Below are positions 1-64,000 of a stretch of DNA of 64,000 nucleotides, one piece after another. Position 1 is the stretch's first letter; each line of letters starts with the position of its first letter. The notes below the pieces were generated by a model. It did no database searches and had not been told where the DNA came from. It saw nothing but the letters and a program-made list of their open reading frames with translations. Both the position numbers and the translations under genes were made by a program. The stretch comes from Rhizopus arrhizus (Eukaryota > Mucoromycota > Mucoromycetes > Mucorales > Rhizopodaceae), in contig JAKZZE010000020.1 in the NCBI GenBank assembly GCA_024220505.1, positions 372,001 to 436,000 of the forward strand. The letters are read 5' to 3'.

Positions 1-1445
1 TTCAAGAATCTCAGGGACATGCCGTTGCTCAACAAAAACTTATTTTTTCTGGTAAATAAGACCTGTACATAAATTTATCAAAAATTCCATACTTAATTTT
101 TTCATGCATAGGTAAAATCCTCGTTGATGATAAAAAGGTTGAGGATTACAACATTACCGAAAAGGATTTCTTAGTAGTTATGGTTGCTAAGGTGATTTTA
201 CAGTGGATTTACTTAAAATGAAATTTGTTGATATAACAGGTGTATTTATTAGGCAAAGACTACTCCCGCTTCTTCCAGTGCTGCAGCTAGTAGTGCTTCT
301 ACGCCAAAAGAATCTGCTACACAAGAAAAACCTGTTGAGGCTGCTCCTAAACCTGCTGCTCCTGCTGCCGCTGCTACTACTCCCAGCAACATTGCTAGTC
401 CTGCTTCTGAACCTCCTGCTAGTACGCCTGCTGCTCCAACAGAAACTACAACCACTGCTACTCCCGCAGATAGCTTTTCTCAATTAGGTAAAATTTGAAG
501 AAAATAATACCTGAATTCGTTATATTGACCATTTATGAATGTAGTTACTGGCTCTCAATTGGAAAGTGTTATTGAAAACATGATGTCTATGGGTTTCGAA
601 CGTGCTCAATGTGAACGTGCTCTTCGTGCCAGCTTCAACAATCCTGACAGAGCTGTAGAATACCTCTTTAATGTAATACATATTTTAACAAAAGAAGAAT
701 CCCTATTAATTTTGCACTTTAGGGTATTCCTGAGCATATATTGAACGAAATGAATGCTGCACAACAGCAACCTGAAGTACAACAAGATACCAATACTCAA
801 AGTCCTACAACTCCTAATGCCAATGATGCCAATGATGCCAGTAAATATTATAAGAACTATACATCAAAATACTAATGCTTTATACAGATGCATCCATGAA
901 CTTATTTGCTGCTGCTCAACAGCATGCTCAGCAACAACAGCAACAACAGCAACAGGAACAAAACCAAAATTTAAATGCTAGTCTTGCTAACTTTAGAAAT
1001 ACACCTCACTTTCAACAAATTCGCCAGTTAGTTCAAACCAATCCTGCCTTGCTTCAACCTTTGCTTCAATCCATTGGTCAAAGCAACCCTGAATTGATTA
1101 GAGCTATCAATGCCGATCCTAATGCATTTTTACAAGCATTTTTGGAAGGTGCTGAAGGTGAAGAAGGAGGCATGGGACCAGAAACAACTACTATTCAAGT
1201 AACTCCAGAAGAAAGGGATGCCATTGATAGAGTAAGAAAATACAAGCTGATTAACAATGAATCTAATTTTGTGTTAGTTGGCTGCACTAGGATTTGATAA
1301 AGCTGTTGCTGCTGAAGCATATTTTGCTTGTGACAAGAATGAAGGTAATTGTAATTAAGCCTCTTTATGTCATAGTAGTAATGTATTGTAAATAGAATTG
1401 GCTGCAAACTACTTGTTTGAGCATGGATATGATGATTTCGAATAA
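1..1445 (+). CDS. RAD23: RAD23-type UV excision repair / proteasome shuttle protein, 5' partial
   Basis: RAD23 proteins carry ubiquitylated cargo to the proteasome and stabilise the XPC/Rad4 damage sensor in nucleotide excision repair. The gene is cut by the window start inside the N-terminal ubiquitin-like domain (KLIFSGKIL, then [16 protein letters not shown]). Next come an Ala/Pro/Thr-rich linker, UBA1 ([19 protein letters not shown]), a Gln-rich stretch, the XPC-binding helices ([20 protein letters not shown]) and UBA2 ending HGYDDFE. This is the full RAD23 domain order. Inferred exons are 1-51, 112-191, 253-487, 545-672, 723-840, 888-1231, 1278-1344 and 1396-1445. All introns are GT-AG and short, and the joined frame stays open for 356 codons. 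The (CAA/CAG)n run near 940 encodes polyglutamine. Only the first ~15-20 residues appear to be missing. Confidence 0.95.
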
Positions 1446-1786
1446 GTTTTTGAGAATAATAAATTTTAACATAAAAGAGAGAGATTTCTACACGATCAGA
1501 TACATGAAATAAATTACTGTATTTTCTGCTTTGCGAATAGTAATTTACTATATTTGACAATAAAAAGCAAAGACATGTAATGATTATTTTCATTAAAGCA
1601 TTTCTATCATCCCTTTATCTATGACTTCAATAGAATAAGCATTTTAATTGGTCATTTTCCATCTGATTTTATTCCGAACAAAAAAAAGGCTAAAGCTTTG
1701 TTAACCCCACAAATCAGTCACATTCAAAAACTTTTTTTTCTTTTTTCTTTATTTCTCACCCTTCTTCACTTTTTTTTTGGCCCCTC

Positions 1787-3267
1787 ATGGATCAGCAAGC
1801 AGGTAGTAAAAAATAATCTTTTTAGATTTCTCTGTTTGACCAACTTTTGTTTAGTTGAAATAAAAACAAGAAAGTGACAGCACCCACTCCACAAAACACA
1901 CCTATTAATGCTGCTCCTATAAATTCACAGTCCATTCCCACTGTGCCTTCTATCTCTGAAGAAATTGAGACTATCAGCACTCCAGGTAAAAATATTTTTT
2001 TTACATGAGAATACATGTTTGATTGTTTTGATTTATACTTAGGCGCTTCTGCTTCTAATAATCCTGCCCTTTTTAGTATGCTCCAAGGAAAGTTAGGTAA
2101 TCTTGTGAATGAGCCTCTTCCTGCTAGTGTTCAACGTCGTGTCAACGGTCTTAAGTACCTTCAATCAAAACACACTGAACTTGAAGGCGAATTTCAAAAG
2201 GAAATCTTGGCTTTAGAAAAGAAATATTTGGAATTATATCGTCCCTTATATAATAAGCGTGCTGAAGTCATCTCTGGAAAGTATGAACCTACTGAAGAGG
2301 AAGTTACCGCTGGTGCCAAGGTAGATGAAGAAAGTGATGCAGAAGAAGACGAGGAAGAGGAAGAAACAAAAGAAAATGACGGAAAAGATGTGGCAGGCAT
2401 TCCTGAATTCTGGTTGACTGCTTTAAAAACACACCCTCAAATTGGAGAAATCATTACAGATGATGATTGTGAAGCTTTGAAGCACTTGGTTGATATTCAT
2501 TTAAGTTACCTTGAACAACCTGGTTTCAAGCTTGACTTTGAGTTTACTGAAAACGACTTTTTCACAAACAAAGTGCTTAGTAAGACTTATTATTACCAAG
2601 ACAACATGAGCGGCGGCGACTATGTATACGATCATGCTGAGGGCTGTGAGATCAACTGGAAAGAGGGTAAAGATTTGACGGTTACTATAGAAACCAAGAA
2701 GCAACGTCACAAGGGAACCAATAAAACTCGTGTCGTTAAGCGTACAGTTCCTGCTGAATCATTCTTTAACTTCTTTAATCCCCCTGTTCTTCCTGAAGAT
2801 GATGAAGAATTAGATGAAGAAGAAGCTGAAGGTTTAGATGCCAAATTAGAAGCTGATTATGAAATGGGTAAGAAACACAAAGGTCTACAGATAGAGGAAT
2901 CTAAAAAAGTGTTTTTGTTTATAGGTGAAGAATTTAAAGAAAAGATTATTCCTCATGCTGTTGATTTCTTTACTGGAAAAGCCCTTGAGTATGAAGATTA
3001 TGAAGATGGTTCTGATTTTGACGAGGTATACTTTTATACAAATGTGCAACAAAACATCACATTTCTTATTTTTTGGTATTTAGGATGATTTCCTTAGTGA
3101 TGACCTTGATGAAGATGATGAAGATGAGGATGATGACGATGACGATGATGATGATGATGTAGTAAGTTGAACATTGAATTTTCTCAAATTCCTTTCCTTA
3201 TCTAACATGATTTCTTTGATAGAAACCTTCCAAAGGTGAAAATGCCCCTGAATGCAAGCAATCTTAA
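1787..3267 (+). CDS. NAP1: Nucleosome assembly protein NAP1
   Basis: NAP1 is an H2A-H2B chaperone that shuttles between cytoplasm and nucleus. Inferred exons 1787-1802, 1875-1985, 2043-2867, 2925-3025, 3084-3161 and 3223-3267 join to 391 residues. Visible NAP features are the dimerisation helix region (LQSKHTELEGEFQKEILALE), the core beta domain (IPEFWLTALKTHPQIGEII), the basic KKQRHKGTNKTRVVKRTVP segment and EKIIPHAVDFFTGKALEYE. A very acidic tail of Asp/Glu repeats follows. The protein ends ECKQS, a CaaX-like motif of the kind that is farnesylated in other NAP1 proteins. The fourth intron (2868-2924, 57 nt) has no stop in frame; it is called an intron because NAP1 homologues lack that insert and its ends fit GT-AG. 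Confidence 0.95.
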
Positions 3268-3520
3268 TTTTTATAAATATTTTTTAATCATAAAATACAA
3301 AAATATAAAAACAAAAATTTGTATATTATTACTCATTGAGCCTCATTAGCAATGTAATCGTTCCTTTTTTTAATCTTGTTCCAATTTTCTGGGAAATGTT
3401 TTTTACCAGAATTTGAATAGGCCACAGCTATAAAATGTATATTAGTAAACAATGCTATGTACGACCAATTTCAATACTAAAGCCCAGTAGCATTCCCTTT
3501 TGAGTCAATCTTTAATATAT
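3268..3520. other. 3' flank of NAP1; no gene seen
   Basis: AT-rich sequence with several A/T runs, probably the NAP1 3' UTR and spacer. No open frame or RNA gene was recognised. Confidence 0.5.
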
Positions 3521-3880
3521 TTAGTAATCAATTTTTTTTTTTTTTTGAAAAAACTTTGCTCTCTTCTGTACTTGGCTTAATAAAATTACCTTTGCTGGTA
3601 TGATTCTATGCAGATTGGCTCGAGTGGATAATTTCTTATGAAGAAGTCTGTACCATACATTTCTAGGAGTATGGTGCATAGGGCTACTGATAAAAGCTTT
3701 CCAGTTGTTGTGACTTATGTTTATGATTTGTGAGTTTGAGTTGAAGCTGAACATTGTCTTTAGTTGATGATTTTTCAATACAGTTATATTGATATCGTCA
3801 TAGCTCATCTGTTGAATGAATGGGTCAAAGTTGATACTTGATTCAATTGGATTACAGTGCAAGAAACTAGGTTGGGCCAA
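3521..3880 (-). pseudogene. Relic of a LINE reverse transcriptase C-terminus (zinc-binding region)
   Basis: A 119-codon minus-strand frame contains NVWYRLLHKKLSTRANLHRI followed by IPAKV. This resembles the start of the RT zinc-binding domain found at the C-terminus of many non-LTR reverse transcriptases (R..WYRLLH.KLPT...LH.I.P). The cysteines that should follow are missing, because the frame runs into low-complexity KKKK, so the copy is decayed. It does not match the C-terminus of the intact LINE at 10031-14978, which has a different PGGKPKECIFHP arrangement, so it probably comes from another LINE family. Confidence 0.55.
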
Positions 3881-3987
3881 TGAAAAAAAATTTTGGTCAA
3901 TTTAAAATTGAATTGGGACACGGTTGCCAAATGGGACACTAATGCGAAAATGGGACAAAGGAGAGACAGAATGTTAGTTTTTTTTTC

Positions 3988-4081
3988 TTTTTGGACAAAT
4001 AACAATTGATTTTAAATGTTTAACTCACCTTTTTTGGAAAAAGCGAAAATGGAAATCGGACAAAATAGTAATTTCTGAAAC
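3988..4081 (+). repeat. Dispersed repeat R, copy 1 (upstream of the intact Fanzor)
   Basis: This ~94-bp segment starts TTTTTGGACAAATAACAATT and includes CACCTTTTTTGGA and GGAAATCGGACAAAATAG. It aligns almost gap-free, roughly three quarters identical by eye, with 60335-60431, and many of the differences are transitions. Short GGGACA/GGACA motifs also recur irregularly around it (3914, 3932, 3951, 3991, 4058, 4116), as in the subterminal regions of DNA transposons. Both copies sit beside Fanzor genes. Confidence 0.7.
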
Positions 4082-4450
4082 CATTGCTTAAGTTATGAAT
4101 ATTCATCTTCAAAATGGACAGATTTACTTAGCCCCACTGTGTATATTACAAAATATGAAGTAGAATAAATTTTATGCAAAATGCTTATTATCTTATAACA
4201 TTACATAAGCCGTATAGCCAATTACATTACCTGCCAGTCTATTAATTAAATAGTCAAGAAAAGCATATGACTAGTAATTACGCTGGATCGCCACAAGCTA
4301 TAGTTTTGAGATGCTCCAAAGCAATTAATCAGTTTTGCTACTGTTATATATCAAAAAATTTTCATTGGTCATTAAGGATTTCAATAGAAAGTAACAGAAC
4401 TTGAACAAATCTATAGACATTTATTTTCTTTCTGAAGCTTATAATAGATA
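4082..4450. other. 5' flank of the Fanzor gene; no gene seen
   Basis: AT-rich DNA between repeat R and the Fanzor start codon, presumably holding its promoter. No convincing ORF or terminal inverted repeat was found. An 11-bp string GTGTATATTAC at 4139-4149 recurs in direct orientation at 7468-7478, on the other side of the Fanzor gene. Confidence 0.4.
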
Positions 4451-7124
4451 ATGAAGCGAAGATATAAAAATAATCCCGCGAAGAGCTCGTCAACAAAAAG
4501 AAAGATTTTAAAGAGTAAGTACCAAAATAACACATTGCGAGGTATCATGTTCCTTACTTTTTTTCAAGAAGTAAATTCTGATAATATATCAGTTACATCT
4601 GCTCTGACCACTTCAGTTGCTTCTGGTTCACAGGCTTCTACTTCACAGGCTCCTAGTGCTCTTCCTCTTACATCCAAAAAGATACAGAAGAAAATAGATA
4701 AACAACTTGCTTTGCAGGACTTTAGAATGAAAACAAAAAGCAATACAGAAAAGACATGTCCTTCTTGCGGATTGCATACTCACTCAAGATCATCATCTAA
4801 CCTTTGCCCAAAAAAGAAGCAAAAGGAGCCATCTCACAATCCTGATGAGAAAAAGGAAACTTTTGTAATCAAATCCTCCTTAAAAAATATATGTACGGAC
4901 ACAAGGGTTTATGAAAAGATTGCTTCAGTAGTGGCCTACACAACCAAAGCGATCCACGTAGGCTCACTATTCATGAACTATATTTTTTTGAAGCTTTTAA
5001 ATAAGGGAGAACAAGTGCCAATTATTGATCATACCCTTGTCTATTCTATTTTCACTGTTGTAACTGGCAATGGCAAAAAGGTTCCTAAATACTGTCAAGA
5101 TTACTTTGATGAATTTTGCAACGAATGCCAAGTCAATGAAACAATACTGCAATCCCTCAAGAGTATTGGATATTCGTCTGTTCTGTCTATTATGTGTAAA
5201 CAATACGATGTACTCATACGCAACCATGTATGTGAAAACCATGAAAGGAGAACAACCCGCTTTTTTCTGGAAGCTTTTTCAGATATGTCTTCTCCCTTCT
5301 ATTGCAAAGGATTATCAGTTGCCCAAAGAAAAGCACTCTCTCACTATGTTTATACATTAAAGCAGAAACAGCAATCAATATGGCCTTCATCTTTAGAAAG
5401 AAATCAATGTTTAGAAGAAACCATAGAGAAGATGAATGCATTATGGAGTCGATATCAGACAATGAATTGCGATGCGGAAGATCTGTACTCCAAACCTCAT
5501 GAATTCTTCAAATGGTTTTTCTATCTTCAGCAAAAGATAAATGAAAAGGTGTATATTATGGAAGAAAAACCAGCCACCTTTGCCTCCAAGTCCTACATTT
5601 ATAGGAAGTTAAAAGAACTCACGTTTACTTCAATACTCAATAGACGAAGCTTCAAGTCTTTACAGGAACAAGTACTGCAAAGCATTAATTCAAAAATACC
5701 ACTAGTACTTGGGAAAAAATTAGAGAAGCTTGAGCCCCATTTACCTGCTCTTTTGAAATTTATTACAAGTATCCAGTCTAGAATTGAAGATGGAACATTC
5801 ACGCCTGCTAAATACACGGATCGGCGAGGCTATCGCTTTTTTTCCATCTTACCTGTATACTCATTTGCGATGAAGTCAATACAAATAGATGCCCAAGCTT
5901 TCTGGCGACTGTTGAAGCAATCTGGTATTGAAAATATCCCAAAAGGTGTTAAAGATAAATCGGCTCTCTCGGACTTCTACTATAGGCTTTTTAACTTTTC
6001 CAAAATGGGATTTCGAACTCGAAAAAGCCTTTCAGAGGGGAAAAAACAGTTTCAGTAAGTTAGCTTAGTTGAATTGAAAAATAAGAGCCTTAATTTAATC
6101 AAGTTATACATAGAAACGTTATATATACCGATGGGTATTCGATTTCTTTCCTTTTTTCTAGAGTGAAGAAGAAAAAACAAATAGATACTCTACTGGGAAA
6201 ACAGCCTGAGGACTTCCTCGAAGATATTGAAAATGGTTGTGAAATTTGGGGAGTAGATCCTGGTGTTGCCACACTTGTAACTGCCGTTGATACATCCGGA
6301 AGGCAAAGGACTACAAGCTTGGACGAGTACTATCATCTGTGTGGCTATAATGATGCGAATTCTATACGAAAAAAGCATCAAGAACAACACAAGGCTCAGT
6401 TTTTGAAAATTTCTAATTTAAGCTCGTTGAAGACATCCAATATGGCAGAATTTTTAAAAGCTTGCAAAGAAAGACTAGGTTTATATGACGATATTACAAG
6501 TTACTACAATGAAAAATCTTGGTAAATAAAAATATGATTTTTTTTTTTTACTTGTTTACTTGAGCAACATGCAAAAATCTGTGTAGGTCATCAAAGCTGA
6601 AGTTCAAATGCTACATTAGAAAACAAAAAGGTGTTCATGAGATCTGTAAGCGCTTCATTCACGGTAGTGCCAAATACGATGTAAAAGCAACCACAGGCGT
6701 AAGAACATCTACCAAGAAAGAGAATAGATACTATCCTTCTGCTCCCATTGATCACAAAAAAAGATCCAAGAAAACCATCATTGCTTTTGGTGATGGTATG
6801 TTTGGTTCCAGCCTCCGTGGAAATAAATCTGCTCCTGTGCGGATGATTAAGAAGGCTTTGAAAAAATATTGTGGAAAGCAGCTTGATATTTGCATGGTGG
6901 ATGAATGCTTAACAAGCCAAATCTGCAACAAATGCAAGACTAGAAACGTAGACAATGTTGTAACCGCCAAATCAAAACGAAGAGTACATACGGTATTGCA
7001 GTGTAAGCAAAACAATTGCAATATCATATGGAATCGTGATATCATGGCTGCTCATAACATACTGGATATATTTTTATTTGCTGCAAAAAACAAAAATCAG
7101 CGTCTTGATGCCTTTGTGCGTTAG
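4451..7124 (+). CDS. Fanzor (eukaryotic TnpB-like RNA-guided nuclease), apparently intact
   Basis: Fanzors are eukaryotic relatives of transposon TnpB and of Cas12; characterised members cut DNA guided by an omega-RNA transcribed from the 3' end of their own locus. Inferred exons 4451-4514, 4569-6054, 6162-6521 and 6587-7124 join to 815 residues with no stop. Near residue 80 is a zinc-knuckle-like CPSCGLHTHSRSSSNLC. The C-terminal half has RuvC-I (GVDPGVATLV, D549), then FGDGMFGSSLRG, then VDECLTSQIC (E743, the shifted glutamate typical of the rearranged Fanzor RuvC site), a zinc ribbon (CNKC ... CKQNNC) and RuvC-III (NRDIMAAHNIL, D788). All three acidic residues and four ribbon cysteines are present, so catalytic capacity is plausible. 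Exons 1-2 contain no other recognised domain. The first intron (54 nt) is stop-free and in frame, so a retained-intron isoform is possible. Membership is judged from motifs alone. Confidence 0.88.
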
Positions 7125-7501
7125 TTAGATCCCAGTGGCCAGCTTTCCGTGTGATTGATATGACTCTCTCATACTTCTGTACAGTGTAAGTTGGACAAGT
7201 TTTTTTTTTTTTTTTTTCTTACGCTTACGGATAATGTACTAACCACCTTAAATCTACAAAACTAGTTTCTTTAACTGTAGATTCTAAATATCTATTTTGC
7301 TTTGTTTTTAACCACTAAAATTATTTAAAATAGAAGAAGGAATAATGATGCTGATAGACTATATAACTAGTCTATTAAACTAAACAAAAAATTAAAAGAT
7401 TATAATATTTCAAATATATTTTATTGAATCAAATGTAATCCTCTTTTATTAAATGATTACATATAGAGTGTATATTACTGTACAAATCAATTTTCTTTTT
7501 T
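7125..7501 (+). other. Fanzor 3' flank; candidate omega-RNA region
   Basis: Characterised Fanzor/TnpB loci encode the guide RNA across the end of the ORF and into the element's right end, so this flank is where it would lie. The sequence holds a palindromic CTGTACAG near 7187, TACAGTGTAAGTTGGACAAG at 7189-7208 and an adjacent T run, beyond which it is AT-rich up to the stop of the next gene. I could not identify the RNA structure or the element end by eye. Confidence 0.3.
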
Positions 7502-8636
7502 TCAAAGATCATCATAAGTTGTCAAGACTCTAGAAGCCACAGGGTTTATAGGATGCTTTTCCTCTAATGATTTGGGTAACGGTCGGCTTTTATCGTCGTT
7601 ATCCTTTGCCATCAACCCATCCTCATCTTGCCATGGAATATTACCAAATCCCACTTTATTTCTTTCAGGTATCTTTGCTCGATTTACTTAAAAACAAATG
7701 TATAAGCAAAGAAATGATTGTCTTTAAATAATTATTTTACCTTTAATTTGTCTAGTACCAAGCAATACACCATGCATACTCTTTATTGCTGCCAGCGCTG
7801 CTTCCTTTTTCTCATATGTTGCAAATGCATAACTGTTTATCACGTATTAGCACATAGATATATGCAACTCGTATAGCAACTTACTCTTTTCCTTCTACCA
7901 TTCGAACATCTTCAAGTGCACCGAAACGAGAAAACACGTCTTCTAATTGCTCTATTGTTACATCTTCAAGGTCGCCAATGTATATCTTGTTGGAATAAAA
8001 TTCTGTATCAAGATATTGTGCTGCTTCAGAATAGGGCTATACATAATAAATCAGATCTTTTTTATCACATAAATTACAGTACTTACATCTCTACTGTTTG
8101 AATGGTGATGGTGACGATGATGACCGTGATAATGCGATGACCTGTAACCATGTTGTCGACTACTACTGCGTTTGCTTCTACGGTCATAATCACTGTCCGA
8201 ATCATCAGAGTAACGTCTATGATGGGATCTTTTAGGTGAAAGAGATGAAGAAGAGGATCTTCGTCGACGGCGCTTGGCATGATATCTATCTTCCCGTCTG
8301 TGAGTCTCACGATCGCTATCTGATCTCTCATTGTAATCTTTATCTTCTGTGCGTTCACTCTTGAATTTCTCTCTACGACGCTTTACTCTGCCAAACTCGT
8401 CTAATTCGTCTTCGTCGCTTTCGGAAAATACGGATCTATAAGAAAAATGACCTTGTTAAATGGTTTAAAAAGGACAATAATATTTTTTTTTCTGTGAACC
8501 TTCTTCGGTCTTCGGTCAAGGGATTTTTTCTTCTATCAGACTTTTTTCAATGAAATACACAAAGAAGAAAACTTTTAAAAACTGAGGTATTTAATGTTTA
8601 ATTTTAATCATTACTTACTGAATCCTCGTTTGACAT
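7502..8636 (-). CDS. RS-domain protein with one RRM (splicing-factor type)
   Basis: Six inferred exons (8636-8619, 8540-8500, 8435-8087, 8036-7885, 7832-7741, 7686-7502) join to 278 residues. The N-terminal half is rich in Arg, Ser, Asp and His, with RRRRRSSSSSLSPKRSHHRR and a His-rich patch (HHRHHHHSNSRD), and resembles an RS domain. A single RRM follows, with RNP2 KIYIGDL and RNP1 DYAFATYE, and the tail ends PINPVASRVLTTYDDL. Such proteins bind pre-mRNA and take part in splicing or mRNP assembly in the nucleus. The exact orthologue (Tra2-, RNPS1- or SREK1-like) is not clear, so no symbol is given. The gene is transcribed in the same direction as the tubulin cofactor gene upstream of it. Confidence 0.85.
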
Positions 8637-8906
8637 TATGCAATACAAGTACGGAACAAACTGAAGAATTTTTTTTTCTTCTTTGGAGGAGAAAAAAAGA
8701 AAAAAAAAAAAAGGACGAAATGTGATTGGATAATATGTGACAGTTCGCTCGGTGTAAAAAGCCAATTAAACAAATTCACTGATGAAATTAGTGCATTAAC
8801 ATGTACTTTACCATAATTCGTATATTGTTTTCTTTTTTTCTTTTTTTTTAATCAAAAGAGGGCGTGATAAATGATTTCTATATAAATGACTTTATTTAAT
8901 ATGATT

Positions 8907-9727
8907 TTACATTTCTTCAAGGTCATCATCACTCATCAATATATCCTCTTCAGGAAAGTCACCTACAGTTATCTTTGTTGGGCGAACAAAGCCACCATAG
9001 TTTTTCGGACAAGTGAAATAACGCTCTCCTTGAACACTACCATCATTTTTACCAAGAGGTTCATCGTATTGAACTCCAACCCAAAGCCCAGGCTGGAATT
9101 TAGTTTCACCAATATAACGAACAGTACCCAATCTTTTTATTGATTGATCATCTCCTGTTACTTCACATCGGTCTCCGATCTTCATATTCTTTATTGCCTC
9201 TTTGTATGATAATTCAATGGCCTCTTCTTTTGCTGCTGCCTCATCTGAAAATCTTCCAAGCTTATTGCGTTCTTTAAATGCTCTTACAGTATCTAAAAGC
9301 ATTATTATAAGTATTTTTAACCAGTCATATTAATTCTCTTTACCTGATCTTTTTTGGTATTCATCCTCTGTCAATTCAAACTTTTCTACAAGCGAGACGT
9401 CTGTATATTGATTTCTAACACGATGAGGATTGGTATCTTTTACATGAAGTCTCATGTAATCTTCAACGGGATATGCTCCCAGCATTTTGTCTTCATCATC
9501 CAATGAGCCCAGTAGATTATTTCCTTGATATAACTCAATCATTTGTGTTGAGGAAGGTATACCTGTAATGGGTTCAAGTTTATACTATATATATGTGTTG
9601 ATGATCAAATGATTAGAATTGGGTTGAAGCTTACCTTGAGTTGAGAGATGGTCAAGCCTTTATCAAAACGTCTTTCAGTACTGACTTTTTCTTCTGAAGT
9701 ATCAACAAATAAGTTAACAATGGACAT
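8907..9727 (-). CDS. TBCB: Tubulin-folding cofactor B (ubiquitin-like + CAP-Gly)
   Basis: Cofactor B captures alpha-tubulin released from the CCT chaperonin and passes it to cofactor E. Exons 9727-9635, 9584-9344 and 9292-8907 join to 239 residues, close to the ~240 of the family. The N-terminal half is the ubiquitin-like domain (MIELYQGNNLLGSLDDED, YMRLHVKDTNP). After a charged helix comes the CAP-Gly domain (LGTVRYIGETKFQPGLWVGV, GKNDGSVQGERYF, NYGGFVRP). The extreme C-terminus is acidic and ends DLEEM, as in cofactor B proteins whose terminal EEM-type motif mimics the tubulin tail. The second exon was joined through the acceptor at 9585, which restores the conserved leader before MIELYQG. 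Island 2 begins just 107 bp upstream of this start codon, so the promoter may have been affected by the insertion. Confidence 0.93.
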
Positions 9728-9834
9728 TTTGGATGAAGAGAATAATATAAAGAAAGGACGTAAATTTTAGTTACTGTGCTTCCAGTCTCAATTTACCGAA
9801 TGCTTGAAAACTCCGCCCACTTTTTTAAGAAAAG

Positions 9835-9887
9835 TTGGCCAGCTGTGTGCAGTTAAATTGCCCAGAAATAAAAGAATATTTTGCCCA
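9835..9887 (+). repeat. Left TTGCCCA array, 23-bp period
   Basis: TTGGCCA at 9835, TTGCCCA at 9858 and TTGCCCA at 9881 are spaced exactly 23 bp apart. The sequence between units is not conserved. The same motif occurs inverted with the same period at 17744-17842. Arrays of this kind in transposon ends usually bind the transposase; that role is inferred here. Confidence 0.75.
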
Positions 9888-10016
9888 GGTTTTTGAACTT
9901 TTTTTTCTGGATAAATATACTATTTCCAGAAATTAAAGTCGCATTTTGTAAGGTTTTATAATACAATTTATATGTAATTGCGACAAGTCATGGCGACATC
10001 AATTTCTAGAAATAGT

Positions 10017-10030
10017 GTATAGTGAACGTA
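10017..10030 (+). repeat. Target-site duplication, left copy (LINE)
   Basis: GTATAGTGAACGTA, identical to 14979-14992 and directly abutting the LINE. A 14-bp perfect direct repeat on both sides of a two-ORF element is the signature of target-primed reverse transcription. Confidence 0.88.
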
Positions 10031-10143
10031 AAAAAGCTTTTTTCCGCTTTCCAACACTATTACCAAATTTGGAAAGTCATTTACAACACTACACTCACAT
10101 TAACTCCAACACATCTCAACAAAAACATCTCGACAAGCCTACA

Positions 10144-11355
10144 ATGACGGCAGTTCGGGGACCTTATAATAAGTCTTCACAACGTATTCCTCTTACTGAC
10201 GACCAACTAGAAACCCTTGCGAAGGGTTTCATTGAACATCGCAAGACTGTTCCTTGTCCTCACTGCAAAATTCCTACGGTCTTTCGTACCAAAGGTAAAA
10301 GCAAAGCCGCCAATCACGAAAAAGAACATGAATACCTATGCACTGTTTGCAGTCGTATAATGCATGCTGATGACATGCTCGCACTTGTTACCCGTCGGTA
10401 TGACATGGAGGAGGATTCTCAACCCCCAGCCATTGCTTCTCAACCTCAAGTTACTTCGTCTCAACCTCAGCTACCTTCACCATTTCCACCCCAACTCGAA
10501 ATGGGCGCTACACCAGACATGCAAACGCTATTTCAGATGCTCATGACTCTAACCACCGAACTCCAACAAGCTCGAACTGAAATCGCAAACCTCAAGGAAC
10601 AACTCAACAGCAAGCAACAGCATCAACCACCTCCAGTTTCACCCATAACCTTGGAGGATGATTTCCCAGCTCTACCAGTATCCAAGTACCAATCAGCTCC
10701 TTGGCACCAACCCCAAAAGGTGTTGTCTCTTGCACAAATAGTTTCAAAAAACCAAGAGAAACGTGAAACTACAGCTGCTCGTTTTTTCCAAGCTCCTTCT
10801 ACTACTCAAGGTTTCCAGTATCTCTATCTCCCCACTAAGGCTCGTATTCCCCTTGGTAAACTTCGCACTACTTTCAAGAAACTGGGTGTTAATAATGGTC
10901 GTCTTCTGGACCTCCATTATCCCGATCGTAACATTGTTGCTGTACTTGTACACAACGATTATGCTCCAGAACTAACAGAACTATTAACTAAAAAAGGTGT
11001 CAAACTCAACACCACCTTCGACCCATGTGCTGCAAGCGTGCTCAAAGATCCAAAATATGCTACTGACACTCTTGAACAACGTCAACAAACTGCTCAACAA
11101 CTCCACAACCAACGGGTACAAAAAGCCCTGGTCCATATCCGCGGTCCCGCCAAATTTGCGGTGGCTCGTTTCTTTGCTCACAAATCATGGATTACAAAGA
11201 CACAACTTGATGAAGTCCTCGCAACTGATCCCTATTTTGCTCACTCCAAGGATCCTGACACTGAAGACATTTTTATCACTGAAGACAATGCTTCCGTTGG
11301 TTCTGCTAAATCCAGCATGGAGGAGGACGACCCCCTTACTACAAGTTCTCAATGA
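10144..11355 (+). CDS. LINE ORF1 protein (zinc-binding, coiled-coil, nucleic-acid chaperone type)
   Basis: This 403-residue protein probably coats the LINE RNA. The first ATG in frame is at 10144 (MTAVRGPYNKSSQRIPLTDD); the frame is open further upstream but only from a GTG inside the target repeat. Residues ~35-75 carry paired cysteines around a His-rich segment (CPHCKIPTVF ... HEYLCTVCSRIM), a likely zinc-binding module. A Pro/Gln-rich stretch leads into a short coiled coil (LMTLTTELQQARTEIANLKE). After that is a segment that may fold like an RRM (FQYLYLPTKARIPLGKLRTT, NIVAVLVHNDYAPELTELL). The tail is acidic. The stop codon overlaps the ORF2 start as ATGA. Confidence 0.82.
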   Translation: MTAVRGPYNKSSQRIPLTDDQLETLAKGFIEHRKTVPCPHCKIPTVFRTKGKSKAANHEKEHEYLCTVCSRIMHADDMLALVTRRYDMEEDSQPPAIASQPQVTSSQPQLPSPFPPQLEMGATPDMQTLFQMLMTLTTELQQARTEIANLKEQLNSKQQHQPPPVSPITLEDDFPALPVSKYQSAPWHQPQKVLSLAQIVSKNQEKRETTAARFFQAPSTTQGFQYLYLPTKARIPLGKLRTTFKKLGVNNGRLLDLHYPDRNIVAVLVHNDYAPELTELLTKKGVKLNTTFDPCAASVLKDPKYATDTLEQRQQTAQQLHNQRVQKALVHIRGPAKFAVARFFAHKSWITKTQLDEVLATDPYFAHSKDPDTEDIFITEDNASVGSAKSSMEEDDPLTTSSQ

Positions 11356-14300
11356 GTGGTGTCCCATTGAGAATATCACTTTTTAATGCTACTGGTCTTC
11401 CTAAACAATCTATTTATCCATTGATAAATATTGCTCAAAACTCATCTTTACTATTTATTACTGAAACTTGGTTACTATCTCCAAACAAATATTCACTTCC
11501 ATCTTGGAAACAATTTCATACTTATGGTGTTCCTGTCAACTCTTCTAATCTACATCGTGGTCAACTTGGTCTAGCTCTTCTGGTTAATCCGGATTTCAAG
11601 CTCCCAATTCATCACATCAACCATGTCAATCCTCTATTGGCTAAGTTTACTCTATCAATTATTATAAATTCTAAATTACTAATTCACTGCTTATATCTTC
11701 CTCCTTCTTTAGAATCAGCTCAAGTATCGGAAATTCTCTCACTATTACCTCTGGACTATCCTACAACAAACAAGACTATTATATGTGGTGACTTCAACTC
11801 ACGTATTGGTGAACTAGTTGGTGACAGCAGGTGGAACACCAGCGGACGAATCTTTCGCAATTGGATGGAAGCTCATAATTTGATACTATGGAATCAGTAC
11901 TTGGCCTTTGGACAACCAACAAGTTATACTTATCACGGCACGAGTATTATCGATTACTTTCTTAGTAATACTGAACTGGATAACCCGGACTTAGTTATTG
12001 AAGATGAACTTTCTTTGAACTCTAACCACACATTCATGACTTTATCTTTTAATCTATCTCCAGCATATACATTTCACAACCTATCTACTGAGATCCATAG
12101 ACCACATTGGAATCTGAAGAAACTCAAAAAACTGGATTGCAGCGGCAGGTATGAGTCTGCTTTCAAAAATGGCACTACTAGTCTTGTGGCTCAATCGGAC
12201 GATGATACTGATGAAACTATGTTGATGGATATGGATGCTGCTAGTACTTATATTGAACAATACTCATCTGCACTATGCCAAGCGATCTACGACTCACTAG
12301 ATGAAATATGCGGGAAAAAGGACACTAATGCTGACGTGTTTTTAAAACAATTCTGGACTACTGAAATGACTTCAGCTTTCAAGCGTAAACAATTTTATTT
12401 TAAAAAGTGGAGAAAGGCGAATGGATTGAACTGTCTTAAATATTGGCTAAAACACCAAGAAACAGGTGCATTATTGCAACGTTTGATTCAGCAACGGCGC
12501 AGGGAGACGTGGAAACAATTTTGTAGCAAAATGGCGACTGGTGAATACACAAAAGCAATTGCCCGCTTTAGTAGGATTCGTAAAAACAGGACAATTAAGC
12601 CCTCCTTCTCACCTGAACCAGGTATCAATCGCGCCCCAGCTGACGTTATGGCCGACCATCTCAAAGATATTTTTGCCGGACAACTTCTCACCTCAACACC
12701 GGATCTGGATTCGTCTCCTACTTTAACTAGCAGCCCTCCTTTTGATTTAGATCCATGTCCCTTCTCCTCTGATCAAATTCATGAGACTCTAAAGCAACTA
12801 CCTCGTAAAAAAGCTCCTGGTGTTGATCACATACAGACGGAAATGTTATTGCCTCTACTTCCTACGTTGGTCCCACAGCTTCTACATCTCTTTCGTGTCT
12901 GCTGGCAATGGTCCTACACTCCCCTCTCATGGCGAGTTGCACAGGTGGTACCGATACACAAGAAAGGCTCTAAAACTGACCCGGGAAACTTCAGACCGAT
13001 TAGCTTGACATCCACTTTCCGTAAATTGTTTGAAAAATGTTTATATCCAAGTCTCCTAGAACAAAGCCCTGCTCTCGATATTGCACAGGGTGGATTCCGT
13101 GAATCTCGCAGCTCTTTAGATCAAGTCCAATGTCTCATAGAAATCTGCTCTATCCTTAGTCGTAACCATAACTCCTTCCCTACACTGGCCTTCTTGGATA
13201 TAAAATCAGCTTATGATACGGTTGATCGTTCCTACGTTTGGCGTGAACTACAATCCCATCTTTGCCCTGCTTTACTAGGTATCCTCAAAAACCTCTTCGA
13301 TCATGTCCAAATAGAAATTCTACTTGATAATCATGTATCTTATCGCTTCTCTCCAGTTACTGGTGTACTTCAAGGTTCCATCCTCTCACCTTTCTTGTAC
13401 TCTATATACATTAATCGACTTCCGTCTATCTTAAGGCAACCACTTCTGTTTGATAACTCATTTTCTGGTGATATTGTGTCCGACCTGACTCCATCTATCA
13501 ATTGTCTACTCTATGCAGACGACGTTGTCCTTATTGCCAATCCTGAGAACCTCACTTCTTTACTGCACAAATGCGAAGCTCATAGTTACTCCTTAGGTTA
13601 TCGGTGGAACCCGTTAAAATGTGTCATAGTTGCTCCTACTAGTGATATTACAACTTATCAATTATATGGTACTACTATCCCCAAAGAATCCTCTTTCTCA
13701 TACTTGGGTATACCTATCAAACCTGGTGGACTAATAGACTATCCTGCTATGATCCAACACAATATCAATAAGGCATCTCTCACAATGAACCAACTTGCTG
13801 CTATTGGTCTCAATTCTAAAGGTTTTCCACCTTTATTAGCATGTCGTTTTTACAGCCAAATGGTCCGTGCTCAATTAGATTATGGTCTTGCGATTAGTCC
13901 TCTCACAACTAAATTTATCCATCAACTTGATACTTTCCAAAACCAATGTATTAGACGTATCTTCGGCGGTCATTCTAGGTCTTCAGCTCAAGTCATGCTT
14001 CATCTAGTCAATCTCCCATCGATGCGAACTCGTGTTGCAGTCCTTCAAGCCCAGTATCTTTTTCGTAGTACTCATTTACCAGATGATACTCTTCTTGCTC
14101 ATCTGCTGCCATATATTCAATCTTCAACTAGCCGCTCTCACTGGTACAAACTGACTAATACTCCAATGTGGAAATCCCTCTGTGGACCAATCCTTGATAC
14201 TTTAGATAAAAAGAAATTTCTCTCTCTTCGCACCAAATTCTTAGCTGATCAATTTCAAAATCTATGTAATAACTCTGATTCCATCCTGTTATCCTCTACT

Positions 14301-14693
14301 CGCCCTACTATCCAAGTGGATCCTATTCTTTGGTTACCGATGACTTGTTCTGAACGTAGTCGTGTCCTTCGCTGGCGTCTTGGTTGGCTACCTGGTGGTA
14401 AACCTAAAGAATGCATCTTCCATCCTTATCATAACTGGAGTCGTCGACATGCTTTTGACTGTCTAAATGTTCATCATCGTCTGTACTTGCCTCGCTCAAT
14501 TGAAGATCCAATCTCTTTCCTTCTTAATTTGCTACCATTACATAAACCTCGTCCTACTGCTTCTCATAGCTGGTTTATTCTATGGCCTATCCTATGTACG
14601 ATTCTCCATGAACTGGATTATTATTTTCATGATGAATGCCCCCCTCCTCCTGTTGATCCTGGTGTCAAGCTGTTGAATTGGTTATCCAAGTAA
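11352..14693 (+). CDS. LINE ORF2: endonuclease-reverse transcriptase
   Basis: ORF2 encodes 1,113 residues. Residues ~1-235 are an exonuclease-endonuclease-phosphatase (APE-like) domain that nicks target DNA: SLFNATGLPK, LLFITETWLL, IICGDFNSRIG, IIDYFLSN and the SNHTFMTLSF histidine motif. The reverse transcriptase follows at ~500-800, with VVPIHKKGS, FRPISLTSTFRKLFEKCL, LAFLDIKSAYDTVDR, GVLQGSILSPFLYSIYINRL and the catalytic LLYADDVVLI near residue 720. The C-terminus has a Cys/His cluster (PKECIFHPYHNWSRRHAFDC) of the zinc-knuckle type. No frameshift or stop is present. The four-base ATGA overlap with ORF1 suggests translation by termination-reinitiation. Confidence 0.93.
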   Translation: MSGVPLRISLFNATGLPKQSIYPLINIAQNSSLLFITETWLLSPNKYSLPSWKQFHTYGVPVNSSNLHRGQLGLALLVNPDFKLPIHHINHVNPLLAKFTLSIIINSKLLIHCLYLPPSLESAQVSEILSLLPLDYPTTNKTIICGDFNSRIGELVGDSRWNTSGRIFRNWMEAHNLILWNQYLAFGQPTSYTYHGTSIIDYFLSNTELDNPDLVIEDELSLNSNHTFMTLSFNLSPAYTFHNLSTEIHRPHWNLKKLKKLDCSGRYESAFKNGTTSLVAQSDDDTDETMLMDMDAASTYIEQYSSALCQAIYDSLDEICGKKDTNADVFLKQFWTTEMTSAFKRKQFYFKKWRKANGLNCLKYWLKHQETGALLQRLIQQRRRETWKQFCSKMATGEYTKAIARFSRIRKNRTIKPSFSPEPGINRAPADVMADHLKDIFAGQLLTSTPDLDSSPTLTSSPPFDLDPCPFSSDQIHETLKQLPRKKAPGVDHIQTEMLLPLLPTLVPQLLHLFRVCWQWSYTPLSWRVAQVVPIHKKGSKTDPGNFRPISLTSTFRKLFEKCLYPSLLEQSPALDIAQGGFRESRSSLDQVQCLIEICSILSRNHNSFPTLAFLDIKSAYDTVDRSYVWRELQSHLCPALLGILKNLFDHVQIEILLDNHVSYRFSPVTGVLQGSILSPFLYSIYINRLPSILRQPLLFDNSFSGDIVSDLTPSINCLLYADDVVLIANPENLTSLLHKCEAHSYSLGYRWNPLKCVIVAPTSDITTYQLYGTTIPKESSFSYLGIPIKPGGLIDYPAMIQHNINKASLTMNQLAAIGLNSKGFPPLLACRFYSQMVRAQLDYGLAISPLTTKFIHQLDTFQNQCIRRIFGGHSRSSAQVMLHLVNLPSMRTRVAVLQAQYLFRSTHLPDDTLLAHLLPYIQSSTSRSHWYKLTNTPMWKSLCGPILDTLDKKKFLSLRTKFLADQFQNLCNNSDSILLSSTRPTIQVDPILWLPMTCSERSRVLRWRLGWLPGGKPKECIFHPYHNWSRRHAFDCLNVHHRLYLPRSIEDPISFLLNLLPLHKPRPTASHSWFILWPILCTILHELDYYFHDECPPPPVDPGVKLLNWLSK

Positions 14694-14978
14694 TAGTGTG
14701 AGTCTTTCTGATACTTGATCTGGTTTGTATTGAATTTCTGTCTCTATTTACTTTTTCTTTCTTCCTCCTCTTATATTTCTTCATATTTCAAATAATTTGC
14801 TCTTTTCTTTTTTCCTTTTCTTTCTCTTTTTTCCCTTCTTGTCCCCTAAGAAGGTTTTTTATTCTCTTACATTCATAACTGGCTCGGGCAACATTGCACA
14901 CTTCGTTGCTACATGCTCATTGCCATAAAATTTTAAAAAAAATACAAAAAAAAAAATAATAAAACCCAGAATTTAATA

Positions 14979-14992
14979 GTATAGTGAACGTA
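14979..14992 (+). repeat. Target-site duplication, right copy (LINE)
   Basis: GTATAGTGAACGTA, the perfect partner of 10017-10030, directly after the LINE's 3' end. Confidence 0.88.
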
Positions 14993-15238
14993 TGTACCTT
15001 TACTGATTTGTTAGCTTCTACCAGGTTTTTCAAGATATCTTTTGTTTTTAAAACAATGAAGAATTTAGTTTAACTTGAACAAAACATCACTAATATTAAA
15101 AATATATCCAACGGCAATACGCGCCCTACTGTTTATTTTTAAAAAATGATTGCATCATCAAAACAATTCAAACATCGATTACACTTTCATCAAGATGAGC
15201 ATAAAACTTTCTGGTTTTTCTTTCCTTAAAAAAAACCC

Positions 15239-16678
15239 CAGAAGAACGAAAGACGCACAAAACGACGAAAGATTTTACCTGATGACGCCAAGTGGTGTAT
15301 CGAAAATGTAGTCAATCTGAATTTTCGCAAGTTTGTTGAAAAATTTAACCCGATTGACCAAGCTATAGCCGAACAGCGATATGGTAATCTTGTGCGTGCA
15401 TCGTTTGGCAAGTCTGATCAAGAACGTTTGCTGACCGCATTCAAGCAGTGGAAATCTTCAACCGAAGCTTTTTATTTTGGTCTAACAGAAAGGTAGCCAT
15501 CACGCAGGAACGAACAAAGCGGTTGTGTCAAGAATATGTTGCAAAAATAGCGATTAGCGAGGCCGCAAAGCTTACCGAGAATTATGATAGCGATAGTAGC
15601 AACTCTTACAGTAATGAAGATGGCATCAGTGTATTCGAAAACAACATCATTAATGACAGAAGCAGCACTAGTAGTGACGGAAGCAATACTAGCAATGACA
15701 GAAGTAACGCCAGTGATAATGTTTTACCTCCCAACAATGACCTCTGGATTCACAACGGTAAAAATATCAATATTATGTTCGATCAATACAAGTCATTGGT
15801 GGACGAGCTTTTGTTGGAATATGAAAGGCTACCAATTGAAACGTATGTTGCCGAATTTGCAGCACTATCCCATGTGTTTTTATTAGGCAAAAATCAATTT
15901 TCTCAAACGCTCAGTGATGTATTCACTGTAGACACTCTTGAAACAATTACGGATACATTGGTCAAAAAAGACATTAATTGGAACCTGACTTTCTCACAAT
16001 CTGAATTCATGGAACTATCGATTATCCTCGCAGATCTTAGCTTAGGATTGAAAAAACGGCAGGACTGTATAATTGATCTCCTGATGATATCTAGAAATGC
16101 TGAATATTGATTTATCCAAGAATAGAAAGGAACAAGAGAGGACGAGACTTGATAAAGAGATTGCTTTATTTAATAAAAAAATGATACTCTATTTATACTT
16201 TTCATACACGGATAATGTTTCATGTCATGAATTTAACTCTGCATTAGGATTTGGAGAAGCCAAAAAAGTTGAAAAAGATTGCAACACAAATGGTCTTTGT
16301 CGCGACTTGCTGCGGTTGGCTATTTTCACAAAAAACACGATTGATATCAACAAATTAAATGCATCATCATCATTTCAAATTCATGGTTTCAACATTTCAT
16401 TTTTCCTGACAAGATTGGATCATCATGGCATTTATACCATGGTTGAAGTTGGCCATTTGAAATTTCCAAAATCCATCGAAGAGCTACCATCTCTGGTTAC
16501 CTTGCGTAATTTGAAGATTCTCCTTGCCATCAATGATGCCTTTTGGAGATTATGTCGACCATCCAAAGAGCCTGAACTTATCAATGCTAGATATATCAAG
16601 ACACCTGATTTTATTACAGATTTCATTGAGGGCAGCAAAGATAAGGACAGAATTTGCTCAATTCGTTTGGGTGAATGA
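15239..16678 (+). pseudogene. Passenger gene of unknown function inside the mariner element, frame-disrupted
   Basis: Three successive plus-strand frames read like one protein of about 450-480 residues. The first (15239-15496) gives DDAKWCIENVVNLNFRKF and DQERLLTAFKQWKSSTEAFY. The second (to 16108) includes a Ser/Asn/Asp-rich low-complexity linker and NDLWIHNGKNINIMFDQYK. The third (16097-16678) includes YFSYTDNVSCHEFNSALGFG and ends CSIRLGE. The frame changes near 15490 and 16100 are either frameshifts or very short introns, and an A8 run at 15228-15235 separates the first frame from the only nearby ATG (15195). I do not recognise a named domain. The layout (helical N-terminus, serine-rich linker, C-terminal alpha/beta part) reminds me of hypothetical proteins common in Mucoromycota genomes, but that is recollection, not a search result. 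Confidence 0.5.
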
Positions 16679-16712
16679 TGGTTTCCCATTGCTTAAATAA
16701 TTTTTCATCCAC

Positions 16713-16885
16713 AGTGCCAGTACATATTGCAATACAAATACCCTTTTAACATATAATAAAACCTCTTTCAGTGCTTTCTTGTTCTGTTTAACAATTTAGC
16801 AGTTTGATCCGCATTTAAATATTACTAATTCTGAATCCATACGATATGCATTTCCTTTTTTTTTTCATTATACCATACTGGCACT
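16713..16885. repeat. Short inverted repeat flanking 153 bp
   Basis: AGTGCCAGTA at 16713-16722 and its reverse complement TACTGGCACT at 16876-16885 bracket non-coding AT-rich DNA between the passenger gene and the transposase. It may be a small MITE-like insertion or chance. Confidence 0.25.
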
Positions 16886-16998
16886 ATAGTTGGACGAGAT
16901 TATTTCTTGGTGTAAATAACTTACTCCAGGAAAATTGCTTCATTATATTTTATTAAACATTGGTTGAAGGATATTAAAATACAGAATCAGTATCAAAG

Positions 16999-17724
16999 TA
17001 GTCACCCGTCACCCTGTAGCTAGAAATAGCAACAAAATCTTGGAGGCTCTTGCCAAATTTGTTTAAGAATGGTGCTAAAGGGATGCATTATACGCACAAT
17101 TGTGTCTTCCTTGACAAATCTGGCTTCGACAAAATATGTGTCGTCCAAGAGCTTGGTCATGTCGAGGAATTGAGGCCGTTATTGAATCACCCTCTGCCAG
17201 AGGAGGTTTCTCATACCGTTATCGGCGCAGTATCAGCATTTGGATTTATATATCTGAGTATCAGGGATCCAGGAAATGTAAAGAGAAGAAAGGTAGTAGG
17301 AGTCACAAAGCGTAAGATACCTGGAGATGCGGCTTCATCCATTCCTAAAGGTACTACAGTTGGTCATTATCTCCATTTCATTAGCGACACTTTGGATATC
17401 ATGGACGAGCTCCCCAATATGAAGGGATTTCACATTGTTATGGATAATGCCGCAATTCATAGCCATAGCCTTATGGATCCCTTAATTATAGAAAGAGGTT
17501 ATGTACCCGTGTATCTTTCACTATATTCACCTAAGCTTAACCCTATTGAGGTGTTTTGGAAAGTGTTAAAGGATAAGGTTAGATGAAGTAAACTGAGCAA
17601 TTTAGAAACCTTTACAACTAGGATTACTGAAGTCTGTCAAGACGTTCCTATTGAACATTTACAGAATGTTATCCAGCATTCTGTTAATACTTCTCCCGAA
17701 TGCTCGAATAAAGAATTTTTATAA
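16999..17724 (+). pseudogene. Tc1/mariner DDE transposase, multiply frameshifted
   Basis: The catalytic core is recognisable: HNCVFLDKSGFD (first Asp), FHIVMDNAAIHSH (second Asp) and LYSPKLNPIEVFWKVLKDKV (the Glu). The copy is broken. Upstream, VTRHPVARNSNKILEALAKF is in another frame and ends in TAA at 17064. Between about 17131 and 17212 the conserved segment CRPRAWSCRGIEAVIESPSA lies in a shifted frame, flanked by two compensating indels. After KDKVR a TGA at 17584 interrupts the tail, which continues in frame (SKLSNLETFTTRITEVCQD) to a TAA at 17722. The N-terminal HTH DNA-binding domain was not found. The element therefore cannot make its own functional transposase. Confidence 0.85.
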
Positions 17725-17743
17725 CATTTTTTTAAACATAAGT

Positions 17744-17842
17744 TTGGCCATTTTATTTGTAAGAAGTGGGCAAATTATTTTCGAAGAGTTGGGCAAAATA
17801 AGTTCAAACATTTGGGCAAACTACTTTTTTTTTCCTGGGCTT
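17744..17842 (-). repeat. Right TTGCCCA array (inverted), 23-bp period
   Basis: On the plus strand the units are TTGGCCA (17744), TGGGCAA (17767, 17790 and 17813) and TGGGCTT (17836), each exactly 23 bp from the next. They are inverted relative to the left array at 9835-9887. The 16 bases between the two best units are similar in length and AT content at both ends. Confidence 0.75.
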
Positions 17843-17857
17843 TTCTTTTTTAAATTT

Positions 17858-17910
17858 AAGTTGTTAAAGATTATGACTGCTGCAATAGATGGTTGTTTAA
17901 AGAGATTCAA
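17858..17910 (+). repeat. Dispersed repeat M, copy A
   Basis: AAGTTGTTAAAG followed by ATGACTGCTGCAATAGATGG. The same sequence recurs at 24337-24390 (plus) and, in part, at 23833-23870 (minus). It starts 15 bp after the last unit of the right mariner array. From the ATG it reads MTAAIDGCLKRF in frame. Confidence 0.75.
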
Positions 17911-19300
17911 TATAACAAATACTATTAAACCTTGGTCAATTCTCCACATCAGCAAAGTATCATGACTTGCGATCCTTTGATTATATACTCCAAATCAATA
18001 TTCTACAAAGCTTGCAAGAGAGGCATCAAATCAGCAAAGCATTCATCTGATTCTTAAAATGCGATTTTTTGGGGTGTCTCACAGACATCTTCGATATCTT
18101 CCCACAGTCGTTGATGGAAGATAAAGAGAAGGAGTAATCAGAAGCAGCCTTGCTGATAAACCTTCTCTTTAAATCTATGTACATATCTAAAAGTATCTGC
18201 CGAGTTTCGTCCGATAAAAGTCCAGATCAGGAATTCATGACATTCACTTGATACAACACCTAACAAATAATACAAAATAGAACTATGTAAACTATTTGCA
18301 ACGCACTGTAAAAGAATGATACCTACTGAGAACTGTTTGGTAATAACGGATTTTGCACAGATAGAGAATGTAGGGCCTAATGGCCTAGAAGCAGTAGTTA
18401 CTATGTTCCTATAATTAGATTCGTCTTAAAATTCAAATTAAAAAAGTAGGAAGACCATTGTCATTTTGAAAATTATTTTGGAGCTGAGAAAAACCCTCTC
18501 TAGTAAAAATACATAAAGAAAATAGAGCCGTTAATTGATAATGGCAATAATCTAACAAGCAATGAAAATAAACTTTCGCCAAGTAAAATTAGATATGTAT
18601 GCCATGGTGAAGTGTAAAATCTCAACAAGGAAAACCCCATTTCAGCCAAGGCTATACGACAGCATAAGCTTTGAGACGAACTGCCTTTTATTAAAGAAGA
18701 TGCTTTCAACCTTCATATTAGCCGTAAGAGACTGGTCAAACCTGCGAAAACTGAGACTTTGAAAAGGAAAAAAAAAGTTGACGCATAATTAAGGAGACAA
18801 AGGCATACAAAATGAACGATTAGAGTTGTAATAGCAGATAAAAAGCAAGGAAGTGGTTATTAAGGTCTATGAAGTATCTTAATATCAACAAGGCAATTTG
18901 CATACAATTTTACTCAAATAAGCAATGTAAAATGAGAAGATACTTTTAAAGAATATACAAAAACAAAATTTTTTACAGGATAACGTATTGAAGTTAGAAG
19001 GACAGTCAAGTCAAAATAGTTAAAAGCAGTTAAGAGTAAAAAATTGTTCGATTTAACATAAGGATTTTGTAATTCTGCAAATATTTTTAACCAAGATTCA
19101 TACCATTTCACTATGAAGTGAATAAAGTACAACCAGCGTATGTTTTGATGGCTTTTATTAAAGAGATAAAAATGAAAAAAGATGTCAACAGTGCGGTTTA
19201 CATAACTTACAGACTTTAATACTATATACACAAGTCTCTTTTTTATTCTATATTAAATAATTTTGTTATAAAGTTTTCCTGTCTAATATTTAGTAACGTA
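17911..19300. other. Intergenic; no gene seen
   Basis: About 1.4 kb of AT-rich DNA. Its right end (near 19200-19300) is probably the 3' UTR of the potassium channel gene. Short frames on both strands lack homology or codon structure, and no RNA gene was recognised. Confidence 0.5.
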
Positions 19301-20971
19301 TCATTCTTCATTATCATCATCACCAAATGGATTGCTCTCTTTTGATATTCGTTGTTTTCCTTTCCCTTTATAGTCCATCTTTATGCCTTGCTTTTCAAGT
19401 GCATTCATCATTCTGAGAATATTTGCTTGATTTTGCATACTCAACTCCATAAGTGTGTGCAACTTGTTTAGTATATCATCTTCCCCATTTTTTGGTAAAA
19501 TACCAAATGTATTAATGTTATCTACTGACACTATTTAAGCTCTAGATTAATCACTTTTTCTTTTTTTTTTCCTTTTTTCTCTTTCTTTACTTGAGGGACG
19601 ATTGTCTTGTAGATCAGATGTACTGTTGCTATTTACAAATTGTCTTTGTCTCATACTCTCCCAAACAATTGTAAAATTTCTTCCAACAATAATTGACGGT
19701 AGTGCAATGAGCTAATCGAATATGACATTAGATTATTGTCATTATAAAAGAAGTTGTACTTTACCAATACACCAAACATCATTGCAGGGAAAGTAATCAA
19801 TTTGCCAATGAAAGTAGTTGGTACCATATCACCTAATAAGGAATCAGGAAAAACAATTAAGCGAAAAAGGAGAGAAAAAAATAAAATGTCTCACCATAAC
19901 CGGTTGTTGTGATTGTCACTAGCACAAACCAAAAAGCAGCAGGAATACTGTCAAATGAGCTACGACAAAAGTATAAGCTTTTTTCCTTGGTGGATAAATG
20001 ATCAGTGTGTGTACCTTGGTACTCCATCTGAGACTACAAATGTCTCCAAAGTTTCATCCCAGATACCGCGTTCAGCAAAATAGAGTAAGGTTGAAAACAA
20101 GACAACACAAGTGACAGTGAAAAAGAAGAGTGCAGATAGCGCATCCCCTGATCGTCTAAAGGCCATCATCATGACTTCTATTGTCATTACGATTGTATTT
20201 GAATATTTATAAGATTTGAACAAACGTAATAATCTGAATAATCGCAGGATAGTAAATCTAAATTCATAAGTCTAACCTATACATTAGCTGTATTGTAATT
20301 ATATTTTTGTGTGTAACAGCTTACTGTATCGTGTTTTGCTATCACTTCAATGTAGAATGGAATAATAGATATAAAGTCAATAATAGAAAGTGGTGCTAAC
20401 TTATATGTTAGTCTCGAATATCTTTACGCCCCTCCTCTTCTTACACAAGAAAAACCTCTTTAGCATTCGTAGTGAATCTGAATGAGCAAACATTCTCAAC
20501 AGATATTCTAAAGTAAATAAAGCAACCATAGCAGACTCAAGTTGAAACCTATATAACATCATGTTTAATTCCACCGCTCGTTCTATTTAATTGTTTTCTT
20601 TACCAAACACGATTGCTCTTTGCTGACCGAAAAGCAGGTATTGTTTCTATGGTTGTTGTTACTGCACTAAAAACAATCAACAAGGAAACAAATACATTGG
20701 TCCAAAAAGCACTGTGGCTACTTGAAGGTTCTTCCAGCAACAAATATAACTTTTTTTTCAAATCGTTTTTGATTTCGGGCATGGATGGTTCAGCATCAAT
20801 AGGATGGTTATTAACAAGATTGGCCACAGAAGTCCAGCCTTCTTCAGCCATACGTCCTAATTGGCGATAAAGAGGTGGTGCATTCTGACCGGGTTCACTC
20901 ATTTCAATTGTTTCTGCATGGAGTGGCTCTGTTTCTTCCTCATCGCCTTTATGTGTTGAGAAAAAACTCAT
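19301..20971 (-). CDS. Voltage-gated potassium channel (Kv-type, six TM)
   Basis: The gene encodes a plasma-membrane-type K+ channel subunit. From ATG 20971 the hydrophilic N-terminus (MSFFSTHKGDEEETEPLHAE) precedes S1 (NVFVSLLIVFSAVTTTIETI), S2 (ESAMVALFTLEYLLRMF) and S3 (LSIIDFISIIPFYIEVIA). S4 has basic residues at every third position (ILRLFRLLRLFKSYK), and S5 is ALFFFTVTCVVLFSTLLYFA. The pore helix and filter are FWFVLVTITTTGYG, and S6 is FGVLLIALPSIIVG. The C-terminal tail is short, with a helical segment (LNKLHTLMELSMQNQ) ending DDDNEE. No T1 tetramerisation domain is apparent. Several short GT-AG introns interrupt the gene. The start codon lies only 43 bp after the stop of the DnaJ gene on the same strand. 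Confidence 0.88.
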
Positions 20972-21014
20972 AAAAAAAAAGATAAAAAAAAAAAAGAAAC
21001 AAAAAAATTTATTT

Positions 21015-22786
21015 CTAAAAGTGGAATGAAAATCCCCCAGAAGAGCCGAACGGGAAACCGTTACCACCCCCAAAGTGTGCAAATGGATGATCTCCTCCGC
21101 CGTGAAAGTTAAATGGGTTGTGTTGCTGCTGTGAACCAGCTTCAGGATCATAAGGATCAAATCCATTATCAAATTGTTCCTTTTTCTCTATTTATTTTAT
21201 TAGTTGTTTGCTTCTTGGTTATATTTAGTGCTATTTACCTGGATCACTTAGCACTTCATAAGCCTGATTGATCTCAGCCATTTTATTTTCTACCTGAGTT
21301 TTGTCAAGATCTCCGCTGTATTTATCTGGATGCCATTCTTGAGCTTTTTTACGATAGGCTTTCTTAATAGCTCTTGGATCAGCATCTCTTGACACATCCA
21401 ATATTTTATAGTAATCTCTCTTTTTGCTTTGCCTTAATAGTTGTTGTGCTTTGTGTAATAATTGTCTAATTCTATGATCCTGCTGTCCAGTTGCTTCATA
21501 TGCTTTTTCTAAATCATGTACAGCGCCCTCAAAGTCATTGTTATTCAGTTTATTTTCTCCCATGCTGGCTAGTGCGTCTGAGTTATTTGGGTCTATTTTA
21601 AGTGTGGCTGAACACCAAGTGTTGACTCGGTCAGTATCTTTTTGTTGAGCTGCCAATTGACAAGCTAATTCAAAGCAGGTCAAGTGCAATTTCTTTGGTA
21701 ATCTTCCTTTTACTTTCATATCTGTCTCTAATGCATCAAAGGGCTCATCGAGTTCAGATACAAGACCTTTTTTAGCAACGGTACCAACAAGTGTATTAAA
21801 GGCAGTAGCAAATCGCTGCTGTTGCTTAGAATCCATGACCTTTTGAAGATCCTTTTGAAATCGCTTCATTTGACGGAAAAGAGTTTTGCACTGTTTTTGT
21901 TCTGGATCATAGTGTAAGCATTGCTTGACTTGAGCGAGTGCTCTATCAGGTTCGTAAAGTGAATAAAAATTGAGTTTAGCCAACTGCATAATAAGTGTTT
22001 GATCGGATGGATTAAGATGACTGACCCGACTACATGAGAATGTAAGTTATCATATCCTTTTTGTTATTTTTAAAGCTCACTTACGTCAAATCATTTACAG
22101 CTTCTTCAATTTCACCTTTGCCAAGATGACACTGAGCACGCAACGTTCTCCACTGAGGTCTCTGCGGTGAAATCTTGATGACACGAGAAATATGTTGAAT
22201 GCACTGTTCATAATTTTGATTGGAAAACGAATCTTGAGCCAAAGTGCTCGATTTTTCTGCTTCTCCAATAGAAGATAACTTTATATTGAAAGTATTAATT
22301 TTTTATACTTTTTTGTTTTTTGTTTTCTTACCAATAATTTGCTCATTTCATCCTGAGGATAGCTTTCTAAATCTTGCTTTGCCAAGGAATACTCACCATC
22401 GGCTACATAGAGTTTTGCTCTTTGTAATAGTGCTTGATGGAATCCAGGTTTTAAGCTTAAGATTTTACTAAAATCATCAATAGCCGAATTGGTTTTTCCA
22501 AGAGATAAGTAAGCTGTGGCTCTCTTGTAATAAGATAAATAATCTGAAGGATCTTGCTCTATTATCAGCGTAGCCTAGTTAGTATAAAGGAGCAATTGGG
22601 TGTATATAATGTTGTCTTACGAATAGCTGTATCATAGCTCAAGATAGCATCATTGAATTTTCCACTTGATAAATATTGGTTGCCCTCTTCAAGATAAAAC
22701 TTTGCATCCTTTTCAAAAGCTGTAACTTGGTGGTTGATAAAGAACGGTAAGACAAAAGCAAATAATAAACGTTTGGAAGACCTCAT
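21015..22786 (-). CDS. ER-lumenal TPR/DnaJ co-chaperone (DNAJC3/P58IPK type)
   Basis: This protein delivers misfolded clients to BiP in the ER. The N-terminus [20 protein letters not shown] is a signal peptide. TPR repeats follow, such as [40 protein letters not shown] and [20 protein letters not shown]. The J domain near the C-terminus has [20 protein letters not shown] and the catalytic HPD in [10 protein letters not shown]. The tail is Gly/Phe/His-rich ([20 protein letters not shown]) and ends GGFSFHF. This order matches DNAJC3, and no KDEL-like retention signal ends the protein. The first intron uses the acceptor before 22558, which restores the TPR frame ([14 protein letters not shown]). 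Confidence 0.92.
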
Positions 22787-23665
22787 TATTATGGTGGAAT
22801 AAAGAAAAAAAAAGCAACTGTTGTCTTTTGTAGCATTTAATATAACTGAAAATAATGAACGGGGATTAAAATAAATTCATATCTTTTCATCCAGTCACAG
22901 TTCACCACCTGTTTACTTTATGCCCTAACCATTCCTTTTTTTGTAAAAAAAACGCACTGTTGGATTTTCGGACTAAACTTGTGTACCGCTACTACAAATG
23001 ACCCCTAATATTACTTCAATTTCAAGAGCGCTGCTTTTCAAAAATTAATAAATCATTCAAAAACATTGATTTTGCACTAAAGATAAAACATAACCATCAT
23101 AATTTTATATATATTTGCTTTATAGCTTCAAAAAATATTATTATATATGAGAAACAGAAGCTTGTTTTTTACGTTAAAGGTAAGCATACTAAAGAAATAA
23201 AAATGACTGATGTTTAAAAAGAAAAGCTCCGATGTGGACTTTGAATTCCTTTTTTTTGCTGTTAATTTCTTGGACGAAATCTCATGTCAATGTACATAAA
23301 AATGAATCAGTAAAGCTATGTAACTATCAAATTTTTTAATATAAACTTACACTTATGATTTGATCACCCACACCGCCAAAATCTGTTTCACCATAGACGC
23401 TACTAAGTTAGATCTTTAAAAGCCTTGTTTTTTTTTTATTTGTTGGAGCTGCTCCAAGACCAGTCAGTTGAGCTATTCTCTTCAGAAAATGCTCTTTTGA
23501 ATGGTATAGCTGTACATAGGTTGGAAATAAATTTAAAAGCGTATTGGACATATTAACTATTTATTAGATGAACCTTCATGGGTCTTATCACAATAAACAT
23601 TGATATTAGGTCCTGTAAATGCAGTCCCATAATTATTATTAATTTTCAAGGTACCGTTGTTGGTG

Positions 23666-23708
<43 letters not shown>

Positions 23709-23832
23709 TAAACATTGACTTGATACTCTTTTATATGTTGTCTAAGAATTAATTTATATCAAACAAAATTATTGTATGTTGTTCCTAACACAATCCTGGT
23801 TGCCTTCGCTTCGGACTCCAAAATGGTATTGT
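22787..23832. other. Intergenic; poly-T tract, no gene seen
   Basis: AT-rich spacer beginning with the DNAJC3-type gene's promoter. It contains a 34-bp T run at 23674-23707. No coding sequence or RNA gene was recognised. Confidence 0.5.
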
Positions 23833-23870
23833 TTGGAATTCCTTAAACAACCATCTATTGCAGCAGCCAT
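23833..23870 (-). repeat. Dispersed repeat M, copy B (minus strand)
   Basis: On the minus strand, ATGGCTGCTGCAATAGATGG and then TTGTTTAAGGAATTCCAA match repeat copies A (17858) and C (24337). The frame reads MAAAIDGCL. Confidence 0.65.
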
Positions 23871-23965
23871 GTTTTTTTGATTTATCAATTGCAGATATAT
23901 GCTTTTACTGACAACAATATTTAAAATGATGTCCTCTTCATCTATCAACATCTTTCAGTACTTTC

Positions 23966-24346
23966 TTGTTCAAAGAAGCGTTCTTAAATATGCTAATGAA
24001 CATTTGGGCAATATCCAGACGAAATGAAATTTGTCGCTTGGTTTACCAGTGTTGTTACTTCATGCCAGTTGAATCAAGCACCAGAGCTCATGTTAATAAG
24101 AGACATGCTAATGCTATTTTCCATATGTCTAAAGAGGCATTGAAAGCTTGTTTGTTGCCAAAGGAGACGTGTTACTTCATATCTGAGCACGGTAAAGCAA
24201 AAACGGTAAAGAAAGGAGCAACTAACATGGCAGTATCAGAAGGCCTACCTTCTGGTGAAGCATCTGAATCAAATGAAGCAACTACTAAAAAAAAAAAAAG
24301 GAGAGAAACAAAGAAGCCTTCCATTAAGTCTTTCTTAAGTTGTTAA
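23966..24346 (+). pseudogene. Unidentified ORF fragment, probably transposon-derived
   Basis: A 126-codon frame contains VESSTRAHVNKRHANAIFHM and SKEALKACLLPKETCYFISE, then a Gly/Ser/Glu-rich linker and a basic tail KKKKRRETKKPSIKSFLSC. Its stop codon falls within repeat M copy C, whose counterpart at 17858 has the same CxTAA context without the ORF. The 3' end of this ORF is therefore part of a dispersed repeat. I do not recognise the protein. The upstream part is not open, so it is likely a truncated copy. Confidence 0.35.
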
Positions 24347-24390
24347 AAGGTTGTGACTGCTGCAATAGATAATTATTCAAAGAGATTCCA
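24337..24390 (+). repeat. Dispersed repeat M, copy C
   Basis: AAGTTGTTAAAAGGTTGTGA followed by CTGCTGCAATAGAT, matching copy A across about 50 bp, including AAAGAGATTC. Confidence 0.72.
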
Positions 24391-25069
24391 ATTGAGAGTG
24401 GAAATATTGTAGATTTCATTTGTTTCCTTTTTGAAAATGAAGTGCATTTTCACCAAAATTGTTGTGCCACTTTCTTTTTTTTTATTTTTTCGCTTGTTGA
24501 AATCGTAGATCTTAAAATGCCACCACTATTTATTTTTTTTTTACTCTGGTGTCTTTCAATCGATAATAATTAACAAGTTTTTTTGATGACAATTTAGTGC
24601 AATCCCTCTACATTAGATACTCTTGCAAACATTCAGTACTATAATAACATACTGAATAGCAGTAAGCACCATGAAATCACCAAAGTTAGAAGGAACACTC
24701 TACATACCCAAAGCTGGAATGCGTGTAGCTACTCTTTTGCATACTGTCAAGATGCCATTGATGATCGTCAAGTCAATAGAAAAGTGTTACAAAGAGACTG
24801 ACTAGAAAAGAGCACGGGAAGAGTAGAGATATGTTTTATGATGTGCCACAATTATAATTCTTTTAAACAAGCCCATTTGTATTGAGTAGACATATTCTAG
24901 TGTGAATGGAAGAGATTCAAATGGGGTAGCTTCCAATGACCACAAAGGGATGATTCACTAAACGAGTGACGTGAATTGAACGTGTAGATTGAAAATGAAG
25001 CAAGATGATTGGTATGGATAACGGTACGAGTAAATTAAAAAAAAATCGAAGGATAGATACATTTTATTA
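24391..25069. other. Intergenic; no gene seen
   Basis: AT-rich 3' flank of the SH3-RA gene. A short frame near 24671 (MKSPKLEGTLYIPKAGM) is too small and unsupported to call. Confidence 0.45.
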
Positions 25070-25808
25070 TTAAAAGACAATATGAGCAGCTACTATTCTT
25101 TGTAATTCATCATCATCCAATGATTCCGGCTTCACTTCCTCCTCCTCTTCTTCAGAAACAGACGGAATCTCTTCTGCTTTTCCACTCAGGATACGTCTGG
25201 CCATGGACATGGCCAACTCTTTTTTTTGTTCATCCACTGGTTCCGATGGATGTTCGGGTTGAGGTTGTTCATGCTGTTGTTGAGGTTGCTGGGGTAGTGG
25301 AGTCAAAGGTGGAGATAAAGGTTGTTGCTTTTCTTCCACAGTGACCTCACTCGCCTCTTGTTCACGAGGCTTGGTTTTCTTGTCTTTGGGTCGAACGGCA
25401 AATGAGCTCTGAGGTCGATTCCACGGATGAAACTCATAGCCACCTTCTTCTTCCCATTTCGTGTCCTCTCTTGTCTTTAAGAAATCAACACCGTGAGCGA
25501 CGAGGAGATAGAGATCATCCAAATCTTGCTGCTGCTGCTGCTGCTGCTGCTGTTGACCGTGATGATGAGTATGATTAGAATGAATAGAAGATGTAGCGGT
25601 ATGTTGATGGATATGCTGTTGAGGTTGAACAGATGAATTTTGTGATACAAGAGATACTTTACTTGTTGATATATTAGAACTATGAGATGATGTGGTATTA
25701 TTTGTTTCTTCTTCTTTATTATATTGTGTTTGAGCATCAGAATACTTTTCTTCTTCTTCTTCTTCCTCTTCTTCTTGCCTTCCTTCTTCCTTATTTTCCT
25801 TCTCCTCT

Positions 25809-25840
<32 letters not shown>

Positions 25841-28003
25841 CTCCTCTTCCTCCACCTCCTTTTCTTTGTTCTCCTGAGCCCCTTTTTCTTGCTCTTCCTG
25901 TGGTGTGGTATCTTCATGGGTGGAGGAAGTAACTAAGGATACGGTGGAGACCTGTTTTGTGTTCATCACAGGATCTGCCGATAAAGGTGAATTGACGACT
26001 TCGAATCGACTGGCAGTATTGTCATGAGAACCTTGTCTTGATTTCGGTGTAAATGGAGCAGAGTGAGGGACTATATCTGACTGAGAGGTCACGACAGACA
26101 ATTGCTTTTTTGTATTATGGGTTGAATTAGCAGAAGAACCCCAGCCGACGAGTCTCTTGAGTTGTTGTTTTAAACTTTCTTTTCTCTTTTCTGGAATGGG
26201 TGTATTTGAATTAGATCTTGACATATGAATAGGTTCCATAAAAGAAGAATCGGGTTCGGGAGCAGAGGAACGTCTAGTGAAGTGAAATAAAGAAGAAGAA
26301 GAATGGATTGTTTGCTGTTGTGTATTTATACCCCTTTCATCAGAACGTGTTTTATCACCTTTAGGGGCAGAGTCCATAAGGATATCAAGAATACTCGGTC
26401 TTCTGTTCTCTTGTACAAAATGATATTTACGCTGCTTTCCTGATTTACGCAAGATGAACAACAATTCACTTGTGATTGTATTACTTGATAGATTTAATAG
26501 TACATTAGACATCACTTCCTTTGAATCCAATTCAATTTCTATATTTAATTGTTTACTCCTAAGTTATATAAACCTTCTCCTTTTATAAACCCTTATTATT
26601 ACCTTTACCATGATGACTTTTTACAGATAATTTATATTTCTTGAGCTGCTTTGTCAGATTTTCATCTGGTACGTGAAATTTCTCCAAGGCGAGCTGGATC
26701 ACTTGTCCGATCGTGGATTCTTGTTTTACTGCAATCACTTTATCCATACGATCCATTTCATGAGGCTTCTTTTGCTTGTGTGTGTCTGGGTAGAGTGATA
26801 CTTTGATATACACCAAGTTCTCATGAGCGCGCTTGATGCGTCTGTGTAAATAGAATCGAATGACCGAGTCTTCGTCATGGTTGGTTTGCTCATAGTTACT
26901 AAAGCTACTCGAACGTGGTCTCTTGCCAGGAGATCCGGATGAACTCACGGATTGTTGAGAGATGCGTCGGTAATTTGAAAGTGAAGGCATGGGTGTCGTA
27001 AGTGAATCGGTCAAGGTTTTGAAGATGGAAAGCGGCTTGTCTTGAGCCGAGAGAATGTATTCATCCCCATCGAGACCTTGGACGGCTACATAATACTCGA
27101 TTGTCTTTGAATTATCATGCTCCTCTTGAACACCAAACCGATGAACAGCAAGCTTGACAAGTTCATCTGTGGCTGTTTGATAAGTGATGGAAAACGTATG
27201 AAAGAGAGGTCCTTGGCCAATGTTGCCTGCAAACACTCGAAGGTCATGTAGAGAAACATCGATTTCTTCTTGTGGCTGCATTTCAAGAGGGATTTCGACT
27301 TTTTCTTGTTCTGCCTGCTCAATAACAAACGAATTGTTATCCTCTTTGGCATCATCCTCATCATCATACATTTTCATCTCGCTGTATTGTGTACTGTCTT
27401 GCTTATGATGTGTTGCTGTCATCGCCACTTCTTGTTCTTGCTCCATTTCTCGTTCTTGTTCTACACAACCATCATTTTCATCACCCTCATCCTCTTCTTC
27501 TTCAGACTCTACTTCATAATGAAACACTTTATGTTCATCTCCAATCGTGACACGTCGAGCATTCAATTCTAAAGGATGCATGATAGACAAGGGTGTTACA
27601 TCATGGAGTGAAGGAGAAGTGATTTCTACATTTCGATGTTTATTCAATCGAGCCAATCGTTCATACGGTGTCTATCAATGTCAGTGAATATCGAATGACA
27701 CGATGCGTTGAATCTATTTACCTCAATATTCTCTGCGGGGATATATCCTACTTCTCTCGTCTTGATCACTTCCACTAGCCACCAATAGATATTTGTATCT
27801 TCCATCAAGATCAAAGCATCTCCCTTAACAACCGATGCCTGTCCTTCCACAGTTGCAACAAAAGTATGAAGCGCGTAAACAAGATCAAAATTGATATTTT
27901 CATCAGGGATACTAGGTGAAGAAGACATGGAGGATGCGTCCTCTTCTTCTTCTGATGTATATTCTTCATCAATTTCTTCTAAACGATCTGAATACATTGA
28001 CAT
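25070..28003 (-). CDS. SH3 and Ras-association-like domain protein (Bud14/Tea4-like polarity factor)
   Basis: Exons 28003-27722, 27671-26603 and 26538-25070 join to 939 residues. Near residue 45 an SH3 domain starts (FDLVYALHTFVATVEGQASV, NIYWWLVEVIKTREVGYIPA) and runs into ENIETPYERLARLNKHRNVE. That extension is typical of fungal Bud14/Tea4-type SH3 proteins, which link cell-end polarity to PP1 phosphatase. Two further segments look like ubiquitin-fold/RA domains (GPLFHTFSITYQTATDELVK; LVYIKVSLYPDTHKQKKPHE with IGQVIQLALEKFHVPDENL). The C-terminal third is low complexity: a pure Glu tract from a (GAA/GAG)n array (~25740-25880), polyQ from (CAG)n (~25530), and Ser/Pro stretches. The ATG at 28003 was chosen because the frame further upstream lacks an ATG. 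The orthology is by SH3 context only. Confidence 0.75.
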
Positions 28004-28286
28004 TAAGGGGGTGAATTTATTAGGGGAAGTGTGCTTCAAGGGGGGTGAAAAATAAAGAAGAGAAGAAAAATAGATAAAACTTTTTTTTTAGGATTTTTTT
28101 TTATTGAAAAAAAAAAGGAGAACAAGAAATGAAAGATAAATGAACACTTTAAAATAAGAAAAAATCCTTTTTTCTCTATCCCCTGAAAAGGGATTCTTTT
28201 TTTTTTAAAAAAAACACTTCATTTTACACATGTTTATGACAACTCCTTATTGCATCCTTCTTCTCCTTTTATTAGAACGCAGTAAG

Positions 28287-29723
28287 TTAAGTCTGAATGG
28301 TACCATAAGATTTACTCATATTCTTTGAGAGACGTCTTTCAGGATGATGATAATAAGTTCCCACATTATCTTCTTCTTCATCTGTCTGTCCAACATCTGG
28401 ATCCTCTTCGATAGGTGACGATAAAAGAGGTTGATTTTCTGATTGCTTAGGATCCATTTCTTCATCTCGGACAATACCACGAGTACGGAGGATGCTATCA
28501 GCCTTCATGGGTAGCCAAAGCTGTGGCAAAACACCAAGTAAAGCAGGATGACCATATTGTTTCATGCCTGTATTCAATATACCGTTCAATAGAGTCATCG
28601 GAGGCTCTCTAAAGTCAGTTGTTTCCCTAGGTTCAGCTACATAGTCATCCTCATCTAGCACAGTACGTCTCCTTCGGATTCGACTCAACTTGTCCGTGTT
28701 GTTATCCTGCTCTTGTTGTACACTCACTTCTTCCGAAGCCCTGCTTGGATCATCAGGATGACTTGCAACGGGTGCAGATGTTGTCACTGGTCCTAATTTC
28801 TCCGATAACAATTGAAGAGGTAAAAATTGTGTGCTCTTTTGATAAGCCTTATCCATCACGACCTTATAGACCACAGTCATGATCAAAAGAGGAACACACA
28901 GGGCAGATAGAGTGAATGATTTGTTCAAGGTAAATAAGCCTGCTGAAGTCAATTCGAATATAATCAAGGCAATAATGATGCGAGAGAATACCATTGGCCA
29001 CATTCTACCTGCGACTTCATAAGAATGGAAAAAGACTATAGAATGTTGAGTTTAGTTTTTACGTATAGAATTCATAATGAGTGACTACCATAAAGTAATT
29101 GATATTTGCATACAAGATAAGTCAGGGCAAAATAGATGACACCAAAGACCAAAATTAAGGGTGAAATGGTAGAATAGACCAAGACGACGACAAATATAAA
29201 GACAGGGATAGGATATCCCCATCCAAAATTATACATACGTGGTACATAGACTTCAGCAAAATCGCGTGGTGTTTTGCACAAGAACAGACAATAAAATTTT
29301 TGAACGAGAATAGGACCGATTTGAAGAAGCTGAATAGGGCAACTATAAAAAGAACTAAGTAACAAAAGCAGAATATATATAATATCTTACAGCATAATTC
29401 CTTGAAGCACTATATAATTAATATAAAAAGGAGCTACTTCAGGTAATTTGGAAGCAAATATATTCGCAATCTTGGTTGGATCTTCAAAAATATCCTTTTG
29501 TGATTTGAATAAAGTACTTGCGACAGTAATAAACAGTAATACATTAAAGAACAAGAAAAAGAATTGTCTGTTGGAAAAAAAAATAGGTTAGTTCAGTCGA
29601 TATATTCACTCTTTCTCTTATTTACTTTGCAAAACAAGATTCTTCGGATTCACTTCTTGTCGTAAATCCCTCAATGACACTTAAACCTATTCATTATATA
29701 ATGTTAACTATAAATCAATCATG

Positions 29724-29764
<41 letters not shown>

Positions 29765-31426
29765 ATTTTTACTGTTGAAAATAAGTGGAAGAACAGAGAA
29801 AAAGAGAACGACACCTAAAGTAGGCAAAAATCCAGCCACGATCTGATTCACAATCTTGTTTTTCTCTGCCAATTTCAGTAACCAGGGGAAGAAGGCTTTG
29901 AGTGATTTTGTAGAGGTCAAGGCAGATAGATAACTACAAGGGATGGTCCATGAAAAGACCAAGAATAAGAGAATAAACATCACCAGCGTTTTACGTATCC
30001 ATCTTTCTCTTGCATGCATCGCAATGTTTTCCCAAAGGACGTCTCTAGGTTCAGGTGCTAATTGAACACGCAGTTGAAATGGTGTAGAATCAATCAAGAC
30101 CTGTGATGCAACATACTACAAACAATTATTAACATTTTCTGACAACAGAGCTTTCTTACTGCACTGATCGTTTCTTCAAACGTAACAAAGCCAACACTCG
30201 TAGGCGAAAACCTGCCCTTCTTGCGTGCCTTGGTGACCAACTCATCCGCTTGATTAAATTTATCAGAGTAACAATCAATCGCATCCAACTTGGGTCCACA
30301 ACAAAACCCTTCCTTCAGCACCGGTCGATCATTTTTAGCCTTGATCGTACTCGGTCCATCATCTTCCGTCAGAAAAGTATCTGGATCATAGCGAGGATCA
30401 TGGCAGGGATTTCCAAGGTATTTCGCATAGGATGTTTCAAGCTGTCGAAGGTACTGGGCCCTTTCTTTGATGATCTCAAGTAATCGGTTGACGTGACGGA
30501 TGGTATGGACCGATTCGACCACACCGATACCCAGCTTTTCAAAATAGTCGGCTAGCTTCCGGTCGGACCTCAGATGGGGTGGAATTCCGGTCACGAGCAG
30601 TGTCCTGGATGAGATCGTCTTGGCCTTTCTCAAAAGAAATTCGCGTCGAATGTGAACATAGTCTCGATAGTTTAAAAAAGTAAAGTAAAATGTAGCAAAC
30701 ACAAAGAGATAAGTAAAGAAGAGATAAACCCAAAGATAAGACATGGAACGAGTGATGCTGGTGTCCAAAATGGAGAGAGTATGATTCGGATGTGTACCAT
30801 TAGCGATATCACCTCCCATTCTACTGATTGGGTATAAAACAACCGTTCCAAAGAATCCGCAAAATGCAAATAACTTGACACTCATCAATAAAAACTGTAA
30901 CATCTATAAAACAGGTCAAGCATTATTTTGGTACTGATGTCATCCGTGTTCCTATTTACCACAACAGCATCCAATCCAACCTTGTCCATAATGACAGCGT
31001 CTTCAGTTTTTAAAAGGGGTATAATCCAGCCGAAAAAGCTAGTGGGTAACTGTTTAGGCGCATGTCTAATAAAAAAGAGCATGAGTCAACGCATGTATTA
31101 TTCATCCACTCACTTTTTCATTCGAAGTCTTGGTGAATAAATATCACTCCACCTGTACACATAGGTCATCAGCATCTGTTTTATCTCCTTTCCTTTTCTT
31201 TTATCACATACCTAACACGTAAAAAACAAAATAATAAAAAGCAAAGAAATCCTACTGAAGTACATAAAACAAGTTGGGTTGTGAAACCAGTGGGTGATTT
31301 TGCTGTTTGTGCAGGCGATCCAGGTAAAGGTTCTTCTTCTTCTTCACATAAGAATTTGAATATACTAACACAAGGAAATCCTTTTGTATTCACTATCCCA
31401 CTGCTGGTTACTATTAGCTCTTCCAT
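28287..31426 (-). CDS. CSC1/OSCA/TMEM63-type hyperosmolality-gated calcium channel
   Basis: Members are mechanosensitive, Ca2+-permeable cation channels. The N-terminal helix TTQLVLCTSVGFLCFLLFCF leads to the family signature YSPRLRMKK ... FFGWIIPLLKTEDAVIMDKV and then GLDAVV. After two more helices comes the cytosolic domain (RTLLVTGIPPHLRSDRKLAD) with a Cys-rich segment (KEGFCCGPKLDAIDCYSDKF). The multi-helix RSN1_7TM-type core includes IVAGFLPTLGVVLFFSVLPL, SVIEGFTTRSESEESCFAKQ, QFFFLFFNVLLFITVASTLF and FGWGYPIPVFIFVVVLVYST. The hydrophilic C-terminus ends KSYGTIQT. Roughly nine exons are separated by short introns; one intron carries a 36-bp A/T homopolymer (29726-29761). The gene ends 283 bp upstream of the SH3-RA gene start. 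Confidence 0.9.
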
Positions 31427-31619
31427 GCTTTGTGTTGTAAAAAAAAAAAAAGAAAAGAGAAAAAAAAAAAAGCTCTTGTTTTTTTTTATGCTTGAGTTTT
31501 AACTTTTTTCGCATTTACTACATCAGGTAATTGTGTATTTAATTTTGATTGGCTGATGGAAAGCATAGGTGATGATAAAAAAAAAATTGGAAATAGTGAA
31601 AAAGGGGGGGAATTTTTAT

Positions 31620-34237
31620 TTAGTCTTCAATGGTGATATGTGTAGAAGTAGGAGACTTTTTGGCATCATGATCCAGAGCCATACGATTCCAGAAACGTTG
31701 GATGATGATACCCTTTCTGAAATCGGTAGCCAAGTTAGAGACATCAGAGGAGATATAAATTCCATGGTTAGCAGCAGCATCAGTACCGTTAAAGATAGGA
31801 ACCTTGGCAGACTTGAGAAGCTCAAGACCTCTACCAGAGACAGCGATAGGCTTACCATGACGATAAGCGTCCAAGACAAACATGAGAGGTTCATCGTAAG
31901 GGAACTCGGGTCGAGAACTGGTCAAGATTTCAAATGTACGCTTTTCTCCCGAGGGAACATAGACAGCATCGTAAAGGACAGAGGAAGTGGTAGAGTAAGT
32001 TTGGGTTATGTTGAGACCCTCTGAATTATCCTCGTCGAGGTTGAGACCTACAAGATCAACATAGGCATTTTCACCCGTCAGGTAGTCCTTCATTTCCTTC
32101 ACTTGAGAATCATCAATACCAGGACCGGTCAAGATGGCAACCTTCTTGGCCTTGATGTGATTAGGGCGTTTGTAATTTTCGATAGACAAATGGATCGTCG
32201 TCTCACCCTCATTCTCACTCACCGGAGAAGGCTCTTCGACACCAACCCCTCTGGCCACACGACGAGCCAGGTTGTTATCGACCCGGTTCAAGACATCCAC
32301 AAAGTTTTCACGGACGAGTTTGCTGTCACACTTGCCAACCTCAAAACGGAAATTGTTGACCAGCTGCTGCTGTTCATGGGTCGTCAAACTGTTGTAAAAC
32401 AATTGAGCTTGAGAAAAGTGGTCAGCGAATTTCCCATGCTTGCCGCGTTGCTTCCTGCCTCGGATGCTTTCGGGATATTCAAGGTAACCTCCTTCGTCCT
32501 TACTGACGACCGAAGGTGTGTTGTCTTGCAAGGCATTGGGATAGTAAGCGACTCGGCCATGATAGACATTGAACTGCATGAATCCATCTCGCTGGTTGTT
32601 GTGAACAGGTACCAAGGGACGATTGATAGGCAACTGGAGATAGTTGGCGCTGCTCATACGGTTCAATTGAGTGTCAGTGTAGCTGAACAGACGGCCTTGT
32701 AAAAGAGGGTCATCGGTAAAGGTGATACCTAAAGAAAACAATTTAGTTTCAGTCCCCTCTTCCCTCCTCATCCACCTACCGCGAACAATGTGACCCGGGT
32801 GGAAAGTGACCTGTTCGGTTTCCGAAAAGTAATTGTCAGGGTTACGGTTCAAGACCATTTTACCCAACTTTGTAACAGGCACAAGGGATTCAGGAATAAG
32901 CTTGGTAGCATCCAAAAGATCAAAGTCAAACTTGTCTTGATCTTCTTCAGCAACTATTTGCACACCAAGTTCATATTCAGGGTAATCACCATTTTCAATC
33001 GCAGTATACAAATCATTACGGTGAAAGTCAATGTCTTTACCAGCAATCTTTTGAGCTTCGTCCTACATGAAAAAGAAAATTAGAATCAATCCGTCCTGGC
33101 TTTTTTCATGCTTACCCAGACTAAATTTGAAAGGCCCTGTAAAGGCTTCCAGTGGAATTTGACAAGTACAGTCTTGCAATCTTCGTTAATGAAACGGAAG
33201 CTATTCAAGAAAAATCAGACATGAGTTACGGGGTAAACAAACTTGACACTTACGTATGAACACCAAAACCTTCTACTTGACGGAAACTTCTTGGTGTACC
33301 TCTACCCGATAAGGCCCACATCACGGTGTGGATGGTCTCGGTATGTTGAGAAAAGAAGTCATAGGCAGTGCTGTGGGCAGTTCCTGCCTGAGGCACTTCC
33401 TTGTCAGGTTCAGGTTTGGCAGCATGAATCAAATCGGGAAACTTGATGGCATCTAAACGGAGCTATCTTTAGTCTACTTTTTTTTCACACAGTCTATCCT
33501 AACTTACCTTGAATGAAGAATGGTGCAATGTTATTAGCAACTGGATGACGAAAGAAAAAAAAAAAAAAAATTAACACAGACATCGAAATTTCAGAGCATG
33601 TGAAACGTTACCCAGATCCCAGTTTCCTTCTTCTGTGTAAAATCGAGTAGAGAAGCCTCGAACGTCTCGAACGGTATCTGGAGACCCACGAGAACCAAGG
33701 ACGGTAGAGAAGCGAACAAAGACGGGTGTTTTAGAATCAGGATCTTGGAGAAACTTGGCAGCAGTGATATTTGACCAGTCTTTATAAGACTGAAAGTAAC
33801 CATGAACAGCAACACCACGTGCATGAACAGCGCGTTCAGGTATTCTACAAGGAAAAAAAAAATGAGTACAAGAGATATTGTCCGTCTGATTTTCTTGTTA
33901 CCTTTCATGATCTATGATGATGGTAATAGAAAGAACAAGGTATTTCATTAGCACGACAAGAAAGTAGCGGGTATTTTTTATTATTATTATTCTTTTTACC
34001 AAAGTGCATGACTTTTTCACGCATCATGAAATCTTCCAAAAGAGTAGGTCCTCGATCACCAGCAGTCAAAGAATCTGTATTGTTTATCTTTACGCCGAAT
34101 TGGGTTGTTTCCTGAGTTCCCGCGTCATAAACATCAGCATCAATGTCTGTCACCGGGGCAGTTCGACCATCGCTAGAACCAGAAACAAGTTGGCAACCGA
34201 GCAGGATGAATAAGAAGATTGCAGTAGGCTTTTTCAT
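31620..34237 (-). CDS. Large-subunit (clade 2) catalase with signal peptide, copy A
   Basis: This enzyme dismutates H2O2, probably in the secretory route or outside the cell. [20 protein letters not shown] is a clear signal peptide. Catalase motifs are the distal histidine ([14 protein letters not shown]), [20 protein letters not shown], the distal Asn region ([11 protein letters not shown]) and the heme-ligand tyrosine motif [13 protein letters not shown]. The C-terminal third is the DJ-1/glutamine-amidotransferase-like domain of large catalases ([20 protein letters not shown]), ending STHITIED. An intron at ~32730-32780 (51 nt, stop-free, in frame) is confirmed by the paralogue, which reads straight through the site ([12 protein letters not shown]). 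The gene is in tandem with copy B on the same strand, 524 bp away. Confidence 0.94.
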
Positions 34238-34761
34238 GATTGTAAGGGAAAAAAAGCTAATGCAACAATAAAGATAAAAAAAAAAAGAAAAAAAAAAAAA
34301 AAAAAGTAAATTGGTTGCTCTATTTTATATATCCGAGGGAGATGTCTATCTTATTTATCGTATTCGCTTTTTATAATCATCCCATTGGGGAAATAATTTT
34401 TTTTTTAGATCAAGTTACTTTCTTGTCGGGGAAAAAAATGACAGTAATGCCGAAAGCATTTCAGTCGTCCAATCATTTTTTATATTACTAAGAGAATGAC
34501 TTGGTTAGTTTTTTAAATTAATCAGTAAGCGGTACAGTTTAATTTAAATTCAGACTATACAATTTTGTTACAAGCTGTTGGTACTGTTTTCAAAAGTAAC
34601 GTCGCGCGAACTTGTCTCTTTTATATATGAATTATATTATAAAATGCATAGAAATGCGATATTGATTTCTGTAAATAGTACATATTATGATTACAGCGGA
34701 AAGAAAAATACAAGAGACATTAAGAGCGGATATTTATTAATAAAATAACCTTCAATAACGA
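34238..34761. other. Intergenic between the tandem catalase genes; no gene seen
   Basis: Promoter side of catalase A and 3' side of catalase B, with A- and T-rich tracts near 34277-34305. At the 3' end, CCTTCAATAAC occurs at 34749-34759 and again at 34766-34776, across the stop of copy B: a small direct duplication of the sequence encoding its VIEG end. Confidence 0.5.
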
Positions 34762-37225
34762 TTAGCCTTCAATAACAATATCAAGAGGTGTAGGTGATTC
34801 TTCAGCATCTGGATCGATTGGTAGACGAGTCCAGAAACGTTGAATGATGATACCCTTTTTGAAATTTGACTTGAGTTTATCGAGATTTTCAGCAATAAAG
34901 AGACCATATTTAATTTCATCTTTCTCAGAAGTAACCAAAGGAATGTGAGCGGCCTTGAGGAGAGCAACGGCCTTACCAGAGACAGCAAGAGGCTTACCAT
35001 GACGATAACAATCCAAAACGAACTGAACTGGTTCACCATAAGGAAAAGCGGGATGAGGTTCCATCAGGCTTTCGAATGTAGACACTTCACCCGTTGGTAC
35101 AAAAACGGCATCATAGAATACAGAGGGACTGGTCAAAAAGGTCTTGATCACCGGCATACCATCCACTTCTCCAGGCGTAGGACCCACAAAGTCTACCACT
35201 GCACCTTCATCTGAAAGGAACTTGTACATCCCATTGGCTTGAATCACATCAATACCCGGAGCGACGACGATAGCCACCGTCTTGCCCCTGATGTGATTCG
35301 GACGCTTGTAGTTGTCAATCGACAGACCCACACTCGTCTGTTTCTTGTTCTCGACATCGGGCTTCTCAGGGGGCTTGACACCGATACCATTCGCCACACG
35401 ACGGGCCAGGTTGTGATCGACGTGATTGAGCAACTTTACATAGTTTTCACGCACCTTAAAGTTATTGCAGCGGCCGAGTTCAAAACGAAAGTTGTTGACG
35501 ACCTGTTGTTGTTCAGGGGTGGTTAGACTGTTATAGAACAATTGGGCTTGTGAATAGAATTCGAGTTTCTTGCCATGCTTGCCTCTTTGCTTGACACCAT
35601 TGATCTTTTGAGGCACTTCGATATAGCCTCCGTCCTTGGGAGCAGCAGGCGCTGGCGTGTTGCCTTGCATTGTGTTTGGAAAGTAATTGACGGCGCCTTT
35701 GTGACAGTTGAAGTTCATGAAACCTTCACGGTTCACGTTGTGAACAGGCACCACGGGACGGTTGATGGGAAGTTGATGGAAATTGACACTGTTCATCCTG
35801 TTGATTTGTGTATCGATATAACTAAACAATCTTCCTTGCAAGAGAGGATCATCTGTGAAACCAATGCCGCGAACAACGTGGCCCATATGGTATGTCACTT
35901 GTTCGGTTTCACCAAAGAAGTCATCTGGCGTGCGATTCAAAACCATTTTACCCAAAGTAGTAACAGGTATAAGTGATTCAGGCCAGATCTTGGTGGCATC
36001 CAATATATCAAATTCAAACTTTTCCTCATCTTCTTCAGGAATGATCTGTACACCAAGTTCATATTCAGGAAAGTGACCATTGTCAATGCTATTATACATG
36101 TCGTTACGGTGAAAGTCAGGGTCTTTGCCATTCAGCTTTTGAGCTTCATCCTGTAAGCACCAGGTTTTAGGTTCAAATTTTTAACAGACCGTTTTGTTTC
36201 ACTTACCCATTCAAGGTTATTGAGACCTTGCAAAGGCTTCCAGTGGAACTTGACAAACACCCATTGTCCTTGTTCGTTGATAAGGCGGAAACTATTTAAA
36301 TTATTAAAACATACTGCGTAACTTTGATGAGCTCATGCTTACGTATTAACACCAAAACCTTCTACTTGACGGAAACTTTTGGGAGTTCCTCTACCAGACA
36401 AGACCCACATCACGGTATGGGCTGTTTCGGGTTGCTGTGCAAAGAAATCATAAGTCGAATTATGTGCAGTTGCAGCTTGAGGAATATCTCTGTCTGGTTC
36501 GGGTTTACCAGCATGAATCAAGTCAACAAATTTACTGGGATCTAAACATGTCACATTTAGACAAAATAAAAAAAAAGCAGATTCAATTCTTACCTTGAAC
36601 AAAGAAAGGAGCAATAACATTACCAACTATAAAAAATAATAAGTTTCTTTGTTTTGTAATTTTTTTTTTTTTTTAAAAAAAAACTACCTAAATCAAAGTT
36701 GCCTTCATCCGTGTAAAAACGCGTAGCAAAACCACGAACATCTCGGACACAGTCAGCAGAACCTCTGTTACCCAATACGGTAGAGAAACGAACAAAGACA
36801 GGCGTTTTCTTGCTAGGATCACAAAGGAAGTTGGCACAAGTCAGTTTGGACCAATTTTTGTAAGTTTGAAAGTAACCATGAACGCCAAAACCACGAGCAT
36901 GTACTACACGTTCAGGAATTCTAAGGTAAGATTAGTAATGCTTTACTGATTCATAAAAGACGTGTAGAAAGCTATACCTTTCGTGATCTATTGAAAAGGA
37001 TAAGTTGATATGCAACATGTAATTCATTTTTAGCTATGTACCAAAATGTGTCATCTTTTCGCGGTAAACAAAGTCCTCCAGAAGGAGAGCACCACGTTCA
37101 CCTGCGGTCAAACTATCTCGAGAATCCACCTTGACTCCGAATTGTGTTGTTTCTTGAGTTCCTTTGCTATCAATCTTTGTGTCAACATTGGTGATTGGCG
37201 GAGTTTTGTCTTGAATATTTGACAT
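34762..37225 (-). CDS. Large-subunit (clade 2) catalase without signal peptide, copy B
   Basis: This is the paralogue of copy A, with the same domain order: distal histidine motif [45 protein letters not shown], heme-tyrosine motif [13 protein letters not shown] and the C-terminal DJ-1-like domain ([20 protein letters not shown]) ending PLDIVIEG. The N-terminus [20 protein letters not shown] is hydrophilic with no signal peptide, so the product is predicted cytosolic; no PTS1-type tail is present. The intron that copy A has in the RG-ITF region is absent, while the intron after DL is shared. Sequence similarity to copy A is high along most of the length, consistent with tandem duplication followed by a change of targeting. 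Confidence 0.94.
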
Positions 37226-38848
37226 GGTTTAATGCAAGCAAAAATAAAGAAGAGCAAAAAAAAAAAAGAAAAAAATAAAAAAAATATGAAAAGGTTATTC
37301 ATTTCTTTGTATTTATGGGTTTATGTTGTATGCATAATGATTGTGTCAGAACAAGGAAAGCTCACTTTTGCATCATTCAAGCTGACGAACCGTTCCAAAT
37401 ATGGAAATCAAACCCCATCTAAAAAGCAGCAAAAATATGACACCAAGACCACGTCAAGTTCAAATACCCCTCTATGAATCTCGGTGCATTGAATGTTACT
37501 CAACGATCGCTGATACCATTTTATTTAGATCAGATCATGCGGTTAAAAGTTAAAAGCGTGATTTTTTTTAGTTTGCTTACTAAACGAATGTTCATTGGCT
37601 GGTCTTTATTGAAAATTCTAGGATTTTAATACACAAGGATCTGGTGGAAAAAAAAAAGAGAAGCACATGTAACAACTGCAAAAACATATAACCGCAACGA
37701 TGACAGTCTTTATTGTTCATCATGGCTTTTGATGAACATAGTTATAATCCTAAATAAGTGGTCTTGAAGATAATGAAGCACATAGCACTCTCTTTGCTTA
37801 ATTTACCACGGAATTCTTGATTTTTCCAGTGGTCTTGTGCATTTCTCAGATAAATGAATTTTCTCTATTTTTTTTTTTTTTTTTTTCAAAGCCCCTATAT
37901 TACTTCTTCAACTACAATTTCAAAAATGTATGTCTCAAAGTAAATAAAAGAGTATATCAAGTTATTTTTAGGATCAATACTAGCACAAACAATGACAAAC
38001 GATAAATGAAAATTTATAAGTGTTGCATAGATGCACTATAATTTAATGCTTTGGTCCTCTTACGTTATCACATCTTAATTCACTTTAGAATAAACATCAT
38101 ACAAATTTTGTCCACTTAACCTTGGAGTCAATTGTGGCCCACTGATAATTTGGTATCTAAGCTTATTAATTATAATTCATACAATCTCATTTGTCTTCTT
38201 TTATTATTATTTTTTTTATAAAGCGACAATTATAATAAAATTCAAACGTTGTCGTCATTTCGATAGCCATGGGTTTGTATCAAATAGCCTATTTGATAAA
38301 TAAATGATCCATTACTAAATAATCAAAACAAGAATTACAGGGTCTAGTTTACGTCAAGTATTAAAAAGACTTCAAGCTAGTACCCTAAGTTTTATTTTAA
38401 TTCTGAATAATACGTGCTGTTTTGAAGTCTAAAAAATGAGTTAAAGCCCTCAAATCGTTTTTCTTTTATGAAAAATATCGTTTTTAAAACGCCCCAATTG
38501 GATTTCGTCAGAAGCTGTCTCGCTATAGGAAAGATTATCTTTTTGTTGAAAATGTTACATACAGCAGTATGAAGATACGCATAAACCCATACAACTTTTT
38601 CTTTTTCTCTGAATTAATCCCACAATACACTTCAATAGCATCAATAAGCTGTGTATTTTTTTAACCTCAAACCATTATTGCTGGATTTCGATTACAATTG
38701 CCCAACATAATGTTTCACAAGGAGAAAAATGTCGTCATATCCAATCAGAATGAGTTACAATTTTGCAGTTGGCAGGCTGCAGGGTCAGAACAAACCTCTA
38801 TACAGAAAGCTGACAATTATAAATTATTATTTTTTGTTACATTACAAC
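37226..38848. other. Intergenic; no gene seen
   Basis: About 1.6 kb AT-rich spacer between the divergently transcribed catalase B and small membrane-protein genes. It should hold both promoters. T runs occur at 37869-37885. No convincing ORF, tRNA or repeat was recognised. Confidence 0.5.
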
Positions 38849-39148
38849 ATGAGTTTGATCGGTAGTGTCTCAGGCTTTGCTGCTTTTGGTGTCCTTGTTC
38901 GTACATATGCACTTGGTCTTCAAAAACGCCCTGTTTTTTCTAGTGAGTACTGTTGATTTTAAGATTTGCATCTCTAAGTTTTTTCTGCAATAGATCCCAG
39001 TAGCCACGCTTTAGCTGCCGGCATTTTTGGTTCAGTTGGATATTTCATGTACGACTTACAAGAGAGACAAGCAGCCGGCATTGCTGCCAAGAGAGAAATT
39101 ATGATTCAAAATAGAAAGCGTGCAGAAGAACTTGCAGCCTCAGCCTAA
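38849..39148 (+). CDS. Small membrane protein resembling complex I accessory subunits (NDUFC2/B14.5b-like)
   Basis: Exons 38849-38942 and 38994-39148 join to 82 residues. The product has two short hydrophobic segments (SLIGSVSGFAAFGVLVRTYA and LAAGIFGSVGYFMYDL), with LGLQKRPVFSNPSSH between them and a charged tail RQAAGIAAKREIMIQNRKRA. This layout, a basic loop between two helices and a C-terminal charged helix, resembles small accessory subunits of mitochondrial NADH dehydrogenase. The start at 38849 was preferred over the upstream in-frame ATG at 38729 because the extra 40 residues are not protein-like and the shorter form begins at the conserved helix. The assignment is by resemblance only. 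It converges on MTG2, with 154 bp between stops. Confidence 0.6.
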
Positions 39149-39302
39149 TCAGATGTTTATTTATATCATACCAAACACACCAACAAAAGAATAAAAGAAT
39201 ACGATACTTGATGTACTTTATTCGATACTTTATATTTACACAATGACAGCAAAAATATACTTTTTCTATTATTTGCAAATGAATATACATGCAACATGTT
39301 GC

Positions 39303-40756
39303 CTAAATGAATTCTCCTTCATCTTCTAATTCTTCTTGCAAAGCCTTTTTAGCAGCTTCTTCTTCGGTTCGGATACGTTCAACTTCTTTTCGAAGGATTG
39401 AAGTTAGCTTTAACACATTTTTTTCATATCGAGCAGAGACAGGTATAATTGGGATATTTTTGACCTGAGATTGAAGCATCTCCAGATTTTCTTTGGCTGA
39501 ACCAACTTTATCTGCCTTATTTGCGACAATGAGAGATTGACGTTTGATGAGGCCAGGCTTATATGCTTCCAATTCTTGCTGAAGTGTTTTCAAATCATCA
39601 AAAGGTGAAGGACCGCTGATATCAATCACATAAACTAAAATCTTGGCACGTTCAACATGGCGAAGGAAAGCGTGACCTAAACCCACGTTAAGATGGGCAC
39701 CTTCAATTAGACCAGGAATATCTGCTACCGTTAATTGATACTGATCTGCGTAATCCACTGTGCCAACAAAGGGATGTAAAGTAGTGAAGGCATAATTGCC
39801 TTGCTTTGGATGGGCATTGGAGATGGCACCGAGTAAAGTTGATTTTCCAGCATTTGGTAACCCAACTAATCCAATGTCTGCAATAGTCTTGAGTTCTAAC
39901 TCTACCTGTCTTTCCTCGCCTTTTCGACCACGCGTAGCCCATTTGGGCGATCTATTCTCAGTTGTCAAAAAATAAGGATTGCCATAACCTCCTGCACCAC
40001 CTCGGCACAATAAAATCTCTTGACCGTCTTCAGCCAAGTCCACTTCGATGCTATCACGTTTCTCATTACGAAGACGCCACTTGTAATACCGGTCTTCTTC
40101 ATCCATTAGCTTCTCTGCCTGTCTGAAAAAATTGACTTTTCCTTCTGGTACAATCGCTTGATCTTCTGCACGTGGATAGTATACCCATCTTGCTGCACGA
40201 CGTGCTTCTTTGTCCTCTGGCTCTTCTTCTTCTTGCTGTTCAACAGGTATCTCACGTACAATGGTACCCACAGGCACCTTGATAACCAAATGCTCGCCTG
40301 TCATCCCATGTCTTCCACCACCTAGCCCGTTTTGTCCTCGCTTTGCTGAGCACATGCGTCCGAGTCGTTTTAGAGTCGTTTCATCAGCGCTGGCTCGAAC
40401 AATCACATTGCCTCCCCGGCCACCGTTGCCACCATTCGGTGGGCCTTTGGGAAGATATTTCTCTCTCTGGAACGACACGCAGCCATCGCCACCATCACCT
40501 CCCTTTGCTTTAAATCTAACAAAATCGACGAAATGGCGGTACTATCAAATAAAGAATGAAATGTAAGAATAATTCTGAAAAGCGATGCGAGATCTATTAC
40601 CTTTTCATGAATTTTATGCTGAGGATAACTGTATTCTTGTCGAGTTGTAGTGTGAATTCGAGCTACTGTTGAGTAAAGCGTGTTTGAATAACAATTTTTC
40701 AAGAAGAATCCATATTTCACTGACGAATGTGCTATTTGTTTTGTAGTCGTAAGCAT
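39303..40756 (-). CDS. MTG2: Mitochondrial Obg-family GTPase (MTG2/ObgH)
   Basis: MTG2 is needed for assembly of the mitochondrial large ribosomal subunit. Exons 40756-40601 and 40541-39303 join to 464 residues. The N-terminus is basic and Ser/Thr-rich with few acidic residues, consistent with a matrix-targeting presequence. The Obg fold has its glycine-rich helices (KAKGGDGGDGCVSFQREKYL, GPPNGGNGGRGGNVIVRA, GGAGGYGNPYFLT). The G domain has G1 GLPNAGKSTLLGAI, G3 DIPGLIEGA, G4 NKADK and G5 VSAR. An acidic insertion (EQQEEEEPEDKEARRAARWV) lies within the Obg fold. The C-terminus is charged and ends DEGEFI. Confidence 0.93.
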
Positions 40757-42689
40757 TTCACTCTCAAAGCGAAAATAATTTCTTTACTGAACAGATAATT
40801 CAAAAAAAAAAAGACTGGCTTTTTCGAAATAGTTTTGCGAATGTAAAATAAATTTTCACTGGAATCATCAAGATTGATTGGCTTATATTTTAATTCAGCT
40901 CGCTTCAGCTGCAGAAACTGATCCGCTCATTTTTGCAAACCTCTATTTTCTCATGTACTTGTAAAAATAGGGTTTATGAACCATATGAAGCATATTTGAA
41001 GCAACTTAATCTCAGTGAGATGAGCGAATACAGCCAGCTCAATATCTGTATGAGATACAAGCTGAAAAGAGCCAATTGATTAGAGATGCTTGCAAAATAT
41101 TTAAATCCACATTTTTTTACTGCACTCTGATTTTTTTTTAATAACTTTCAAAATTCATTTGTCCATAGCCTCTTTTAATGCATCTCTCATAACATACAGT
41201 ACCTTTCACTGCAATTCTTCCGTTGGAAATGAATTAAATAAGCAGCACACACTAAGTTTGGCAACCTTGGTCTCTGTAGTCACCGCGAAGTCCATAAACA
41301 GCTAAAGATGATCTTTGTATGCTGGCTCTCCAACAATTCTTTGAACTGCATAAAACTAGTAGCATGCTCATTAACCCTCTTGAACATCTCTTCAAAAGGT
41401 TGATTTTTGTATTGCTACCCTGGTTAATTCAATAATGAGATTATACAACCCATTTTACTGGCAAATCAAAGCTGTACAATCCAACTGATCGAAAAGAATC
41501 CCTCTTAAAAATATTATTTAATGATTGCTTTGCTTGTACTGTCTCTTCATCTACACCATTTTAAAGTATTACAGTCTTTTTCAATAATGTTCGCGTTGAA
41601 ATTAAGCTTGATGTTTATGACGATTGATTGTTATATGTATGCTTTGTATTAATGTAAGAAAAAACGCGTCATGTGATTTTAGCGCAAAAGTTATTTGGCG
41701 AGGTCAAGGTAGAAAAAGTAGTCAGCGTAAATATTCGTACCAAACTAATTGTTTAGCAGGACAAGGTAGAACAAAAGGAAGTAACAAATCCTCATCTTGT
41801 AGACAAATGAGACGATGGCCATAAGAGGGAATGTGTACGAGTAAAAGCATACGAAATAAACTTGTAAAAGGTTCTGTGATATAACAAATGTTATTGCAGT
41901 TTGCGACAAACTTGTCATACTGCGAAGAACTGGAATTGTAGCCTTTAGAAGATAATATAATGATATTTGATGGCAAATTAGCAGAAAAAGATAAACAAGA
42001 TTAACTGTTTACTTTACCAAACTGTATTAACAGAATAACTTTTGACTAGCATGAAAATAGGATGGCCAATATATGCATAAATAAAAAGAATAAAAGAAAT
42101 GAGAAAAAAAATTAGCATGTATTGTTGTTCCAAACTAGCTTGTGGTGCTGCATTCCTAAATAGAATGACGGTCGAGCTCAGATTATGGTTTTGTATGAGA
42201 GAAGCTTCTGATGCTATCTTAAATGGAGGAAACGCTGTAGGATAATTGGTCAAAAGAACCGAGACAAAATGGAATTTGAGTCTGTGAAGCGAACAGCGGA
42301 CAGGATGTGGCAGGAAAAAAAAGGCTAAACTGGTAATGCTTAAATCAGGGTGCAATTACAAGGTGAACTTGGTATTATTTGGTCAACAGCTCAGGTTAGG
42401 TTTTGAAAACCCATCAAATTTAATTTTTATTGGTCGAATTCAGTCAAAACTAGGCTAAAAATATTGTCAGTCCAAAATGGTGAACAATAAGATATGCGGT
42501 TCGGAGTCCAAATTTTGTTCGAGGGACTGTCAAAACAGAATCCCTACTTAATAGGAGCAGAAATGGGAAAAGGATGAATCTTCCTCTTACTTGCCAGGTA
42601 AATAAAACAAAGGCTACATATGCATCCATCCATCCATTAACGCAAATGAATCCAGTTCTTTAAAAGTCCTCGAACAGTATATATCAAAC
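40757..42689. other. Intergenic; no gene supported
   Basis: Nearly 2 kb between the divergently transcribed MTG2 and P0 genes. Frames on both strands (for example 42014-42355 minus and 41624-41824 plus) are short and hydrophobic or low-complexity, without recognisable domains. A minus-strand stretch near 41290-41420 reads EEMFKRVNEHATSFMQFKEL but is closed on both sides and may be a relic. The ~100 bp before P0 hold repeated CATC motifs (CATCCATCCATCC near 42625). Confidence 0.45.
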
Positions 42690-43619
42690 ATGTCGAAGAG
42701 AGAATCCAAGGCCGCTTACTTCCAAAAGCTCAATGACTACTTGAACACTTACCAATCCATCTTCATTGTCAACGTTGACAACGTCAGCTCCAACCAAATG
42801 CACCAAATCCGTGTGTCTCTCCGTGGTGAAGCTACTGTTCTCATGGGTAAGAACACCATGGTCCGTCGTGCTTTGAAGGGTCTCATTGGTGAACGCCCTG
42901 AATTGGAAAAGCTCTTGAACTTTGTCAGAGGTAACATTGGTTTCGTCTTCACCAACGGTGACCTCAAGGACATCCGTAACAAGATCGTCTCCAACCGTGT
43001 TGCTGCTCCCGCTCGTGCTGGTGCCGTCGCTCCCGCTGATGTTATCGTCCCTGCTGGTAACACTGGTATGGAACCCGGTAAGACCTCTTTCTTCCAAGCT
43101 TTGGGTATCCCCACCAAGATTGCTCGTGGTACCATTGAAATCGTCTCTGATGTTTCCTTGGTTCAAGCTGGTGAAAAGGTTGGTGCTTCCGAAGCTACTC
43201 TTTTGAACATGTTGAACATCTCTCCCTTCACCTACGGTATGGGTGTTGTTCAAGTCTTTGACAAGGGTACCATCTTCTCTCCTGAAGTCTTGGATGTTGA
43301 AGAATCTGCTTTGGTTGCCAAGTTGATGTCTGCCATCCGTGAAATCGCCTCCATCTCTTTGGCTGTCGGTTACCCCACTTTGGCCTCCGTTCCTCACTCC
43401 GTCATCAACGGTTACAAGAACTTGTTGGCTGTCTCTGTTGCCTCTGACTACACCTTCCCTGGTTCTGAACAACTCAAGGAATTCATTGCCAACCCTGATG
43501 CCTTTGCTGTTGCTGCCCCTGCTGCCGCTGCTGCTGAATCTTCTGCTCCTGCTGCCGAAGAAAAGGCTGAAGAAGAAGAATCCGAAGATGAAGACATGGG
43601 TTTCGGTCTCTTTGACTAA
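42690..43619 (+). CDS. RPLP0: 60S acidic ribosomal protein P0 (uL10)
   Basis: P0 anchors the P1/P2 stalk that recruits translation factors. A single intronless frame gives 309 residues, close to the family's usual length. The N-terminal rRNA-binding region reads [20 protein letters not shown] and [20 protein letters not shown], followed by [28 protein letters not shown] and the Ala-rich hinge. The tail [13 protein letters not shown] is the invariant stalk peptide. Codon use is strikingly biased toward C-ending codons and GGT/GCT compared with its AT-rich neighbours, as expected for a very highly expressed gene. That bias also opens a spurious 313-codon frame on the opposite strand. Confidence 0.98.
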
Positions 43620-43869
43620 ATTCATTAATCTTTAAGATTGATTTTGTGTATCTAAAATACAAGTTGTTTGAAAGAATAAAAGTCTTTAATGATTTGTCTT
43701 TTGTACAAAGCTTTATTGGAAAAAAAAAGTCTATAGTTCTATTTTCTTATGTTATTAATACACTGTACAATGGGAAGAGATGGGTTTGAGAGAAAAAAAA
43801 GCCAAAGAGGGTGAAAATATATGTAAGGAACGAGAGGACAGAGGCCATTTCTCTTTCATAGAACCAGTA

Positions 43870-46711
43870 TTATTGCAAATAAGGTTGTCGATTACGTTGA
43901 TCTAGTGAAGAATTTTCAGGGCATAAAAAGTGTTCCAACCATTCTGATTTGTGCTGTGAGGATGGTGTAGGTATTTCTGAAACTGGGGCTGGTGCATATG
44001 AGGACATAGAAGCAGATGTATAAGGCTGTGAAGAGTTATAGTGCATATCGTAGGCTGTAAAATGTGAAGATGGTGTTTCATAAAAGCATGTGTTTCGCTG
44101 TAGGTGAGGATACATAGTGGAATAAGGATTGTTCATAATATTAAAGGTATTTGTTGTTGTGGGTGTGGATGTTGCAATTGACTTTTCATACATGGAAGTA
44201 TTATTTGGAAAGGAATAGAACGCCGAATTGAGGGGCTGCTTTGGACGAGAAGAATGGATGTGATCGCCGGTAGAGTCCATGTTAAATTTAGGTGATGATT
44301 GAATAAGGATAGGAGATGAGTCACAGTGACTAAGATCTTCATGGAAATCGGATGTGATGCTACTTATGATGTCTGTGTCTATTTTGCGTTGATACCAATT
44401 CGATTTAGGCATGTCATATTGAATTTGAGGGTCTGAATACGAGAAGTCCTCATCGGCGCAAATCGCCGGCGAAAAGTCTGGGTTGTCCAGGAGTACAAGA
44501 TAATTATCTCGATCTGCTGTGGTAGCATAATCCAAATCAATTCCGTGGATAGTGATGATAGTCATAATGATATGATAGGCTCTTTCAGCAGAAGCCAGCT
44601 GATTCCCGTACTGTTTCAAAAGTGATATGGCATGCTGAAGACGATTTAATCTAATTAATGAATTTTGGTTTTGAGATGCTAGCGCTAAATGAATTAGACA
44701 AGATTGAAACATTGAATAAACAAAAAAGGTAGGTAAGCATAGTGGAGAATAAGAGTCGTATTCAGTCATAAGCGCTTGCTTTTGCTGTATAATAACCATG
44801 ATATTGTAAGCAGCATGTTCACAAGATCGTCGTGATTTTTCAAAAAGCGTATTATTTTGTGTTGATAAAGTCTCTTCTATAAATGGTCTGTGTAATAATA
44901 ACATGGCTGTGTAATAGAAGAGTAATAAATTAACTAATTTTTTGAAGTAAGCTTAGCCAATCATCATTTAAAGAAATAATACTAAAAATATATAAATTTA
45001 CCCTTTTGAGATTGTGACACGACCTTTGCCTGTGCCCCGGTTATATTCATCGTTTTCCAATACTTTAAACGACGGTCAAATACGGCTAAAATAGTTGGAT
45101 CATCCAAAGCAGCATTTGAATTTGATTGCTTGGATTTTGGGGCATAAAGTGCCTTTAAAACTCTGCCAAGAATTTCAGATAATTTTATCAATGCAATAAA
45201 GCTACTATAAAGAGGAAGATCATCCGATTGTTGGTCATCGTGAACTTCACAAGGTACAGGTAAATCAGTATCAAAATCTCTATCTAATATCGTCAATGGT
45301 TTTCCAGCTCTGGCACTTATCAGACGATCAAAAACATAACAAGTATAAAATACACGATTCCTTGTTTCTATTTCAGAAGCAGGTAAATTCCAACTGGAAC
45401 AAGAACGATGTAATCCAATGTCCTGAGCCATTCGAATTGCTTTACCAAGAGTAGACCATTGCACTGATTCCATATCTGTTTCATCCATATCCAAATAGAT
45501 AGTCATCAATAATGCTGCTTGAACATGACGAAGCCGTGCACGATAAGGATCTCGAAGACGAAGCATTACTTTTCTAAAATAATTATCAGCGTAAACATCT
45601 GAATCTTTAAATAGTTTAGGAAAATGGCATGATGCAAATCGGAAGGCAACAGCTAATACAGAATATGTGAGGATGTTGTGATGTTTCAAGTCGTGTGCCA
45701 CAAATCTTGTTTTGTTGACGAATGGTAAAAAATTATGAATGTGGGTAAAATATCTATTTTTGTACAAATTAAAAAGACCAATCAGAATTTAAGTTGTAAT
45801 TATTCTTACAAATCACACGCTTTTTGAATTGCAAAGTGACTGGGGATATTTTTGCTTTTGTTTGAGAATGAAACAGGCAAACGTTGTAATGAAGGGTTGT
45901 CTGCTGCTTGTTTTTTTTCGTTATTTAAATCAAAAGTTGAATTTGTCAAGGAAAGCCCAATGTTGAGCCGTGCACATTTTCTTAATGACGAAGAGGCGTT
46001 TGCTTGTACAACTAACAATTCATTCTGAGGCATTAAACGAAATGCAACATCTTGGCGCCCTGGACAATTAATAAATGAATTTGCTTTAAATAGATTGCTA
46101 TCAAGAAACCGTATGCTAGCTGAATGACCCGTGTATTTGATAGAATCGTAGTCTTCTAAACTCAAATTTTCAAGCACCTTTTCTATTGAGTGACCATTTG
46201 ACTTTTCTTCATTACGATCGTCATCCGTAGAAGATTCGTCGTCATCATCACTCATGCATTTTGGTTGTTCAGCAAGGCTATCAATGTAAAAGTCATTATC
46301 CTCTATTTCTCTAATCGATTTGTTTGTTAAAGCAGTGATCAGGGCTTCCATCTTTTTACAGCGCGTTTCAAGGTTTTCTACGTATCTAAGTAAAGAAGTT
46401 AGTTATTAGCCATTAGTATAAACAATATACATTACACACTAGGTGGCCCTCTCTTCTTTCTCACAGCTAAAAATTCACAACTGTGGCCCCACTAAAATGA
46501 TATGAACTGAGTTATATAATTATGAAAGCTTCCTTTGATTATTTACTGCTCTACAATTAGAACAAGGCGTTGTATTATCTGCATCACAACGAGACTTTCG
46601 TTTTCTACAGAAATCACAACTTCTTTTTGCCCTGGTACGTTTAAGAGGCACATGGGTTACACTGTGGCTTGAATACATTGTATTGTCCTCCGTTGGTGTC
46701 ACAATATCCAT
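43870..46711 (-). CDS. Zn2Cys6 transcription factor with fungal-specific middle homology domain
   Basis: This is a nuclear DNA-binding regulator. From ATG 46711 the N-terminus has the binuclear zinc cluster RSCDFCRKRKSRCDADNTTP then CSNC. The sixth cysteine (WGHSCEFLAVRKKRGPPS) is encoded after the first intron (~46494-46548), followed by a coiled linker (VENLETRCKKMEALITALTN). The middle homology domain (Fungal_trans type) is clear: YFRKVMLRLRDPYRARLRHV, IRMAQDIGLHRSCSSWNLPA and RVFYTCYVFDRLISARAGKP. The C-terminal region is rich in Ser, Pro, Tyr and Gln with short repeats, typical of activation regions. About five exons. Target genes cannot be inferred. The gene faces P0 tail to tail, with 250 bp between the stops. 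Confidence 0.9.
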
Positions 46712-46961
46712 TAAGTTTTGTGTGGAAAAAAGAAAAGCAGGAAAAAAAGGAGGCAAAAAAAATAATATTGCGCCCTTTTTTATATGCAATAAATTACTAT
46801 TGGTATTTTTTATTATACATTTGTGTAACTCGAGAAATGTTTTCTTAACGCAGACGATGCATTTCACCTTGTAATTGATTAATTAATCTTTTATTAATAG
46901 CAAGTGAGTACGTTAGTAAAAAAAAAGGTATGGACTTTTTCCATTTATCCATGTTTCACTC

Positions 46962-49900
46962 TTACCTTAACATTTCTTCATTTTCTTCTTTGTATTGTTG
47001 AAGTGATATTCGGAGTTGTTCGTTGTCATTTCCCATATTCTGCAATTTTGTACTTTGATCTTTAAGTTTGGTCTAAAAAACAAAAAGAATAGTTAGATCT
47101 AGAAAAAAACTTCATCTTCTGATCTTGTTTTACTTCAAATCCTTCTGATTCAGCAGCCATCCGTTGCATCTCAAGAGTCTTTGATTTTATTGCTTCTTCT
47201 TTGTCTTGACATTCTGCTTCCAAATTAGCCATTTTTTGCTTGAAATCCTCATTTAATTTTTCAATGTCTTTTTGCTGTGATGCTGTTACAGTTTTTAAAC
47301 GATAAGCAAAGCTTTCGATTTCTTTATCCTTCAAGTCGAGTAACTGTTGAAATTGAGTTTGAAGAACTTTGATTTCTTTTTGATGCTGAGTCACAATAGA
47401 ACGTATTTTACTGTCGTCAGTCTATTTATACATTTTAATATTTAAATGCAGTGAGGCATTTTTCTCTTTTAATACCTTAACACGAGAGGGCGTAGATGAC
47501 ATGTTTTCTTGTAACCTTTCTTCTACCTCTTTAATTTCTTGATCTTTTGCTTGAATCATTTTATCATACGCTATTTTCAATGTACGTAATTCCTCTTCAG
47601 CTTTTTCACCGTTATTCAATTTCGACTTAAGTTCACTTATTTCGTCATCTTTCTTTTTGATCTCTTGTTCCTTTATGAATATACAAATCAGATTTTCTGC
47701 GCTTCTTTTTTATTCATTATTAGTCTTACCTTTTGGGCAAGTGGCTCATCAACTGCAGAAGCTAATGATTTTTCATGCTCTGATTTGATGGATTCCAATT
47801 GCTTTTGATAGCTTTGTTCAAGTTCAAGGATTTTTTCATCTTGTTTTTGTTTCCACTCCAGCTGTAAAACCTCAACTTCCTTTTGAATTCTCTCTGCTGT
47901 ACCTTCACTGTTTTTAGCATCATTTTCAAGCTTGATTTGATGCTCTGCTTCCAAGTTAGCAATCTTTTCATGATACTGTGTTTCTAATGCAGCTTTATCG
48001 TCCTCTGCTTTCTTTTGTGTCTTTTGGGCTAGTTCTACAGATTCTTTTAATTGATTCTCCAATAACGCAATAGCCTCAGAATGTTGAGAAACAAGTTTGT
48101 TTATTTGTGATTCATAGTCCTCAGCAAGTTTGGCCTACATTCAAAAAGTGTGAGAAAATCAGATAATTTGCCATGAAAATTGCTGCAACTTGCCTCAATT
48201 TCTGATCGAAGTGATTCAGATTGCAACTCCAGTTGAGTTGTTAGTGTTCTATTAACATCTTCATGTTCTCTTTCAAGTTCACTGATTCTTGTTTTATGAC
48301 TATCTTTTAACTCTTGAATCATAGATTCATAACTTTCTTGGATCTCAGTCTAAAGAATTACAAAGATAATTAGTGACTCTTTGAATATTCTTTTACACCA
48401 AGTTATACTTGCCTTTGTTTTTTCTGCATCTAATACAGATCTGGACATGATTTTTTCTTCAAGTTGGTGAATTGTTTCATCATGAGATGTCTGAAGACTT
48501 TCAATGAATTGCTGATGTTCATTTACAAGCTTTTCAATAGCTGATGTATGTTCTTCTTTTAAGGTCTTCATATCCTGCTCATGTTGTTCCTTTATGAGTT
48601 CCAAGTTCTGTTGATGCGAATCAGTCAAGGCTGATAACTCAGTGTTATTTTCTTCCTTCAATTTCTTTTCGATTTGTTCAATTTGTAACAAATGTTGTTT
48701 TTCAAGATTAGAAATAGCATTTAGGTGCTCCTCATGTAATCTAGTACTGACTGATGCATGGATTTCTTGTTTTTGTGCTTCCCAAGCCTGATTCTGCCCT
48801 TGAATTTCACGCATGTGGGTCTCTAAAATTGATTGAACTGTGAGCTCATGCTCCTTCTTTAAAGCGTTTGTTTCCTTTTCTAGCTCTTGCTTCAACAAAG
48901 CATGTTCCGATTCTTTTGATTCGGTATGTAAAGCTATCTCTTGTTCAATGGCAATCTGCATTTTTTTAGCATGCTCATCCTCGAGCGTCTTCATGGCTAT
49001 CGCATGTGATTCAGTCAATTTGTCAAGAGCTTCTTGATGCAGCTTTTCAGCAAGCTCAAAACGTTCCTTTTCCTGCGCATGTTCAAGCAAAAGCTTTTCG
49101 GTGGCTGCCACAATGGCTGTGCTATGCTCAACCTTGAGTTGTTCTATCTCTTGTGAATACTTGTCTCTGATGCTTTCAATCTCCTTTTCATACTTGTTCA
49201 CAACCTCTGTCAATTCGCTACTACCAGAGTTCTTCAAGGTTTCAATTTGCTGCACTGCATTTTCATATCTTTCTTCATGCTTAGCCTCAATCTCTTTTAA
49301 TCTCTTTTCTTGCTGCTCAGCAGACAATTCCTTTTCTTTCGTATGCTCTTGCTTTATTAATTCAATGGCTTCTTCGTGTCTCTTTTCCATCTCTTTTAAT
49401 TTTTCGGCATGCTGTTCACATAGCATACTGATATCTGATGCATGTTTGGCACTCAACGAGACGAGCTCTGCTTCCATCTGTGTTTTGTGTGTGTGTTCGG
49501 ATTTTTCAAGAAGTTCTTTTGTATCCCTTTCGTTATTTTCTTTGAGCTCGTTGATTTGATTTAAATGCTCTTCCTTTAATTTTTCTACAGCTGCCTCATG
49601 CGATTTTTGAAGCTCTTCTACCATTTGACGCTCTTCTTGGGCTTTACCATGCTCGTGCATCAGTGTTTCTAGCTCTTGATTGTGTGTCTTTCTGAGCTGC
49701 TCTATTTTTGCTTCAAAATCAGCCTTAATGTTTGAGACGTCATTTTCATTTTGAAATTTGAATCGATCCTCAGCATTTGCTATTGCCTCATTAAGTTGCT
49801 GTTGATGTGCTGACTTCAATGACTGAATGGTAGTTTCGTATTCAACCTTTGCTTGCTCATGTTGTAACTGAATAGCATCAAGTTCTTGGACGTGTTTCTT

Positions 49901-52900
49901 TTTAAGTTGCTCAATTTCTGATTCAAAATTGTTTTTTACGGCCAAGACATCGTTTTCATTTTGTGTCTTGAGGCGATTCTCAGTCGTAGCCAGAGCCTCC
50001 TCCAACTGTTGCTGATGTAACTCCTTGAGTGATTGAATGGCAGTCTGATGCTCATCTTTTAACAATTCATATTGCGATTGGAAATCTTGAAGCTCTTGAG
50101 TATGTGATTTTTTAAGTTGGTCTATTTCTGCTTCGAAACTGTTCTTTATGTCTAATGCGTTGTTATCACTTAGGGATTTGAAACGATCCTCAGCAGCAGC
50201 AGCAGCTTCATCAAGCTGTTTCTGGTGGGATATTTTTATTGACTGAATGGTGGTCTCATGCTCAGACTTCAGTTGATCATGTTGTAGTTGAATAGCTTCG
50301 AGTTCCTGAACATGCATCTTTTTGAGTTTTTCTATTTCAGATTCAAGATTATTTCTTATATTCAAAGTATCATGATCGTTTTGAGATTTAAAACGTTCCT
50401 CAGCAGCTGCTAACGTTTCATCCAACTGTTTCTGATGTGATTCTTTGAGTGACTGAATAAGGGCTTCCTGATCACTTTTTAATTGTTCATGCTTTAGATC
50501 CGCAGATTCAAGTTCTTCAGCGTGTCTCTTTTTGAGCTGTTCTATTTCTGCTTCAAAACTATCTGTGATACTTGTGATATCACTTTTACTTTGAGATCTC
50601 AAGTGGTTCTCAGCTGCAGCTATTGCTTCTTCAAGTTGTTGTTGATGTGCTGCTTTGAGTGACTGAATTGCATCCTCGTGTTCGTCTTTCAATTGCTTCT
50701 GGTGTAATCGGATAGTTTCCAATTCCTTGGCATGATTCTCTTCCAATTGTTTTATATTCTCAGTGAGTTTCCTTTCCAGTTCTTGCACCTTTTCATCCGT
50801 CTCCTTGACTGATTGCTCATCTAGCTGAATGATATGTTTTTCCTTGAGCTCCTTAACAGCTCTCTCATGATTCTCTGTCAGCTCCTTGATAGCCTGTTGA
50901 TGATCTTGCTCTAGACTTTCTCGCTCGCGATCACGTTGAAGGATGTGATCACGCTTCAATTCATTCAGCATTGATCCATGTTCAGTTTCCAAGCGAGCCA
51001 GTTCAGCTTGATGCATAGCCTTTAAGGCCTCCTCCATTTCCTTACGAACTTCTTCCAATTGACTATCACGTTCGGCAGTAATTTTGTCCAGCTTCTCTTG
51101 ATGCTCAATAGCCATCTGGGCTTGTTTTTCAATCTCTAACTTTAATTCAGATTGGAGCTGTTCCAACCCGCTACTGTGATGTACTTGAAGTTGTTCAACT
51201 GCCTGATGATGACTAGCAGATAGGCGTTCGATTTCAGATTCAAATTCTGCACGAAGCTCACGTTCGGCCTCGGTCCGTGTTTTAGCGATCGCAATACTCT
51301 TGGCTTCCTCGAGTACCTTGCTGTGCGTTTCTTCGAGATCCTGTATGGCCTGAGCGTGTTGAGCACGGAGCTGTTCAATCTCTGATTTGAACATGGTTTG
51401 AACTTGTGAATCTTGATTTGACAATTGTTTTGTGTGGCCTTCTTCAATTTCTTTTAACTTTTGTTGATATTCCTCTTCCAAGCGATCCTAATAGATGTCA
51501 TTCGTAAAATACAAGGAGGCAGAGACACTTTTTTATACCTTTTCTTTTTCTTTTGTTTCTTGAACGAGAGCTTCATATTCCGATTTCAGTCGGTTCTTTT
51601 CTTCTTGATGATTAGCCTCCAACTTTTCCATCTCTTGCTTTATGCGTTGCTGCTCTTCATTTAGGGATTGGACGAGCTGTTCATGATGTGACTTTGTTTC
51701 TGTTAATTGTGTCTCAAATTGAGCACAAATCACTTTCTTTAATAAAAAGAGATAAGGTTAGCCCTTGGTGTTTGTATATAAAAAGGAATTGATAGACTTA
51801 CTTCAGCCTCTTGCCTTATTTTCTTTATCTCAGCCTCATCAATAGCAGCTTGTACTTTATCCATTTCAGCCTTATGATTTTCTTTCATCATCTCGCGTTC
51901 TTTTTCATAATTTTCTTTAAGCGAATTGATTTCAGCCTAATTTAATGAATAAATCACGCCAATTAGAAAAAAATGCACCTACTCTCAAATCATTAGCCAC
52001 TTGATCCATTTGTTCTTGGTGACGATTGGCTAATTCTTCCAATTGAGCTGTAGCTTGAGACTTTAATTCGGCTAATTCATTTTCATGCAAACTTTTTGAT
52101 TCAGTCGATAGCCGTTCTAATTCTTCAATTTTGGATAACAATTTGATCTTTTCATCCTCAACAGCCTTTTCAACATCTGCACTGGGTTCCTGCAATGCAT
52201 TTAAAGTTTCTTGTAAAGAGCTCAATTGATTCTCATAGTCTTCCTTTAGAATATTCATTTGATTTGTATGCTGTTCATTCAATTCGTCACTCAATCCAGT
52301 TAACCTTGTCTGGTGTGATTTGTGCATATCCTAAACAAAAATAACCTGTGAGCCTTTCACCTTCTCCATGAATTCTCTTTTATATTAAAGCAAAACCTGA
52401 ATATTCTCACGAAGTTCATCCATTTCTTTCTTTAGTTTGGATATCTCTGATTCCTTTTCCTGAATACGATTTACTAACTCCGTCTTTTCAGATTCTAACT
52501 TTTCTCGCAAAGTCTCCAAATTCTCTCTCAAGCTTTCCTCGGTCTCCTCTTGTCTTTTGACCAATTCTGCCTTTTCCTCTTCCAATGCAATGACAGCCTC
52601 CTTTGATTTTTCTGATGCTTCATCACGTGCACTTTCCAATTCTTCAATCTTTGCCTTGAGTTCCTCTATTTCCTTCAACAGGGCTTGGTTATCTTCAGTC
52701 TTGGGCTCCTCAGGTTCTTCTTCATCTTTGGATTCTTTTACAATAGATTCGTTACTTTCAGACTTTTCTTCTCCTTCTTTAGACTCGTCTGGCATGGCAG
52801 GTTCTTGTTCAGGGGTAACTAAGCCCGTCTCGAGTTGTTCCAATCTTTCTTTAAGTGCACTCAAGTCAGATTCCTTACTATCAATTATAGCTTGCTTTTC

Positions 52901-53682
52901 TGATAGCAGATTTTCCATCTCTTCATTCTATATAGTCATGCATTAATAAAGTTTATATCATAAATGATATTTTTATATTTTACCTTTTCCTTTAAGCTTT
53001 GTAGCTCTGCTAAAAGCTCTGCAGATTTGGTGGTTGTGGTAGAAGACGTAGGTGATTTTGCTGATGCGACAGAAGAGGTTCTGCGTACAGTGGATACATT
53101 TGTGAGTGGACTAGGTCGAACTGTACGGGAAGCAGAGGCAATAGGTGAAGTGACCCCGCGTGTGGTTGTGGATGCTGTGGGAGTTGCTCGAGTAGATGGG
53201 GCGACTGTTTTTCTGGCGGAGGGAGAAGTAGATGTCGTGCTGCTGATGACAGATGGCCTTTTGGTAGCAGCCGTACTAGCCGTAGTCGAAGCAGCTGTGG
53301 GTGTTCTTGAAGTTGTTGTACTGGGTCGTACTGTTCTCGTTATTGCTGGCGTTTTAGAGGGACGTACGGCTGAGCTTGCTGTGGTCCCAGGTGTTTTAGA
53401 AGGACGGACACTGGACGTTGCAGTAGGTGTAGGCGTCCCGGGCACTTTGGACGCACGTACGCTGGCTGTACTTGAGCGGACAGTCGGTTTTGTTCCAGCA
53501 GTACTACTGTCAGGTACTTTAGAAGCCCTAGCGGCAGTAGTAGCAGTAGGGCTACGAGTCGTACTGGAACTGGCTGCAGTTCGGGCTGTACTTTGAGTGG
53601 CAGTGACTTTCTTGGGTGCAGTAGCTATGCCTGCTGCTGCCAAAGAGGAAATACGATTCTTTACACTAGGGCTGTCACTCAT
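46962..53682 (-). CDS. Giant coiled-coil protein with Ser/Thr/Pro-rich head
   Basis: About ten exons on one strand appear to form one gene of roughly 2,100 residues. The head (from ATG 53682, MSDSPSVKNRISSLAAAGIA) is basic and rich in Ser, Thr, Pro and Ala, with recurring ASKVPGT / RPSKTPG motifs; it looks disordered and suits microtubule or phospho-regulated binding. From about residue 220 nearly everything is heptad-patterned, Glu/Lys/Gln-rich coiled coil, including five 70-residue tandem repeats (49600-50649). No motor, CAP-Gly, GRIP or zinc domain was seen. It could be a spindle-pole, cytoskeletal linker or Golgi tether protein; the function is unknown. The stop at 46962 directly follows a donor-like AGGTAAG, so the last exon boundary is uncertain, although a splice there would end the protein almost at once. 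Confidence 0.75.
49600..50649 (-). repeat. Five tandem 210-bp (70-residue) coiled-coil repeats
   Basis: Units begin HQQQLEEAIA, HQKQLDETLA, HQKQLDEAAA, HQQQLEEALA and HQQQLNEAIA. The first four are each exactly 70 residues, and the fifth decays at its end. Conserved features in every unit are AEDRFKxQN, FExEIEQLKK about 30 residues in, and IQSLKxxH at the end. Seventy residues is ten full heptads, so unit number can change without breaking coiled-coil register. Confidence 0.85.
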
Positions 53683-53732
53683 TTATAAGTAAGACAGAGC
53701 AAGTGACAAGAAAAAAGCTTTTTTTTTATAAA

Positions 53733-53774
<42 letters not shown>

Positions 53775-54375
53775 AGGAACAGCAAAAATAATCAATACAA
53801 TATACGTCGGTCAATGAATTGAAGACTGGGCTTTTCTTTTCTTGGATTATGTGCCAATTTTATGTATCCCAATCTCAATGAGTGGATTATTAATCACAAG
53901 AAACTTTGTTCTTCATATTTATGATTGTATAGCTCATATTGAATAAAAAGGAAGTATAATGTCTAGATGACAAAGAAAATACCAGAGATATTATCGCAAC
54001 GCTGATTTTGAGAATGATTTTTAAGCCCAAAACAGCGTTGTTCAAGGAACTGGCTAGCTAAAATTTTATTCAAGTGCATTGTAGAATTGCTTTTCCTATT
54101 ATTTGAGAAAGGATTCAGCTTTGACAAAAACTTTGAATAAACATGTCTTTGCTTAACAATAAATCTCACTAGCGTCGTTTTCTTGTCAATCCACACCAAA
54201 TCGATCTTATATAAATACTTGAAAAAAAGATAATAATTTTTTTTTTTAAAAAAATAGACCTCTTGCGTTTAAGTCTTGCAAATCATGCAAAATGAAATCG
54301 GGCATTGAAATTTTCGTAGTTTACTTTCATTCTTTTTCGCAGTAATTTAAAACATTTTTTCACTCTACCACTTCA
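53683..54375. other. Divergent intergenic region; poly-A tract
   Basis: Shared upstream region of the coiled-coil gene (minus) and XPG (plus). It holds a 36-bp A run (53738-53773), about 55 bp from the coiled-coil start codon, which as a poly(dA:dT) tract could keep the promoter free of nucleosomes. A minus-strand frame at 53963-54199 has no support. Confidence 0.5.
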
Positions 54376-57300
54376 ATGGGAGTTCAAGGACTTTGGTCAC
54401 TTGTCGGTCCAGCAGCCCGACCTACACAACTTGAGTCACTTCGACAACGAAAAGTGGCAGTGGATGCATCGATTTGGATCCATCAATTTATACGAGCGAT
54501 GCGTGACAGACAGGGCAATGCCTTACAAAATGGTCATTTGCTGGGATTCTTTAGGAGAATCTGTAAGCTACTTTTCTATGATATAAAACCTGTGTTTGTA
54601 TTTGATGGTGGAGCGCCTTCTCTAAAACGAAGCACTATTGTAAGAATAAAAATAAGAATACAGTGTTTGGCTTTATTTACTTTGCAATATTTAGAGAGAA
54701 AGACGAAAAAGAAGAGAAGGGATCAAGATCAACATGAGAGCTACAGCTAGAAAAATTTTAAGTGCTCAAGTTAAATCAAGAGTTATCATGGAAGAAGAAA
54801 AAAAGTATACATGAAAAATATAAATAAGTCTATTTCTAATCAAAAAACATGTACAGGCAGCACGGAGGAGAAAAAGAAAAGGAAGAAGATTATGTTTATT
54901 ATGATCAATTAGAAAAATCTGCAGCAGTTGACGCTTTAAGAAAGAATCGAAAACTAGACCAATACGAATTGCCACCAGAAAAGACTCTGGAATTAAACAA
55001 GTTGGATCCTCGTTTACCAACAAGGCAAGAAATTAAGGAATTTGTGGATGAATTTGCCCCCACGACCACAGATATCGATTCTGAAACTTTCCAAACTTTG
55101 CCAGCCGAGATTCAATATGAAATCATTCAGGACTTGAAACTCAAGTCACGACAGACCTCTTGGGCAAGATTGGATCAAATGGTGCGTCACTCAAAGTCTG
55201 CGATGGATTTCTCAAAACAGCAGATAAAATTACTAAAACATCGAAATGACATGACCCAGCGAGTGATGCAAATGAATACTGTCGCTGGAGGCGTAATGAC
55301 AGCTGAGCCAGCACGTGTGGCAGGTGAAAGAGGCAGAGAATATGTTTTATATAAAAATGAAAATCTCGATCAAGGTTTGGGGTGGAAGCTGCCTGGTCTT
55401 TCTGCCGCAGACCCAGTGAATCTTGATCCTGTAGAGCCCCCAATGAGTGGTTCTGAAAAAATTGAAAATGTTGAACCGAAAGAGGAAGATAAAGTGAAGG
55501 CAGCTGTGGCTGATAACCCAAAGCTGGCAGCTTTATTAAATGGATTGCTTAGTGATGACGAAGAAGAAGATGTAAAAGAAGAGGGAAATTCTGATCAAGA
55601 TGATGAACCGTTGCTTATGAATTATGAAACAACTCTTGGAAGTGAAGAGAATGCTTATGAAGACAAAGAAGAACTTTATGAAGAGGACTTGATTAACAAT
55701 ATGGGAGCTTATGTTGACGATGAAGCCATTGATCAAGTCATATCTAAGATCTATAAAGAGGATCAAAAAGAAAAGATTCCTGATAAAGAGATTGATAAGC
55801 AAGACTCGAGCCTCTCTCTGGATGCAGAAGATTTCTTAAATCTCTGGTTATCCCGAGTTCCTGATGCCTTTTTATATTTATATTCTTTCAATAACCAGTA
55901 TAAGCAAATGCTTAGAACAGCCATATTTGATAGTGATCCCTCCACACTTGAAACACAATTGACATCTATACGTAAACAATATGGAAAGACACGTGAAGGC
56001 GATGAACTCGCTCTAGAGTCTTTGCAGTTCCAGGAATCATTCTTGGAAAGTGTCATTCAATGGAAGGAAAAGAACAAGAGTGTTTATCAGCCGACAGAAG
56101 AAGATATAAAAGTAATCGATGACATAGACGAAAATATTATATTGGATGATGATGATGATCAAGAGTTTGAATTTATTGATACTCAAATACATAGTAAACC
56201 ATTACAAGTAGATACTTCACCACCTCAGAAACCTGTACATATCGATATTTCCCAATCACTGTTACATAAACAACAAAAGGATGCTACAATCAATATTGAT
56301 AATAGTGTCCAACAGAAAAATGAAAGAAGGGAAAATAGCAAGCATATCAATGGCAATGATACTAATATTCAGCATCCTATTGAAATTAAAAAAGACGATA
56401 TAGATAACAATGATAACAATAGCATTCAAGAAAAAACTGAGACCATAGAAGATAAACTATATTCACCTATTCAACCTACGAATGAGATATTCATTCATTC
56501 TGATGAAGAAATTAAGTCACCACTAAAAGACGTTCCTTCAGAGCCATCCAAAAAGAATGATGACTCAAACGGACCAAACCAAGGATACGATTCAGAAGAA
56601 GAATTGGAAAATAATATACAGGGAGAAGACGACGAATATGCACGATTTGTATCTGATATTGCATCCAGAAAGCTTGAAGATGTGAAACGAGAATTATATC
56701 AAGACATGAAGGAATTGAATGCTCAACAAAGAAAAGATAAAGGCAACTCGGATGATATAACTGATCAAATGATTGGCGATATACAAGTAAGTCATCCACA
56801 AAGATACTATGCTTCTAACTCAACCATCTCTTTAAAAGGAACTGTTAAAACTATTTGGTATTCCTTATATAGTTTCACCTATGGAAGCCGAAGCTCAATG
56901 TGCAGCATTGGAGCGTCTAAAGTTAATTGAGGGAACGATCACAGATGACTCTGATGTCTTTTTATTTGGTGCATCTCGAGTGTATAAAAACATGTTTAAT
57001 CAACAACGATTTGTAGAGTGCTATCGGACTGAAGATATTGAAAGAGAGATGATGTTGAGCAGAAATAAGCTAATTCAACTCGCTTATCTATTGGGTAGTG
57101 ATTATACAGAAGGTATCCCTGGCGTAGGCCCTGTGGCAGCCATGGAGATTCTTGATGAATTCCCATCTGATACACAAGATGATGATGATATCGATGGTCC
57201 TCTAAAGAAATTTAAAGATTGGTACAATGGTGGCCAGGATGTTACTGATTTTCAAAAGCGATTTGTAAGACAGGCATTTTTTTTTTTTTTTTTTTTTTTT

Positions 57301-57750
57301 TTGCCTTAAAATACTGACTATATTTGCAGAGGAAAAGACACAAAGATTTAGAAATACCTAGTGATTTTCCTAATCCATTAGTAAAGGAAGCATATCTTCA
57401 TCCTACTGTTGATAGCTCTTCGGAACCCTTTAAATGGGGTCAGCCTCAATTGGACTCTTTACGTATCTTTTTGATGGAAGCATTTGGTTGGCCAGAAGAT
57501 AAAGCAGATGAGGTTCTGTTACCTGTACTTCGAGAAATGAATAAGAGAGCGGTAAGTTGTATAGAGAAAGATCGTTGCATATGATTCTAATTATTTTTCT
57601 TGTATAAAGACTGTGGGTGAGCAGACAAGCCTTAATTCATTTTTCAATGCAACCAGTGGTCCATATAGGAATACTACTAATAAGCACTCTAGCAAACGTG
57701 TTCAAAATATTGTAGAAAATTGGCGTAAACAAAAGAAGATTAAACGCTAA
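54376..57750 (+). CDS. RAD2: XPG/Rad2 structure-specific endonuclease
   Basis: XPG makes the 3' incision in nucleotide excision repair. Exons 54376-54639, 54695-54804, 54857-56786, 56839-57264, 57330-57551 and 57610-57750 join to 1,030 residues. The N nuclease region begins [16 protein letters not shown], with [12 protein letters not shown] and [15 protein letters not shown] long acidic spacer follows (~residues 130-760), rich in Asn/Asp/Glu. The I region has [20 protein letters not shown] and [11 protein letters not shown], then the H2TH motif [18 protein letters not shown], so the key acidic residues are present. Near the C-terminus QTSLNSFF is a canonical PCNA-interacting (PIP) box, followed by a basic tail [10 protein letters not shown]. 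One intron holds a 26-bp T run (57277-57302). The stop lies 35 bp from the stop of the convergent phosphomutase gene. Confidence 0.95.
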
Positions 57751-57785
57751 CTTTTTTTTGTATATAAAAACTATATTTATTCTTT

Positions 57786-60103
57786 TTAATCTTCCTTCTT
57801 TTTAAGTAAACCATTCTTTTCATACTGTATTAATTCAGTACCAATGGCCTCAACCACCTTGTGAAGATCAATCTTGGCTTGCTCTTCACTCTCTCCACGT
57901 AATTCAGAATAATATTTAATCTTTGGCTCAGTACCACTATTAATAACGGTTACATCTCTTGAATGCATTGTTTTACTATAAAGTATCTTTACCTTGTACG
58001 AATAGTAAATACTGTATTGTTTTCTAAACGGAAAGTAATCATTTCAGATGAAGATGATACAGGAAGAGTGGGTTCATTATCTGAAGTAGATGAATCGTAT
58101 CCAACAGTTAAATCACGAACTGATGTGACCTGGTAACCTCCGATTGTTTGTGGATACTTTAACTTGTAATCATACTGTTTTTATGAATTTAGCAATGGTT
58201 GTAACAGGTATTCAAAGCTTACCTTTGAATCTTCTTCTTTTACATCACCAAATCGAATACGCTTAAAGATTTCACCAATCTTTTTCTTATCATCGCAAAT
58301 AAAATAAGAATTTTCAGATACGAAATAACCATATTTTTTATAGAGTTCTTGCAAGTATTCGTAAGCAGTGACGCCACGCTTATATAATTGAACAGCCCAC
58401 TCAGAAAAGAATCCCAAGGCACTGACACCATCTTTATCCTTTACAATATCACCAATAGTGAATCCAATGGCTTCTTCATATGAAAAGACGACACTGTAAC
58501 CTTCTTGTTCAAGTCGCATGGCTGAATTACCGATCCATTTGAACCCAGTCAACGCTTCTTCAAATTTAAACCCTTCTACTTCCCCCATACGGGCCAAGAA
58601 TTTTGAGGAAACAGTACTGGCAACCATTGCGATTTGTTCTATGCGAGCTACATTAGTACATATGAAAACGAAGCTTTTCTTTTTTCTTTACCTGGCTTTT
58701 TCCCTGCTGCAATGGCCTTTTCAAAAGAGGCAGCACCCAAGATGGAGCCAATTTGATTACCAGTGAAAATAATCCATTCGCCACTATATTTTTATGTATC
58801 GCGTTAGCTTTTCTATGTTTCCAGGATATTCTTGTTTTTACTTTGATTGTCTTTCAGCAATAGCTAATCTGTCTGCATCAGGATCATTAGCCAAAATGAT
58901 ATTTCCATTCACTTTATCTGCTGTTTCTATAGCCAAAGTCTTTTTATACATGTCAGTCATTTGAAATTTTAAATAGCGTCAAAATAGGTTACCAATGCAC
59001 CTTTGCCTTCTTCGGGATTTGGGAAAGCAACAGTAGGGAAATCAGGATCGGGTACCACCTGAGCTTCTACAGGAGTGAAGGCTGGTAGACTAAATGCTTC
59101 AAAAGAACGCTTTGCAAAGGGAGTTCCTACACCATGCATTGCTGTATAAACAAACTTGACATTGGTTGCTATGTTATCAGATCTACAAGATATCAGTTCA
59201 TGTGAAAACAGCTAAAATTGGCATACCTAAATTGACAAAGCTCCTGAACCTCTTTAAAATAAGATTCAATCACACCTTGATCGGTTGGATCAGCAACCAA
59301 ATCACTTGAACCAACCAATTGATAATCCCATCCCCAAGGGTTCAAGTTTTCTAAAATAGTAGATGCAATGCCTTCATCATGTGGCGGAATGATTTGACAG
59401 GCGTTTTCCCAATAGACCTTGTATCCATTATCATCTTTAGGATTCTAATAGCAAATGAGTTTCTCATTTTATAGACTCTCTTTTCTAGTATTTACGTGTG
59501 AAGCAGTAATCATAATGCCACCTGCAGCGTTCAATTTTTTGATTGTATAAGGCTAATACAAATAGAATAAATATAACTGTAGATCCTTTCTCACGTTTTG
59601 TGCTTTACCACTAAAGGAGTATGAATCAATTCCTTATAATACCAAACTTTAAACCCTCTCTTGATAAACGCAAATGCTGTCAACCGAGCAAAATCATCAG
59701 AGTGGTGACGATGGTCATGCCCAATAACAACACCCCTTGTCTTTGCATCCTTTACGTTGTTTTCGATGTAGACAGCAAGTCCCTGGGAGGCTTGAAGAAC
59801 TGTCAAGTCGTTCATTCTCGAAAAACCTGCTTCCATTCTCGCACGAAGACCTGAAATTATATTGAGTTTTGGAAAAAGTAAGACAAAAATGTGAGTTTAC
59901 CTGCAGTTCCGAATTCAATACGGGTTGCCAGTCTTTTTGTTAATTCTTCAACATTGTTTGCACTCTGAAGTTGGATAATTTCGTTCCTGGTTTCTTCATT
60001 CTAATAAAATATGGTCAGTCATTCAAGAAACAATGTGGGTATATTGCTTTACAGTATCTAAAGAAAGCCAGTCTTGCACGAGTTGGTCTAATGATTTAGT
60101 CAT
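57786..60103 (-). CDS. Phosphopentomutase / phosphoglucomutase, PGM2 family
   Basis: This is a cytosolic alpha-D-phosphohexomutase that interconverts ribose-1-P and ribose-5-P (PGM2 type), possibly also glucose phosphates. The start [17 protein letters not shown] at 60103 fits the family. Visible motifs are the [20 protein letters not shown] entry, [20 protein letters not shown], the phosphoserine loop [17 protein letters not shown], the metal-binding [12 protein letters not shown], the substrate loop [14 protein letters not shown] and the phosphate-binding [18 protein letters not shown], ending [18 protein letters not shown], rather than NPGG, marks the PGM2 (phosphopentomutase) branch. The gene has about nine exons with short introns and a compact convergent 3' end with XPG. 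Confidence 0.93.
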
Positions 60104-60334
60104 TATAATGTAAAAAGAAAAGGGAAATCAGCTGGTTCAGTGGAACAAAAAGATTTTATGCTGGGACTGAAATGAACGAATCATGCAAATGTAAAATGAG
60201 GACCCTTTCTGCTTTGCTATTTTTGTTGATTACTATATTAAGCAAGTAACACTTGAAAAAGTAGCTGACGTAACTGTTTTTTTTACAAGACTTGGTTGCA
60301 GTATTTCTACTTTAAATTCACACGATATTAGTAT
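60104..60334. other. Upstream region of the phosphomutase gene; no gene seen
   Basis: About 230 bp of AT-rich sequence that should contain the PGM2-type promoter, ending where dispersed repeat R begins. Confidence 0.45.
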
Positions 60335-60431
60335 TTTTTGGACGAATCAAAGCTAATTTTCACATGTTTAGCTTACCTTTTTTGGATGATGCAAAAATAG
60401 AAATCAGACGAAAAAAAATTAGTTTTGAGAC
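60335..60431 (+). repeat. Dispersed repeat R, copy 2 (beside the Fanzor/tef1 relic)
   Basis: Begins TTTTTGGACGAATCAAAGCT, contains TTACCTTTTTTGGATGATGC and ends TTAGTTTTGAGAC. It aligns with 3988-4081 over its whole length. Here it lies downstream of a minus-strand Fanzor relic, so relative to that gene it is inverted compared with copy 1. Confidence 0.7.
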
Positions 60432-60550
60432 GAATGGAGGTTTATGTCCAGATTTTTTACCTGTAATGATCTTAATCCTTTCAGAAGAAAGGAAAACCGT
60501 GTTTGCTACGGCGATACTTGGATTGGAAATGCAGTGTGACCTGCAAATAT

Positions 60551-61105
60551 TTAACTAGGGTAGTTCAAGATGATAACTTTAGCAGTGAAAGAATCAACTT
60601 TTTTAGCAGGATTTCTCTTGAAGTTAGAGCAGACGTTACCACGACGGATATCCTTGACAGAGACGTGTTGTCATCAGGTATATGAGTACCGTATCAGCCA
60701 GAAATGGGGACGAAAGGAACAGACTTGGGGTTGAAGCCAATCTTCTTGATGAAGAAGGAGACCTCCTTGACAATGTCGTTATAACGAGCTTCGGACCACT
60801 TGGATCCTGCTGATAGCAACAATCAATTGATGGACGCCGAGGATGAAGGCAAGAAGAGCGTGTTCACGGGTTTTATCATCCTTGGAAATAGCAGCAGCAT
60901 CACCAACAATGATAAGAATTACATGATCGGCTTGAGAAAAGTACCAGTAAATATAGTCTTGATGAAATCTCTGTGACCAGGAGCATCAATAACAGCGTGG
61001 GGTTTCGAACTTCAAGAGAGCAATATCGATGGTGGTAATCCGTTCACGTCCGGCCTTAAGCTTATCGAGGATCCAAGCGTACTTGAAAGGGCTCTTACCA
61101 AGTTC
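60551..61105 (-). pseudogene. TEF1: Elongation factor 1-alpha pseudogene (truncated, internally deleted)
   Basis: Minus-strand translation gives unmistakable EF-1alpha pieces: [84 protein letters not shown] and [20 protein letters not shown]. The first ~45 codons, including the P-loop, are absent. The segment around GTGEFEAG is deleted, domain 2 is mostly missing between FVPISG and SVKDIRRG, and there are several frameshifts and stops (for example after ETPRCY). It cannot encode a functional factor. Its 5' edge joins the Fanzor relic directly, in frame. The functional tef1 gene is not in this window. Confidence 0.9.
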
Positions 61106-62230
61106 AGGATTTCCTTCACCATCGTTTTTCTTCGGCTTGAAAACTTCCGGTCGTCCTTCTCCCATCCAAACTGCCTCAGAGATCGTCATCATATTAGTGG
61201 CGGCGTTGGCGTCTCGTTGCCAAACCTTCTTACATTTAGAGCAACTGAGAACACCTTTGCCCTTAAAACCGGGTGTTTTGACTACTTTAAGATCATCGAA
61301 AAAACAGGAGCTACACGTCTTTGATGTTTTAAATTCGTCGATCGTCACGACGATCAACTTACCAGCAGCTTCACGTTTTTTCAACGTTGCAAAAAGTTTT
61401 CCTATCACCTCACACTGAAACCCTTTCATCTTGACCCCTATCCTTGCCGAAAACACCGGCACCAAAAACGACCAACGGACACTTTTCTTTGTTTTCTTGG
61501 AAAGGAAAGGGCCTCCACTTCAACCTTTCAAAAAAAAAAAAAAAAAAAGTCAATAACGTCTACTAAAGAAATGCTAATTGCTTACTTCTTTTCGTCAGTG
61601 CGCAATGATAACCCTTCATCTTCCTTCTTATCATTCTTGTCTTTCTTCTTCTTCTTTCGCTTTCTCCGTGATCTGTTGTACTTGGCTGTTCCATGAGTCA
61701 ACATGTTAGCCATCATTTCCGGTGCCCTCTGTCGGCCTTGATAAAGCTGGAATCGATAATGCGCAGTGTCTTTGCCATAGAAATCCAGGAGCCTGTCAAG
61801 GTGTGTTAGCGTGTATTTAACATATTGATCGTATGATCCAACCGCTGCTGTTTTTGGTGTGGGAATTTGAGACTCGATCGTCTTGATGCCAGAACACTTT
61901 TTTTTTAACTCGAGTTTTTTTGCTATAGACAGTACTACCTGTTAAATGATAATATTCTTTTACAGAGGACTTCCGGATCTGCTTGGCTGAAGCTACGCCA
62001 ACAACTGTAGTGAATAATGATTTACGCCCAGGGTCAAGGAACATGGTATTCTGTTTGGTAATTTGTTGAGAAGGAACGATAGAGGACCTTGGACTGTTTA
62101 TGACATTTGTAAGTGATGGTGCATATCGAGACATCTTATTGCATGTTGTTTTGTGAGCATCTGGGTAGGATGTCTCGGACAGGGTTCTAGTTTGCCGCCA
62201 GGTAACCGGCCAAGACGCCAGCGTACACAT
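61106..62230 (-). pseudogene. Second Fanzor gene, N-truncated and frameshifted
   Basis: RuvC-I is MFLDPGRKSLFTTVVG, followed by KSSVKEYYHLTGSTVYSKK. In the next frame come VGSYDQYVKYTLTHLDRLLD, FYGKDTAHYRFQLYQGRQRA and PEMMANMLTHGTAKYNRSRR. An intron (about 61508-61568, with a T run on the minus strand) leads to [14 protein letters not shown]. After another frameshift come [20 protein letters not shown] (the glutamate), a zinc ribbon (CSSC ... CSKC) and Ruv[17 protein letters not shown]. All three acidic residues survive, but there are frameshifts at an A run (~61914) and near 61445, only ~65 residues precede RuvC-I, and the C-terminus runs in frame into the EF-1alpha fragment. It differs strongly from the Fanzor at 4451-7124, so it belongs to another subfamily. 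Confidence 0.82.
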
Positions 62231-62938
62231 CTATTTCTTTCTGTTCTTGTTATTGTTTTCATCTTTACAGTATTTCCACTTCACTTTTTTTTTTTTTTTT
62301 TAATACAAAAAAAAGAAAGCACACACACACACAGTGAATTTTTGATAACAGCCAACAAAGCATTCCGAAAACAGACAAAACGATAAAAGGTTTCACCTAC
62401 CAAGCTTGAATAAAATATTGCATTGAGACTTTTTCTTTGTAAATTGTACTGTCTGTTTAATATAAATTGTTTAATAACGGATACCTTGCCAAATATCAAA
62501 TGATGTACGTTTAAAATGATTATCACAAAAGAGTTAGTTTAGCAAAGAGACCATCTTTTTAAGAAGGGTTTTCGTCCACATAAAAAGCGTATTTAAGTAC
62601 ATAAATTAACATTATACAGTGGGAATATATGAATGAAAAAGAGACCAACAGTCATGAAAGAGCGATATCTTGTCAATGATAAATAAAACATGTCTTTCTT
62701 TTTCAACTATGCCTTATAAAGAAAGAAAAAGGCGTTTTTATTCAGGATTGATGGTATCTCTAAATGAATGAGAATAAATAAAAACCATTATTTTCCATTT
62801 AATGAATGAGAACTACATTTGATCCAATATATCGATAAAAATATATCTATTAAAAAAATGATTCTATTTCTATACTAGTTCTATAGAATAACAATACAAA
62901 CAAAATACACTTTATTATACCTAAAAAGTCTAATTTAT
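62231..62938. other. Intergenic; no gene seen
   Basis: AT-rich spacer with a T run (62286-62302) and a short (CA)n microsatellite at 62321-62334. The right part is probably the 3' UTR of the transporter gene. Confidence 0.5.
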
Positions 62939-64000
62939 TTACAAAAAGTCTTTTATCAAAGATTTGATGGCATCAATCGTGCCAAACACACAACCGACGA
63001 TACCCAAGAAAATAGTCAGACCACAAAAGGCCAATTCATACCAAGGCTTGTTTCGAACACCAGTCAGCTTCAAATAGCACAAGATGGGTAACAAAAAGAC
63101 AAGACCACAGTTGGCAAGAGCACCAATCAAACCCATAAAGTCATCAAAGTAGGGAATAAAGCAGGCCAAGATGACAAGGATCACCATGGTACAGGAACGG
63201 ATGATGGCACGACCAACCCAAGCTCCAAATTTACCATATCTTTCCTCGGTACAGTTGATGAATTTTTCAAATTCAAGAGAAAAGGAAGTGCTGAAGATTG
63301 GAATAGCCAGGATGACGTGAATGGTCATGACAATCATCGAAAGCATTTTTCCGGCACCGTCAGGAAGAGAGTTGTAGATGGGAGATTGTGTCGTAGTACC
63401 AAAGGCCCAATAACCAGGAACAGCCGTCAAGAAATAAAGCGTGACACAAGTACTGAGACCGGCCGTAACGGCCCACTTCCATTGATGAGGCTTCTTCAAG
63501 GCATGTTCGGCGTGAGGGTATGTGTTGTTACCACCAAAGGAGAAAGCAATAGTGGAGAGAGACAAAGGAAAACCAGTCCAAATGACAGAATTATGCTCAA
63601 TAGCGATTTCAGGGTGTGAGTTACGGAACATGGGACCTTGGATAAGGACAACAAAGACAGCCATCATGGTACAGACGGCACCGATAGCTGCAATACCAGT
63701 CACTTCTTTCAAGGTCTTCATGATCAGGGAAGGAATGAGTAAGAAAGCGCCCCAGATGATGGTCCAAATCTTATAATCTAATTCACCAGCAGTACCTCTT
63801 AAGAGGTATGTCATGTTGCTAGAGGCCAAAACAAGATAAAGAGCAGGACAACCAAACAGGTTCATGAAATGAAAAACAGAAGCAATGATATATCCAGGCC
63901 AGGCAAAGGCAGCAGTACCGATTTCTTTAATGTCATGGAGACGCTTACCAGGTTTATAATATAAACAACGTATGAGAACAATACCAGAATAGACAGACAT
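62939..64000 (-). CDS. Amino acid/auxin permease family (AAAP) transporter, N-terminal part outside window
   Basis: The frame is open from the window edge to the stop at 62939 (353 residues), and an ATG falls exactly on the last three bases, so the true start is probably beyond the window. About nine hydrophobic segments are visible, for example ALYLVLASSNMTYLLRG, IAAIGAVCTMMAVFVVLIQG, AVTAGLSTCVTLYFLTAVPG, MLSMIVMTIHVILAIPIFST and LIGALANCGLVFLLPILCYL. Family hallmarks are FSFGGNNTYPHAEHALKKPH in the central region and GYWAFGTTTQSPIYNSLPDG. Such proteins move neutral amino acids across the plasma or vacuolar membrane (AVT/VGAT relatives). This part is intronless, with a codon bias suggesting fair expression. 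Confidence 0.88.
   Translation of the reverse strand: MSVYSGIVLIRCLYYKPGKRLHDIKEIGTAAFAWPGYIIASVFHFMNLFGCPALYLVLASSNMTYLLRGTAGELDYKIWTIIWGAFLLIPSLIMKTLKEVTGIAAIGAVCTMMAVFVVLIQGPMFRNSHPEIAIEHNSVIWTGFPLSLSTIAFSFGGNNTYPHAEHALKKPHQWKWAVTAGLSTCVTLYFLTAVPGYWAFGTTTQSPIYNSLPDGAGKMLSMIVMTIHVILAIPIFSTSFSLEFEKFINCTEERYGKFGAWVGRAIIRSCTMVILVILACFIPYFDDFMGLIGALANCGLVFLLPILCYLKLTGVRNKPWYELAFCGLTIFLGIVGCVFGTIDAIKSLIKDFL

Follow-up and report, generated by a model that had tools for sequence, protein, structure and literature searches.

Left-end scars of a Fanzor-bearing, transposase-less Tc1/mariner-type element of Rhizopus arrhizus suggest spread by homing

The Fanzor gene at 4451-7124 of a 64,000-nt stretch of Rhizopus arrhizus DNA (the window) belongs to a TA-flanked inverted-repeat element of Tc1/mariner type that lacks a transposase of its own and that is probably spread and retained by homing, the nuclease cutting the empty site and repair copying the element in. 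Nearly all copies have the sequence ATTA on the left flank, and on that flank only, and the left ends of a number of them, never the right ends, are overwritten by bases from the right flank of the same copy. We think it rather likely, though by no means certain, that these left ends are natural records of Fanzor action in its own host and that a comparable signature of Helitron-type elements in Chlamydomonas would generalise homing. The biological role of Fanzor has been stated to be unknown, with copying proposed by analogy to TnpB (PMC10432273), and the cutting of empty sites by a Fanzor that is then copied in is a role so far only proposed. If the reading is true, homing would be the general biological role of Fanzor1, whatever transposon superfamily carries it, and one-sided self-flank scars would make that role testable from genome sequence alone, so that other families and isolates could be scored. 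Among the titles and abstract openings listed for the Fanzor/TnpB literature, in a search that took in few subscription journals and preprints, none dealt with such left-end scars.

The Fanzor gene and its family

The gene model of the window copy is as follows.
4451..4514, + strand: exon 1, ATG at 4451; splice sites common to most other copies
4569..6054, + strand: exon 2, coding for the N-terminal half and its CCHC-like motif
6162..6521, + strand: exon 3, catalytic D549 codon at 6256-6258, DPG motif
6587..7124, + strand: exon 4, codons of E743 (6903-6905) and D788 (7038-7040), zinc ribbon, stop at 7122-7124

The four exons summing to 816 codons that a sequence-only reading had given hold in their coordinates and in their GT/AG introns (4515-4568, 6055-6161 and 6522-6586), with the qualification that the 816 codons (2448 nt) include the stop, so that the protein has 815 aa. 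Intron 1, which is 54 nt long, in frame and stop-free, is likely, if not proven, to be spliced out. The spliced protein has the complete RuvC triad that had been claimed for it, D549 in VDPGV, E743 in VDECLTSQIC and D788 in WNRD, together with the CxxC/Cx4C ribbon, a C4 finger of the form C750-x2-C753 and C776-x4-C781. The Fanzor/TnpB motif of Bao and Jurka, D-X(125,275)-[TS][TS]-X-X-C4 finger-X(5,50)-RD (PMC3627910), is present as D549, 196 residues, T746-S747-Q-I-C750..C753..C776..C781, 5 residues, and R787-D788. The placement of the glutamate ahead of the ribbon was also correctly seen as Fanzor-type: the Fanzor fingerprint, which is DPG in RuvC-I plus a glutamate that precedes the zinc finger by six residues (PMC10711439) and which is common to Fanzor1, Fanzor2 and pro-Fanzor TnpBs, appears here as D549-P550-G551 and as E743 with six residues to C750.

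The predicted similarity to Fanzor/TnpB was borne out by profile search. A profile of the window protein and 12 homologues placed SpuFz1 first in the PDB (E 6.8e-4; four matches), the next three profile matches being Cas12g chains (E 2.2e-3). The Pfam model PF07282 (Cas12f1-like TNB) is marginal on the spliced protein, at 25.7 bits or 0.6 below the cut-off of 26.3, and reaches 31 bits on the exon-4 frame in a six-frame search. Single-sequence phmmer of the window Fanzor against PDB sequences gave no match, and among the NCBIfam models none matched the window Fanzor, while P0011 and P0012, two of the homologues, gave TnpB matches under cut-off. The 12 homologues were obtained at E <= 1e-3 (best 2.4e-213), a similarity judged far beyond chance; those that are named come from Mucorales and Umbelopsis (Thamnidium, Cokeromyces, Rhizopus, Pilobolus), and there are further homologues in Mucor and Parasitella and one weak match in Lipomyces. 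The gene is thereby confirmed from its sequence as a real Fanzor with an intact reading frame, and it is most likely a Fanzor1 rather than a Fanzor2 because of its protein length, the type of its carrier and the SpuFz1 match.

The N-terminal half had been described as having no recognised domain beyond a zinc-knuckle-like motif. The motif, CPSCGLHTHS...C, is shared by P0002, P0007 and P0008, all homologues from Mucorales, and P0003 has a reduced version of it; an otherwise unrecognised N-terminal half is normal for this family, in which that half has diverged strongly (PMC3627910). Residues ~31-63 form an in-frame linker whose length differs among copies mostly by 15-nt steps, so that the intact proteins range from 815 to 870 aa.

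The carrier element and its copies

Comparison of the window with 27 other loci (L009-L035) defined the element.
3855..7277, + strand: Tc1/mariner-like Fanzor element, CAGTGCAAGAAACTAGG ... CTAGTTTCTTTAACTG, 3423 nt
3855..4069, + strand: left terminal inverted repeat, long form of ~215 nt, matched inversely by the right ends of other copies
7278..7279, + strand: right TA target-site duplication

The junctions found by locus comparison read TA, CAGTGCAAGAAACTAGG ... CTAGTTTCTTTAACTG, TA, with inverted repeats of ~80 to 220 nt. TA follows 27 of 27 right ends and precedes 19 of 21 left ends, the other two having TG. The genome (50.3 Mb, 41 contigs) contains, besides fragments, 23 further full-length or nearly full-length gene copies at 95-98% identity. 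The Fanzor is intact, as had been said, but it is not a lone gene: the element carries it in at least 24 near-identical copies; "uninterrupted" is likewise true of the reading frame and not of the element, whose right inverted repeat is mostly deleted in the window. A decayed or domesticated single gene that is no part of a mobile element could be argued from this loss of most of the right repeat and from the 12 of 24 copies that are not fully intact. That explanation, to which we give next to no credence, is refuted by the copy number and the 12 intact genes, the 23 further copies having different right flanks.

The gene covers 2674 of the 3423 nt and leaves no room for a DDE transposase, so that the element has none of its own; from its sequence it would be non-autonomous at most and probably is moved in trans. 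At least 199 DDE_3 matches occur in the genome, as counted from 150 scored of 1749 candidates, and when their places were compared by eye with the repeat sites, two lay on the inner side of repeat ends, one at a distance of 3.5 kb (C39:1723519, near L038) and the other of ~4.3 kb (C21:63982, near L043). As to an autonomous partner, no transposase was recognised in the stretches read at the TIR-like sites L036-L043 and at L044 and L045. Of these sites L036 and L040 are short two-ended derivatives, L037, L039 and L042 are right ends without the gene, L038 is an interrupted right end and L043 a diverged relative. L041 is the detached left end of L015, 4.4 kb off, and another transposable element appears to be inserted between; L015 was at one point taken for a 5'-truncated copy, which is rejected since it appears interrupted. 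L009 also looks 5'-truncated and may be interrupted instead.

Two further observations concern these sites. The repeats at L038 and L015/L041 are apparently interrupted by a DIRS/Crypton-like element: L038 has a tyrosine-recombinase-like frame, and similar bases are found at the L015 break. L044 (C34:1357250-1359950) and L045 represent a related repeat family, CAGCTGAAGAAAATAGGTTGGGCCA, that has TA flanks and in which no transposase was recognised; a frame of L044 contains GYARKS, gave nothing convincing in Pfam, and to us is reminiscent of serine recombinases.

Among the 24 aligned copies (the window and 23 loci), 12 combine a complete frame with solely canonical splice sites, and two more have a complete frame with one splice site altered. 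D549, E743 and D788 are kept in all 24, and one ribbon cysteine is lost in L019. All three introns are GT/AG in 19 copies, and in each of the other five a single site is altered, the intron-1 acceptor in L010, L024 and L025, the intron-1 donor in L015 and the intron-3 donor in L018. Single-nucleotide codon variants, counted with the length-variable repeat linker at residues 31-63 excluded, show replacements at 0.43 of expectation when shared (p 3e-6) and at 0.57 when private (p 1e-6), with no difference in constraint between the two classes (p 0.20). Judged by these variants, the Fanzor gene is under purifying selection.

A target motif on the left flank only

Two features adjoin the left end of the window copy.
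3850..3854, + strand: GATTA motif of the left flank, a putative TAM that takes in the left TA duplication at 3853-3854
3587..3853, - strand: LINE fragment directly left of the element, 96% to that of L011 and 97% to that of L029

Read in gene orientation, the left flanks have AT ahead of the TA or TG in 20 of 21 cases and ATTA in 18 of 21, and at position -5 A occurs 17 times, G three times and C once (n=21). Right flanks are unconstrained after their TA, where AT occurs in 6/31 as against 20/21 on the left (Fisher 6e-8). Among the 12 unaltered left ends, whose junction is not a matter of choice, there are 11 with ATTA and one with ATTG. The exceptions are L010 and L036 with ATTG and L011 with ACTA; in L011 a LINE intervenes and the motif's outer copy is ATTA, and in L021 and L029 the outer copy is AAATTA. 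A LINE adjoins the left end in the window, L021 and L029, so that the bases beyond the motif are there LINE-derived, and in the window, where GATT abuts the LINE fragment, and in L029 the motif itself may be partly LINE-derived. A motif on the left flank together with a free right flank is what a TAM-and-guide arrangement would predict, and we infer that the TAM is ATTA and that the guide is drawn from the right flank, which yields (A/G)ATTA as a testable TAM prediction.

The scars at the left ends

The terminal CAGT of the left end is altered in 9 of 21 copies (L010, L011, L019, L023, L024, L025, L026, L029 and L030), and the terminal ACTG of the right end in 0/27 Fanzor-bearing copies. For Fanzor-bearing copies the comparison is 9/19 on the left with 0/27 on the right (p 8.4e-5); seven additional right ends came from a pattern search that presupposes a normal terminus, and the counted figure stays 0/27. 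At eight of the nine altered left ends the bases found in place of the terminus are those of the copy's own right flank, over 1-11 nt. The match behind the TA is 2 nt in L010, 4 in L011, 0 in L019, 6 in L023, 10 in L024, 5 in L025, 3 in L026, 11 in L029 and 1 in L030, and the sum of 42 nt is reached in 0/200,000 permutations of the flanks. The left-junction tables were compiled by hand, and for altered ends we chose to set the junction behind TTA or TTG, a choice that matters for L026 and L030; omission of these two leaves the result at 0/200,000. It is 3e-5 without L024 and L029, 5.5e-4 if L023 is left out as well, and 235/200,000 if all five are omitted. L019, the altered end that its own flank does not match, has the same CTGT as L011 and L025, which do match theirs, and permutation without these three again gives 0/200,000.

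In five copies the replacing bases are in register with the element. A chimera made of the first 2-9 protospacer bases followed by element sequence clears the terminal mismatches of L010, L011, L023, L025 and L029; L024 can be fitted if 3 nt were lost, L026 and L030 only if the register is shifted by one base, and no such chimera fits L019. Across 18 copies the chimeras clear 23 mismatches, whereas 20,000 shuffles average 7.5 and do not exceed 19. When the longest prefix of the right flank was sought near the left junction in 31 loci, it was 13 nt in L029, 12 in L024 and 8 in L023, and at most 8 nt in 930 mismatched pairs; in L029 and L024 these are direct repeats of 13 and 12 nt that start at the TA. 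Among the left-truncated copies that have a right end (L009, L018, L022, L024 and L031-L035), a protospacer remnant of at least 8 nt is found in L024 alone.

The homing explanation and its alternatives

The proposed course of events begins with a right-end transcript that would carry a guide made of the right flank. The target would be an empty allele or sister chromatid, on which the nuclease, so guided, would recognise ATTA followed by the guide-matching sequence; the cut, which we infer to be made by this Fanzor, would fall inside the protospacer. Of the two broken ends the right one would have full homology to the filled allele, while the left one would consist of the TAM and a short non-homologous tail of protospacer that faces the left end of the element; if incompletely trimmed, the tail would become fixed over the element's first 1-11 nt. 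Repair from the filled allele would copy the element in, which amounts to homing and would provide both spread and retention. A protospacer break repaired in this manner would produce altered left ends that match their own right flank and would leave clean right termini. SpuFz1 cuts on the strand in question after base 16-17 (PMC10432273), so that tails of up to 11 nt would be possible after trimming.

The guide does not explain spread to new loci, since the right flanks of different copies are unlike. This bears on a retrohoming-like version in which the guide would pick new, ectopic targets and repair would copy the element into them. In its favor, the gene-depleted copies L032-L035 keep the right end in 4/4 cases, and the right flanks of L017 and L039 have 7 nt in common after the TA; however, similarity among 34 right flanks is within the range of control offsets, and L027 has nearly the whole gene and has lost the right end. 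Guide-directed ectopic insertion is accordingly disfavored and appears highly improbable.

Excised DNA transposons are known to undergo gap repair with template switching, and the Fanzor could be a passenger of the element, with ATTA a preference of the transposase and the scars a product of ordinary gene conversion or gap repair without a Fanzor cut. The two ends do differ, mostly CAGTGCAAG at the left and CAGTTAAAG at the right, so that a transposase could tell them apart, and the activity of the Fanzor is here predicted from sequence alone. We nevertheless regard this as unlikely, though it deserves serious weight: conversion or gap repair should affect both ends, and the 9/19 and 0/27 altered termini lie on one side; Tc1-type excision breaks the DNA at the TA, with no protospacer remaining behind the TAM; and the gene is under purifying selection. 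Neither a transposase break at the TA nor conversion from the flanks would be expected to give such one-sidedness.

The LINE at the left end offers another source of duplicated sequence on that side. One LINE family, of which 55 3' ends were found within 3 mismatches, lies against the left end of L011, L021, L029 and the window copy, and the 15-nt repeat of L029 doubles as a LINE target duplication. LINE activity is nonetheless a very unlikely cause of the left-side duplications, as flank comparison found no copy of the family at the left ends of L010, L023, L024, L025, L026 and L030, and as the protospacer of L029 is found on both sides of the LINE and so probably was there first. Apart from the question of the scars, the presence of this family at 4 of 28 Fanzor-bearing loci is an apparent LINE hot spot; in L011 a LINE frame of 743 aa reaches the element, and in L011 and L029 the LINE poly-T joins just before ACTAGG resumes in the element. 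Priming of the LINE at a Fanzor cut was considered for L021 and L029 and is weakened by L011, which has its LINE inside an element-bearing left end, so that the LINE may simply favor the left end; L021 can also be a case of a LINE inserted first.

The right end of the window copy

Two features mark the right end of the window copy.
7262..7277, + strand: right inverted repeat remnant CTAGTTTCTTTAACTG, the CATTGGC block before it being deleted here
7280..7294, + strand: putative guide (protospacer) flank, if an omega-RNA is made; length by analogy to SpuFz1 (PMC10432273)

The sequence-only reading had allowed the gene a guide of its own, and for this copy that is now doubtful because the right repeat is mostly deleted: a CATTGGC block 28 nt from the right end is present in 26 of 27 right ends and absent solely from the window copy. 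The guide scaffold of SpuFz1 is in its right repeat (PMC10432273), and if this were so here, the window copy would specify a nuclease with no guide of its own; by that analogy it probably has lost the scaffold and kept the gene. RNA folding of three right-end stretches was no better than that of shuffles (z +0.34, +0.41, +0.42), and an Rfam search gave no match within the window. Conservation of the right end was not seen, its diversity (pi 0.077 in 25 copies) exceeding that of the introns (0.019-0.041), with the left end at 0.070. No empty site of the window copy was found in repeats among the compared loci.

Relation to known systems

The nearest solved structure by profile search is that of SpuFz1, the Fanzor1 of the chytrid Spizellomyces punctatus. 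Its element SPu-1 resembles the present one in carrying a Fanzor without an internal transposase between inverted repeats with a putative TA duplication, and it has 17 full-length copies, nine of them with intact ORFs (PMC3627910). The SpuFz1 TAM is CATA, its CA lying upstream of the left repeat (PMC10432273), which parallels ATTA as AT plus TA. The TAM itself differs, and SpuFz1 has 633 aa in one ORF whereas the present protein has 815 aa and three introns; left-end chimeras are not described for SPu-1 in the available parts of its accounts (PMC3627910, PMC10432273). PpFz1, a Fanzor1 of solved structure from Parasitella parasitica (Mucorales), is probably of the same fungal order, to judge from the names of the homologues, and its TAM is ATN (PMC11423790); no PDB chain of that name was found by phmmer or profile at E <= 10. 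TnpB of IS200/IS605 ("cut-and-copy") is alike in the proposed RNA-guided cut of the empty site and the repair that copies the element (PMC10432273), but is bacterial, in contrast to the eukaryotic host, the TA-duplicating inverted-repeat element and the intron-containing gene found here.

The closest precedent for the scars themselves comes from the Fanzor1 families CRe-1/2/3 of Chlamydomonas, whose copies are 5'-truncated and 3'-intact with direct repeats of ~7-19 bp behind a T-rich TTTT, and the Fanzor-free Helitron family 1N1 has such a repeat in only one of 200 copies (PMC3627910). Whether the Fanzor protein causes the Chlamydomonas repeats was left open by Bao and Jurka, who also give ATAATTNNNN(N) repeats for MCi-2A and MCi-2D of Mucor (PMC3627910). 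Both the CRe and the MCi repeats are here read as the same signature as the left-end scars. The CRe elements do differ in having Helitron ends rather than Tc1/mariner ends, and the repeats in Rhizopus are shorter (to 13 nt), with five copies in register over the left end.

Other features of the window

A second, different Fanzor-type C-terminal half lies at 60986-62230 (- strand), with CSKC...QRD and a PF07282 match of 44 bits at 61190-61366; it is split among several frames and apparently is without an N-terminal half. The frame at 60986-61519 continues into what we presume to be an EF-1alpha fragment. At 9952-14693 (+ strand) there are LINE-like frames of 467 and 1127 aa, and this LINE is probably a young copy because its long frames are free of stops.
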